Part shown: piece after piece, positions 1-46,969 of the stretch
How positions within the stretch are numbered: position 1 is the stretch's first letter
Layout: each line of letters begins with the position of its first letter
Assembly (NCBI GenBank): GCA_030431615.1
Contig: JAUIID010000013.1
Coordinates: 1 to 46,969, forward strand
Source of the DNA: Alphaproteobacteria bacterium
Lineage (GTDB): Bacteria > Pseudomonadota > Alphaproteobacteria > Geminicoccales > Geminicoccaceae
Direction of reading: 5' to 3'
Length of the DNA stretch: 46,969 nucleotides
Program-made: the position numbers and the translations under genes
Notes under the pieces: generated by a model
The model's database searches: none
Told to the model about the DNA's origin: nothing
The model's input: the letters and a program-made list of their open reading frames with translations, nothing else

Positions 1-28
1 GCCGGTTCAAGTCCGGTCGCTCGCCCCA
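1..28 (+). tRNA. 3' end of a tRNA, probably tRNA-His (cut by window edge)
   Basis: Positions 1-5 and 13-17 form a T-stem around the loop TTCAAGT (6-12). They are followed by a 7-nt acceptor strand CGCTCGC (18-24), a C at the discriminator position (25) and an encoded CCA (26-28). A C73 discriminator in bacteria is essentially a tRNA-His identity feature. The anticodon lies outside the window, so the isotype is inferred. Confidence 0.7.
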
Positions 29-158
29 CCAGCCTTTCCCCGATGATCACCGCCGTGCCGGCTTCCCCGCCCCCCTGGGTGCATTTCGCGGGTCGACTTT
101 CGATTCCGTCATCGATGGCCTATCAAGCGTGGCGACGCCGCTTCGCCGGAAACCCCGC

Positions 159-1172
159 ATGTTCCGCCTCGTGTCCGTCCTCCTCTGGTCGTTCTGCATG
201 GCCAAGCTCCCGGCCGCAGCCTTCGCCCTGGACGCCGTCACCCTCGGCACCAACTGGAAGGCGCAGGCCGAGCATGGCGGCTTCTATCAGGCGCTCGCCA
301 CCGGCCTCTACGAGGCGCACGGCCTCGAGGTGACCATTCGGCCGGGCGGGCCGCAGGTCAACCACCCGCAGCTCCTGGTCGCCGGCCGGATCGACTTCTG
401 CCTCGCCGGGTCCATGACCAACGCCTTCAACTACGTCAGCGGCAACGTGCCGATGGTGACGGTGGCGGCGATCTTCCAGAAGACGCCGCTGGTCCTGATG
501 GCCCATCCGGGCCAGGGCATAGAGACCCCGGCCGACCTCGTGCACATGCCGATCCTGATCTCCACAGCCGGCCGGCAGACCTTCTGGGACTGGCTCAAGG
601 CTACCTACGGGCTCGAGGACAGCCAGCTCCGCCCCTACACCTCCAACGCGGCGCAGTTCATCGCCGATCCGGGCGTCGCCCAGCAGGGCTATGTCACCGC
701 CGAGCCCTTCGTCGTCGCCCGCGAGGGCGGCTTCATGCCCGAGGTGCTCCTGCTGGCCGACTTCGGCTACGACAGCTACGCGAGCATGATCGAGACGAGC
801 TGGCGCCTGGTCGAGGAGAACCCGGACCTCGTGCAGCGCTTCGTCGATGCCTCGATCCTTGGCTGGGTCAGCTACCTGTACGGCGACCCGACGCCCGCCA
901 ACACGCTGATCAAGGCCGAGAACCCCGAGATGACCGACGCGCAGATCGCGTACTCGATCGAGCAGCTGGCAGCCCATGGCATCGTCGATTCCGGCGACGC
1001 GCTCAGCCTCGGCGTCGGTGCCATGTCCGATGCGCGCTGGCAGAGCTTCTACGGCAAGATGGCGGCGGCGGGCCAGCATCCGGGCGGGCTCGACCTGGCC
1101 CGGGCCTACACGCTGGCCTTCGTCAACCGGGAGGTCGGGCTGGCGCTCAAGCGGGAGCTCACCGGCGGGTGA
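159..1172 (+). CDS. NMT1/THI5-family ABC transporter substrate-binding protein
   Basis: This is a periplasmic solute-binding protein of the NMT1/THI5-like (ThiY/SsuA) class. A hydrophobic signal peptide ends near AAFALDA, and the mature part opens with the family pattern LGTNWKAQAEHGGFYQA. The family binds thiamine-pyrimidine precursors, sulfonates or nitriles, and the ligand here cannot be told. The ATG at 159 (337 aa) is preferred; an in-frame GTG at 129 would add RRK-rich residues before the same signal peptide. The stop overlaps the GTG of the ATPase gene by 4 bp (GTGA), so the three importer genes form one coupled operon. A thiamine-precursor role is only a possibility: no thi genes or THI element are visible. 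Confidence 0.85.
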   Translation: MFRLVSVLLWSFCMAKLPAAAFALDAVTLGTNWKAQAEHGGFYQALATGLYEAHGLEVTIRPGGPQVNHPQLLVAGRIDFCLAGSMTNAFNYVSGNVPMVTVAAIFQKTPLVLMAHPGQGIETPADLVHMPILISTAGRQTFWDWLKATYGLEDSQLRPYTSNAAQFIADPGVAQQGYVTAEPFVVAREGGFMPEVLLLADFGYDSYASMIETSWRLVEENPDLVQRFVDASILGWVSYLYGDPTPANTLIKAENPEMTDAQIAYSIEQLAAHGIVDSGDALSLGVGAMSDARWQSFYGKMAAAGQHPGGLDLARAYTLAFVNREVGLALKRELTGG

Positions 1173-1963
1173 GGGCCGAGGACGCCGGCAGCCGGGCAAG
1201 CGGCGGGACGGCGGAGCTTCTCCTCGAGCTGCGCGGCGTCACGAAGTCCTTCCCCAACGGCACGGTCGCCCTGAACGGCCTCGACCTCGCGGTCGGCCGC
1301 CACGAGTTCCTCTGCGTGCTCGGCCCGTCCGGCTGCGGCAAGAGCACGGCCCTGCGCCTCATCGCCGGTCTCGCCGGGGCGAGCGACGGGCAACTGGCCT
1401 GGCCGAATGGCGGCAGCGCCGGGGATATCGGCTTCGTCTTCCAGGAGCCGACGCTGATGCCCTGGGCCACCGTCTTCGACAACGTCCATCTGCCGCTCCG
1501 GCTGCAGGGCCGGGGGCGGCGGCGGGCCGAGGACGTGGTCATGCAAGCCCTGGCCCTGGTCGGCCTTGCCGACTTTGCCGGGGCCTACCCGCGCGAGCTC
1601 TCGGGCGGCATGAAGATGCGCGTCTCGATTGCCCGGGCGCTGGTGACCCGGCCGCGGCTGCTCCTCATGGACGAGCCCTTCGCCGCGGTCGACGAGATCA
1701 CCCGGATCAGGCTGAACCACGACCTGCTCGATCTCTGGCGCGGGCAGGGCTGGACCGTCGTCTTCGTCACCCACAGCGTCTACGAGGCGGTCTTTCTCGC
1801 CGCCCGCGTCGTCGTCATGTCGGCACGGCCGGGACGGATCGTGGCCGAGCTCGAGATCGGCGAGCCCTATCCGCGCGACGACACGTTCCGCCTCTCGGAG
1901 TCCTATCTCCGCTATTGTGGCCGGGCCTCGGCAGCCCTGCAGCAGGCGACGGAAACGGGCTGA
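1169..1963 (+). CDS. ABC transporter ATP-binding protein (SsuB/TauB/ThiZ-like)
   Basis: This 264-residue protein is the cytoplasmic ATPase of the importer. Visible motifs are Walker A GPSGCGKST (residues 52-60), Q-loop FVFQEP, signature LSGGMKMR (about 144), Walker B LLLMDEPFAAVDE and switch His in VFVTHS. The Q-loop is followed by TLMPWATVFDNV, which is typical of the nitrate/sulfonate/taurine and NMT1-linked branch. The start is GTG at 1169 overlapping the upstream stop, and the TGA at 1961-1963 shares its last base with the ATG of the permease gene. Confidence 0.93.
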   Translation: MRAEDAGSRASGGTAELLLELRGVTKSFPNGTVALNGLDLAVGRHEFLCVLGPSGCGKSTALRLIAGLAGASDGQLAWPNGGSAGDIGFVFQEPTLMPWATVFDNVHLPLRLQGRGRRRAEDVVMQALALVGLADFAGAYPRELSGGMKMRVSIARALVTRPRLLLMDEPFAAVDEITRIRLNHDLLDLWRGQGWTVVFVTHSVYEAVFLAARVVVMSARPGRIVAELEIGEPYPRDDTFRLSESYLRYCGRASAALQQATETG

Positions 1964-2760
1964 TGGCAAGACGAAGACCCGAGCGTTTCCTGCGCTGGGC
2001 CATGCCGCTCGGCCTCATCCTCGTGGTCCTGGCCCTGTGGGAGCTCGGCGTCCGCTGGAACGACACGCCGCACTACATCCTGCCGGGTCCCATCCTCGTG
2101 GCGCAGACGCTGGTTGCCGACTGGCACACGCTCTACCCGTCGCTCCTCGTGACACTCCGGGTCACCGCGTCGGCGCTGGCGGTCGCGGTCATCGGCGGGG
2201 TCGGGCTCGCCGTGCTCTTCACGCTTTCCCGCATGGTCGAGCTCTCGCTCTTCCCGTTCGCCGTCATCCTCCAGGTGACGCCGATCATCGCCATAGCGCC
2301 GCTGATCCTGATCTATGTCGAGAACACGCATCTGGCGCTGCTGATCTGCGCCTGGATCGTCGCCTTCTTCCCGATCCTCTCCAACACCACGCTCGGGCTG
2401 AACAGCGCCGACCACAACCTCGTCGATCTCTTCCGCCTCTACGGCGCCAGCCGCTGGCAGATGCTGCGCTTCCTGCGCCTGCCCGCGGCCATGCCCTACT
2501 TCCTCGGCGGGCTGCGGATCGCGGGCGGGCTGGCGCTGATCGGGGCCATCGTCGCCGAGTTCGCCGCCGGCACCGCCGGCACCGGCTCCGGCCTCGCCTA
2601 CCGGATCCTCGAAGCCAGCTACCGGCTCAACATCCCGCGCATGTTCGCAGCACTCTTCCTGATCTCGGTGGCCGGCATCCTGATCTTCCTCGCCCTGACC
2701 CTGCTCTCCCACCTCCTCCTGCGCAAATGGCACGAGAGCGCGGCCCGCCGGGACGGCTAA
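1963..2760 (+). CDS. ABC transporter permease (SsuC/ThiX-like)
   Basis: This is a 265-residue inner-membrane permease with about six hydrophobic segments. The EAA-type loop near DLFRLYGASRWQMLRFLRLP contacts the ATPase. The substrate specificity follows the binding protein at 159-1172. The ATG at 1963 overlaps the preceding stop (TGATG). The gene ends 51 bp before the convergent VOC gene, and an AT-rich dyad lies in the gap. Confidence 0.92.
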   Translation: MARRRPERFLRWAMPLGLILVVLALWELGVRWNDTPHYILPGPILVAQTLVADWHTLYPSLLVTLRVTASALAVAVIGGVGLAVLFTLSRMVELSLFPFAVILQVTPIIAIAPLILIYVENTHLALLICAWIVAFFPILSNTTLGLNSADHNLVDLFRLYGASRWQMLRFLRLPAAMPYFLGGLRIAGGLALIGAIVAEFAAGTAGTGSGLAYRILEASYRLNIPRMFAALFLISVAGILIFLALTLLSHLLLRKWHESAARRDG

Positions 2761-2784
2761 TTCAAGACTTTAAGTCAACTTGAA
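2761..2784. terminator. AT-rich dyad between convergent genes (possible terminator or operator)
   Basis: TTCAAG (2761-2766) and CTTGAA (2779-2784) form an outer inverted repeat, and GACTT-T-AAGTC (2766-2776) forms a second, overlapping dyad. A further pair AAGACTT / AAGTCTT spans 2764-2820. The patch is strikingly A+T-rich for this genome and sits between the permease stop and the stop of the convergent VOC gene. It lacks a G+C stem with a T-run, so a terminator role is uncertain. Confidence 0.35.
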
Positions 2785-2811
2785 ATTTCGGCTTATAACA
2801 ATAAGTTAGTA

Positions 2812-3243
2812 TCAAGTCTTTCGTGGCAACTGCAAAGCGCCGTCGTCGGCGAGCGGGAAGAAGGGGTTGTGCGCCACTTCCCAGTGGTGGCCGTCCGGGT
2901 CGGCGAAGTAGCCCGACGTGCCGCCCCAGTCGGCCTTGTGCGCCGGCTTGACGATCCGCCCGCCGGCCGCCTCGGCCTGGGCTAGGACCTCCGCCACCGC
3001 CGCCGGGCTCCGCACGTTCTGGGCGAGGACGATGCCGGGCGTCGTCCATGTCGCGGCGGCGCCGATCTCCCTGGTGAAGTCCTCTTCGGGATAGAGGGCG
3101 AGGCCGAGTGGCCCGATCTGGATGAAGACGATGTCGTCGGTGCTCGCCGAAGATGCCGGCCAGCCAAGGCCCTCGACATAGAACCGGCGGGCAAGCGCCA
3201 GATCCCTGACCGAGAGCGTGACCAGCGACAGGCGCGGCTCCAT
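2812..3243 (-). CDS. VOC (glyoxalase/bleomycin-resistance) family protein
   Basis: This 143-residue single-unit VOC protein has a beta-alpha-beta-beta-beta start (RLSLVTLSVRDLALARRFYVEGLGWP) and the C-terminal motif GYFADPDGHHWEVAHNP. The family includes metal-dependent lyases, dioxygenases and antibiotic-binding proteins. The DPDGHHWE ending is common in lactoylglutathione-lyase-like members, and the real substrate is unknown. An AGGA sequence lies upstream of the ATG. It starts 23 bp after the SYLF gene on the same strand and is probably co-transcribed with it. Confidence 0.85.
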   Translation of the reverse strand: MEPRLSLVTLSVRDLALARRFYVEGLGWPASSASTDDIVFIQIGPLGLALYPEEDFTREIGAAATWTTPGIVLAQNVRSPAAVAEVLAQAEAAGGRIVKPAHKADWGGTSGYFADPDGHHWEVAHNPFFPLADDGALQLPRKT

Positions 3244-3266
3244 GGCCGGCTTCCTCCCCGGAAAGG

Positions 3267-3830
3267 TTACTTCTGCAACTTGGTGATCTTCGAGCCCTCG
3301 ATCGTCAGGCCGGCCATGAGGCCCTGCTGGCCGAAGACGAAGGCGATGATCGGGTCCTGGACGGTGCTGCTCGTCACGTCGTAGCCCAGCCCCTCATTGG
3401 CGAGCGCCACATTGGCGTCGGCGCCGATCTCGAAGCCCTTGGAGCTGTCGAGATAGGCGACGGCCTCCTCGGTCATGAAGAAGATCGCCTGGCTGAAGGT
3501 CTGCGCACCGATCTGCAGGCCGAACGAGGCGGCGGCGATGTTGTAGTAGCTGACGGTTAGGCCATTGCGGCGCAGCGCACCCTCGCCGTACTGCCCGCCG
3601 ATCCCGAAGCCGCCCTTGACGATGTCGGGAAAGACCAGGACCGCGACGGCCTTGTCGTTCAGGGCGCGGGCGGCCTCGGATTCGCGCAGCAACTGCGCCA
3701 GGGCGATGTCGACCTTGGCGTCGATCTCCGGGCCGCTCGCGGCCCGAGCCGCCGGCGTGAGCGAGAGCGCCCAGCAAAGGCACAAGGCGACCAGCCAGAC
3801 TGGCTGCCAGGCGCGAAGAACGACCGACAT
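3267..3830 (-). CDS. Exported SYLF/Ysc84-domain lipid-binding protein
   Basis: This 187-residue protein has an N-terminal signal peptide (VWLVALCLCWALSLTPAARA). The SYLF domain that follows shows the characteristic runs AVAVLVFPDIVKGGFGIGGQYGEGAL, FGLQIGAQTFS, and the C-terminal GLMAGLTIEGSKITKL. SYLF proteins bind phosphoinositides in eukaryotes, but their bacterial role is poorly known and probably in the periplasm. The ATG at 3830 is chosen because GGGAGAG lies just upstream and it begins the signal peptide; the frame is open 99 bp further upstream. It follows the CNB/FHA gene by 85 bp on the same strand. Confidence 0.88.
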   Translation of the reverse strand: MSVVLRAWQPVWLVALCLCWALSLTPAARAASGPEIDAKVDIALAQLLRESEAARALNDKAVAVLVFPDIVKGGFGIGGQYGEGALRRNGLTVSYYNIAAASFGLQIGAQTFSQAIFFMTEEAVAYLDSSKGFEIGADANVALANEGLGYDVTSSTVQDPIIAFVFGQQGLMAGLTIEGSKITKLQK

Positions 3831-3915
3831 GGAGCTTCTCTCCCGACCACGAGCGACCCGGCAAACCGGTATCGGGCAGGCCCGATCGCCTGCCGCGCGC
3901 ATTCTCGGCGCCGCT

Positions 3916-4629
3916 TCAGTCGATCGCAAGCTGGAAGCGGTAGGGCGAGCTCGGCCCGCCGGCCACGATCTCGTGGGTGACGCCCCGGGTAAGCTCCAGG
4001 GGCTCGAGGCCGAGCCGCTCGCCGTCGACCAGCGTGCCGAGGCGACTGCCCGGGTCGACCACCCGGATGGTGGCGCCGTCGCGCAGGACGGTGAAATGGC
4101 GGCGCGACAGGCGGTAGGGCGGCTTTTCGGCGATCACCAGCCGGGCCCGCTTGTCGGCGCCCTTGTCGTCGTCGTCGTCGCTGCCGGCGCGCCCGACGCT
4201 GAACGGGAAATTGGTGAGGGAGAGTCCCTCCTGCGGAAGGAGGGCGGCGCTCAGGGTCGAGGCGGGCAGCAGGCGGACCAGCGCCTCGGCGCGCGGCTCG
4301 GCGGCACCGCCGGCGGCCCGCATTCGCTCGAGGAACAGCCCGCCGGCGAGCATCTCGACGCGGGTCGGGCGCGTGGTGCGGAAGGTGAAGCGCCGCGGCC
4401 GCTCGGCCACGACGTCCTTGTCGCCGACATAGGCGCCGTTGCCGTGCTTGCCGATGCGGACGAGACCGTTGACCTGCTCCGCCAGCACCTCGATCTCGCC
4501 ATCGATGATGAGGGCGACGGCATCGCTCGGGTCGCCGGCCCAGAAGAGCACGGTCCCGGCGGCCAGCTGCTTCTCGATGACCGGCCGGACCTCGTCGGAT
4601 CTACTCAAAAGTCGGGGACGCCAGCCCAT
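3916..4629 (-). CDS. Cyclic-nucleotide-binding-like domain fused to a C-terminal FHA domain
   Basis: This 237-residue cytoplasmic protein has a cNMP-binding-type beta-roll at about residues 15-110 (LAAGTVLFWAGDPSDAVALI, DGEIEVL, GAYVGDKDVV). A linker follows, then an FHA domain at about 142-235 with the hallmark GR (146-147), SRRH (175-178) and DPGSRLGTLVDG. FHA domains read phosphothreonine. Five consecutive Asp residues (151-155) interrupt the FHA N-terminus. The start at 4629 has GAAGAAGGCGAG upstream; the frame stays open further but without domain content. It is probably a signalling adaptor. No Ser/Thr kinase is nearby. Confidence 0.82.
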   Translation of the reverse strand: MGWRPRLLSRSDEVRPVIEKQLAAGTVLFWAGDPSDAVALIIDGEIEVLAEQVNGLVRIGKHGNGAYVGDKDVVAERPRRFTFRTTRPTRVEMLAGGLFLERMRAAGGAAEPRAEALVRLLPASTLSAALLPQEGLSLTNFPFSVGRAGSDDDDDKGADKRARLVIAEKPPYRLSRRHFTVLRDGATIRVVDPGSRLGTLVDGERLGLEPLELTRGVTHEIVAGGPSSPYRFQLAID

Positions 4630-4877
4630 GATCTCGCCTTCTTCGCGCTCTCTGTTGTTCCACCCGCCCTCGTGACAGCGCCGTTCAGTGCGGAAAATGT
4701 CGGGCAACTGACAGTTGACGTCAACCCGAAAGACCGGATGGCGGGCCAGCTCGGCAATTCGGTGTGGTGTGCGGGCCGAGGCCAGTCCATCGCCATCCCC
4801 GGACATCCTCGGTTATGCGGCAGGGGGGACTGTCGATGTTCGCCTCTTGCGCGAGAGGGTGCAATCAACGAACAGCG

Positions 4878-4906
4878 TTGACTAATCAATTAGTGTCGGC
4901 TATTCG
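4878..4906 (+). promoter_or_regulatory. Promoter with ArsR-type operator; apparently leaderless
   Basis: TTGACT (4878-4883) and TATTCG (4901-4906) are 17 bp apart. The inverted repeat ACTAAT-CA-ATTAGT (4881-4894) overlaps the -35 and the spacer, a position where a bound repressor would block RNA polymerase. The ATG of the arsR-type gene is at 4913, about where transcription should start, and no Shine-Dalgarno sequence precedes it, so the mRNA looks leaderless. Confidence 0.65.
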
Positions 4907-4912
4907 ATTGCC

Positions 4913-5242
4913 ATGATCGCAACCGCACCCGTCGATGCCGTCATGCAGGCCCTGGCCGTGCCGACCCGGCGGGCCGTGTTCGAGCGGATCGTTCGCTCCG
5001 AAGAGATCACCGTGGTCGAGCTGACGCGCGGCAGCGGCGTCACCCAGGGTGCCATCTCGCAGCATCTGAAGGCCCTGAAGCAGGCGGGCCTGGTCGCCGA
5101 GCGCCGCGCCGGCCGCAATGTCCACTATCGCGCCCGGCCTGAAGGCCTTGAGCCGCTGGCCGACTGGATCAGCCACTACGCCGCCTTCTGGCCCGACCGC
5201 TTCGCCGACCTGCGGGCCCTCCTCGAGGAGATCGATCCATGA
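4913..5242 (+). CDS. ArsR-family winged-helix transcriptional regulator
   Basis: This 109-residue regulator has an ArsR-type helix-turn-helix at about residues 28-70 (TVVELTRGSGVTQGAISQHLKALKQAGLV) and a wing (RRAGRNVHYRAR). It lacks the CVC metal-binding motif, so it belongs to the metal-independent branch that is commonly paired with an SRPBCC/AHSA1 gene. Its ATG lies under the likely promoter, and its stop overlaps the next ATG (ATGA). It probably represses its own operon through the inverted repeat at 4881-4894. Confidence 0.93.
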   Translation: MIATAPVDAVMQALAVPTRRAVFERIVRSEEITVVELTRGSGVTQGAISQHLKALKQAGLVAERRAGRNVHYRARPEGLEPLADWISHYAAFWPDRFADLRALLEEIDP

Positions 5243-5697
5243 ATGATGTCGCCGTCATGACCAGGGAGATCGTGGTCGAGGAAATCTTCCCGCACGCGCC
5301 CGAGACGCTCTGGAAGACGCTCACCACGGGCGAGCTGATCGGTCGCTGGCTGATGGAGCCAAGGGGCTTCGAGCCGGTGCCGGGACGGCGCTTCACCTTC
5401 CAGACCAGGCCCGCCGGCGGCTGGGACGGCGTCATCCACTGCGAGGTGCTCGAGGTGATCCCCAACGAACGCTTCGCCTATAGCTGGCGAGGCGGGCACG
5501 CGGCGAACGAAGGCTACGGCTCGCTGCTCGACACCGTCGTCACCTGGACCCTCGCACCCGTCGCCCGCGGCACGCGCTTGCGCCTGGTCCATGCCGGGTT
5601 CCTCATGCCGCAGAACCAGTCCGCCCTCGAGACCATGGGCAAGGGCTGGCAGAAGGTCGTGCCAAACCTCGGCGCAATCGCAGCCGGGCAGGGCTGA
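5239..5697 (+). CDS. SRPBCC (AHSA1/START-like) domain protein
   Basis: This 152-residue protein has the AHSA1 helix-grip fold. The family patterns visible are IFPHAPETLWKTLTTGELIGRWLM near the N-terminus and TRLRLVHAGFL...GWQKVVPNLG at the end. The fold binds hydrophobic ligands, and the true ligand is unknown. It is translationally coupled to the ArsR gene by a 4-bp overlap. ArsR-SRPBCC pairs are frequent in bacteria, and the SRPBCC protein may bind or process the inducing compound. Confidence 0.9.
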   Translation: MNDVAVMTREIVVEEIFPHAPETLWKTLTTGELIGRWLMEPRGFEPVPGRRFTFQTRPAGGWDGVIHCEVLEVIPNERFAYSWRGGHAANEGYGSLLDTVVTWTLAPVARGTRLRLVHAGFLMPQNQSALETMGKGWQKVVPNLGAIAAGQG

Positions 5698-5738
5698 CCG
5701 CACCCCGATCACCAACCGCTCCAGCGAAGGAGAAAGAG

Positions 5739-6155
5739 ATGAGCGACGCCTATTCCGGCGGCTGCGCCTGCGGCGCCGTCCGCTACACGATCGCCGACGA
5801 CCCGATCTTCGCGAACCACTGCCAGTGCCGCGACTGCCAGCGTGCGAGCGGCACCGGCCACGGCTCCTATCTGACCTTCCCGTCGCGCAGCGCGGTCGAG
5901 CTGACCGGTGCCGTGACCCACTGGGAGGTGGCCGGCGACAGCGGCAACCTGAAGTCGCACGCCTTCTGCCCGACCTGCGGCTCGCCGGTCTACCTGACCC
6001 TTGCGGCCATGCCCGACCTTTTCGCCGTGCACGCTGCGAGCCTCGATGACCCGGCCCGCTTCACGCCGCAGGTCGTGACTTACGCCGGCGCCGCCCAGAC
6101 CTGGGACCACCTCGACCCGGCCCTGCCGGCCTTCGCGAAGATGCCGCCCGGCTGA
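5739..6155 (+). CDS. GFA (glutathione-dependent formaldehyde-activating) family protein
   Basis: This 138-residue zinc-binding GFA/Mss4-fold protein shows the family cysteine pairs GGCACGAVRY, CQCRDCQRASG and FCPTCGSPVY. The GFA family is named after an enzyme proposed to join formaldehyde and glutathione, but most members have no proven activity. AAGGAGAAAGAG precedes the ATG. It lies 41 bp after the SRPBCC gene and is probably the third gene of that operon. A strong hairpin follows at 6165-6188. Confidence 0.9.
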   Translation: MSDAYSGGCACGAVRYTIADDPIFANHCQCRDCQRASGTGHGSYLTFPSRSAVELTGAVTHWEVAGDSGNLKSHAFCPTCGSPVYLTLAAMPDLFAVHAASLDDPARFTPQVVTYAGAAQTWDHLDPALPAFAKMPPG

Positions 6156-6164
6156 AGAGAAGAG

Positions 6165-6188
6165 CGGCCCCGGGCGAACCCGGGGCCG
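6165..6188. terminator. 10-bp GC hairpin with CGAA tetraloop between convergent genes
   Basis: CGGCCCCGGG (6165-6174) and CCCGGGGCCG (6179-6188) pair perfectly around CGAA. The hairpin lies 10 bp after the GFA stop and 60 bp before the nrdJ stop on the other strand, which suits a bidirectional terminator. Neither side carries a T-tract. Confidence 0.65.
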
Positions 6189-6248
6189 TAGTGGAGGAGA
6201 ATACAAGAAAAGAGACGTCCCGCTGCCCACGGGTACGCCATGTGACCC

Positions 6249-9200
6249 CTAGCTGCAGCCAGTCGTGCTGCCGCAGGTGTCACATTTCAGGCAGGTGCCG
6301 TTACGCACCAGCGTGAAGTTGCCGCAAGCCGAGCAGGGATCGCCCTCATAGCCCTGGAGGCGGGCGATTTCCGCCTGCTGGCGGCGGCTGTCTCGTGAAA
6401 GCGTGCTGACGGCGGAGCTCGATGCCGCGCCGGTGCTGCCACCGGCCTGACGCGAACCGCCGCCTGGTGCCGTCGGCTCCATCACGGCACCGCCGCCGGC
6501 GAGCAGGCGGAGATTGCCGCGCACGAAGCCGGCGGACGCGATCTGCGCCACGTTCTCGCCCATGTCGCCTTCCTTGGTGCCGGCGCCGATGGCGTCGTGG
6601 CGCAGCTCCGCGGGGTCGACATTGGCGAGGTCGGTGCGCTCCAGATAGGAGATGGCGAGCTCGCGGAAGATGTAGTCGAGCACCGAGGTCGCCATCTTGA
6701 TCGTGTCGTTGCCCTGGACGATGCCCGAGGGCTCGAAGCGGGTGAACGAGAAGGCCTCGACGAACTCCTCGAGCGGCACGCCGTATTGCAGGCCGATCGA
6801 GACCGAGATGGCGAAGCTGTTCATCAGCGAGCGGAAGGCGGCACCTTCCTTGTGCATGTCGACGAAGATCTCGCCAAGCGCCCCGTCCGCGTACTCGCCG
6901 GTCCGCAGATAGAGCTTGTGGCCGCCGACGATGGCCTTCTGCGTGTAGCCCTTGCGCCTGGACGGCAGCTTGCGCCGGCCGTTGACGAAGCGCTCGACCA
7001 CCCGCTCGGTGACCTCGACGATGCGCTCGACCTGCGAGCGCGCGGCTGCGTCGTCATCGGCCTCGTCCTCGATGTCGTCGGCCAGCATCGACGAGAGCGG
7101 CTGGCTCAGCTTGGAGCCGTCGCGGTAGAGGGCGAGCGCCTTCACGCCGAGCCGCCAGCCCTCGAGATAGGCCTCGCGGCAATCCTCGACCGTGGCCCGG
7201 GCCGGCATGTTGATGGTCTTGGAGATCGCACCCGAGATGAAGGGCTGGGCCGCCGCCATCATGCGGATATGGCTCGACGCCGAGAGGTAGCGCTTGCCGA
7301 TCCGCCCGCAGGGATTGGCGCAGTCGAAGACGGCCAGATGCTCGTCCTTCAGCTCCGGCGCACCCTCGATCGTCATGGTGCCGCAGCAGAAGGCATTGGC
7401 CTGCTCGACCGCCTCGCGGCTGAAGCCGAGCGACTGCAGCATGTCGAAGCGCACGTCGCCGAGCTGCTCGTCGGTGAAGCCCAGCACGTCCCGGCAGAAT
7501 GCGTCGCCGAGCGAGAAGCGGTTGAAGGCGTAGCGGATATCGAAGGTGGTCGGCAGGCCGGCCTCGAGCTTCTTCAGGACCTCGTCGGTGAAGCCCTTGG
7601 CGCGCAGCGCCGCGTGGTCGATGCCGGGGCTGTGCTGCAGCGTGCCGTGGCCGACCGCATAGCGGGTGATCGCCTCGATCTGCGCCTTGGTGTAGCCGAG
7701 CGTGGCGAGCGCCTGCGGCACCATCCGGTTGATGATCTTGAAGAACCCGCCGCCGGCGAGCTTCTTGAACTTGACGAGCGCGAAGTCGGGCTCGATCCCG
7801 GTGGTGTCGCAGTCCATCACGAGGCCGATCGTGCCCGTGGGTGCGATCACCGAGACCTGGGCGTTCCTGACGCCATGCTGCTCGGCCATGGCGACCGCCT
7901 CGTCCCAGGCGCGCCGGGCGGCCTGGACGAGCGGCTCGGACGGGCAGTGGCCGGCGTCGAGCGGGACGGGCAGGGTGGCGAGTTCCTCGTAGTCCCGGGC
8001 CTCGCCGTGCGCGGCACGACGATGGTTGCGGAGCACGCGGAGCGTCGACTCACGGTTCGGCGCGTAGCCCGGAAAGGCGCCGAGCTCGGCAGCGAGCTCC
8101 GCCGAGACGCGATAGGCCACGCCGGTCATCAGTGCGGTGATGGCGCCGCAATAGGCGCGCCCCTCGTCGCTGTCATAGGGGATGCCGGACGCCATCAGGA
8201 GCCCGCCGACATTGGCGTAGCCGAGGCCGAGCGTGCGGAACTTGTAGCTCAGCTCGGCGATCCGGAACTGCATCAGGTTCAAGGACGCGAGATTACAGGC
8301 CGTGTCGTCGAGGAACATGTACTCGGAGCACGGGTTCGACGCGTTGATGCGGCCGTCCGCCGGGCAGGTGTGCCAGTCGTTGATGGTGGTGTCGTACTGC
8401 ACGCCGGGATCGGCGCTGGCCCAGGCGGCGAAGCAGAGCTTGTCCCAGAGTGCCTTGGCCCGGACGGTCTTCGCCACCTTGCCCGAGATGCGGGCGGTGA
8501 GCGGCCACTCGCGGTCCTGCTGGACGGCCTGGTAGAAGGCGTCGCTGATCCGGACCGAGTTGTTCGAGTTCTGCCCGGCCACCGTCAGGTAGGCCTGGCT
8601 GTCCCAGTCGGCGTCGTAGACCGGCACCTCGACCGAGCTGTAGCCCTGTGCCGCCAGCAGGATGGCCTGCTGGATCGAGCCCTCGGGGAGGAGGGCGCGT
8701 CGCGCGTCGCGGATGGCCCGCTTGAGATGCGGGTTGGCGAGCGGGTCGCAGCGCTTGTCCTGCGGCACGTCGGCGGCGGCGTGGCACGCCTCCATGATGG
8801 CGTTGGCATGGCGCTGCAGCAGCCGCGAGCCGGCGACCAGCGCCGCCACCTTCTGCTCCTCGGTGACCTTCCAGTCGATGAAGGCCTCGATGTCCGGATG
8901 GTCGACATCGACGATCACCATTTTCGCCGCGCGGCGCGTCGTGCCGCCCGACTTGATCGCACCGGCCGCCCGGTCACCGATCTTGAGGAAGCTCATCAGG
9001 CCGGAGGACCGCCCGCCGCCGGAGAGCCGCTCGCCCTCGCCGCGCAGGTTGGAGAAGTTGGTGCCCGTGCCGGAGCCGTACTTGAAGAGCCGGGCCTCGC
9101 GCACCCAGAGATCCATGATCCCGCCCTCGTTGACGAGGTCGTCCTGGATCGACTGGATGAAGCAGGCATGCGGCTGCGGCCGCTCATAGGCCGAGGTCGA

Positions 9201-9758
9201 GGCCTGCACCTTGCCGGTCGCCTCGTCGACGAAGAAGTGACCCTGCGCCGGGCCGTCGATGCCATAAGCCCAGTGCAGGCCGGTGTTGAACCACTGCGGC
9301 GAGTTGGGGGCCGCGTACTGGCGCGCCAGCATGCAGCGCAGCTCGTCGTAGAAGCTCTGCGCATCCGCCTCGGTCGAGAAGTAGCGGCCCTTCCAGCCCC
9401 AGTAGGTCCAGGCGCCGGCCAGCCGGTCGAAGACCTGCTTCGCACTCGTCTCGCCGGTCGTGCGCTCGTCCTCGGGGAGGGCAGCGAGCGCCGCCTCGTC
9501 GGGCACGCGGCGACAGAGCCAGGCCGGGACGCCCTTCTCCTTGACGGGCTTCAGGCGCGCCGGGACACCGGCCTTCCTGAAATACTTCTGCGCCAGCACG
9601 TCGATGGCGACCTGCGACCAGCCCGCCGGCACCTCGAGCTCCGTCGCCGCGAACACCACCGACCCGTCCGGGTTGCGGATCTCGCTCGAGGCGGAACGGA
9701 ACGCGATCGCCGCGTAGGGCGATGCTCCGGCTTTGGTAAAGGCCCGCTCGATCTTCAT
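6249..9758 (-). CDS. nrdJ: Vitamin B12-dependent class II ribonucleotide reductase
   Basis: This protein reduces ribonucleotides to deoxyribonucleotides using adenosylcobalamin. The chain of 1169 residues opens with the typical [15 protein letters not shown]. It carries PHACFIQSI, the active-site motif [11 protein letters not shown], then [10 protein letters not shown], and a C-terminal Cys-rich zinc/redox tail ([21 protein letters not shown]). Such long NrdJ proteins are usual in alphaproteobacteria. The ATG at 9758 matches the family N-terminus; an in-frame GTG at 9764 sits 4 nt from AGGAG and cannot be excluded. It is transcribed alone, with candidate NrdR boxes about 300 bp upstream. I looked for a cobalamin riboswitch in the leader and saw none. 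Confidence 0.97.
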
Positions 9759-10043
9759 CGACACCGATCTCCTCGTCGCTGCGAGACTAAGATGTTCTCG
9801 TCCCGTTCGTCAAACCTGCTTGCAGCTGCCCGCCCTCTGCGCGAAGGTTCGTCGATCAGCGCCGATTGATCCAAGGATCACTCAACGCTTAGTTTAGAAC
9901 CGCCCGCGCCGAAGCACAACAGGAAGCCTGCGCCAGGGCGGTCCGGGCGCCGAAAAAGTCGACATACCGGGCTGCCCACGCCTGCAACTCGCCGCTCCGG
10001 CTAGTGCCCGTCGCCTTCGATCGGCGGCCAGCACAGCCTAGCC

Positions 10044-10090
10044 TGACCAGATATACGAACTGGCCGGCCCTCCACAACAAGATATTGTGT
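10044..10090 (-). promoter_or_regulatory. Candidate pair of NrdR boxes in the nrdJ promoter region
   Basis: The 16-mers at 10044-10059 (core ACCAGATATA) and 10075-10090 (CAACAAGATATTGTGT) resemble the NrdR consensus acaCwAtATaTwGtgt. The second is a better match than the first. Their start-to-start distance is exactly 31 bp, the three-turn spacing usual for paired NrdR boxes. On the minus strand the region also offers TTGTTG and TATATC as a poorly spaced (19 bp) promoter toward nrdJ. Confidence 0.55.
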
Positions 10091-10275
10091 TGCTGACGCG
10101 CTTTTGGCCCGGAAGGTCTCGGGTGTTGCCGGTCTGCCATCGCCGGCCCCGGCCGCAAGGCGGCTCCGAACTCGCCTTTCCCGCGAGAATGGCTCAGTTG
10201 CCGGCTGATTTAATTGCACGCTCAGGGACGCTCAGCGGCCACCTCTGTACCGCCGGAATCGGTCCTGCAAAACCT

Positions 10276-10456
10276 TGTGGAAAAGTCGGGGAGGGCGCCG
10301 GTGTGCGTTCCCGGTTCGTTCGGCTGATCCTGGTTGAGCCGGCTGAGCAACGCTCAATGCGGCCGTTTCTCCCGACTTTTCCACAGCTTGTGCTTGTCCC
10401 GCGTTGTCCACAGGTGCCGGTTATCCACAAGCAATCCCGGCTGGAACTTGTCCACA
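10276..10456. other. DnaA-box cluster: candidate replication origin or DnaA-regulated region
   Basis: Nonamers matching or close to TTATNCACA are: TTTTCCACA on the minus strand (10276-10284), TTTTCCACA (10377-10385), TTGTCCACA (10404-10412), the perfect TTATCCACA (10421-10429) and TTGTCCACA (10448-10456). The first two are embedded in a perfect 15-bp inverted repeat, TGTGGAAAAGTCGGG (10276-10290) and CCCGACTTTTCCACA (10371-10385). A second perfect box lies on the minus strand at 11085-11093. This density is far above chance for G+C-rich DNA. Confidence 0.55.
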
Positions 10457-10626
10457 ACCTGTCCACCGATGCGCCGGTCCGGCTCGACCCGGCGCCGCCC
10501 TGCGTCGCTTGGTGGCTGGACGCCCGGGCATATGCTGCCCATAAGGAGCATGCGCGCGAACAAGGCGCCCGGCGGCGCTGCCTTCGCCCTTCCCGATCGA
10601 CCCTTCCAGGCGCGGAGACCCTGCTC

Positions 10627-11013
10627 GTGTCCTTCCTCAAGTGGCTCGCCAACAACCGGCTCGGCACCCATCTCTTCACGCGGCGCCGGGGCGAGCGGGT
10701 CGGCGAGGATTCGCTCGGCAATGTCTACTACCGGCGGGCCGGGGCGACCGACTGGCGCGAGGAGCGCCGGTGGGTGGTCTATGCCGGGGACGGCGAGCTC
10801 GAGGCGAGCTCGGTGCCGGCCGGCTGGAACGCCTGGCTGCACAAGAATCGCGAGAAGGCGCCGAGCGAGCAGCCGCTCGCCGAACGCTTCTGGGAGCAGC
10901 CGCACGCCGCCAACCCCACGGGCACGGCCTGGGCCTATCTGCCGCCCGGCCACGAGCGGCGCGGCGGGCAGCGGGACCACGCGACCGGCGACTACGAGGC
11001 CTGGCGCCCCTGA
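10627..11013 (+). CDS. NADH:ubiquinone oxidoreductase NDUFA12-family subunit
   Basis: This 128-residue protein is homologous to the mitochondrial complex I accessory subunit NDUFA12 (B17.2), which alphaproteobacteria keep as a supernumerary subunit. Recognisable runs are GTHLFTRRRGERVGEDSLGNVYYR, RRWVVYAGDGELEAS, VPAGWNAWLH and TGDYEAWRP. The start is GTG at 10627, giving VSFLKWLANN, which matches the usual MSFLK opening, with GGAGA upstream. The frame is open upstream to 10087, but that translation crosses the DnaA-box region and resembles no protein. Confidence 0.9.
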   Translation: MSFLKWLANNRLGTHLFTRRRGERVGEDSLGNVYYRRAGATDWREERRWVVYAGDGELEASSVPAGWNAWLHKNREKAPSEQPLAERFWEQPHAANPTGTAWAYLPPGHERRGGQRDHATGDYEAWRP

Positions 11014-11084
11014 TCACGCGGCCCGGGGTGCGGGCTGAGTTGCCGCTCAGGCGCCTCAGCCGGGCATCAGTCCCGCTGAGTTCT

Positions 11085-11109
11085 TGTGGATAACCCCACG
11101 GATAACCCC
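11085..11109. repeat. Minus-strand perfect DnaA box and two GGATAACCCC direct repeats
   Basis: TGTGGATAA (11085-11093) is TTATCCACA on the minus strand. GGATAACCCC occurs at 11088-11097 and again at 11100-11109, 12 bp apart. The site lies between the NDUFA12 and GGDEF-like genes, about 630 bp from the main cluster. Confidence 0.6.
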
Positions 11110-11174
11110 GGCTCTTCACGCTTTCTTCATCCGCTTCGGCCAGTCTCGGCCGATCCGTGCAGCATGGAGAGCGG

Positions 11175-12323
11175 ATGGCGGTGGACGGGCGGAGCGAGAC
11201 GGCCGGCGGGCTGGGCTTCCTGCGGCAGCTCTTTGCCGAGCGGCCGCCGGCACCGGCACATCATGACGACCCGCTCGGCGACGCGACGCTGCTGGCGCTC
11301 CGGCGCCACGGCATCCCGCTCACACCGGAATCGTTCACGGTCTGGTACCGGCATCTGGCCGGCGAGCGGCCGGACCTCTCACGCCGCCTGAAGGACCTCG
11401 AGGCACGCGGCGAGCCCTTCGACGCGGGCCTGATCGCCGTGCTCCACGAGCGTTATTTCGGTGCCGACCAGGCCGCCCTCCTGGTCGCCGAGACGAGCCG
11501 CAACGCGCTCCGGCTGCTGGCGCGGCTGGAGGAGGACCTCGCCGGCGCCGAAGCCGATGCCGCGGGCCGGGCCGAACGCATCGGCCGGCTCGGCGCCGAG
11601 CTGGAGGGGGCGCCGGAGACATCGCCCTCGGCCGAGGTCCATGCCCGCTATCGGGAAATCCGGGCCCTCCTCACGGCGCTGGCGCGCGAGACCGACGGCA
11701 TGCGGGTGGCCGCCGGCCGCCTGCAGCGCCGGGTCGTCGAGGGCACTGCCGAGATCAGCCAGCTCCGCGCGGCGCTCCGGACCAATGAGGGGTTCGACGA
11801 GATCGATCCGGTGAGCGGCGTCGCCCGGCAGCGGCGGCTCGAGCGGGCGCTCGAGCGGGCCGTCGCGTCGGCCGCGGCGGCCGGCCGGTCCCTGGTCTAC
11901 CTGATCGTCGACCTCGACCGGTTCGCCGCCTTCAACGAGGCATGCGGCCGCCGCATCGGCGACCTCATGCTCAAGGCGGTAGCACGGCGCATCGGCCTCG
12001 CGCTGAAGCAGCAGGACATGATCGGCCGGCTCGAGGGGGCCGCCTTCGGCGTCCTCCTCGTCGACACCGAGCTCACCGAGGGGACGGCGCTGGCCGAGCG
12101 CCTCTGTCACGACATCGCCGCGCTCACCCTCGAGACCGGCGCGACCGGCGCCGAGATCCCGGCCGTCACGGTCGCCATCGGCGTCGCCCTCTCGCACCCG
12201 GGGGAGCCCCTGCAGCGGCTCGTCGGTCGCGCCGACCGCGCCTGTCGCCAGGCCAGGGAAGCCGGCGGCAACCGCGCCCTTTCCGAACGGTCGATCACCG
12301 TGGTCGGCCGCCCCAAGGCCTGA
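11175..12323 (+). CDS. GGDEF-like protein with a degenerate active site
   Basis: The 382-residue cytoplasmic protein has an N-terminal helical part beginning LLALRRHGIPLTPESFTVWYRHLAG, a form typical of alphaproteobacterial diguanylate cyclases. A coiled-coil-rich middle follows. The C-terminal GGDEF fold (YLIVDLDRFAAFNEACGRRIGDLML, VAIGVAL, ADRACRQAREAGGN) is well preserved. However, the signature is EGAAF instead of GG[DE]EF (near residue 286), and no clear RxxD inhibitory site is seen, so cyclase activity is very unlikely. It may act as a c-di-GMP or protein sensor, and a PilZ polysaccharide synthase pair is encoded nearby. The ATG at 11175 follows GGAGAG closely; a GTG at 11157 is possible. 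Confidence 0.85.
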   Translation: MAVDGRSETAGGLGFLRQLFAERPPAPAHHDDPLGDATLLALRRHGIPLTPESFTVWYRHLAGERPDLSRRLKDLEARGEPFDAGLIAVLHERYFGADQAALLVAETSRNALRLLARLEEDLAGAEADAAGRAERIGRLGAELEGAPETSPSAEVHARYREIRALLTALARETDGMRVAAGRLQRRVVEGTAEISQLRAALRTNEGFDEIDPVSGVARQRRLERALERAVASAAAAGRSLVYLIVDLDRFAAFNEACGRRIGDLMLKAVARRIGLALKQQDMIGRLEGAAFGVLLVDTELTEGTALAERLCHDIAALTLETGATGAEIPAVTVAIGVALSHPGEPLQRLVGRADRACRQAREAGGNRALSERSITVVGRPKA

Positions 12324-12433
12324 TCCGGGCTCCGGCGCCCGTCCGGCAGGCATAAGCAATGTTTATACTTGCGTGGCGCCAACCTGCTCCGGCGTGCCCT
12401 TCGGGGCGTTTCAGCCCCCGCAAACGCTTGGGT

Positions 12434-12579
12434 TGTCGCGGTATACGCGACATTCGGGCTCGGGGTGTCGCATATACCGCGACAGCAGGGGCCGAACTGT
12501 CGCGGTATATGCGACATAAGGAATCGTGATGTCGCAGATTCTGCGACAATGGCCCGCAAGTGTCGCGTTATATGCGACA
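12434..12579. repeat. Five 19-bp palindromes at 32-bp pitch
   Basis: Copies are at 12434-12452, 12466-12484, 12498-12516, 12530-12548 and 12561-12579. All read TGTCGC-N7-GCGACA, with an A/T-rich centre such as TGTCGCGGTATACGCGACA. Start-to-start distances are 32, 32, 32 and 31 bp, close to three helical turns. The 12-13-bp spacers are unrelated to each other. All copies present the same face of the helix, as expected for cooperative binding of a dimeric protein. Confidence 0.93.
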
Positions 12580-12585
12580 GGTGAC

Positions 12586-12690
12586 GACGAACGAACCTGG
12601 GGAATCGACGATCGAACCCACGGATTCGACGATCGAACCCGGGAAATCGACGAACGAACCCAGGACCCTGCGAACGAACCCGGGAGACCC
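12586..12690. repeat. Five tandem 21-bp iterons
   Basis: Units start at 12586, 12607, 12628, 12649 and 12670, all exactly 21 bp long with no gaps. The shared core is GACGAWCGAACC (GCGAACGAACC in the last), followed by a variable G/A-rich end. The period equals two helical turns. The array begins 6 bp after the last palindrome. The 21-bp period is a multiple of three, so the units also read as a seven-residue peptide repeat, but no supporting gene structure was found. Confidence 0.9.
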
Positions 12691-12952
12691 TAACCTGCGG
12701 GCCGGTAACGGTTTTCACCCTGTTTTGGCGAATGCTCGCCCAGCCGCCGCACCGTCGAAAGCACGAATTGCCGAACCAACCCGGGCAGCCCGCCAGAAGG
12801 CTTGCCCGCAGCGTCGAAATGGGCTATAAATCCTATAGACAAATCTATCCCCGCGGGACTTTGCGGCCTGCTGCGTCGGCTTCGGCGACAGGTCCGAGGT
12901 ACTCGCCACCTTCGTCTCCCTGGCGGGTCGACGCCGGGCGCGCCGGCGAACG

Positions 12953-13228
12953 TCAGGGGTTGGTGAGGCGGAGAGTCAGGTCGTCCCGGGCCTGCGCGGC
13001 CTCGGTCAGTGTGCGGGCGATGGCTGCGTAATCGCCACCGAGCGCCTTTCGGGCGTTCTCGGTCAGGCGCCAGTCGATGGTGACCGGACCCGCGACGTCG
13101 GTGGTCAGCACGTCGAAGAGCGCGTCGAGATTGGGGCGGAAATGCGGCGGGAAGCCGAGCTCGCCGGCGAGCCTCGCCAGCACCGCCCGCTTGCTCCGCT
13201 GCCGGCCGTCGAGGCGGGCGGTGATCAT
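12953..13228 (-). CDS. Barstar-family ribonuclease inhibitor
   Basis: This 91-residue cytoplasmic inhibitor should block the RNase encoded just upstream. The barstar core is plain: ELGFPPHFRPNLDALFDVLT, then PVTIDWR. Asp35, Asp39 and Glu76 fall at the same numbers as the barnase-contacting residues of Bacillus barstar, while Tyr29 is replaced by His and Trp38 by Phe. Its ATG overlaps the RNase stop (ATGA), so toxin and immunity protein are coupled. The frame is open upstream but only as a shadow of the RNase gene. Confidence 0.9.
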   Translation of the reverse strand: MITARLDGRQRSKRAVLARLAGELGFPPHFRPNLDALFDVLTTDVAGPVTIDWRLTENARKALGGDYAAIARTLTEAAQARDDLTLRLTNP

Positions 13229-13677
13229 CGCTGGCCCTCCGCGTCCGCCGGGATCTCGTAGAAGGTCTCGTAGTGGTCGAGGGTGACGAAGATCAGGCCG
13301 TCGTTGGAGAAGACGAGCCGTCGGGCGCCGCGCCGGCCGCAGTCGAAATCGAGGTCGGCCTCGTACCAGCGCCGGCCCTGCCGGTCCGGCAGCCGCCCCT
13401 CGCGATTGCCGAAGCGGTCGCCGCCGATCACATGGCCGGGTGCCGAGCGGCACAGATCGTCGCCCGGCCGCCAGCCGAGGTCGCGGGCCTCGTCCTTGGT
13501 CACGTAGTAGTCCGGCAGGTCGCCCTCGCGCCGCAGCGTCTCCACCGTCTCGGCGAAGCCGTAGGCATCCTCGAGCCCGAGCAGCAGCGCCAGGCTGCGC
13601 AGCGTCTCCGTGTCGGCGAGGGCACTGCCGATGAGCAGGCAACCGGTGACGAGGAAGGCGGCGAGGCGCTTGAGCAT
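13225..13677 (-). CDS. Exported barnase-family ribonuclease
   Basis: This 150-residue protein consists of a signal peptide (MLKRLAAFLVTGCLLIGSALA) and an N1/T1-type microbial RNase domain. LPDYYVTKDEARDLGW, IGGDRFGNREGRLP, WYEADLDF and LDHYETFYEI match barnase. The catalytic residues are all kept: Lys61, Glu106, Arg116, Arg120 and His135 correspond to barnase K27, E73, R83, R87 and H102. Cys76 and Cys113 could form a disulfide after export. VTGC at 10-13 could also be a lipobox, so a lipoprotein form is possible. GGAGGG precedes the ATG. The cell is protected by the coupled barstar gene. Confidence 0.92.
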   Translation of the reverse strand: MLKRLAAFLVTGCLLIGSALADTETLRSLALLLGLEDAYGFAETVETLRREGDLPDYYVTKDEARDLGWRPGDDLCRSAPGHVIGGDRFGNREGRLPDRQGRRWYEADLDFDCGRRGARRLVFSNDGLIFVTLDHYETFYEIPADAEGQR

Positions 13678-13757
13678 CGGGCCCTCCGGTCAGCGGCCGC
13701 ACCGGTGGGCACAGCACTTCGCAGGCGGTGCCCCTGCCTGGTTCCGGCCACGGCCCG

Positions 13758-14816
13758 TCATGGGAAGCTGACGCCGACGATGGAGCCCAGATCCTCGAAC
13801 TCGAAGGGCTGGTCGGGGCGGATGGTGACCTGGGCGAGGCGGCGGTTCGGCGTCGCGCCGACGCTCTCGTCGATGCGGCGCAGGCTCGGCCGGAAGTCGA
13901 TGCTCTCGACCTGGCCGCGCATGCCCTCGGGCCGGCCGGGCACGTCGATCAGGGCGAGATCGCCGACCGCCAGCCGGTTGGCCTGCTCGAAGGCCACCTG
14001 GGCGCGCACCAGGAGCGGCTGGTTGGCGGTGACCAGCACCGCCACGTCCTCGCCCTGCTGGCTGAACTGGCCGGGCATGACGAGCCACTCGTAGAGCACG
14101 CAGTCGCAGGGGCTCTCGAGATGCACGAAGCGCCCGTCGGCGGTCTCGATCCGGGCGACGGGCGTGCCAGGCTGCAGGATGTTGGGCAGGGTCGCCGGCG
14201 TCAGGATGCCGGCATCGGGCGCCCGGAGGCGGACGACCGGCGTCTCGATCACCGCACTCTCGGCCCGCACCGTGAAGAAGCGCTCCTGGACGCCGGTGAA
14301 GATCAGCGCCGCGAGGCCGAGCGTGGCGACGCCGAGCAGCGCGTAACCGGCGATCTGCTTGATCCGGCGGCCGACGCCATCGGCTTCCGCATAGGGGTTG
14401 TAGGGCAGGCCGCGGTCGCGCACGGCGGCCGAGTTCTCGCGCCCGGCAATGGCCAGGATATCGCCGCCGCTGACGATCTCGCCGGAAAGATAGGCGTCGA
14501 CGAGATAGCGGAAGAGAGCAAGTTGCCCCTGGCTCAGGCCGAGGAAGCGGCAGCCGAAGCGCGCGCTCTCCTCGAGGATGTAGACCATCTGGCAGTCGAG
14601 CCTGAGCGTGACCTCGAAGTCCTCGAACGGGAAGATCAGCTTGACGGGAAAGCGCTCGCCCGGCTGGCGCGAGGTCATCTCGGAGAAGATGCCGAAGCCG
14701 CCCATCGACCAGTCGTCGACGGTGAAGGTGGAGCCGTCGATCTCGACATTGATCGGGATCTTCAGGCGAACGTGCTGGCGGTGGACTTCGGCCTCGTGGA
14801 CGACCTGTGGCTGCAT
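13758..14816 (-). CDS. PilZ domain plus HlyD-like membrane protein (Alg44-like)
   Basis: This 352-residue protein has an N-terminal PilZ domain with the c-di-GMP motifs RQHVR (13-17) and DDWSMGG (34-40). A transmembrane segment follows at about 155-173, then a periplasmic HlyD/membrane-fusion-like part with lipoyl-type beta strands (RLRAPDAGIL, PGTPVARIE, RAQVAFEQANRL). The architecture is that of Alg44, the c-di-GMP receptor of alginate synthase. It starts 25 bp after the glycosyltransferase gene on the same strand, which fits an Alg8/Alg44-like pair. The product is unknown because no alginate-modifying genes are nearby. Confidence 0.87.
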   Translation of the reverse strand: MQPQVVHEAEVHRQHVRLKIPINVEIDGSTFTVDDWSMGGFGIFSEMTSRQPGERFPVKLIFPFEDFEVTLRLDCQMVYILEESARFGCRFLGLSQGQLALFRYLVDAYLSGEIVSGGDILAIAGRENSAAVRDRGLPYNPYAEADGVGRRIKQIAGYALLGVATLGLAALIFTGVQERFFTVRAESAVIETPVVRLRAPDAGILTPATLPNILQPGTPVARIETADGRFVHLESPCDCVLYEWLVMPGQFSQQGEDVAVLVTANQPLLVRAQVAFEQANRLAVGDLALIDVPGRPEGMRGQVESIDFRPSLRRIDESVGATPNRRLAQVTIRPDQPFEFEDLGSIVGVSFP

Positions 14817-14841
14817 GGAGCGTTCCAGAATACCGGCGGGT

Positions 14842-16401
14842 TCAGAAGAGGCGGGCGAAGGCCAGGGCGACCGTCCGCGGCGACGGTGCCTCGAGCAGCC
14901 CGGTGAAGACCGCCACGGCGAGGATCAGGGCGAGCATGGCGAGCGCATGGGTATAGTGTGAAAGCGCCCCCTGCAACTGCCCGCTGATCCCGGCCGGCGC
15001 CGGCGCGACGATCCCCTGACGCGTCCAGCTCTGGCGGTGCGGATGGAACAGGACCCAGGTCTTGACCATGGCGCCATAGACCTGGCTGTAGAGGATGAGC
15101 AGCGGGAAGAGCGTGCCGATGCGGTCGCGCATGCCGAGCAGCAGGAGCGACTGCAGGAGGCGCGTGGTCATGACCCAGATGCCGTAGGCGTAGAGCACGA
15201 CGGGGCCGGTGGCGAGGGTGAGCGCCAGGGCGGAGAGCGGCAGCAGCAGCGGCGTCCACATCGAGATGCGCTGGTCGATCAGGCACCACCAGGGAAAGAG
15301 ACCGACCCGCCGCGGCCCGAGGGCTATGGCCCGGCCGCTGGCGCGCAGCATGTTGCCGAACCAGCGGCGCATCAGCCGGGTGGTAGCGACCAAAAAGCGC
15401 CCGTCCGGCGGGTCCTCGAGGGTGAGGATGCGCACGTCCGGGACATAGAGCATGTCCCAGTTGCGCTGCAGCAGCCAGAACCAGGTCGACTTGTCGTCGC
15501 CGGTCAAGAGCGGGATCCGCCCGAGGCGCCAGTGCTCGATGCTGTCGTCGCGCAGCGTGGCGATGAAGGTGGGATCGATGGCGATCCGCACCCGAAAGAA
15601 GGACATCCGCCCGGTGAGCGTCAGGAGCTTGCGCGACAGGCCCATGGAGCACATCAGAAGCTGCCGCTGGGCGAAGCGCAGCATGTACCACTGGCGCAGC
15701 AGGGCACCGCTCTGGATGATGGGCTCCTCGTCGGTGGTGAGCGCACCGATCTCGGGCAGCAGGCGGAAGAACGGCAGGCACCGCTCGAACGTGCCCGGCA
15801 TCAGCACGGTGTCGCCGTCGACGAGGGCCACGACCGCATCGTTGGCCGGCCGGCTGCGGGCGACGGCACGGAGCGCCACGGCAAGGCTGTGCCGCTTGCC
15901 CATGGCCGGGGTGCGCACGAAGATCAGACGGACATGCGCGGGCGGCGCCATCGAGTAGAAGAGCTGCTTGATGAAGCGCTGGTCGGCCATCTCGATCACC
16001 GAGGCCACGATCACCGCCGGGCCGTCGTGCCGGCAGGCCTCGGCGATGGCACCCCGATAGACGGTGGCGGTGGTCTCGGCCCGGATGCGAAAGCTGGTGA
16101 CGATGATGAAGACCTCGGGGCCCGTTCGCCCTGCGTCGGCGCTGTTGGCACCGGCGCTGGTCGCCTCGGCGCCCTCCTCGGCTGGCGCCGGCCGCAGGGC
16201 CAGGGCCCGCCGGCGCAGGCCGGGGAACGCGATCCGCTTGTAGTACTGGGCCCGCAGGAAGTGCACCGCACCCCAGCCATAGCGCCAGATGCCGATCACC
16301 CCGATCACCACGAAGAACGGCTGGTTGGCCGGGTCGAGCAGATCCTGCGGCGCATGCAGCACGAGGGCCGTCAGGGCCATGAGGTAGAGAATGAGGAACA
16401 T
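14842..16401 (-). CDS. Membrane family-2 glycosyltransferase (Alg8-like polysaccharide synthase)
   Basis: This 519-residue protein has two N-terminal hydrophobic segments. The GT-A domain carries VDGD (194-197, the DxD site), TGDD (300-303, the catalytic-base region) and RLMRRW (342-347, in the place of the QxxRW motif). Several C-terminal membrane helices follow. Length and order match Alg8-type processive synthases. With the PilZ/HlyD gene downstream it should form a c-di-GMP-activated exopolysaccharide synthase. The ATG at 16401 is chosen because it begins the first membrane helix; upstream residues are basic and low-complexity. A GGTTAACC palindrome lies at 16489-16496 in the shared upstream region. 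Confidence 0.87.
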   Translation of the reverse strand: MFLILYLMALTALVLHAPQDLLDPANQPFFVVIGVIGIWRYGWGAVHFLRAQYYKRIAFPGLRRRALALRPAPAEEGAEATSAGANSADAGRTGPEVFIIVTSFRIRAETTATVYRGAIAEACRHDGPAVIVASVIEMADQRFIKQLFYSMAPPAHVRLIFVRTPAMGKRHSLAVALRAVARSRPANDAVVALVDGDTVLMPGTFERCLPFFRLLPEIGALTTDEEPIIQSGALLRQWYMLRFAQRQLLMCSMGLSRKLLTLTGRMSFFRVRIAIDPTFIATLRDDSIEHWRLGRIPLLTGDDKSTWFWLLQRNWDMLYVPDVRILTLEDPPDGRFLVATTRLMRRWFGNMLRASGRAIALGPRRVGLFPWWCLIDQRISMWTPLLLPLSALALTLATGPVVLYAYGIWVMTTRLLQSLLLLGMRDRIGTLFPLLILYSQVYGAMVKTWVLFHPHRQSWTRQGIVAPAPAGISGQLQGALSHYTHALAMLALILAVAVFTGLLEAPSPRTVALAFARLF

Positions 16402-16652
16402 CAGGGTCGGTCGTCGCCTCGATCGCCGGAACGGCGGCCATTCCGCCGTGCGGGGAACGACCCGCGCGGATCGATCATAGAACGAAAGGGTTAACCGTTT
16501 CCGCACGCGCTGCCGGACTGCGATAGCCGCAAGGCGGCCGGGCGACAAGCGCCCATAGGAGCACCCTGCCCATCGGGCGCCCTTTCGCTTCCGGCCGGGC
16601 GCCGGTAGTCTCGCCGGTGAGGGCGGCTCCACAACACCGGTGGCGAAGCGAC

Positions 16653-17339
16653 ATGAACAGCGGCAAGCGCATCCTGATCGTCGATGATGACGAGGCTTTC
16701 CGCGGCGAGCTGGCTGAGCAACTCGGCCTGCACGAGAGCTGCGAGGTGTTGCAGGCCGGCACCGGCAAGGAGGGCCTGGAGCTCGCCAAGGCCCACCCGC
16801 TCGATGCGCTGATCCTCGACGTCGGCCTGCCGGACACGGACGGTCGCGACCTCTGCCGGCTGATCCGCAAGGCCGGGATCAAGGCGCCGGTGATCATGCT
16901 GACCGGCCACGACAGCGACGCCGACACGATCCTCGGGCTGGACAGCGGCGCCAACGACTATGTCGGCAAGCCGGTGCGGCTCGGCGTGCTGATGGCGCGC
17001 CTGCGGGCCCAGCTCCGGCAGTTCGAGCTCTCCGACGATGCCACCTTCCAGATCGGGCCCTATGCCTTCAAGCCGGCGGCGAAGATGCTGGTGACGGCTG
17101 CCGACAAGAAGATCCATCTGACCGAGAAGGAAACCGCGATCCTGAAGTACCTTTTCCGGGTGGGCGATCGGCCGGTAGCCCGCGACACGCTGCTCGACGA
17201 GGTCTGGGGCTACAACGCGACCGTGACGACGCATACGCTGGAGACGCACATCTACCGCCTCAGGCAGAAGATCGAGCCGATAGCCGGCGAGAACACGCTG
17301 CTCTTGACCGAGCCGGGCGGCTATCGGCTGGTGCGCTGA
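16653..17339 (+). CDS. OmpR/PhoB-family response regulator
   Basis: The 228-residue regulator has a receiver domain with acidic pocket DDD (11-13), phosphoacceptor Asp56 in LILDVGLPD, MLTGHD and the conserved Lys in VGKPV. A C-terminal winged helix (LTEKETAILKYLF, VTTHTLETHIYRLRQKIE, LLTEPGGYRLVR) binds DNA. The ATG at 16653 gives a normal N-terminus. No histidine kinase is adjacent, so the partner must be encoded elsewhere. It could control the divergent polysaccharide genes or the downstream ATP-grasp operon, but nothing in the sequence proves either. Confidence 0.93.
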   Translation: MNSGKRILIVDDDEAFRGELAEQLGLHESCEVLQAGTGKEGLELAKAHPLDALILDVGLPDTDGRDLCRLIRKAGIKAPVIMLTGHDSDADTILGLDSGANDYVGKPVRLGVLMARLRAQLRQFELSDDATFQIGPYAFKPAAKMLVTAADKKIHLTEKETAILKYLFRVGDRPVARDTLLDEVWGYNATVTTHTLETHIYRLRQKIEPIAGENTLLLTEPGGYRLVR

Positions 17340-17380
17340 CCGGCAATTCGGCCCGAGCGGCGGTCGCGATCGCGTCGGAG

Positions 17381-17431
17381 TTGCCCAATAGTTGGGCAAG
17401 ATTGACAGCCCCGCGACGGGCTTGCCATGTT
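17381..17431 (+). promoter_or_regulatory. Perfect 8-bp palindrome followed by a promoter-like sequence
   Basis: TTGCCCAATAGTTGGGCAA (17381-17399) is a perfect 8-bp inverted repeat around TAG. It is followed at once by TTGACA (17402-17407) and, 18 bp later, CATGTT (17426-17431). The site lies between the response regulator and the ATP-grasp gene and could be an operator for the latter. No T-run follows, so a terminator is less likely. Confidence 0.45.
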
Positions 17432-17481
17432 CGTCGAACCCGAGCACCACAGGACGGCGGTGCAGCGAGGAGGGGACGGCA

Positions 17482-18957
17482 ATGTTCGACGAGATGCACG
17501 GGCTCGACGCCAGCTGCCGGCCGGCCTACGCGGTGGTCGAGGACTGGCTGAGCCGGACACCGCCGGAATTCCTCGCCCGCAAGGAGCGGGAGGCCGAGGC
17601 GCTCTTTCGCAAGATCGGCATCACCTTCGCCGTCTATACCGAGGGTGGCGACCCCGAGCGGCTGATCCCCTTCGACATCATCCCGCGCGTGCTGGATGCG
17701 GGCGAGTGGGACCTTCTGGCCAGCGGCCTCGAGCAGCGGGTCAAGGCGCTCAACCGCTTTGTCCAGGACATGTATCACGGCCGCGAGATCATTCGCGCCG
17801 GAACCGTGCCGGAGCGGCTGATCGAGGGCAATCCGTGCTTCGAGCGGAAGATGGTCGGCGTCGACGTGCCGGCCGGCGTCTACAACCACATCGCCGGCAT
17901 CGACATGGTGCGCACCGGGCCGGACGAGTTCTACGTGCTGGAGGACAACTGCCGCACACCTTCCGGGGTCTCCTACATGCTGGAGAACCGCGAGGTGATG
18001 ATGCGCCTCTTCCCGGACCTCTTCGCCCGGCAGGCGATCCAGCCGGTCTCGCACTACCCCGAGGAGCTGCTCGCCACCCTGCAGAGCGTCGCACCGCCGA
18101 ACTGCCCGGGCGACCCGGTCGTGGCCCTGCTGACCCCCGGCTTCTACAACAGCGCCTATTATGAGCACTCGTTCCTCGCCGACGAAATGGGCGTCGAGCT
18201 GGTCGAGGGGCAGGATCTCGTCGTCCAGAACGGCGTCGTCATGATGCGCACGACCGAAGGCCCGAAGCGGGTCGACGTCATCTATCGCCGGATCGACGAC
18301 GCCTTCCTCGACCCCCTGGCCTTCAATCCCGATTCGGCGCTCGGCGTGCCCGGGCTCTTCGAGGCTTATTGCCAGGGCAATGTCACGCTCGCCAACGCGG
18401 TGGGCTCGGGCATCTGCGACGACAAGGCGATCTACACCTACGTGCCGGACATGGTCCGCTTCTATCTGGGCGAGACGCCGATCCTGAACAACGTGCCGAC
18501 CTGGCGCTGCGCCGAGGCGGACGATCTGGCCTACGTGCTCGACCACATGGCCGAGCTGGTGATCAAGGCGGTGCACGGCTCGGGCGGGTACGGCATGCTG
18601 GTCGGCCCCCATGCAAGCAAGGCCGACATCGAGGAGTTCCGCGCCAAGCTCAAGGCGAAGCCGCACGACTACATCGCCCAGCCGACGCTCGCCCTCTCGA
18701 CCTGCCCGACCTTCGTCGCCAACGGCGTCGCCCCCCGCCACGTCGACCTTCGGCCCTTCGTGCTGCTCGGCGGCGACGCCGTGCGCATAGCGCCGGGCGG
18801 GCTCACTCGGGTCGCCCTGAAGGACGGCTCGCTGGTGGTCAACTCCTCCCAGGGCGGCGGGACCAAGGACACCTGGGTGCTGGCGCCGGCTGCCCAGACA
18901 CAAAGCCAGAGCCAGTCGCAATGGCAGGCACCGAGACAGCCGGTGGCGGAGGGCTGA
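17482..18957 (+). CDS. Circularly permuted ATP-grasp protein (DUF404/DUF407 type)
   Basis: This 491-residue member of the circularly permuted type 2 ATP-grasp family has the hallmark runs NRFVQDMYHGREII, GIDMVRTGPDEFYVLEDN, CRTPSGVSYMLENR, VIKAVHGSGGYGMLVGP and RHVDLRPFVLLGG. The family is thought to make amide or peptide bonds and is nearly always beside an alpha-E protein, as here. A Gln/Ser-rich tail follows the conserved region. The ATG at 17482 has GAGGAGGGG upstream. The transglutaminase and proteasome-like protease genes often found in such clusters are absent. Confidence 0.92.
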   Translation: MFDEMHGLDASCRPAYAVVEDWLSRTPPEFLARKEREAEALFRKIGITFAVYTEGGDPERLIPFDIIPRVLDAGEWDLLASGLEQRVKALNRFVQDMYHGREIIRAGTVPERLIEGNPCFERKMVGVDVPAGVYNHIAGIDMVRTGPDEFYVLEDNCRTPSGVSYMLENREVMMRLFPDLFARQAIQPVSHYPEELLATLQSVAPPNCPGDPVVALLTPGFYNSAYYEHSFLADEMGVELVEGQDLVVQNGVVMMRTTEGPKRVDVIYRRIDDAFLDPLAFNPDSALGVPGLFEAYCQGNVTLANAVGSGICDDKAIYTYVPDMVRFYLGETPILNNVPTWRCAEADDLAYVLDHMAELVIKAVHGSGGYGMLVGPHASKADIEEFRAKLKAKPHDYIAQPTLALSTCPTFVANGVAPRHVDLRPFVLLGGDAVRIAPGGLTRVALKDGSLVVNSSQGGGTKDTWVLAPAAQTQSQSQSQWQAPRQPVAEG

Positions 18958-18961
18958 AGGG

Positions 18962-19900
18962 ATGCTCAGTCGCACCGCCAGCAACCTCTTCTGGCTCTCC
19001 CGCTCGATCGAGCGCATGGACTATGTCGCCCGGCTGCTCGATGTGGCCCAGCGCATGTCGGTCCTGGCGAACCCCAACAGCCTCAATGAGTGGCACTCCG
19101 CGCTCATCGCCGCCGGCTGCGAGACGCCTTTCTTCGAGCTGCACGAACGCTCCGACGAGGCCGCTGTCCTTCACTATCTCATTCGCGATCGGCGCAACCC
19201 GTCGAGCATCATGAGCTGCCTCGTCCAGGCGCGGAACAATGCCCGGGCCGTCCGGGCAGCCCTGACACTCGACGTCTGGGAGGCGATTAACGGCGCATAC
19301 CTCGAATCTCGGGAGTTCGACGAGGAGACCTTCTCCTCGGACAATTTCAGCACCTTCGTCGACTGGGTGAAGCGCCAGGCGCTGCTCTTCAACGGCGCCT
19401 ACAGCAACACGCTGCTGCGGACCGAGAACTTCAACTTCCTCAGGCTCGGCACCTTCCTCGAGCGGGCCGACAACACGGCGCGCATCCTCGACGTCAAGTA
19501 CCATGTCCTCTTGCCGAGCTTCGAGCAGGTCGGCGGCAGCCTCGACTACTACCAGTGGGCGGCGATTCTGCGCTCTGTTTCGGCCCGGCGCAGCTACCAC
19601 GTGCTCTACAAGGGCCGGGTGGTGCCCTGGCAGGTGGTCGAGATGCTGATCCTCCGACCGGAAATGCCGCGCTCGCTGCGCTCGTGCTACGAGCAAGTGC
19701 TGGAGAATCTCGATGTCCTGGCCCAGCGCCATGGCGGCCGCGCCGGCGAGGCACACCGGCTCGCCGGCGAGATGCACGCCCGGCTCCGCTACAGCCGCAT
19801 CGACGACATCTTCCAGCGCGGCCTGCACGAGTTCCTGACCGACACCATCGACCGGACGGGGGTGATCGGCGAGGAGATCCAGAAGTTCTACCTGGGCTGA
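18962..19900 (+). CDS. Alpha-E domain protein (DUF403)
   Basis: This 312-residue, mostly helical protein opens with the family signature MLSRTASNLFWLSRSIERMDYVARLLD and contains NFLRLGTFLERADNTARILDVKY. It accompanies circularly permuted ATP-grasp proteins in many bacteria, and its biochemical role is not established. It starts 4 bp after the ATP-grasp stop and is clearly in the same operon. Confidence 0.93.
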   Translation: MLSRTASNLFWLSRSIERMDYVARLLDVAQRMSVLANPNSLNEWHSALIAAGCETPFFELHERSDEAAVLHYLIRDRRNPSSIMSCLVQARNNARAVRAALTLDVWEAINGAYLESREFDEETFSSDNFSTFVDWVKRQALLFNGAYSNTLLRTENFNFLRLGTFLERADNTARILDVKYHVLLPSFEQVGGSLDYYQWAAILRSVSARRSYHVLYKGRVVPWQVVEMLILRPEMPRSLRSCYEQVLENLDVLAQRHGGRAGEAHRLAGEMHARLRYSRIDDIFQRGLHEFLTDTIDRTGVIGEEIQKFYLG

Positions 19901-19919
19901 GTCGCAGGAACCCCACCCG

Positions 19920-20552
19920 ATGCCTCTGACCCTCTACGGCGAGCCCGGCTGGGGCTCGGCGATCGTCGAGCTGCAGCTCGGCTGGTACGGGCTCGACTAT
20001 CGCTTCGAGCTGGTGGGTGACCTCGTCCGCTCGGCAGAGAGCCGGGCGGCGCTGATGCCGGTCAATCCGCTGGCGCAGGTGCCGACACTGGTCCTGGAGG
20101 ATGGCCGGGTGATGACCGAGAGTGCTGCAATCACGCTGTTCCTGGCCGACCGCAGCGGGCTCGACGACCTGGTACCCGGTGCCGCGGCCGCCGAGCGTGC
20201 GGACTTCCTCCGGTGGCTGGTCTTCTTCGTCGCCAGCATCTACCCGACCTACACCTTTGGCGACGACCCGGCACGGTTCGTGCCGGAGCCCGCCGGGCAG
20301 GAGGGGTTCAGGCTGGCGGTCGACGCCTGGCGCGAGCGGCTCTACCGGGTCGCCGAGACGGCGGCGGGCAGCCCCTGGTTCCTGGGCGAGCGGTTCTCGG
20401 CACTCGACATCTACGCGGCCGTGCTCTCCCGCTGGGAGCCCGGTCCCGAGTGGTTCCGGACGGAGGCGCCGAAGCTTGCGGCGAGCGGGGCGGCAACCCG
20501 CCGCCTGCCGGCGCTCGCCGCCATCGCCCGGCGCAACTTCCCGGACGCCTGA
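19920..20552 (+). CDS. Glutathione S-transferase family protein
   Basis: This 210-residue protein has a thioredoxin-like N-terminal domain (MPLTLYGEPGWGSAIVELQLGWYGLDY, with VPTLVLEDGRVMTESAAITLFLADR as the glutathione-binding beta-beta-alpha part) and an all-helical C-terminal domain (SPWFLGERFSALDIYAAVL). It starts 19 bp after the alpha-E gene and probably shares its transcript. This is not a usual member of ATP-grasp/alpha-E clusters. The substrate is unknown. Its stop lies 7 bp from the stop of the convergent PLP-enzyme gene. Confidence 0.9.
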   Translation: MPLTLYGEPGWGSAIVELQLGWYGLDYRFELVGDLVRSAESRAALMPVNPLAQVPTLVLEDGRVMTESAAITLFLADRSGLDDLVPGAAAAERADFLRWLVFFVASIYPTYTFGDDPARFVPEPAGQEGFRLAVDAWRERLYRVAETAAGSPWFLGERFSALDIYAAVLSRWEPGPEWFRTEAPKLAASGAATRRLPALAAIARRNFPDA

Positions 20553-20559
20553 CGGGCGT

Positions 20560-21645
20560 TCAGCGCAGCTTGCCGCGGGCGGCGACCGGGAGCGTGCCGG
20601 TGATCTCGCCGCCGCGCACCGTCACCAGCTCGTCCACCATGTTGACGACGACGCAGACGTGGTTGGGAATGATGCTGACGGTCTCGCCGATGCCGGGCTT
20701 CGGGTCGCAGGCCGCTAGGTCGAGCATGCCGTGCTCCTCCGCGAAGCCCTTGATCCGGGCCTTGGGGTACTCGCGGATCAGCCCATGGCCGTCGAGCCCG
20801 CCGCCGGTATCGCTGGTAAGCGTCTTCGAGCCGGAGTCGAGGATGCCGCGCTCGGAACCGGCGCGGCTGACCACGGTGGCGTAGACGGCGAGCGCGCAGT
20901 CTTCGAGCGTGGCGGCGCCGCATGCCATCATCATCCGGTCGTTGAAGATCGAGGTGCCGGAACGATGCTCGGTGGCACCCTTGATGCGGCCGAGATTGCG
21001 AAGATTGGGGGTGCCGCCGGTCGAGACGATGCCTGCCTCGAGCCCGTGCTCGCGCAGGCCTTCCTTGACCTCGTCGAGGAACTTCTGGCTCTCCGCCTGC
21101 CGGTCCTCGGGGGCGTAGAGCAAAAGGCCGCCGAAGCGCAGCCCGTCATGGCCGGCAATGCGGCGGGCGAGGGCGATCGCCTCGGCTGGCGTCTCGACCC
21201 CGGCCCGCTCGCGGCCGGTGTCGCATTCCACCAGCACCTCGAGCTCGCGCCCGGCCAGGCGTGCCGCATCGACATAGCCGTCGGCGGCAACGGGATTGTC
21301 GCAGCACGGTCGCACCGTGACCCCGGTGCGCAGGAGCCGGCCGAGCCGCTCCATCTTCTCTGTCCCGATCACGTTGTAGCTGATCAGGATGTCGTCGAGC
21401 CCGGCCGCCGCCATGACCTCGGCCTCGCCGAGCTTCTGGCAGGTGATGCCCCTGGCTCCGCGGTCGCGCTGCAGGGCGGCGAGCACCGGCGACTTGTGCG
21501 TCTTGATGTGTGGCCGGTTCCGCAGGCCCACAGCGTCGCAGGCCTGCTGCAGCCGGTGGATGTTCCGCTCGACGACGTCGAGATCGATCACGACGGCGGG
21601 CGTGCCGTATTCCCTGGCGATGGCGGCGGCGAGCGGGGAGGTCAT
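20560..21645 (-). CDS. D-serine dehydratase / D-threonine aldolase-fold PLP enzyme
   Basis: This 361-residue protein has the alanine-racemase-like N-terminal barrel (PAVVIDLDVVERNIHRLQ). The PLP lysine is Lys48 in RPHIKTHKSP, followed by CQKLGEAEVMAAAGLDDILI and STGGTPNL. The metal site is NHVC: His329 and Cys331. A His/Cys pair is the zinc site of eukaryotic-type D-serine dehydratase, whereas bacterial D-threonine aldolases usually have His/Asp, so dehydratase-type chemistry is suggested but not proven. The start MTSPLAAAIAREY at 21645 is preferred over a TTG at 21660. It lies 46 bp after the creatininase-family gene on the same strand. Confidence 0.88.
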   Translation of the reverse strand: MTSPLAAAIAREYGTPAVVIDLDVVERNIHRLQQACDAVGLRNRPHIKTHKSPVLAALQRDRGARGITCQKLGEAEVMAAAGLDDILISYNVIGTEKMERLGRLLRTGVTVRPCCDNPVAADGYVDAARLAGRELEVLVECDTGRERAGVETPAEAIALARRIAGHDGLRFGGLLLYAPEDRQAESQKFLDEVKEGLREHGLEAGIVSTGGTPNLRNLGRIKGATEHRSGTSIFNDRMMMACGAATLEDCALAVYATVVSRAGSERGILDSGSKTLTSDTGGGLDGHGLIREYPKARIKGFAEEHGMLDLAACDPKPGIGETVSIIPNHVCVVVNMVDELVTVRGGEITGTLPVAARGKLR

Positions 21646-21691
21646 GGGTGGCACTTTCAAAGTTGCAGTTGCGTGACAGGAATTGCGATCG

Positions 21692-22435
21692 TCAGGCCCA
21701 GGGCTCGCCGGCGGCGAGCCGCTCGGCGAGTGCCGTGGCGGCTGCCTCGATCAGGCGCTCGCCCTTCGCAGCCGTCGCCCGGCGGGCATCGCCGATGACG
21801 CCGCTGGCCGAGAGCTCGGCAAAGGAGCGCCAGCGGTGCAAGGGTGACGCCAGGGCCGATCCCCGCTCCGGCATCGGGCCTGTGGCTTCGCCGAGGCGGG
21901 CGGTATCGACGGATTGCGGGCGCAGCGCCAGCATCATCGAGGTCTCGGCCTCGCCGGCATGCAGCACGCCCGGCTGGTCCTCGAGATGTGGCGCCATTGC
22001 CGCTTCGGCGAGCTGGAAATAGGTGGTGACGGCAAGCTCCAGCCCGCTGCCCTGGCTGAGTTCGGCGCTCATGGCGTTGAGTGCCGTCATGTTGCCGCCA
22101 TGCCCGTTGACGATCACCACCCGGGCGAAGCCGGCGCGGCGTATCGAGGCGAGCAGGTCGGCGAGCAGCGCCTGGTAGGTGGCGAGCCGAAGCGTGAAGC
22201 TGCCGCCGAAGCTCATGTGGTGCTCGGCGAGGCCGGCCCAGAGCGTCGGCGCGACGACGCCCTCGATGCGCAGCGCCGCCCGGCGGCAGACCTCGGCGAC
22301 CAGCAGCGCGTCGGTGCCGGTCGCCATGTGCGGGCCGTGCTGCTCGGTGGACGCGACCGGCAGGAGCACGATGGCACCGGCCCCGGCGCGCTCGTTCAGC
22401 GCCGTCGCCGTCAGATGCCGCCACTCGACCTCCAT
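21692..22435 (-). CDS. Creatininase-family amidohydrolase
   Basis: This 247-residue metal-dependent hydrolase shows the family motifs LLPVASTEQHGPHMATGTDALL (metal-binding Glu, His and Asp), VIVNGHGGNMTAL and AGEAETSMML. The family includes creatinine amidohydrolase and related amide-bond hydrolases, and the substrate here is open. The ATG at 22435 follows AGGAAGGAAC. It is divergent from the M81 peptidase gene with only 74 bp between starts, which implies a shared control region. Confidence 0.9.
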   Translation of the reverse strand: MEVEWRHLTATALNERAGAGAIVLLPVASTEQHGPHMATGTDALLVAEVCRRAALRIEGVVAPTLWAGLAEHHMSFGGSFTLRLATYQALLADLLASIRRAGFARVVIVNGHGGNMTALNAMSAELSQGSGLELAVTTYFQLAEAAMAPHLEDQPGVLHAGEAETSMMLALRPQSVDTARLGEATGPMPERGSALASPLHRWRSFAELSASGVIGDARRATAAKGERLIEAAATALAERLAAGEPWA

Positions 22436-22509
22436 GCCCGTTCCTTCCTTTCGCGGCTTGCGCCGGCGTCCCACCCGCGCGAACTTGGGCGCAACGTAGC
22501 GCTGGAATA

Positions 22510-23994
22510 ATGCTCATGCGACTCTTCACAGCCTCCCTTGCCACCGAATCGAACTCGTTCTCGCCGATCCCCACCGATCGGCGGAGCTTCGAGGAGTGCG
22601 TCTATTTCCGCCCGGGCGAGCACCCCGACCGGCCGACCCATTCCACCGCCTCCCTGTGGGTGGCGCGCAACCGCGCGGCCCAGGAAGGTTTCGAGCTCAT
22701 CGAGGGCTCCTGCTTCTGGGCCGAGCCCTCCGCACCGGTGGTCCAGGCAGACTGGGAATCGATGCGCGACGAGATCCTGGCGCAGCTCGAGGCGGCGCTG
22801 CCGGTCGACGGCGTGTTGCTGGGCCTGCACGGGGCGATGCTGGCGCAGGGCTGCGATGACTGCGAGGGCGAGCTGATCGAGCGGGTCCGCGAACTCGTTG
22901 GGCCCGAGGCGGTGATCGGCGTGGAGTTCGACCCGCACTGCCACCTGACCGAGCGGCGGGTCAGGAACGCCAATGTCATCATCCTCTTCAAGGAATACCC
23001 GCACACCGACTTCGTCGAGCGGGCGGAGGAGCTGGTGAGCATCGTGACCCGCACGATCCGTGGCGAGGTCCACCCGGTGATGTCGCTTTACGATTGCCGT
23101 ATGGACGACCTCTTCCCGACGACGCGCGAGCCGGCCCGCTCGTTCGTGGCGAAGATGAAGGTGCACGAGGCCCGGCCCGAGGTGCTCTCGGTGTCCCTGG
23201 CGCACGGCTTCACGCAGGGCGACGTGGCGGACCAGGGGGCTCGGGTGCTGGTCGTTACCGACGACGCCAAGACCAAGGGCGATGCCCTGGCGCTCGAGCT
23301 CGGCGACGAGGTGCGCGCCCGGCGCGGCACCTGGCGCCCCCCGCACTGCTCGATCGACGAGGCGATCGACTTCGCCTATGCGGCGGAGGAAGGCCCCGTC
23401 GTCGTGGCCGACCCGTCCGACAATGCCGGCGGCGGGGCGGCATCGGACAATACCAACGTCTTGCGGCGGCTGCTCGATCGCGGCTGCGGCGATGCCGCGA
23501 TCGGGCCGTTCTGGGACCCGTTCGCCGTCGCCATCTGCCATACCAAGGAGATCGGCTCGACCTTTCCGCTGCGCTTCGGCGGCAAGGCTTCGGCAGCCTC
23601 CGGGGCGCCGGTGGATGCCGAGGTGACGCTCATCGGGCTGAAACGCGAGGGCTGGCAGTCATTCGGCACCGCCAAGGTCGCGTTCGGCGATGCCGCCGGC
23701 ATTCGCATCACGACGGCCGGCGGCAGCGTCGACGTGACGCTGATCAGCAACCGTACCCAGGCGCTCGGCACCGAGATCTTCAGCGATGTCGGCATCGATC
23801 TCGGCAGCAAGCGCTATATCGGGGTGAAGTCGACGCACCATTTCCATGCGGCCTACGGGCCGATTGCCAGCGAGGTGATCTACTGCGACGGCCTCGGGCC
23901 TTCGCCACTCGATTCCCGGCGCTATCCCTATCGCAAGATCAGCCGGCCCCACTGGCCGCACGACGAGCTGCCGCCGGGGCGTTTTCTCGTCTGA
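22510..23994 (+). CDS. M81-family metallopeptidase (MlrC-like)
   Basis: The 494-residue protein matches the microcystin LR degradation protein C family. It begins MRLFTASLATESNSFSPIPT and contains LLGLHGAMLAQGCDDCEGELIERVRE, VIGVEFDPHCHLTE, VVVADPSDNAGGGAASDNT and VKSTHHFHAAYGPIAS. MlrC removes end residues from linear microcystin products, but most family members sit in unrelated catabolic clusters. It lies upstream of, and in line with, a dipeptide-type importer, which suggests it acts on an imported peptide-like compound. An ATG at 22516 is an equally good start. Confidence 0.92.
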   Translation: MLMRLFTASLATESNSFSPIPTDRRSFEECVYFRPGEHPDRPTHSTASLWVARNRAAQEGFELIEGSCFWAEPSAPVVQADWESMRDEILAQLEAALPVDGVLLGLHGAMLAQGCDDCEGELIERVRELVGPEAVIGVEFDPHCHLTERRVRNANVIILFKEYPHTDFVERAEELVSIVTRTIRGEVHPVMSLYDCRMDDLFPTTREPARSFVAKMKVHEARPEVLSVSLAHGFTQGDVADQGARVLVVTDDAKTKGDALALELGDEVRARRGTWRPPHCSIDEAIDFAYAAEEGPVVVADPSDNAGGGAASDNTNVLRRLLDRGCGDAAIGPFWDPFAVAICHTKEIGSTFPLRFGGKASAASGAPVDAEVTLIGLKREGWQSFGTAKVAFGDAAGIRITTAGGSVDVTLISNRTQALGTEIFSDVGIDLGSKRYIGVKSTHHFHAAYGPIASEVIYCDGLGPSPLDSRRYPYRKISRPHWPHDELPPGRFLV

Positions 23995-24112
23995 AGTGAC
24001 GAAATCGGATTTGGGGCTTTCGCCCGAGCGGAAATTCGGAAATCATGACCGTCACAGGCCGCGGTGCGGCAGGGTACGGCCAACCACAATAACCGGAGAG
24101 GGAACGGCACCG

Positions 24113-25723
24113 ATGCGAACCACACGCAGGACTTTCGTTCACGGCAGCATGGCGACGGCGGCTGCAACCACGGCGCTGACCAGCCTGTCGTGGCGGCAGG
24201 GCATGGCGCAGGAATCCGGTGGCACGCTTCGGGCCGTCATGCAGGGTGACCTTCGTGCCTTCGACCCGATCTGGACCACGGCCAACATCACCGCCTACCA
24301 CGGTGCGATGATCTACGACACGCTCTTCGCGCTGGACGCCGACATGATGCCCCAGCCCCAGATGGTCGACACCTGGACGGTATCGGACGACCAGCTCACT
24401 TACGAGTTCACGTTGCGCGACGGCCTCGAGTTCTCCGACGGCACGCCAGTCACTTCGAAGGATGTCGTCGCCTCGATCCGCCGCTGGGCGGTGCGCGACG
24501 GCGCCGGCCAGCACATGATGCTGCGCGTCAAGGACATCGTCGCCAGGGACGACAAGACCTTCGCCATCGAGCTGAACGAGCCCTACGGCCTCGTCATTGA
24601 CATCATGGCCAAGACCTCGACGCCGCTGCTTTACATCATGCGCGAGCAGGAGGCGATGACCGACCCGATGGAGCAGGTGACCGAATATATCGGCTCCGGG
24701 CCCTTCATCTTCAATCGCGAAGAGACCCGCCAGGGTGCCCAGTACGTCTACGACAAGAACCCGAACTACGTGCCGCGTTCCGAGCCGGCTTCGGGCATGG
24801 CCGGCGGCAAGGTCGTCAAGGTGGATCGTGTGATCTTCGAGAACATCGACGACTCGCAAACCGCCATGGCGGCACTGCAGGCCGGCGAGATCGATTTCAT
24901 GGAGCTGCCGCCGATCGATCTCCTGAGTGTCCTCGAGGCCGATCCGAACATCGCCATCGACGTGCTGAACCAGACCGGCAATTACGGCCTGATGCGCCTG
25001 AATTTCCTCTATCCGCCCTTCGACAACGTCAAGGCGCGCCAGGCGATGCTCTACCTGATCGATCAGGAGGAGTTCATGCAGGCGACCTTCGGCGACCCGC
25101 GCTACTACCGCAAGTGCCCGTCCAATTTCGCCTGCGGCACGCCCATGGAGAACGACGCCAACACGGAGTGGTTCGGGGCGGCCCCCGATCCGGAGCGGGC
25201 GAAGCAGCTCTTCGAGGAGGCCGGCTATGACGGCCGGCCGGTCACCGTGCTGCATGCCACCAACATCGACTTCATGAACAATGCGGCGCAGATCGTCGCC
25301 CAGCGACTGCGGGACATCGGCGTCAATGCCGAGCTCGCCACGTCCGACTGGGGCGGGGTGGTGACCCGGCGCGCGGTGCAGGACCCGCCGGAGGATGGCG
25401 GCTGGAACATCTTCATCACCTGGGCCGGTGCCGCCTCGGCCAACAACCCGATCGCACTCGCCGCCCACGCCGCCAACGGCACCAAGGGCTGGTTCGGCTG
25501 GCCCACCGACGAGAAGCACGAAGCATTGCGCGACGAGTGGGCAGCCGCCCAGGGGCTCGAGGCACAGCAGGAGATCGCCCGGCAGATCCAGGAGAATGCC
25601 TGGAACTTCGTGCCGCATGTCTGGCTCGGCCAGTGGGTGTCGCCGGTGGCCTATCGCACGAACCTCGAGGGCATCCTGAAGATCCCCGAGATCATTCCCT
25701 TCTGGAACATCGAGAAGACCTGA
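24113..25723 (+). CDS. Peptide/nickel-type ABC transporter substrate-binding protein (SBP family 5)
   Basis: This 536-residue binding protein starts with a twin-arginine signal (TTRRTFVHGSMATAAATTA), so it is probably exported folded by Tat. The SBP_bac_5 body is clear: LRDGLEFSDGTPVTSKDVVASIRRW, FDNVKARQAMLYLIDQEEF and RDIGVNAELATSDWGG. The ATG at 24113 has CCGGAGAGGG upstream. It leads a five-gene dpp-like operon. The ligand is unknown; the neighbours suggest peptide-like or modified amino-acid compounds. Confidence 0.93.
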   Translation: MRTTRRTFVHGSMATAAATTALTSLSWRQGMAQESGGTLRAVMQGDLRAFDPIWTTANITAYHGAMIYDTLFALDADMMPQPQMVDTWTVSDDQLTYEFTLRDGLEFSDGTPVTSKDVVASIRRWAVRDGAGQHMMLRVKDIVARDDKTFAIELNEPYGLVIDIMAKTSTPLLYIMREQEAMTDPMEQVTEYIGSGPFIFNREETRQGAQYVYDKNPNYVPRSEPASGMAGGKVVKVDRVIFENIDDSQTAMAALQAGEIDFMELPPIDLLSVLEADPNIAIDVLNQTGNYGLMRLNFLYPPFDNVKARQAMLYLIDQEEFMQATFGDPRYYRKCPSNFACGTPMENDANTEWFGAAPDPERAKQLFEEAGYDGRPVTVLHATNIDFMNNAAQIVAQRLRDIGVNAELATSDWGGVVTRRAVQDPPEDGGWNIFITWAGAASANNPIALAAHAANGTKGWFGWPTDEKHEALRDEWAAAQGLEAQQEIARQIQENAWNFVPHVWLGQWVSPVAYRTNLEGILKIPEIIPFWNIEKT

Positions 25724-25753
25724 TCCTGCTCGCCCTCCAGCGACCCAACTCGG

Positions 25754-25783
25754 GGGAGCGGTGCCATTTTCGGCACCGCTCCC
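25754..25783 (+). terminator. 12-bp perfect hairpin between binding-protein and permease genes
   Basis: GGGAGCGGTGCC (25754-25765) and GGCACCGCTCCC (25772-25783) pair perfectly around ATTTTC, just 8 bp before the permease ATG. No T-run follows. Such hairpins after binding-protein genes commonly stabilise the upstream mRNA or attenuate read-through, giving more binding protein than permease. Confidence 0.75.
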
Positions 25784-25791
25784 GCTGAGCC

Positions 25792-26733
25792 ATGCTCGGC
25801 TACATCATCCGCCGGCTGGGTTCGACGGTGCTCGTCATGGGCATCGTCGGGGTCTTCGTCTTTCTCCTCCTGCACCTCTCGCCGGGTGATCCCGCGGCGA
25901 TCGTTGCGGGTGACAATGCGACGCCAGACCAGATCGCGCAGATTCGCGAGCGGCTGGGGCTCGATGATCCCTTGCCGGTGCAATTCATCCGCTGGTCCGG
26001 CGGTGTGTTGCAGGGCGATCTCGGCATCTCGATCTTCTCCAACGAGCCGGTCGCCAAGCTGATCGGCGAGCGACTCGAGCCGACCATCTCCCTCTCGCTC
26101 ACCACCATCGTGTTCGCCGTCGTCATCGCCGTCTCGTTCGGCGTGCTGGCGGCGTGGCGAGCCGGCACTCTGATCGACCGCGCCCTCATGGGCTTCTCCG
26201 TGCTCGGCTTCTCGGTGCCGGTCTTCGTCGTCGGCTACCTCCTCATCTATCTCTTCTCGATCAACCTTCGCTGGCTGCCGGTGCAGGGCTACGCGCCGAT
26301 CGCCGACGGCATCGGCCCCTGGATTCAGCGGCTGATCCTGCCGACGATCGCCCTCGGGCTCGCCTATGTGGCGCTGATCGCCCGGATCACCAGGACCTCG
26401 ATGCTCGAGGTGTTGTCCGAAGACTATATCCGGACAGCCAAGGCCAAGGGGGTGGCGACCCGGCCGATGCTGCTCAAGCACGCGCTCAAGAATGCCGGCG
26501 TGCCGATCGTCACGGTGATCGGCATCGGCATCGCGCTTTTAATCGGCGGTGTGGTGATCACCGAGACCGTCTTCAACATCCCGGGCGTCGGCCGCCTCGT
26601 GGTCGATGCCATCGCCAAGCGCGACTACCCGATCATCCAGGGCGTGATCCTGCTCTTCTCGGGCGTCTATGTGCTGGTCAATCTCCTGGTCGACCTCTCC
26701 TACAGCTTCCTCGACCCGAGGATCCGGTATTGA
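25792..26733 (+). CDS. ABC transporter permease, DppB type
   Basis: This 313-residue inner-membrane permease has the N-terminal pattern MLGYIIRRLGSTVLVMGIVGVFVFLLLHLSPGDPA typical of DppB/OppB. The EAA loop region is ARITRTSMLEVLSEDYIRTAKAKG and the last part is [15 protein letters not shown]. It follows the binding-protein gene by 68 bp. Its TGA overlaps the TTG start proposed for the second permease. Confidence 0.95.
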   Translation: MLGYIIRRLGSTVLVMGIVGVFVFLLLHLSPGDPAAIVAGDNATPDQIAQIRERLGLDDPLPVQFIRWSGGVLQGDLGISIFSNEPVAKLIGERLEPTISLSLTTIVFAVVIAVSFGVLAAWRAGTLIDRALMGFSVLGFSVPVFVVGYLLIYLFSINLRWLPVQGYAPIADGIGPWIQRLILPTIALGLAYVALIARITRTSMLEVLSEDYIRTAKAKGVATRPMLLKHALKNAGVPIVTVIGIGIALLIGGVVITETVFNIPGVGRLVVDAIAKRDYPIIQGVILLFSGVYVLVNLLVDLSYSFLDPRIRY

Positions 26734-27620
26734 GCGCCCGTGCCGCCCCGCCGGCCGCCGCGGCAGTCACTGCACCGCCGCCCCGTGCCCGGCCGTCTTT
26801 CGGGCGCTTCCTGCGCCGCAACCCGACCATGGCGCTGGGTGGCTTCATTCTCATCCTGCTCCTGATCATCGCCCTTGCAGCACCCTATTTTGCCGGCGAT
26901 CCGGTCTCCATGACCCCGGCCCAGCGGCTGAAGCCACCCTCGGCGGAATTCTGGTTCGGCACCGATCATCTCGGTCGCGACGTCTTCGCGCGCACCGTCT
27001 ACGGGGCCAGGATCTCGCTTCTGGTCGGCCTCTCGGTCGCCATCTTCTCGATTGTCGTCGGCCTCGCGATCGGCCTCCTCGCCGGTTATTTCCGCAAGGT
27101 GGACGCGGTCGTCATGCGCCTCATGGACGGTCTCATGGCGATCCCGGCGATCCTGCTCGCGATAGCACTGGTGGCCCTGACCAAGGCCAGCGTCTTCATC
27201 GTCATCATCGCCATCACCATTCCGGAAGTGCCGCGCGTTGTCCGCCTGGTGCGGGCCGTGGTGCTCAGCGTCCGTGAGGCACCCTATGTGGAGGCCGCCG
27301 TCGCCAGCGGCACCCGCACGCTCCGGATCATCCGCCGCCATATCCTGCCGAACACCATTGCCCCGCTGATCGTGCAGTCGACCTATATCTGCGCCTCGGC
27401 GATCCTGGTGGAGGCGGCGCTTTCCTTCCTCGGTGCCGGCACGCCGCCCGACGTGCCAACCTGGGGCAACATGATCGCCCAGAGCCGCCTCTATCTGAGC
27501 GTCGCGCCCTGGACCATCTTCTGTCCCGGCATCGCCCTCGCCATCGTCGTCCTGGCCGTGAACCTGCTCGGCGACGGGCTGCGCGACCGGCTCGACCCGC
27601 GCCTCGCCCGGCGGATGTGA
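26730..27620 (+). CDS. ABC transporter permease, DppC type
   Basis: This 296-residue inner-membrane permease begins with an Ala/Pro-rich cytoplasmic tail and then shows [44 protein letters not shown] and the EAA loop [26 protein letters not shown]. The TTG at 26730 overlapping the DppB-type stop (TTGA) is chosen because it gives the family's length and coupling; the first in-frame ATG, at 26829, would cut into the first helix. It forms the channel with the DppB-type protein. Confidence 0.92.
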
Positions 27621-27621
27621 G

Positions 27622-28632
27622 ATGGCGGCCGTGACCGAGAAACTCCTCAGCGTCCGGGACCTCGAGACGCATTTCTTCACGGCCGACGGCGTGACCCGGG
27701 CGGTCGGCGGCGTGTCGTTCGACGTCATGCCGGGCGAGACGGTCGGCATCGTCGGCGAGTCGGGCTGCGGCAAGAGTGTCACCGCACTCTCGATCATGCG
27801 GCTCCTGCCTGACCGCCTGGCCCGCACGGTCGGCGGCAGCGTCCGCTTCGAGGGCACCGACCTGCTGGCGCTCGACGAGGCCAGGATGCGCGACATTCGC
27901 GGCAACCGGGTCGCCATGATCTTCCAGGAGCCGATGACCAGCCTCAACCCGGTGCTGACCATCGGCGACCAGATCGCCGAGGCGGTGCGCATCCACCAGG
28001 GTGCCAGCAGCGAGGAGGCGAACGCGCGCGCCGTCGAGATGCTGAAGCTGGTGCGCATCCCCGATGCCGAACGACGGCTCGGCGACTACCCGCACCAGTT
28101 CTCGGGGGGGATGCGTCAGCGGGTGATGATCGCCATGGCGCTCGCCTGCAACCCGAAGCTGCTCATCGCCGACGAGCCGACGACGGCCCTCGACGTCACC
28201 ATTCAGGCGCAGATCCTCAACTTGATGATCGAGCTCAAGGCGCGCACCGGGGCGGCAGTCATCCTGATCACCCACGATCTCGGCGTGGTGGCCGAGACCT
28301 GCCAGCGGGTGATCGTCATGTATGCGGGCCGCAAGATCGAGGAATCGGGGGTGAACGAGCTCTTCGATCGCCCGGCACATCCCTATACGCGCGGGCTCAT
28401 GACCTCGATCCCGAGCTTCGGCGGCCGCGGCCGCCAGCGGCGGTTGACCGAGATCCCGGGCATCGTGCCGTCGTTGCGCGAGCCGATCCAGGGCTGCGCT
28501 TTCGCCCCGCGCTGTCCCTTCGCCGTCGAGCGCTGCCTGAGCGAGGCGCCCGAGCTTCGGCCGGTGGGCGAGGGCCACATCGCCGCCTGCCACGAGGCCG
28601 AGCGGGTGCTGGCGACGGAGCTCGTTTCATGA
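27622..28632 (+). CDS. ABC transporter ATP-binding protein, DppD type
   Basis: The 336-residue ATPase has Walker [10 protein letters not shown]-loop [14 protein letters not shown], signature [15 protein letters not shown], Walker [13 protein letters not shown] and the switch His in LITHDLG. The C-terminal oligopeptide/dipeptide domain contains the Cys-rich pattern [15 protein letters not shown], which holds an iron-sulfur cluster in some family members. Its stop overlaps the next ATG (ATGA). Confidence 0.96.
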
Positions 28633-29603
28633 CGACCACCCAGCCTGCCCTCGAGGTCGAGGGCCTGAAGAAGCATTTCCCGGTGCAGAAGGGGCTGCTC
28701 AAGCGGACAGTGGCGCAGGTCAAGGCAGTGGACGGGGTGAGCTTCGCCATCCAGCCCGGCGAGACGCTTTGCCTCGTCGGTGAATCGGGCTGTGGCAAGT
28801 CGACGGTGGCGAAGGTGGCGCTCCGGCTGATCGAGCCCACGGCCGGCTCCATCAAGCTCGACGGGGTCGAGGTGAGCCAGCTCGACGCCGAGGCCATGCG
28901 GCCCTTCCGCAAGCGCATCCAGATCGTCTTCCAGGATCCATACGCCTCCCTCAACCCGCGCATGACCGCCGGGCGCATCGTCAGCGAGCCGCTCGAGAAC
29001 TACAGCGACTTCCCGCGCGCCGAGCGCGAGGACCGCATGGCGCTGCTCTTCGAGAAGGTGGGGCTCAGACGCGATTCGATGAACCGCTACCCCTTCGAGT
29101 TCTCCGGCGGCCAACGGCAACGACTCGGCATCGCCCGCGCTCTGGCGCTCGAGCCCCAGGTGATCGTCGCGGACGAGCCGGTCTCCGCCCTCGACGTCTC
29201 GGTCCAGGCGCAGGTGCTCAATCTGCTCATGGACCTGCAGGAGGAGTTCGGCCTCTCCTACCTCTTCGTCAGCCACGATCTCGGCGTGGTCGAGCATATC
29301 GGCCACCGCATCGCCGTCATGTATCTCGGCAAGATCGTCGAGCTGGCGACCCGGGAGGCGCTTTTCGCCAACCCGCTGCACCCGTACTCCCGGGCCCTGA
29401 TCTCCGCGGCGCCAGTGCCGAACCCCCGCGCGAAGCGCGAGCGCATCGTGCTCGAGGGCGACGTCCCGTCGCCCATGAACCCGCCCTCGGGCTGCGCCTT
29501 CCACACCCGCTGCCCCTTCGCCGTCGACCGCTGCCGCAACGAGACGCCGGCCCTCGAGCCGAAGCCCGACGGCCGGCTGGTCGCCTGCCACCTGGTGGAG
29601 TAG
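28629..29603 (+). CDS. ABC transporter ATP-binding protein, DppF type
   Basis: This 324-residue second ATPase of the importer has Walker [25 protein letters not shown], signature [15 protein letters not shown], Walker [15 protein letters not shown] and [10 protein letters not shown]. The C-terminal pattern [15 protein letters not shown] matches the DppD partner. It ends the operon, 11 bp from the stop of the convergent RidA gene. Confidence 0.96.
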
Positions 29604-29614
29604 GGGCGTCCCGC

Positions 29615-30082
29615 CTATTCGTGGATCTTGATGACCGCCTCGATCTCGACGGTCATCCCGTTGGGCAGCGAGCCCATGCCGACCGCGGAGCGGGCGTGGC
29701 GACCGCGCTCGCCAAGGACATCGACAAGCAGGTTGGAGCAACCATTGATGACCGTAGGCTGGTCCTTGAACTCCGGCACGCCGTTGACCATGCCGAGCAC
29801 CTTGAGGAACTCGACCTTGTCGAGGCTGCCGGCGGCGAGCTTGGCGACGGCGAGGAGGTAGAGGCCCGTGAGCTTGGCGTGCTCCGCGGCCTCCTCGACG
29901 GTGACGTCCTCGCCCACCTTGCCCGTCGCATAGCTCCCGTCCGCCAGCTTGGGGCCCTGTCCCGAGAGGTAGACGGTCGAGCCGTCGCGCTTGAACGGCA
30001 CATAGGTATAGATCGGCGTCGGGGCGGTCGGCAGCGTGAGCCCGAGCTCGGCGAGGCGCTGGTCGGCTGTCTTCTCGGTCAT
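29615..30082 (-). CDS. RidA/YjgF-family enamine/imine deaminase-like protein
   Basis: This 155-residue protein contains YTYVPFKRDGSTVYLSGQGP, a long mid region with LAAGSLDKVEFLKVLGMVNGVPEF and the family end GSLPNGMTVEIEAVIKIHE. Classical RidA speeds hydrolysis of 2-aminoacrylate made by PLP dehydratases. This one belongs to the longer subgroup, in which the role of the usual Arg is unsure from sequence. It overlaps the amidohydrolase gene by 4 bp (ATGA) and is the last gene of a minus-strand operon. A D-serine-dehydratase-like enzyme is encoded 8 kb away. Confidence 0.88.
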   Translation of the reverse strand: MTEKTADQRLAELGLTLPTAPTPIYTYVPFKRDGSTVYLSGQGPKLADGSYATGKVGEDVTVEEAAEHAKLTGLYLLAVAKLAAGSLDKVEFLKVLGMVNGVPEFKDQPTVINGCSNLLVDVLGERGRHARSAVGMGSLPNGMTVEIEAVIKIHE

Positions 30083-31263
30083 TCGGCGGCTTTCGTGCTG
30101 CTGGGGCTGGCGCTGCTGCGGAAGGCATCGGGCTCGGCCGGATGGAAGACCCGGCCACCGACGACGGCACCGCGCGCGAGGATGCGCTGGTCGCCGGTCA
30201 TGATCTCGCCGGTCACGTCCTCGTAGCGGAAGGCGCCGTTCTGGAGGTCGAGCAGGGTCGCGTCGCCAACCGTGCCCGGCGTCAGGCTGCCGAGCTCAGG
30301 TCGCTGCAGGGCGTTGGCCGCATTGATGGTCGAGGCGGCAATCACGTCGGCGAGCGGCATGCCGAGGCAGAGGAACTTCGACATCGTGGTCACCTGGTCG
30401 TAGGCCGGGCCATCGATGCAGAGTGTGTGGACATCGGACGAGATGACGTCGGGCCGGAAGCCACCAGCCAGCATGGCGCGGGCCGTCTTGAAGGCGAAAG
30501 AGCCCTTGCCGTGGCCGATATCGAAGATGACGCCCTTCTCGCGGGCGCGCCAGACCAGGTCCTTGACCTGACCCTTGCCGTCGACCGGGCTGTTTGGGAA
30601 AGGGCGGAAGGCGTGGGTCAGCACATCGCCCGGCCGCAGCCGCTCGATCACCTCTTCATATGTAGGCGGCGGGTGGTCGATATGCGCCATCAGCGGCATG
30701 CCCACCGCATCCGCCACTTGCAGCGCCATGTCGAGCGGTGCGACGCCGGAGGTGCCGGAGGCGTAGCGGCCGACCCGGACCTTGATGCCGACGATGACGT
30801 CGCGGTTGGCATCCGCCACGGCTGCCGCCTCGGCCGGCGCCATCATCCGCATCTCCTCGCTCTCGCCGACCATCACGGTGTTCGAGAAGGCGTAGATGCC
30901 GGCGAAGGAGATGTGCAGGTAGGCCAGGATGCGCGTCTGGCTCGGCTCGATGACGTGCTTGCGGAACCCGGGGAAATTGCCGGGTCCGGCGCTGCCCGTG
31001 TCGATGGCGGTGGTGACGCCGCTCCGGCGACAGAAGTCCTCGGCGTCGACGCCGAGCGAGGTGCCGCCCCAGTAGACATGGGTGTGGAGGTCGATCAGGC
31101 CGGGAGTGACGACGAGGCCATCGACGTGACGGATATCACGGCCATCGAGGCCGTCACCGACGGCGGCGACCTTGCCGCCCTCGAAGGCGACGTCGGTGAT
31201 CCGGTCGATGCCCTGCGCCGGATCGATCACGTGCCCGCCCTTGAGCACGAGGTCAAAAGTCAT
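30079..31263 (-). CDS. Amidohydrolase/deacetylase-type metallohydrolase
   Basis: The 394-residue TIM-barrel hydrolase is in the dihydroorotase-like part of the amidohydrolase superfamily. Visible metal ligands are His60 and His62 in DLHTHVYWG, a probable carboxylated Lys in VGIKVRVGRY, His in MAHIDHP, His in LTHAFRPF and Asp in SSDVHT. Relatives are annotated as deacetylases or N-acyl-amino-acid hydrolases, and the substrate is not determinable here. GAGGGGGAAT precedes the ATG. It lies between the aldehyde dehydrogenase gene (84 bp upstream) and the coupled RidA gene. Confidence 0.88.
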   Translation of the reverse strand: MTFDLVLKGGHVIDPAQGIDRITDVAFEGGKVAAVGDGLDGRDIRHVDGLVVTPGLIDLHTHVYWGGTSLGVDAEDFCRRSGVTTAIDTGSAGPGNFPGFRKHVIEPSQTRILAYLHISFAGIYAFSNTVMVGESEEMRMMAPAEAAAVADANRDVIVGIKVRVGRYASGTSGVAPLDMALQVADAVGMPLMAHIDHPPPTYEEVIERLRPGDVLTHAFRPFPNSPVDGKGQVKDLVWRAREKGVIFDIGHGKGSFAFKTARAMLAGGFRPDVISSDVHTLCIDGPAYDQVTTMSKFLCLGMPLADVIAASTINAANALQRPELGSLTPGTVGDATLLDLQNGAFRYEDVTGEIMTGDQRILARGAVVGGRVFHPAEPDAFRSSASPSSTKAAE

Positions 31264-31347
31264 GGCGTTATTCCCCCTCCACAGCGTCCAGAGGCCTTAT
31301 TGCCGCCAAGCCGGCCCAGGGTCCAGTGTGGAACGACCGATGCTGCG

Positions 31348-32868
31348 TCAATCGCCGCCATAGCCGAAGCCGGCCGGCGGCTCGGTGGCAGTCTCGACCC
31401 AGACACTCTTGGTCTGGGTATAGGCGAACAACGCCTCCTCGCCGCTGGAGCGGCCATAGCCGCTGGCGCCGAACCCGCCGAACGGCGACATCACGCTGAT
31501 CGTCTTGTAGCCGTTCACCCAGAACGTGCCGGCGCGCACGGCGGCGGCAACGCGATGCGCCCGGCCCACATCGCGAGTCCAGACCGCCCCGGCGAGGCCG
31601 AAGCGGGTGGCGTTGGCGATGGCGATGGCCTCTTCCTCGCTGTCGAACGGCAGGACCGTGAGCACCGGGCCGAAGACCTCGTCCTGGGCGATGGCCATGT
31701 CCGGTCGAACCTCGTCGATCAGGGTCGGGGCGAAGTAGCAGCCTCGCTCGGCAAGATGCTCTGGCCGGCCGCCGCCGGCACGCACCCGGACTCCCGCCTC
31801 GCGCGCCGCCCTGACCATGCCGTCGACGGTCCGCCATTGCCGCTCCGACAGGATCGGGCCGATCGCCGTCGCCTCGTCCTCGGGCACGCCGACGACGAGG
31901 CGGCCTGCGGCCCTGGCAAGCCGCTCCACGAGCGCTTCCTGGACGCGGCGATCGACCACCAGCCGCGAGCCCGCCACGCAGCTCTGTCCGGCGCCACTCC
32001 AGATGGCCGCCTGCGCACCGAGCGCCGCGCGGTCGAGATCGGCATCCGCGAAGACGATGTTGGCCGACTTGCCGCCGAGCTCGAGGATCGTGGGCATGGT
32101 ATTGCGGGCGGCAGCGGCGGCGATCAGGGAACCGGTCCTGGGCGAGCCAACGAAGACCACGAGCCGGGTCGCCGCATGGGTCACCGCCGCCGCACCGGTG
32201 GTGTGTCCGAGCCCGCCCAGGACATTGACCAGCCCCTTCGGCAACCCCGCCTCCAGGGCGAGCCCGGCCAGCGCCAGCGTGCTCGCCGGGGTCAGCTCGG
32301 AGGGCTTGATGACCACCGCGTTGCCGGCCGCGATGGCCGGAGCGATCTGCCAGCCGGCGGTGAAGATCGGCGCGTTCCAGGGCGTGATCTGCACGACCAC
32401 GCCAAGCGGCTCGCGTCGGGTGTAGTTGAGGTGGCTGGTCGGCACGGGGATGACCTGGCCGTGCAGCTTGTCGCACCAGCCGGCATAGTATTCGAACATC
32501 TCCGCGACCTTGAGCACCTCGACCCTGGTGTCGCGGATCGGCTTGCCGGTGGTCAGTGTCTCGAGCGAGGCGAGGTCGTCGAGGCGCTCGCGGACCTTCT
32601 GGCCCACCTGCCACACGAGCCGGCCCCGGGCCGAGGCGGTGAGCGCCTGCCATTTCGTGAGCGCGTCGCTGGCGGCCTGCATGGCCTGGTCGACCACCAC
32701 CTCGCCGGCATCCGGATAGACCGCCCAGGTCTCGCCGTCGCTGGGATCGACCAGTTCGACGATCTCGCCGCGGCCGGCCACCAGCTCGCCCCCGACATGG
32801 CTGCCGAGCCCGGCATCGAGAGCGAAGGCCTTGAGTGCGGCGAGGCGCCTGGCGTTGCGCTCAGTCAT
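31348..32868 (-). CDS. NAD(P)-dependent aldehyde dehydrogenase
   Basis: This 506-residue ALDH-superfamily enzyme has the family runs PLGVVVQITPWNAPIF, AGNAVVIKPSELTP, LELGGKSANIVF (catalytic Glu) and GQSCVAGSRLVV (nucleophilic Cys near residue 303), plus SPFGGFGASGYGRSSGEEAL. It should oxidise an aldehyde produced in the pathway. Its start overlaps the end of the HIBADH-family gene by 8 bp, so reductase and oxidase acting on related semialdehydes may be made together. The substrate is unknown. Confidence 0.93.
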   Translation of the reverse strand: MTERNARRLAALKAFALDAGLGSHVGGELVAGRGEIVELVDPSDGETWAVYPDAGEVVVDQAMQAASDALTKWQALTASARGRLVWQVGQKVRERLDDLASLETLTTGKPIRDTRVEVLKVAEMFEYYAGWCDKLHGQVIPVPTSHLNYTRREPLGVVVQITPWNAPIFTAGWQIAPAIAAGNAVVIKPSELTPASTLALAGLALEAGLPKGLVNVLGGLGHTTGAAAVTHAATRLVVFVGSPRTGSLIAAAAARNTMPTILELGGKSANIVFADADLDRAALGAQAAIWSGAGQSCVAGSRLVVDRRVQEALVERLARAAGRLVVGVPEDEATAIGPILSERQWRTVDGMVRAAREAGVRVRAGGGRPEHLAERGCYFAPTLIDEVRPDMAIAQDEVFGPVLTVLPFDSEEEAIAIANATRFGLAGAVWTRDVGRAHRVAAAVRAGTFWVNGYKTISVMSPFGGFGASGYGRSSGEEALFAYTQTKSVWVETATEPPAGFGYGGD

Positions 32869-33739
32869 GGTCGTTGGCCGGGATGAACTGGGTCATGCGA
32901 TTGAAATCCGCATCGTCGGACAGGGTCATAGCGCTCGCCTCCCAAAGCTCGCCGACCGCGCGCGTCAGTGGCAGATGCAACCCGGCGGCGGGAGCGAGCC
33001 CGGCGGCGAGCCGCACGTCCTTGCGCATCAGGCCCATGGTGAAGCCGCTGTCGAAGGTCCCGGAAAGGACCCAGCGCGGCAGGTTGACCTCGGAGACGGC
33101 GCTGCGGCCGGAGGCGGCATTCACTGCCTCGAACAGTCGGGCCGGATCAACCGCCAGCGCTTCGGCAAGACGCAGCGCCTCGCCGACCCCGGCCAGATGT
33201 GTGGCGCAGAAAAGGTTATTGACCAGCTTGGCGAGGTTCCCCGCTCCACTGTCGCCGACATGCACGACGGCCTTGCCCAGCGCCTCCAGCAGGGGCCGTG
33301 CGCGCGCCACGTGCGTCGCACTGCCGCCGACCATGAAGGTGAGGGCGCCCGCTTCGGCCCCGGCCGGCCCGCCGCTAACCGGTGCGTCGATGAGCCCGTG
33401 GCCACGGCTGGCGAGCAGCGGCGCCAGCCGGCGGGTGGTGGCCGGGGCGACGGTCGAGGTATCGACGAGGAGACGGCCGGGCGCCTGTGCCAGCAGGCCC
33501 CCGGGCCCTTCGACGATCGCCTCGACATCCGCGTCGCGCGGCAGCGACGAGAGCACGAGGCCGGCGTCGGCCAGGAGCTCGCCGAGGCTTTCCTCGACCA
33601 CGACGCCGGCGGCCTTGGCGCGCTCGCGGGCCGGGGCCATGAGGTCGTAGCCGGTGACGTCGTGTCCCTTGCGGGCAAGGGTCCCGGCCATGGCCAGCCC
33701 CATGCGTCCGAGGCCGACCACCCCGATGCGTTCTTTCAT
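32861..33739 (-). CDS. 3-hydroxyisobutyrate dehydrogenase-family NAD(P) oxidoreductase
   Basis: The 292-residue beta-hydroxyacid dehydrogenase has Rossmann motif GVVGLGRMGLAMAGTLARKG, substrate loop DAPVSGGPAGAEAGAL and the catalytic Lys in GAGNLAKLVNN. The family includes HIBADH and tartronate semialdehyde reductase, which interconvert hydroxy acids and semialdehydes. It is the first gene of the four-gene minus-strand operon that ends with RidA. Its upstream region is shared with the divergent GntR gene. Confidence 0.93.
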   Translation of the reverse strand: MKERIGVVGLGRMGLAMAGTLARKGHDVTGYDLMAPARERAKAAGVVVEESLGELLADAGLVLSSLPRDADVEAIVEGPGGLLAQAPGRLLVDTSTVAPATTRRLAPLLASRGHGLIDAPVSGGPAGAEAGALTFMVGGSATHVARARPLLEALGKAVVHVGDSGAGNLAKLVNNLFCATHLAGVGEALRLAEALAVDPARLFEAVNAASGRSAVSEVNLPRWVLSGTFDSGFTMGLMRKDVRLAAGLAPAAGLHLPLTRAVGELWEASAMTLSDDADFNRMTQFIPANDHD

Positions 33740-34259
33740 CCTGCTTCCGACACTGAGCGTTTCCGATGCCGGTGATCTAACCCCATCGCCGAACCGCCGG
33801 CAATGACGTGGTCGGAGGACATCGAGCCCGGGTGAGCGAGCCTTCGGCTAGCTGGTCAGGGAGCATCCGCTTGGTGTCGAGAAAGGATCAAGCCGAGGAG
33901 AGGGACGGGCGGGGTTGCCCCCGCCCGAATGCTCGGCCGCACGCGTTGTGTTTAGAGGTTGTTTGCCGCGCGCTGCAGCGGCCCGAGGTCCCGGAAGCCC
34001 TCGACCCGTAACTCGGCTGCCGGGCGTCTCGGCTGCCCGGCTTCGGTGTGGAACTCGACATCGGCGAGCCCGTCAGCGCTGGCGGAGACGGAGCTCTTCG
34101 CCCACGTGTGCCAGCATCTGTTCGGGCCATGTCGCGATATCATCTTGGACCATTTACTCATTAATGGTTGTGCATACTCTAACCAATTTCTGATTGGTTC
34201 CGCAACCGTCTTCTGACCATTCGTCATGCCGCTTGACGGCATCGAGCAGCCTTAGAAGA
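33740..34259. other. 520-bp divergent intergenic region with hairpin and operator-like repeats
   Basis: CGGGCGGGG-TTGC-CCCCGCCCG (33906-33927) is a 9-bp hairpin. A minus-strand ORF from 34242 to 33952 (96 aa) has no recognisable domain and crosses the palindromes, so I do not call it a gene; a remnant cannot be excluded. Right of 34140 the DNA turns A+T-rich and holds two inverted repeats. Confidence 0.5.
34149..34199 (+). promoter_or_regulatory. Two inverted repeats upstream of the GntR gene (candidate operators)
   Basis: ACCATT/AATGGT (34149-34154 and 34163-34168) and AACCAAT-TTCTG-ATTGGTT (34181-34199) lie 60-110 bp before the GntR start, in the only A+T-rich part of the divergent region. 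GGT/ACC dyads are typical of FadR-subfamily operators, so self-regulation and control of the divergent operon are plausible. Confidence 0.5.
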
Positions 34260-34967
34260 ATGCCCGCCAGCGGCGACCGGCAGGCGGGGATGGACGAAGG
34301 ACAGGGCGCGCTTACCCAGCTCAAGGCTTATCTGGCGCAGCACCGCCTGCCGGAGAAGGCGCGGCTGCCGTCCGAACGGGTGCTCTGCGAGGAACTTGGC
34401 GTGTCGCGCGGCGAGCTGCGCAAGTCGCTGGCCATTCTCGAGGCCGAAGGAGCCATCTGGCGGCATGTGGGCAAGGGAACCTTTCTCGGCGCGCGGCCGG
34501 TGCAGGAGCTCTCGACCGTCGGCGGCATCGCCGACCTGACCAACCCGCGCGAGGTGATGCGCGCCCGCCTCCTGCTCGAGCCATCGCTGGCCGGGGAGGC
34601 AGCGCTCAATGCTTCCGGCGCCGATCTCGAGGAGATGGACCGCTGCGTCGTCGCCGCCCGACGGGTCGAAAGCTGGCGGCATTACGAGAACTGGGACAAC
34701 CGGCTGCACCGCGCGGTTGCGGAGGCGGCCGGCAATACCGTGCTCCTCGCGCTCTTCGATCTCCTGAACGCGGTGCGCCGGACGGTCGTCTGGGGCCGGC
34801 TGCGACCGAAACCGGAACGGCCGCCGGCCGACCATCACAGCTTCGCCGAACACGAGGCGATCGTGGCGGCGATCCATGAACGGGACACGATCGGGGCGAC
34901 CGAAGCCATGCGGGCGCATCTCGTCAAGGTCGAGCAGAAGCTTGTCACCGTGCGGACCGCGGCCTGA
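34260..34967 (+). CDS. GntR/FadR-subfamily transcriptional regulator
   Basis: This regulator of 235 residues has an N-terminal winged helix (LPEKARLPSERVLCEELGVSRGELRKSLAILEAEGAIWRHVGKGTFLG). A helical FCD ligand domain follows, with Arg/His/Asp residues in NPREVMRARLLLEPSLAG, NWDNRLHRAVAEAAGN and FAEHEAIVAAIHERD; FCD domains bind organic acids through a metal. ATG 34290 (MDEGQGALTQLK) is an equally possible start. It ends 2 bp before the aldolase-family gene and probably controls it and the divergent HIBADH operon. Confidence 0.9.
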   Translation: MPASGDRQAGMDEGQGALTQLKAYLAQHRLPEKARLPSERVLCEELGVSRGELRKSLAILEAEGAIWRHVGKGTFLGARPVQELSTVGGIADLTNPREVMRARLLLEPSLAGEAALNASGADLEEMDRCVVAARRVESWRHYENWDNRLHRAVAEAAGNTVLLALFDLLNAVRRTVVWGRLRPKPERPPADHHSFAEHEAIVAAIHERDTIGATEAMRAHLVKVEQKLVTVRTAA

Positions 34968-34969
34968 CC

Positions 34970-35884
34970 ATGCCGGATACCGCTGCATCTTTCGACGCCC
35001 GGCGCGATCTACGCGGCATCGTCGCCAGCCTGCATACCCCCTTTACCGCCGATGACCGGCTGGACGAGGCGGGGCTTGTCCGCCTCGTCGATCATGTCGC
35101 CAGCGCCGGCTGCACGGGCGTGCTGGCGAGTGCCGTGGCCGGCGAGGTCGGGTCGCTCCGGCCGGACGAGCGGCGAGTGCTCCTGAGGGTGGTTGGCGAC
35201 GCCTGCCGCGGCCGGCTCCGGGTGGTGGCCGGAGTCAGTGCCGCCGAACCTGAAGAGAGCCTGGACCTCGCCCGCATGGCCGTAGCACTCGGCGCCGACA
35301 TGGTGCTCTGGCAGCCGCCGGCCGGGCTCGCCGGCCCGGCCCTGCAGGACGCCTTGACGCGTCTCGGCGATGTGGCGCCGGTGATGCTGCAGGACCTCGA
35401 CTGGCATGGCGGCGGGTTGGCCCTCAACACGATCGTCGCCCTCGCTGATGCGGTGCCGGGCTTCCAGGCGCTCAAGATCGAGACCGCTCCGGCCGGCCCG
35501 AAATACACGGCCGTGCGCGACGCCCTCGGCGACCGGCTGCATCTATCGGGTGGCTGGGCCGCCATGCAGATGCTCGACGGTCTGGCGCGCGGCCTCGACG
35601 CCTTCATTCCCTCGGGCGTGCTGCCCGCCTATTGCCGCATCTGGCGTCTCTGGGTCGAAGGCGAGCGGGCCGCGGCGCAGGATCTCTTCGAGCGCTGCAT
35701 GCCGATCCTCGCCTTCTCCAACCAGGACATCGGCGTCAGCGTCGCCTTCTGGAAACGGGTGCGGGTTGCATCGGGCATCTTCGCCAGCGACCGCTGCCGG
35801 CCGCCGATCCAGAAGCTGGATGCGGTGCAGGTGGCCATTGCCGACGCCCTCGTCCCGCGGGCCCTCGACATCGAAGTCATGTGA
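34970..35884 (+). CDS. Dihydrodipicolinate synthase-family (DapA-like) lyase/aldolase
   Basis: The 304-residue protein has the DHDPS/N-acetylneuraminate lyase barrel: GIVASLHTPFTADDRLDEAGLVRLVDHV, GEVGSLRPDERR, VVAGVSA, and the Schiff-base Lys169 in FQALKIETAP. The usual catalytic-tyrosine segment (YNxP) is replaced by QDLDWHGG (141-148), and the GTTGE-type loop is SAVAGEV, so it is not a lysine-pathway DapA. It probably cleaves or dehydrates a sugar-acid-like or hydroxy-keto acid. It is co-transcribed with the GntR gene. Confidence 0.87.
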   Translation: MPDTAASFDARRDLRGIVASLHTPFTADDRLDEAGLVRLVDHVASAGCTGVLASAVAGEVGSLRPDERRVLLRVVGDACRGRLRVVAGVSAAEPEESLDLARMAVALGADMVLWQPPAGLAGPALQDALTRLGDVAPVMLQDLDWHGGGLALNTIVALADAVPGFQALKIETAPAGPKYTAVRDALGDRLHLSGGWAAMQMLDGLARGLDAFIPSGVLPAYCRIWRLWVEGERAAAQDLFERCMPILAFSNQDIGVSVAFWKRVRVASGIFASDRCRPPIQKLDAVQVAIADALVPRALDIEVM

Positions 35885-35894
35885 CCGGTCCCGG

Positions 35895-36575
35895 TCAGAT
35901 GACGTCCTCGATCGTGCAGTTGACCGGCACCTCGGCGATGCTGGCGGTGTTGGGAAGATCGAGCACGAGACCGACAATGCGGGCGATGTCTGCGGCCTGG
36001 GTCATGGTTGCAGGATCCTTCTCGGTCAGACCTCTAGCCATGTCGGTTGCGACGAAACCCGGGCAGATCGCGGTCGAGCGCACGCCCGCCTCCCAGCCGG
36101 CATGGCGCAGGGCGTGGGCGAGCCCGAGGGCCGCGAACTTGCTGACAGAGTAAAGGCCGGAGCGGGCTGCCTTCACCCGCTTGCCCGAAAGCGAGACGAT
36201 GGTGACGATCCGCCCCTCGCCGGCGGCAGCGAGATGCGGCCAGGCGGCCCGGGCAAGGCGCCAGGGGCCTTTGAGGTTGACGTCGAGAACGGCGTCGAGC
36301 TCGGCCTCGTCGGCGTCGACCACCGACTTGGGGATCATGATCCCGGCATTGTTGACGATGGCATCGATGCGGCCGAAGCGCTCGACCGTGGCATTGACCC
36401 AGGCTGCTGCGCTTGCCGGCTCGGTTGCCTCGAAGGGGTGCACCAGCGCCGCACCGGCCGGCACCGGCCGGCGCATGCCGAGGCTGAGATCCCAGCCCTT
36501 GGCGGCGAGCTCTTCGGCAATGGCCTTGCCGAGACCCCGGTTGGCGCCTGTGATCATCACCACCCGCCTGCTCAT
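35895..36575 (-). CDS. Short-chain dehydrogenase/reductase (SDR)
   Basis: This 226-residue classical SDR has TGANRGLGKAIAEEL for cofactor binding, NNAGIM, a Ser in SLSGKR and the YSVSK catalytic Tyr/Lys motif, then CPGFVATDM. The substrate is unknown. The ATG at 36575 is set by AGGAGG 8-9 nt upstream; an ATG at 36593 lacks this. It is on the same strand as the TRAP/amidase operon, 121 bp after the small membrane gene, and may belong to it. Confidence 0.92.
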   Translation of the reverse strand: MSRRVVMITGANRGLGKAIAEELAAKGWDLSLGMRRPVPAGAALVHPFEATEPASAAAWVNATVERFGRIDAIVNNAGIMIPKSVVDADEAELDAVLDVNLKGPWRLARAAWPHLAAAGEGRIVTIVSLSGKRVKAARSGLYSVSKFAALGLAHALRHAGWEAGVRSTAICPGFVATDMARGLTEKDPATMTQAADIARIVGLVLDLPNTASIAEVPVNCTIEDVI

Positions 36576-36696
36576 CCCAATCTCCTCCTGCACCCCGTCT
36601 CCGGCCAGTCGGCGACGTGCCCGGGGAAGTTGTCAAGCATTGGCCGACAGGATCTTCGCCACCGACCGCTGCCGGCCGCCGGCGAGCCGGACTGAG

Positions 36697-36873
36697 CTAT
36701 CCTCGGCTGCCGTTCTGTTCTTTACGGAGCGAGCTCGCGAAGTCCCAGATCACGAGCAGCATGGTGATCAGCACGACGCCGACGAGATCCCAATGCGGCA
36801 CGTTCCAGACGAGGATGCCGAGGAAACCGGCCAGCACGGCAAGGGCGGCGAGCGCCATGAGGCGGTCCGTCAT
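36697..36873 (-). CDS. 58-residue two-helix membrane protein
   Basis: This small ORF encodes a basic start (MTDR), two hydrophobic helices (LMALAALAVLAGFLGILVW at about 5-23 and LVGVVLITMLLVIW at about 30-43) and a polar C-terminus. Its ATG overlaps the amidase stop (ATGA), and AGAAGGAGACGACGG provides a ribosome-binding site, so translation is coupled to the amidase. I recognise no family. It is too short to be recovered by many gene finders and may be missing from annotations. It could be a membrane anchor or regulator of the transport operon, which is speculation. Confidence 0.75.
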   Translation of the reverse strand: MTDRLMALAALAVLAGFLGILVWNVPHWDLVGVVLITMLLVIWDFASSLRKEQNGSRG

Positions 36874-38258
36874 CCGTCGTCTCCTTCTCCGCCGGCGGCG
36901 AGCGCCTGCGTCGCCAGCCAGCGCGCGGTGCGCAGCAGTCGGGCGTCGTCGCCGGGGCGGCCGACCAGCTGCACGCCCATTGGCAACCCGTTCTCCGACT
37001 CGAGCAGCGGCAGCGTGATCGCGGGCGTACCACAGAGGGTCCAGACGCCGTTGAAGATGGAGCTACCGGTGCTTTCCAGGCCGCGCGGTGCCGGGCCGGG
37101 CGTCGACGGCGTCAGGATGGCGTCGCAGCGGTCGAAAACCGGCCCCAGCGCGGCATTGAGGATGTTGGGCCAGTCGAGCGCTGCAAGGTAGTCGCGCGCC
37201 AGCACCGCCTTGCCCGCGTCGATCGCCGCCAGCGTCGCAGTCCCGAGCAGGTCGCGGCCTCGGCGCTCGTAGGCGAAGCAGCATTTCGCCATCTCGGCAA
37301 AATTGATGCGCTCGCGGATTTCGACGGCTTCATCGAAGGCGGCAGGCAAGGTGACCTCGAAGCACTGCTGGCCGAGGGCACCTGTCAGCTCGCGCATGGC
37401 CGCATGGGTCTCGGGAGCGGCGTCCGCCCATCCCGGCGGGCGGACGAAGGCGAGCATGGGTGTCACTGGGGGCCCTGCCAATGCCGTCGACAGCAACCGC
37501 GGCGGCGGGGCAGGGGACGTCGCCCGGTCGCCCGGATCGTGACCGAAGAGCAGCTCGGCCAGCAGGGCCGCGTCCTCGATCGATCGGGCGAAGACGCCGA
37601 CCGTGTCGAGGCTCGGCGACTGGCTCAGGATACCGGTGCGCGGAATGGCGCCGAAGCTGGGCTTGAAGCCGGTGATCCCGCAATAGGCGGCAGGGCGGAT
37701 CACCGAGCCGCCGGTCTGCGTGCCGATCGCCAGCGGCACCATGCCCGCTGCAACCGCAGCAGCAGAGCCAGAGGACGAGCCGCCGGGCGTATGCGCCGGA
37801 TTGACCGGGTTGCGCGTTGGCCCGGGCTGCAGATAGGCGAGTTCGGTGGTGACGGTCTTGCCCATCACCACAGCACCGGCCGCCTTGAGGCGCTCGACCA
37901 CGAAGGCATCGCGCGTCGGCACTCGCCCCCGGTCGAGCGGGCAGCCGTTCTCGGTCGGCATGCCTGCCGTGTCGATGATGTCCTTGACCCCGACCGGCAG
38001 GCCGTGCAGCGGCCCGATCGGCCGTCCGGTGCCACGGTGGGCGTCGAGAGCCCGCGCCTGGGCCAGGGCATGCTCGCCATCGAGCCAGGCCCAGGCGCGA
38101 AGCTCGGGCTCGCGCCGCTCGATCCGTTCCAGCGATGCCTGCGTCAGGTCCACAGCCCGGAGAGCGCCCCTCGCCAGGCGATCGCGCAATTCGACGGCAC
38201 CGAGATCGAGGATCGCTTCGTCCGTAGTCCGGCTTCGAGCGGCTCCCCTAGCGGCCAT
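36870..38258 (-). CDS. Amidase-signature family hydrolase
   Basis: This 462-residue amidase has the complete Ser-cisSer-Lys triad. Lys92 (VGVKDII), Ser161 (PGGSSSGSAAAVAAG) and Ser185 (GTQTGGSVIRPAAYCG) are spaced 69 and 24 residues apart, exactly as in characterised members. The C-terminus PAITLPLLESENGLPMGVQLVG is typical. It probably hydrolyses an amide taken up by the TRAP importer upstream. Its start overlaps the TRAP large permease gene by 11 bp, and its stop overlaps the small membrane gene. Confidence 0.94.
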   Translation of the reverse strand: MAARGAARSRTTDEAILDLGAVELRDRLARGALRAVDLTQASLERIERREPELRAWAWLDGEHALAQARALDAHRGTGRPIGPLHGLPVGVKDIIDTAGMPTENGCPLDRGRVPTRDAFVVERLKAAGAVVMGKTVTTELAYLQPGPTRNPVNPAHTPGGSSSGSAAAVAAGMVPLAIGTQTGGSVIRPAAYCGITGFKPSFGAIPRTGILSQSPSLDTVGVFARSIEDAALLAELLFGHDPGDRATSPAPPPRLLSTALAGPPVTPMLAFVRPPGWADAAPETHAAMRELTGALGQQCFEVTLPAAFDEAVEIRERINFAEMAKCCFAYERRGRDLLGTATLAAIDAGKAVLARDYLAALDWPNILNAALGPVFDRCDAILTPSTPGPAPRGLESTGSSIFNGVWTLCGTPAITLPLLESENGLPMGVQLVGRPGDDARLLRTARWLATQALAAGGEGDDG

Positions 38259-39666
38259 AGAACACCTCGGGGAGATGGAAGACGAGCGTCGGGAAGAGAT
38301 AGATCAGTGCCATGCTGATGAAGACCATCAACAGGAACGGCATCACGCCCGAAAAGATCTGCGTCAGCCGTACGTGTGGCGGCGCTATCCCCTTGAGATA
38401 ATAGGCAGACATCGCCATCGGCGGCGTCAGGAAGCTCGTCTGGAGATTGAGGGCGACAAGGATGCCGAAGAAGAGCGGGTCGATACCGAAATGCGGCAGC
38501 AGTGGCAGGAAAATCGGCACGAAGATGATGATGATCTCCGACCATTCGAGCGGCCAGCCGAGCAGGAAGATGATGATCTGCGCCAGGATCAGGAATTGCA
38601 GCGGCGTCAGGTTGAGGCCCTGGACGAACTCCGAGATGAGCTGCTCGCCGCCGAGATAGGAGAAGACCGACGAGAAGGTGTAGGAGCCGACGAACAGCCA
38701 GCAGACCATCGCCGTGGTTCGCACCGTCAGATAGACGCTCTCGCGCAGCCGGGAGAATGTCAATGCCCGGTAGGCGAGGGCCAGGACGATGCCGCCGAGG
38801 GCGCCGATCGAAGCCGCCTCGGTCGGTGTAGCGAGGCCGAACAGGATCGAGCCGAGCACGGCGAGCACGAGGAAAGCCAGGGGGAAGAACGAGGTGAGCA
38901 GCATCAGCACCAGCTGCACGATCGGTATGTCCGGCACCTCTTCCTTGGTGGGCTTGGGTGCCACGCTGGGCTGCACGATCGAACGGCCGATCACGTAGAC
39001 GAGGTAGAGGCCGACGAGGACAAAGCCCGGCAGGAGGGCTCCCGCATAGAGGCGGACGATCGAGACGCCAGAGGCAGCGGCATAGACGATGAGCATGATC
39101 GACGGCGGAATGAGGATGCCGAGCGTGCCGCCGGCGCAGATGATCCCGCTCGCGAAGCTCGGCTCGTAGCGGGCCTTGAGCATGGCCGGCAACGCCAGGA
39201 GCCCCATGAGAGTCACCACGGCGCCGACGATGCCGGTGGCCGTGGCGAAGAGCGCGCAGGTGATCAGCGCCGCGACGCCCATCGAGCCCGGCACGTTTCG
39301 GGAAGCAACGTTGAGCGTCGAGAACAGGCGATCGACAATATTGGCCCGCTCGACGATGTAGCCCATGAAAAGGAAGAGCGGCACCGCCGTCAGCACCTCG
39401 TTCGACATGACCGTGTAGGTCTGGTTGACGAAGAGGTCGAAGACGCGGTTGTTGACGAGGCCCTCGATCCACGTGGTTACCTGGGTTCCGAGTGCAGTGC
39501 CTTCCTCCAGGCGGTCGAAAGCCCGCCACATGCGACCGGCGTCGAAATACGCGTAGTAGCCAAAGCCGATGCCGAGCGCCATCAGGGTGAAGGCGATCGG
39601 AAAGCCAAGGAAGACCAGTAGGATGAAGATCCCGAGCATGGCGAGGGCGACTTGAGGTTCGGTCAC
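38248..39666 (-). CDS. TRAP transporter large permease (DctM type)
   Basis: The 472-residue protein has about 12 hydrophobic helices, with ALFATATGIVGAVVTLMGLLALPAML, GTLGILIPPSIMLIVYA, ATPTEAASIGALGG and NLQTSFLTPPMAMSAYYLKG; these are hallmark DctM runs. It is the sodium-coupled translocating subunit. The start is a GTG at 39666 overlapping the DctQ stop (GTGA). The long insertion near residues 45-80 is a feature of the longer DctM subgroup. Confidence 0.94.
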   Translation of the reverse strand: MTEPQVALAMLGIFILLVFLGFPIAFTLMALGIGFGYYAYFDAGRMWRAFDRLEEGTALGTQVTTWIEGLVNNRVFDLFVNQTYTVMSNEVLTAVPLFLFMGYIVERANIVDRLFSTLNVASRNVPGSMGVAALITCALFATATGIVGAVVTLMGLLALPAMLKARYEPSFASGIICAGGTLGILIPPSIMLIVYAAASGVSIVRLYAGALLPGFVLVGLYLVYVIGRSIVQPSVAPKPTKEEVPDIPIVQLVLMLLTSFFPLAFLVLAVLGSILFGLATPTEAASIGALGGIVLALAYRALTFSRLRESVYLTVRTTAMVCWLFVGSYTFSSVFSYLGGEQLISEFVQGLNLTPLQFLILAQIIIFLLGWPLEWSEIIIIFVPIFLPLLPHFGIDPLFFGILVALNLQTSFLTPPMAMSAYYLKGIAPPHVRLTQIFSGVMPFLLMVFISMALIYLFPTLVFHLPEVFYGR

Positions 39667-40259
39667 GCCGGGTCTCCCGAACCGACGCTGGCAGAGTCTT
39701 GCCTGTGCTGGCGCATCAGCGCCTGGTCGGTTTCCTCGACGTCCTCCGCGGCACTCCGCCAGTAGCCCTCACGCAGGCAGAGGATGCAGCGGCAGACCTG
39801 CGCCATGCCCTGAATGAATAGCAGGATGCCGGCGGCGACGATCACCGTCTTGAACTGGTAGATCGGGATGCCGGCCGGGCTGTTCACACTCACCTCGGTG
39901 TAACCCCAGGAACGCGCAGCGTATTTCCAGCCGGAAAGCACGAGAGCGGTGACGCCGGGAAAGAAGAAGAAGAGATAGAGGACGAGGTCGACCCCCGCCT
40001 GCACGCGCACCGGCCACAGCCGGTAGATGAAGTCGCCGCGCACGTGCCCCCCGCGCGACAGGGTGTAGGCACCGCCCATCATGAAGAGCGTCCCATACAT
40101 GATGAACGATACATCGAGCGCCCAGGCTGTCGGCCGGTTGATCAGGTAGCGGACGAAGACCTCGTAGCTCATGCCGAGCGTCATCAGGATGATGAGCCAG
40201 CCGAATGCCTTGCCGAACCACGCGGACAGGCGATCCGCGAACGCGATGAACCCGATCAC
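39663..40259 (-). CDS. TRAP transporter small permease (DctQ type)
   Basis: This protein of 198 residues has four hydrophobic helices and the DctQ pattern MTLGMSYEVFVRYLINRPTAWALDVSFIMYGTLFMMGGAYTLSRGGHVRGDF. The GTG at 40259 is chosen because AGGAGG lies 6 nt upstream; a GTG at 40295 would place this RBS inside the gene. The Tyr- and Phe-rich third helix and the polar tail belong to the longer DctQ subgroup. Confidence 0.9.
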   Translation of the reverse strand: MIGFIAFADRLSAWFGKAFGWLIILMTLGMSYEVFVRYLINRPTAWALDVSFIMYGTLFMMGGAYTLSRGGHVRGDFIYRLWPVRVQAGVDLVLYLFFFFPGVTALVLSGWKYAARSWGYTEVSVNSPAGIPIYQFKTVIVAAGILLFIQGMAQVCRCILCLREGYWRSAAEDVEETDQALMRQHRQDSASVGSGDPA

Positions 40260-40326
40260 GGCGGACCTCCTGCTGATCGGGACGGCCACCGGCACCGCGT
40301 ATGCGATGCCGGTGGCATCCCTGACT

Positions 40327-41475
40327 TCAAATTGCCAGCTTGCCCGGGAAGTAGTGGTTGTAGGCGAGCGCGTAGTCAGGCGAGTTCATCAGCTCGTAAT
40401 AGGTCACCCGCTCGACCCAGGCCCGCTGGCTGTCCATCACCCGCTTGGCGTACTCGTCCTGCTCGAGCTCGGCGATGAGTATGTCCCAGGCCTCGAGCTG
40501 GGCGGCCAGGATCTCGGCAGATGTCCGGTGCACCTTCACGCCGAACTCGTCCTGGAGCCGCTGCAGGTCGCTCGAGTAGTTGTCCATGGCGAGCGCCGTG
40601 TTCGACGTCGAGGCGGCCTCCACGCCATGCTTCAGGATCGCCTGGATATCCGGATCGAGGTCGTCGAAGAAGTCGCGGTTGAACAGGAACTCGAAGCTCT
40701 CGGACGCCTGATGGTACGAGGAGAGATAGTAGTTCTTGGCGACGTCCGGCGAGCCGAAGCGCAGGTCGGACGAGGGGTTGTTGAACTCGAAGGCGTCGAT
40801 CACGCCCCGCTCCATGGCGGGCACGATCTCGCCGCCCGGCAGCTGTGCCACCGACATGCCGAGCGACTGCATGAGGTCGGCGGCAAGGCCCACCGTGCGG
40901 TACTTGAAGCCCTGCACGTCGGCGACGGTATTGACCTCGTTCTTGAACCAGCCGAACGGCTGCGCCGGCATGGGGAAACCCATGAAGCCGTAGACATTGA
41001 GCTGGAGGATGTCCTGGGTGAGCTCGCGGTAGAGCTCGGCGCCGCCGCCCTGGTAGAACCAGCCCAGCATTGTCGTGGCGGAGCCGCCGAAGACCGGGCC
41101 GGTGCCGAAGAACGACGCCGACTTCGATTTGCCGTACCAGTAGACGGGCACCGTATGGGCTGCGTCGATCACGCCGTCATTGACCGCATCCATCACCTGA
41201 AACGCGCCGACGACGGCACCGGCCGGCAAGAGATCGATGGTCACCCGGCCACCCGACATGTCCTGCACGCGGGTCACATACTCCCGGGCAAAATCCATCC
41301 AGATGTCGGATGCCGGCCACGAGGTCTGCATCTTCACGACGAGCGGGCTCTGCGCGAGCACGGCTGGCGCCGCGATCCCGCCGGTGGCGGCGACGCCGCC
41401 GGCCATGGCGGCATGTCGCAGGAAGGATCGGCGAGCCGAGCTCGCCGCGGCGACGGTCTTTCTGGTTTCTGACAT
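40327..41475 (-). CDS. TRAP transporter substrate-binding protein (DctP type)
   Basis: This 382-residue binding protein carries a probable Tat signal (SARRSFLRHAAMAGGVAATG). The body has VKMQTSWPASDIWMDFAREYVTRVQDMSGGRVTIDLLPAGAVVGAF, and FKYRTVGLAADLMQSLGMSVAQLPGGEIVPAMERGVIDAFEF contains the conserved Arg for a carboxylate. Such proteins often bind keto acids or related compounds. AGGAGG precedes the ATG. It is the first gene of the TRAP/amidase operon. Confidence 0.94.
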   Translation of the reverse strand: MSETRKTVAAASSARRSFLRHAAMAGGVAATGGIAAPAVLAQSPLVVKMQTSWPASDIWMDFAREYVTRVQDMSGGRVTIDLLPAGAVVGAFQVMDAVNDGVIDAAHTVPVYWYGKSKSASFFGTGPVFGGSATTMLGWFYQGGGAELYRELTQDILQLNVYGFMGFPMPAQPFGWFKNEVNTVADVQGFKYRTVGLAADLMQSLGMSVAQLPGGEIVPAMERGVIDAFEFNNPSSDLRFGSPDVAKNYYLSSYHQASESFEFLFNRDFFDDLDPDIQAILKHGVEAASTSNTALAMDNYSSDLQRLQDEFGVKVHRTSAEILAAQLEAWDILIAELEQDEYAKRVMDSQRAWVERVTYYELMNSPDYALAYNHYFPGKLAI

Positions 41476-41717
41476 TCTGTGCCTCCTGATCAGTCTGGCA
41501 CGTCGTGGCCCTTATCGGTGCGCGACTGGCGTGCCTGTCGCCCGACAATCGAGCAGTTGCACGGCGGAGGCAAGTTAAACTCTGCGGCGACCGGCCAACT
41601 GCGGGCATGCACCGCAGGGGCTTGAACACCGGCGCCAGGCCCGGCAGCCACGGGGTGCTCGTCGGCGCTGCCGGTTCCGTGTATGCCGCCGCTGCGCGCG
41701 CAACGGGGAGGGCCGGT

Positions 41718-43055
41718 TTGGCCAATAGTGCCTATCGGGAATCGTTTCGGCTGGCCTGGCCGCTGGTGCTCTCGAACATCTCGGTGCCGCTCCTCGGCAT
41801 GGTCGACACGGCCGTGGTCGGTCGGCTGCCCGAGCCCTACGCGCTGGGTGGTGTTGCGCTCGGCGCCAACCTTGCCTCGACCCTCTACTTCACCTTCGGC
41901 TTCCTCAGGATGGGCACGACGGCACTCACCGCCCAGGCCTTCGGTGCCGGCAATGCCCTGGAGCTGCGCGCCTGCCTCTGGCGTGCCTTCCTCCTTGCCG
42001 CCGCGATCGGTCTCGCCATCGCTCTCGCCATGCCGTTCCTCGTCGATCTCGGCCGACTGATCTTCGCCCCGCCCGCACCGATCGATCCGGAATTCACCGC
42101 CTATGCCCGGGTCCGTCTCCTCGGCGCGCCGCTCGCCCTAGCCAATGCCGTCGTGCTTGGCTGGCTGCTCGGCATGCAGGACAGCCGAGCACCACTGGTC
42201 CTGCTGATCGCCACCAACCTGCTGAACGGTGTACTCGATGTGACATTCGTCTGGGGGCTGGGTTTTGGCGCCAGCGGGGTGGCCGCTGCCACCGTGATCG
42301 CCGAAGCCTTCGGTCTGCTGCTCGGCATCTTCCTGATCCGTCTGCATCTGGCGCGCCTGCACGCAGCCCCTCGGCCGACCCGCGCGGACGTCCTGGCTGC
42401 GCCGGCATTTCGCCGGCTCTTCCGGCTGAATGGCGACCTCTTCGTCCGCACCGTCGTGCTGCAGCTCGTCTTCATTCTCTTCATGGCGCTGGGCTCGAGG
42501 CAGGGACCGGTGATCCTCGCCATCAACGCCATCCTTCTCAACTTTTTCCTGCTCGCCTCCTACGGCCTGGACGGCTTCGCCTATGCCGCCGAGGCCATGG
42601 TCGGCCGGGCAGTCGGTGCGAGGAACCCGGCGGCACTCCGGGCCGCCGTGCGTGCCGGCCTCGCCAATGCGGCGACACTCGCCATCGCCACCGGCCTCGC
42701 CTTCTGGCTCGCCAGCCCATGGATCGTGGCGATCCTCACCGACATCCCCGCCGTCCGCGAGGGTGCGATCGGCTACCGTCCCTTCGTCGCGATCCTGCCG
42801 ATCGTGGCGGTCTGGGCCTTTCTCTTCGACGGCATCTTCATCGGGGCCACGCGCACCCGCCTCCTGCGCAACGCCATGATCCTCGCAGTGCTGATCTTCG
42901 CCGTGGCGGCGCTGGTCCTGGTCCCGGTCTTCGGCAACCCGGGCTTGTGGACCGCCATGCTGGTCTTCATGGCAGCGCGCGGCGGCCTGCTCGCCCTGAT
43001 CTATCGACGCGCCGGCTCCGGTGCCGGTTTCGCCGCGGGTGATGCCACGGGCTGA
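41718..43055 (+). CDS. MATE-family efflux transporter (DinF/NorM-like)
   Basis: The 445-residue protein has 12 hydrophobic helices, in two halves: WPLVLSNISVPLLGMVDTAVVGRL and FGFLRMGTTALTAQAFGAGN, then DGFAYAAEAMVGRAVGARN. This is the DinF branch of MATE exporters, which expel drugs by Na+ or H+ exchange. A TTG start at 41718 is proposed: GGGGAGGG lies 5 nt upstream and the length fits. The frame is open to 41505, but those residues are not hydrophobic and match no MATE. Its end overlaps the convergent desaturase gene by 55 bp. Confidence 0.9.
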   Translation: MANSAYRESFRLAWPLVLSNISVPLLGMVDTAVVGRLPEPYALGGVALGANLASTLYFTFGFLRMGTTALTAQAFGAGNALELRACLWRAFLLAAAIGLAIALAMPFLVDLGRLIFAPPAPIDPEFTAYARVRLLGAPLALANAVVLGWLLGMQDSRAPLVLLIATNLLNGVLDVTFVWGLGFGASGVAAATVIAEAFGLLLGIFLIRLHLARLHAAPRPTRADVLAAPAFRRLFRLNGDLFVRTVVLQLVFILFMALGSRQGPVILAINAILLNFFLLASYGLDGFAYAAEAMVGRAVGARNPAALRAAVRAGLANAATLAIATGLAFWLASPWIVAILTDIPAVREGAIGYRPFVAILPIVAVWAFLFDGIFIGATRTRLLRNAMILAVLIFAVAALVLVPVFGNPGLWTAMLVFMAARGGLLALIYRRAGSGAGFAAGDATG

Positions 43056-43855
43056 GCCCCGAGCGGTGCAAGCAGAAGGCGAAGCAGCGGCCGGTCCCGC
43101 ATCCGCTCGACGCCGATCTTCATTCCGGCGAAGCGAACCGTCCGGCTCATCGACCGGAACAGCCTGTCCCAGAAGCTGAAGATCGTGCCGTAATTGCTGT
43201 CCGTGTCGGCACGAATGGCGTGGTGGTGCACCCAGTGGATCGACGGCGTGACGATCACGCGGGCGAGACCCTGCTCGAGCCGGGCCGGCAGCCGGGCAGC
43301 CGAGTGGTGAAAGATCGCGGCGGTCAGGACCAGCGCCTCGAAGACCACGACGGCCACCAGCGACAGATCGAGGACGATGATGACCAGGGCGCGCACGAGG
43401 GCGGACAGCACCACTTCGCCGAAATGGAAGCGGACGGCACTGGTTGTATCCAGCAGCTCGTCGAGGTGATGGACCTGGTGAAAGCGCCACAGCAGCGGCA
43501 GCTCGTGGTTGGCCCGGTGCCACCAGTAGATCCAGAGATCCAGGACCAGGATGTCGACGATCAGCCCTGGCCAGCCGGCAAGCGCTGCCGGCCGCAGGCC
43601 GAGCGAGTGATCCGCCGCCCACCAGGTGATCGGCAGGACGATGAGCGGGGCGATCAGCGCATTGAGCCCGAAGAGCCCGAGATTGCGGGCGAGGCGCCGC
43701 CAGGCCGCGCGCGTCCCCTGGCCGAGCCTGAGCAGGAGCGGGCTGGTCACGGCCGGCCGCCAGCGCTCGACGAACGCGAAGGCGAAGAACGCCACGAGCA
43801 CGAGGCCGCCCTTGAGCGCCAGCACCTGGTCGAGGGTGAAGTCCATGGGCTGCAT
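43001..43855 (-). CDS. Sterol desaturase/fatty acid hydroxylase superfamily protein
   Basis: The 284-residue membrane protein has His boxes for a di-iron centre: HRANHE, FHQVHHLDE and HWVHHHAI, then SNYGTIFSFWDRLF. Members hydroxylate or desaturate lipids. The ATG at 43855 (MQPMDFTLDQ) is taken; 43846 is also possible. The frame extends upstream into the hsp20 leader without domain content. It is transcribed away from hsp20 and overlaps the 3' end of the MATE gene by 55 bp. An Ala/Pro-rich tail ends the protein. Confidence 0.9.
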   Translation of the reverse strand: MQPMDFTLDQVLALKGGLVLVAFFAFAFVERWRPAVTSPLLLRLGQGTRAAWRRLARNLGLFGLNALIAPLIVLPITWWAADHSLGLRPAALAGWPGLIVDILVLDLWIYWWHRANHELPLLWRFHQVHHLDELLDTTSAVRFHFGEVVLSALVRALVIIVLDLSLVAVVVFEALVLTAAIFHHSAARLPARLEQGLARVIVTPSIHWVHHHAIRADTDSNYGTIFSFWDRLFRSMSRTVRFAGMKIGVERMRDRPLLRLLLAPLGAQPVASPAAKPAPEPARR

Positions 43856-43895
43856 ATGTGCAATCGGGAAGGTGCCGTCCAGCGTGGTGCGGTCA

Positions 43896-43924
43896 CTTGA
43901 AGGCCGCGGCGCGACGGCCCACCT
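43896..43924 (+). promoter_or_regulatory. Heat-shock (RpoH-type) promoter candidate
   Basis: CTTGAA (43896-43901) matches the sigma-32 -35 element. After 16 bp, CCCACCT (43918-43924) is close to CCCCATnT. Transcription would start near 43931, giving a leader of about 100 nt for the hsp20 gene, which suits the thermometer below. Confidence 0.55.
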
Positions 43925-43966
43925 GTTTGGCGTGGTCGCCGCTTGCGGGGCCGCATGTCGATACCG

Positions 43967-44033
43967 CCCGGTTGCCAGCCAACGGGCAAGGAACGTCTGG
44001 TTGCTCCCTCTTGCGCACTTCGGAGGACTGGTC
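43967..44033 (+). ncRNA. ROSE-like RNA thermometer candidate in the hsp20 leader
   Basis: A stem-loop with a bulged G pairs CCCG-TTG with CAACGGG (43967-43986). Next, TTGCTCC (44001-44007) pairs with GGAGGA (44022-44027), the Shine-Dalgarno sequence. TTGCT facing AGGA with an extra G is the UYGCU signature of ROSE elements. At low temperature this would hide the ribosome-binding site. Confidence 0.6.
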
Positions 44034-44516
44034 ATGCGCAGCTTCGATCTCTCGCCGCTCTTTCGTTCTTCCGTGGGCTTCGACCAGCTCGACAAGCTGT
44101 TCGACACGGCCTTTCGCGAGGCCGCCCGCGACACCTCCTATCCGCCCTACAACATCGCCAAGTTGGGCCCGGACGCCTACCGTATCACCATGGCGGTGGC
44201 CGGCTTCGGCCATGGCGATCTCGATCTGACGGTCCAGGACAACGTGCTGATCGTGAAGGGCCAGATCGCGCGGCCCGAGAAGGAGGTCGAGTACCTCCAT
44301 CGCGGGGTCGCCCAGCGGGCCTTCGAGCACCGGTTCCAGCTCGCCGACCACATCAAGGTGGTAGGCGCCGACCTCAACAACGGCCTTCTGGACATCCATC
44401 TCGAGCGCGAGGTGCCCGAGCAGATGAAGCCGCGCAAGGTGGTGATCGGCGACCAGCCGCGCAGCAGGATGATCAACGCCGACGAGACGCCCCGCAAGGG
44501 CGCTGCCGGCGGCTGA
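44034..44516 (+). CDS. Small heat-shock protein, Hsp20/alpha-crystallin family
   Basis: This IbpA-like chaperone of 160 residues opens with RSFDLSPLFRSSVGFDQLDKLFD, a class A rhizobial-type start. The alpha-crystallin domain includes YNIAKLGPDAYRITMAVAGF, LIVKGQ, YLHRGVAQRAFEHRFQLADHIKV and NGLLDIHLEREVPE. It holds unfolded proteins for refolding. GGAGG lies 7 nt before the ATG, inside the thermometer hairpin. It is followed 7 bp later by the polyamine operon. Confidence 0.93.
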   Translation: MRSFDLSPLFRSSVGFDQLDKLFDTAFREAARDTSYPPYNIAKLGPDAYRITMAVAGFGHGDLDLTVQDNVLIVKGQIARPEKEVEYLHRGVAQRAFEHRFQLADHIKVVGADLNNGLLDIHLEREVPEQMKPRKVVIGDQPRSRMINADETPRKGAAGG

Positions 44517-44523
44517 CCGGCAG

Positions 44524-45345
44524 GTGTCGTCGGCAACGCCGCCGCTGATCGGGGTCTCCGCCTGTCGCAAGGTCACCGAGATGGCGACGGCGCACAGCGT
44601 CGGTGACAAGTACGTGGCGGCCGTGCTCGACGGGGCCGGCGGCCTGCCGCTGCTGATCCCGGCCCTCGGCGGCAGGCTGGCGGTCGACGCGCTGCTTCCA
44701 CGCCTCGACGGAGTGTTCCTGACCGGCAGCCCCTCCAATCTCGATCCGGCGCTGTATGGCGGGCCGCCGCGCCCGTATGGCGATCCGGCCGATTGCGACC
44801 GCGACGCCACCACCCTGCCGCTGATCCGCGCCTGCCTGGTCGAGGGCGTGCCGCTGCTCGCCGTCTGCCGGGGCATTCAGGAGATGAACGTAGCCCTCGG
44901 CGGCACCCTCTACGGCCGGCTGCACGAGGTGACGGGACGCGACGACCATCGCTCGGACAAGACGCTCGCCTATGAAGGCCGTTACGGGCCGCGACATCCT
45001 GTCCACCTGCGGCCCGGCGGGCTGCTCCGGTCGATCCTCGGCGGCGTCGAGGAAATCGAGGTCAACTCCCTGCACGGTCAGGGAATTGACCGGCTCGCTC
45101 CGGGCCTCGAGGTCGAGGCGACGGCACCGGACGGCACGATCGAGGCGGTGAGCGTTCCGTCTGCCAAGGCCTTCGCGCTTGCGGTACAGTGGCACCCGGA
45201 ATGGCGGGTCGCCGAGATTGTCCAGCATCGGCTGCTCTTCGCCGCCTTTGGCGCGGCCTGCCGGCAACGACTCGATGCGAGAGCAGCCCATGAGCGACAA
45301 TCCCGGCAGCGACCAGTCCATCGGCGACCTCGAAGCGTGGCTTAG
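44524..45345 (+). CDS. Gamma-glutamyl-GABA hydrolase-like class I glutamine amidotransferase (PuuD/SpuA-like)
   Basis: The 273-residue hydrolase starts PLIGVSACRKVTEM and contains the catalytic triad Cys115 (AVCRGIQEMN), His224 and Glu226 (QWHPEW). PuuD removes the glutamyl group from gamma-glutamyl-GABA in putrescine breakdown. The start is a GTG at 44524. The last 18-19 residues are Arg-rich and overlap the start of the next gene by 56 bp, which is long for a coupled pair; the tail may be an accidental extension. It is the first gene of a spuABC-like order. Confidence 0.92.
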   Translation: MSSATPPLIGVSACRKVTEMATAHSVGDKYVAAVLDGAGGLPLLIPALGGRLAVDALLPRLDGVFLTGSPSNLDPALYGGPPRPYGDPADCDRDATTLPLIRACLVEGVPLLAVCRGIQEMNVALGGTLYGRLHEVTGRDDHRSDKTLAYEGRYGPRHPVHLRPGGLLRSILGGVEEIEVNSLHGQGIDRLAPGLEVEATAPDGTIEAVSVPSAKAFALAVQWHPEWRVAEIVQHRLLFAAFGAACRQRLDARAAHERQSRQRPVHRRPRSVA

Positions 45346-46660
45346 AGAGCACCGGATCACCGAGGTCGAGTGCATCGTCGCCGACATCAACGGCATCGCC
45401 CGCGGCAAGATCCTGCCCGGCTACAAGTTCCTGCGCTCGTTGAAGGACGACGGCCTGCGCCTGCCCGAGAGCATCTTCATCCAGACGGTCACCGGCGACT
45501 ATCCGGAGGAGGAGGTCATCGATCCGGTGATCCGCGATGTTCGCCTGCGCCCCGATCCGACCACGATACGCCTGGTCCCCTGGTACGAGGAGCCGACCGC
45601 CCAGGTGATCGCCGACGGCTTCCACCATGACGGAGGGGCTGTGGCCATCGCCGCGCGGCAGGTGCTGAAGCGGGTGCTGGCCCTCTACGAAAAGAGTGGC
45701 TGGCGTCCCGTCGTGGCGCCCGAGCTCGAGTTTTTCCTGACCAAGATCAATACCGACCCCGACTACCCGCTGGAGCCACCGATCGGCCGCTCCAAGCGGC
45801 CGGAGACCGGGCGCCAGTCCTACGGGATCGAGGCGGCCAACGAATTCGATCCGGTGTTCGAGGACGTCTACGACTGGTGCGAGGCGCAGGACATCGATAT
45901 TGACACCCTGGCGCACGAGGCCGGTGCCGCGCAGATGGAGATCAACTTCAACCACGGCGATCCGCTGGCCCTCGCCGATCAGGCCTTCCTCTTCAAGCGG
46001 ACGCTCCGGCAGGCTGCCCTGAAGCACGGCATCTACGCCACCTTCATGGCCAAGCCGATGCAGAACGAGCCTGGCAGCTCGATGCACATCCACCAGAGCG
46101 TCTATTCGATCGACACGGGCGAGAACCTTTTCGCTGGTGCGGAAGCGCCTTACTCGGAACTCTTCCTTAATCACATTGCCGGATTGCAGCGTTTCCTGCC
46201 GGCGGCCATGCCGCTTTTTGCCCCCAACGTGAATTCCTACCGCCGGCTCCGCCGCCATTCCGATGCACCCATCAACGTGCAATGGGGTTGGGAGAATCGT
46301 ACGGTCGGCCTGCGCGTGCCGGAATCCGGCCTCAAGGCGCGCCGAGTCGAGAATCGGGTAGCCGGGGCCGATGCCAATCCCTATCTGGCGATCGCCGCCT
46401 CGCTGGCCTGCGGCTGGCTCGGCATGAGCGAGGAACTGCAGCCGACCGAGCAGATCAAGGGCAGCGCCTACCGGCTGGCCCAGACCCTGCCACAGCAATT
46501 GCCGGACGGCCTGAAGAAGCTGAATAGCTCGCCGCAACTCAAGGAAGTGCTCGGCGAGGCGTTCGTGCGCGTTCTGATTGCCGTGAAGCAGGCCGAGCAC
46601 GAAGCCTACCAGAGCGTGATCAGCTCATGGGAGCGTGAGCACCTGCTGCTCAACGTCTGA
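45290..46660 (+). CDS. Glutamine synthetase-family gamma-glutamylpolyamine synthetase (PuuA/SpuB-like)
   Basis: This 456-residue ligase of the GS family has VECIVADINGIARGKILP, PELEFFL, GAAQMEINF, PGSSMHIHQS, NVNSYRRL and WENRTVGLRVPES. With the neighbours it most likely glutamylates putrescine or another polyamine rather than ammonia. The short N-terminus (SIGDLEAWLREHRITEVE) fits PuuA/SpuB-type proteins. ATG 45290 (MSDNPG) lies inside the end of the upstream gene; an ATG at 45275 is an alternative. Confidence 0.92.
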   Translation: MSDNPGSDQSIGDLEAWLREHRITEVECIVADINGIARGKILPGYKFLRSLKDDGLRLPESIFIQTVTGDYPEEEVIDPVIRDVRLRPDPTTIRLVPWYEEPTAQVIADGFHHDGGAVAIAARQVLKRVLALYEKSGWRPVVAPELEFFLTKINTDPDYPLEPPIGRSKRPETGRQSYGIEAANEFDPVFEDVYDWCEAQDIDIDTLAHEAGAAQMEINFNHGDPLALADQAFLFKRTLRQAALKHGIYATFMAKPMQNEPGSSMHIHQSVYSIDTGENLFAGAEAPYSELFLNHIAGLQRFLPAAMPLFAPNVNSYRRLRRHSDAPINVQWGWENRTVGLRVPESGLKARRVENRVAGADANPYLAIAASLACGWLGMSEELQPTEQIKGSAYRLAQTLPQQLPDGLKKLNSSPQLKEVLGEAFVRVLIAVKQAEHEAYQSVISSWEREHLLLNV

Positions 46661-46693
46661 TCCAAACTCTTTGTCATTTATGGAATATCGAAA

Positions 46694-46969
46694 ATGGACG
46701 TGCGCGCCGAGACCGACCGTCTGCGAACCCTGGACCGGGACCACCACCTCCATCCCTTCACCGTCTTTCCCGAGCTCAAAGCCAAGGGCAGCCGGATCAT
46801 CACCCATGCCGAGGGCTGCTACATCTTCGACAGCGATGGCAACCGCATCCTCGACGGCATGGCCGGGCTCTGGTGCGTCAATCTCGGCTACGGTCGCGAG
46901 CGGCTGGCGCGGGTCGCCTATGAACAGATGCAGGAGCTGCCCTTCTACAACGCCTTCTTCCAGACGGCG
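46694..46969 (+). CDS. Class III omega-aminotransferase, N-terminal part (SpuC/putrescine-pyruvate type)
   Basis: The first 92 codons are present and the gene runs off the window. DRDHHLHPFTVFPELKAKG, GCYIFDSDGNRILDGMAGLWCVNLGYG and MQELPFYNAFFQT are close to SpuC-type putrescine/pyruvate aminotransferases. It follows the synthetase by 33 bp, in the order spuA-spuB-spuC known from Pseudomonas. The PLP lysine lies outside the window. Confidence 0.9.
   Translation, partial: MDVRAETDRLRTLDRDHHLHPFTVFPELKAKGSRIITHAEGCYIFDSDGNRILDGMAGLWCVNLGYGRERLARVAYEQMQELPFYNAFFQTA

Follow-up and report, generated by a model that had tools for sequence, protein, structure and literature searches.

What does a row of five near-identical palindromes do between two convergent genes of a bacterium of the Geminicoccaceae, and is it a feature in its own right? 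The row lies in a stretch of 46,969 bp, which was analysed as a whole and is called the window here. TGTCGC-N7-GCGACA occurs in it with zero mismatches on the plus strand at 12434, 12466, 12498, 12530 and 12561, giving pitches of 32, 32, 32 and 31 bp, so the five 19-bp palindromes at a fixed pitch described by the first-pass annotation are confirmed. No further exact TGTCGC-N7-GCGACA is found within the window beyond these five; a shuffle statistic for the window (46 found versus 49 expected) counts sites with up to three mismatches and is not a test of the exact copies. Although the array is real, it is only part of the feature, as a second phased array and an end box that the first-pass annotation missed belong to the same unit.

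The palindrome array and the element around it

Comparison of copies places the whole composite element at 12350-12840, about 490 bp with approximate ends and read on the minus strand, inside a 629-bp gap between a GGDEF diguanylate cyclase gene (11157-12323, plus strand, PF00990) and a convergent barstar gene (12953-13228, minus strand, PF01337), both of which are outside the element. In element orientation, the first conserved motif is the A box TAGGATTTATAGCCCA (12820-12835, minus), near which homology between copies stops in the clearest copy group. It is followed by the B box GGTTGGTTCGGCAA (12768-12781, minus, one mismatch), an outlying relative of the direct repeat, and then by five direct repeat cores on the minus strand: the most degenerate at 12667-12681 (three mismatches), then 12647-12661 (none), 12626-12640 (one), 12605-12619 (one) and, nearest the palindromes, a core of the GGGTTCGTTCGTCGA type at 12584-12598 (two). 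The palindromes, all exact and assigned to the minus strand in element order, come next: palindrome 1 at 12561-12579, which has the 31-bp step and is next to the direct repeats, palindrome 2 at 12530-12548, palindrome 3 at 12498-12516, palindrome 4 at 12466-12484 and palindrome 5 at 12434-12452, which reads TGTCGCGGTATACGCGACA on the plus strand. Between palindromes 2 and 3 is an E motif, CATAAGGAATCGTGATG (12515-12531, plus, three mismatches to the consensus). A tentative E' motif near the other end, GCATAAGCAATGTTTATA (12350-12367, unstranded), is weak in this copy; it is assigned by its position and a half match and is not found at three mismatches.

The same order, with an A end box, five 21-bp direct repeats and five palindromes, plus E and E' in a minority of copies, is found elsewhere in the genome. 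The direct repeats have the core consensus GGGTTCGNTCGTCGA and their row adjoins the palindromes, while the A box reads TAGGATTTATAGCCTA or TAGGAATAATAGCCTA. In the 35 loci collected first, the palindromes are mostly five per array and direct repeats are beside nearly all of them; only four palindromes are found at up to two mismatches in four of these loci (L059, L069, L073 and L078), and the direct repeats are partly inverted in L046, L052 and L054. The 31-bp step is at the direct-repeat end in most copies and is thus not random. At up to three mismatches, 14 of 35 loci have the E motif CATAAGCRTTCGTGATG in the interval from palindrome 2 to palindrome 3, and 10 of 35 have it again about 164 bp beyond, as E'. 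Among copies, E within the array is forward in 12 and reverse in five, as if a segment of 13-17 bp inverts.

Lengths range from 427 to 495 bp in twelve copies whose two ends could be located. L046 and L052, the most similar pair, are homologous over 447 bp (87%), a stretch that begins shortly before A and reaches E'; in other pairs the homology starts near A in most top matches and ends +155 to +242 from the first palindrome. The right end is therefore not fixed for all copies, given these varying ends and the presence of E' in 10 of 35 loci only. The element is about 430-500 bp in size, non-coding and intergenic.

The palindrome spacers, which had been described as unrelated, prove to be constrained. 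In all of 174 sites a purine (A or G) occupies position 7 and a pyrimidine (C or T) position 13, the centre is TA-rich, and copy 2 in the window is the exact reverse complement of copy 3.

Copies, relatives and gene surroundings

Exact TGTCGC-N7-GCGACA occurs 169 times in this genome (5.33 Mb, 314 contigs) versus none for a control motif read backwards, and pairs of exact sites number 33 at a pitch of 31 bp and 124 at pitches of 30-33 bp. With arrays at many loci, the suggestion of a dispersed chromosomal element is borne out. A total of 39 copies was analysed: the window, 34 further array loci and, later, L121, L122, L129 and L130. Three of the 39 are defective: L049 and L121 by truncation, L130 by decay. 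With two truncated copies and at least one decayed, single copies are dispensable.

Exact paired arms are found in none of 59 other genomes (two of the same genus, 28 of the family and 29 of the class) and in no viral contig, while a direct-repeat pair is found in three of 31 genomes of the family, all of this genus. A pattern combining the A and B boxes matched only this genome among 385 genomes of the class; it is insensitive and recovers just four of this genome's own copies. Five stretches with exact-arm pairs were found in further genome contigs. One of them, L042, shares 99 identical bases with an overlapping contig of this genome (C181) and is taken as the same species for that reason. 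L043 (1-700), from a record labelled Myxococcales, holds an element with the same arm letters and flanks without a long match to the three genomes of this genus, and is either from another host species or a mis-binned contig. The remaining three (L041, L044 and L045), from a record labelled as an Akkermansia muciniphila metagenome-assembled genome, were rejected; they are a different repeat, with near-identical tandem units of 31-32 bp built on TGTCGCC..GGCGACA, and seem to be a palindrome array of independent origin with an equal pitch. The direct-repeat pattern also gave three matches in viral contigs, which were set aside: they are the same local sequence with two repeat units and no palindrome, and the L119 match is inside an open frame. 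The window element has no match in a plasmid collection, the window has no Rfam match at gathering scores, and no paper on this element was found among the matches listed from the open-access literature. For three proteins of this genome, the eight best plasmid records listed all belong to Alphaproteobacteria.

Nine loci were sampled from each of the two same-genus genomes (G001 and G002). Of these 18, five are cut by a contig end soon after the repeats and one before them, and L104 is degenerate. Where it is readable, the layout is kept: A, B and direct repeats mostly at 21 bp, then sites whose distance from the last repeat, measured to the TATA core where there is one, is near 31.5, 62.5, 93.5, 124.5 or 157.5 bp. 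L100 alone has the full set of five cores, and most other readable loci have two to four. The site letters are of the GAGTCG-GTATAT-GACGCA type instead of TGTCGC-N7-GCGACA and are less uniform. In G001, copies on contigs C450, C216, C14, C94, C69 and C429 are at or near contig ends, and because several copies are so placed the copy number there is probably underestimated. The first-pass annotation held that a motif at chance frequency, with no clustered copies in relatives, would make a selected function unlikely; the sites are clustered here, and clusters of the same layout with other arm letters are found in the two congeners, which leaves a selected function standing.

The window locus is syntenic on both sides in both congeners, where the element is absent. 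Both also keep, beside the empty site, the barnase-like ribonuclease gene and its barstar gene found at 12953-13677 of the window. At the L042 locus the upstream gene is shared, no element is found in the 700-900 bp read after it in either congener, and the downstream side is not syntenic; in the region L042 2455-3872 the element sits where synteny with both congeners breaks off, and copies may promote rearrangement. L061 and L129 have an odd pitch series in common, and L046, L052 and L054 their inverted repeats, in each case at unrelated loci, which indicates that the unit has been copied. Both features expected of a mobile element in general are thus found: the unit recurs at loci unrelated to one another, and relatives have sites that lack it. 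Positions shared between species number two among the 35 loci and the 18 congener loci (L046/L110 and L075/L099), a count that the short congener contigs may make too low; these two positions were either inherited or targeted twice.

The A box is -2 to +34 nt from the stop codon of a co-directional gene in 14 of the 26 copies with an A box at up to four mismatches, and its TAG is the stop codon of the neighbouring gene in L047, L053 and L065. No target duplication above shuffles was found in 12 copies (k = 3, 4, 5, 6 and 8; offsets 0-6), including the target site duplication expected of a MITE derived from a DDE transposon, and no terminal inverted repeat was seen by eye at the A and E' ends of these 12.

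By gene calls from a custom codon-usage caller, 13 of 33 contexts are convergent, the window included, six of 33 are between divergent genes, and in 26 of 34 the gene upstream has the direction of the element. Of the 68 nearest neighbours, 42 were scanned with Pfam; they are metabolic, transport and signalling genes of no single theme; GGDEF recurs in three, HWE kinase, GFO/IDH/MocA oxidoreductase and glyoxalase in two each, and a BrnT/BrnA frame is found in one. These 42 include no transposase or integrase, and no two copies were found to have nearest neighbours of one gene family (35% identity or more). Paralogous genes occur in several loci, and an autonomous version of the element among them was rejected, as none is the nearest neighbour of two copies and the Pfam scan covers 42 of 68. 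The Y1 (HUH) transposase TnpA_REP (PF01797) has no match in this genome (G000, 97% complete) or G001 (86%) and two matches in G002, with no element copy in the loci sampled around them. Ten of 11 tyrosine-recombinase loci were scanned and none has a copy; this genome has three such matches, with no copy in the loci examined. A plasmid iteron origin or centromere was also rejected, given about 40 copies, no rep or par gene among the 42 of 68 neighbours and no match in the plasmid collection.

Phasing, conservation and orientation of the sites

Across 38 copies, the palindrome pitch is 31 bp in 40 steps, 32 in 103, 41 in one and 42 in two; the three exceptions are one helical turn longer, and both steps of 42 belong to one subfamily. 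Steps between direct repeats of the same orientation are 20 bp (26), 21 (102), 42 (1) and 63 (1), and the distance from the last repeat centre to the first palindrome centre is 21 bp in 33 copies, 42 in four and 52 in one, so that the two arrays are 21 or 42 bp apart in 37 of 38. Taking 10.5 bp as one turn, 184 palindromes give a mean vector of 0.96 and 168 repeats one of 0.97, with nearly equal phases of 0.19 and 0.17 bp; these figures are descriptive and not tests, because the copies are related.

The letters at positions 7 and 13 bear on whether the signal acts as DNA or as RNA. Among 174 sites the pair is G-C in 58, A-C in 53, G-T in 53 and A-T in 10. Hairpins in 3' untranslated regions, serving as terminators or stabilisers, would suit arms that could pair and the predominance of co-directional upstream neighbours. 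However, a hairpin formed on one strand would favour G-T over A-C, and the two counts are equal, without strand bias; Watson-Crick combinations, at 68 of 174, are below the approximately 94 predicted by independence, helical phasing is meaningless for RNA and the window has no Rfam match. The RNA reading is contradicted by these counts and is very improbable. The N7 spacer appears instead to be under a symmetric constraint, such as a dimer bound to double-stranded DNA would impose. Strand-symmetric palindromes at whole helical turns are what a phased array consists of, and the first-pass suggestion of an array for a dimeric DNA-binding protein is upheld as far as phased double-strand-DNA sites go, with binding itself predicted and the partition, nucleoid or silencing roles that it offered conjectural.

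The sites are also conserved copy by copy. Over four close copy pairs, chosen by highest score in the copy comparison and without overlap, differences number 2 of 240 positions in arms, 18 of 360 in repeat cores, 20 of 138 in palindrome centres and 220 of 920 elsewhere, with a slight lean towards conservation as site classes were set by consensus match at up to two (arms) or four (repeats) mismatches. Arms differ at 0 or 1 of 60 positions in all 14 pairs compared. Among loci identified by an exact direct-repeat pair alone, 30 of 31 have at least four palindromes at up to one mismatch and 25 have all five, the exception being L121; the random background for this retention test was drawn from array-holding loci, and its minimum is not meaningful. 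If the close pairs arose by copying, the arms would have been kept after it.

The element points along the G-rich strand, which is taken as the leading strand, in 26 of 36 copies by coding-corrected third-position GC skew (p 0.011; two copies lack a corrected value). Agreement is 21 of 24 at |skew| of at least 0.03 and 15 of 15 (14 contigs) at 0.05 or more, with thresholds set after seeing the data and four copy pairs sharing a contig and hence a skew value (one pair at 0.05 or more). Raw skew near the loci, the first measure, agreed in 28 of 35, and all eight copies with an opposed upstream gene followed the skew; with more contig sequence, raw skew agrees in 23 of 34 (p 0.058). At loci with |skew| of at least 0.05, genes at large follow the G-rich strand in 61 of 141 cases and upstream neighbours in 11 of 13, and because upstream neighbours follow the skew too, gene and replication direction are partly confounded. 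In the congeners, whose contigs are short, 11 of 18 agree (5 of 9 at 0.05 or more) and the signal is not confirmed.

GANTC, the site of CcrM, occurs at 10.2 per kb in 37 element cores, none of which lacks it; at the same loci its density is 0.96 in coding sequence and 2.75 in the other intergenic sequence. It is found in 64 of 148 repeats (column permutation mean 26.8, maximum 39) and in 23 of 176 palindrome centres (mean 3.3, maximum 9). Congener elements have 18.8 per kb versus 0.91 in flanks, and at least one in each of 18 loci. This excess, above column permutation, would suit an element methylated by CcrM and read after fork passage in the cell cycle. However, PF01555, which we take to be the family holding CcrM, has no match in the three genomes (97, 86 and 82% complete), while a Caulobacter control was positive, and we regard a methylation element as the most improbable of the readings considered.

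Explanations of the element

At the level of sequence, the facts to be explained are the unit itself and its phasing, related copies that lie at loci unrelated to one another, the empty congener sites and the per-copy conservation of the arms. We propose, as the somewhat probable explanation, a spreading intergenic element that is kept by its host and assembles an ordered protein-DNA complex from putative proteins. Each 19-bp palindrome would be bound by a dimeric protein, which would put five dimers at intervals of three turns along one face of the helix. The five direct repeats, which follow one another every two turns and share the phase of the palindrome array, would be occupied by a second protein. 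The copied unit, which would enter new intergenic sites, would begin at the A box and end about 190-240 bp beyond the first palindrome, or at E' where present. We infer from sequence patterns that there are two proteins, that they bind and that the complex serves the cell, each copy being kept for that service and not only for the element's own movement. Because the orientation follows the G-rich strand, the role would most likely be chromosome organisation or a replication-linked process. Against a host function are neighbours without a single theme among the 42 of 68 scanned, only two positions shared between species, the decayed and truncated copies and an orientation not confirmed in congeners; arm letters that differ between species, and less uniform congener sites, would be odd for a core host function.

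The most serious competitor, which we hold to be possible and give about one chance in three, is a purely selfish, non-autonomous mobile element, whose arrays would bind a recombinase or transposase supplied in trans, as the multi-site ends of Tn7 or the arm sites of a phage attachment site do, and from which the host would gain nothing. Related copies lie at loci unrelated to one another and the congeners have empty sites; these findings, the confinement of direct-repeat pairs to this genus among the family genomes and the A boxes close to co-directional stop codons are all consistent with it, and so is the bias to the G-rich strand, since orientation bias is expected of elements that use the lagging strand (PMC6006769). 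But the 12 copies have no target duplication, and no terminal inverted repeat by eye; no neighbour family is common to two copies at 35% identity or more, no mobility gene is among the 42 scanned neighbours, no Y1 transposase is matched in this genome or G001, the tyrosine-recombinase loci scanned hold no copy, and the arms are intact after copying. We favour a host-kept nucleoprotein site over this selfish element. That the arrays are operators of a transcription regulator, with a regulon of about forty operons, is unlikely: the sites are palindromic and helically phased and six contexts are divergent, as operators might be, yet more than twice as many are convergent, among them the window, the scanned flanking genes have no single theme, the set of five is independent of context and few positions are common with the congeners.

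Known systems resemble the element in parts. The sites of SlmA, Noc and MatP are tens of palindromic single sites spread over the chromosome; the present palindromes are likewise dispersed, but are in arrays of five plus five inside a copied unit. Tn7-like transposon ends and phage attachment sites have several recombinase-binding sites in tandem near an end, whereas here there is no target duplication and no mobility gene beside the copies examined. BOX elements are modular in make-up. Those of Streptococcus pneumoniae are dispersed repeats almost limited to close relatives, read as parasitic with stress on secondary structure (PMC3049150); our element is similarly modular, dispersed and nearly confined to close relatives, but differs from that description in its double-stranded-DNA signal, conserved arms and helical pitch. 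Like REP, BIME and REPIN sequences, it consists of many dispersed, species-specific intergenic palindromes; unlike them, it has five at a phase-locked pitch, a second array and no Y1 transposase match in this genome. REPs tagged with CGTC or TGTC have an unpaired tag, stems of 8-9 bp and loops of 4-5 nt, and are rarely clustered, as defined in PMC3733652, while in our palindromes TGTC is internal, pairs with GACA and belongs to conserved 6-bp arms around 7 bp.

Under the host-kept reading, we tentatively suggest, as a possibility we still doubt, a new class of element: a self-spreading unit turned into a host-maintained, replication-oriented nucleoprotein platform, in which two phased arrays would assemble two proteins, and whose letters would have been replaced jointly, at dozens of loci, from one sister species to another, with an unchanged geometry of five plus five at whole turns. 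If this is true, L046/L110 and L075/L099, at the same positions with different letters, would be snapshots of letter turnover. Bacterial repeats that are small and dispersed are often taken for parasites or RNA hairpins. In this element the geometry is conserved between species and the sequence is not, and single sites are intact after copying, which makes the question of parasite or chromosome part directly testable. It would also be a natural case of joint specificity change in a DNA-binding protein and its target sites, which number well over a hundred.
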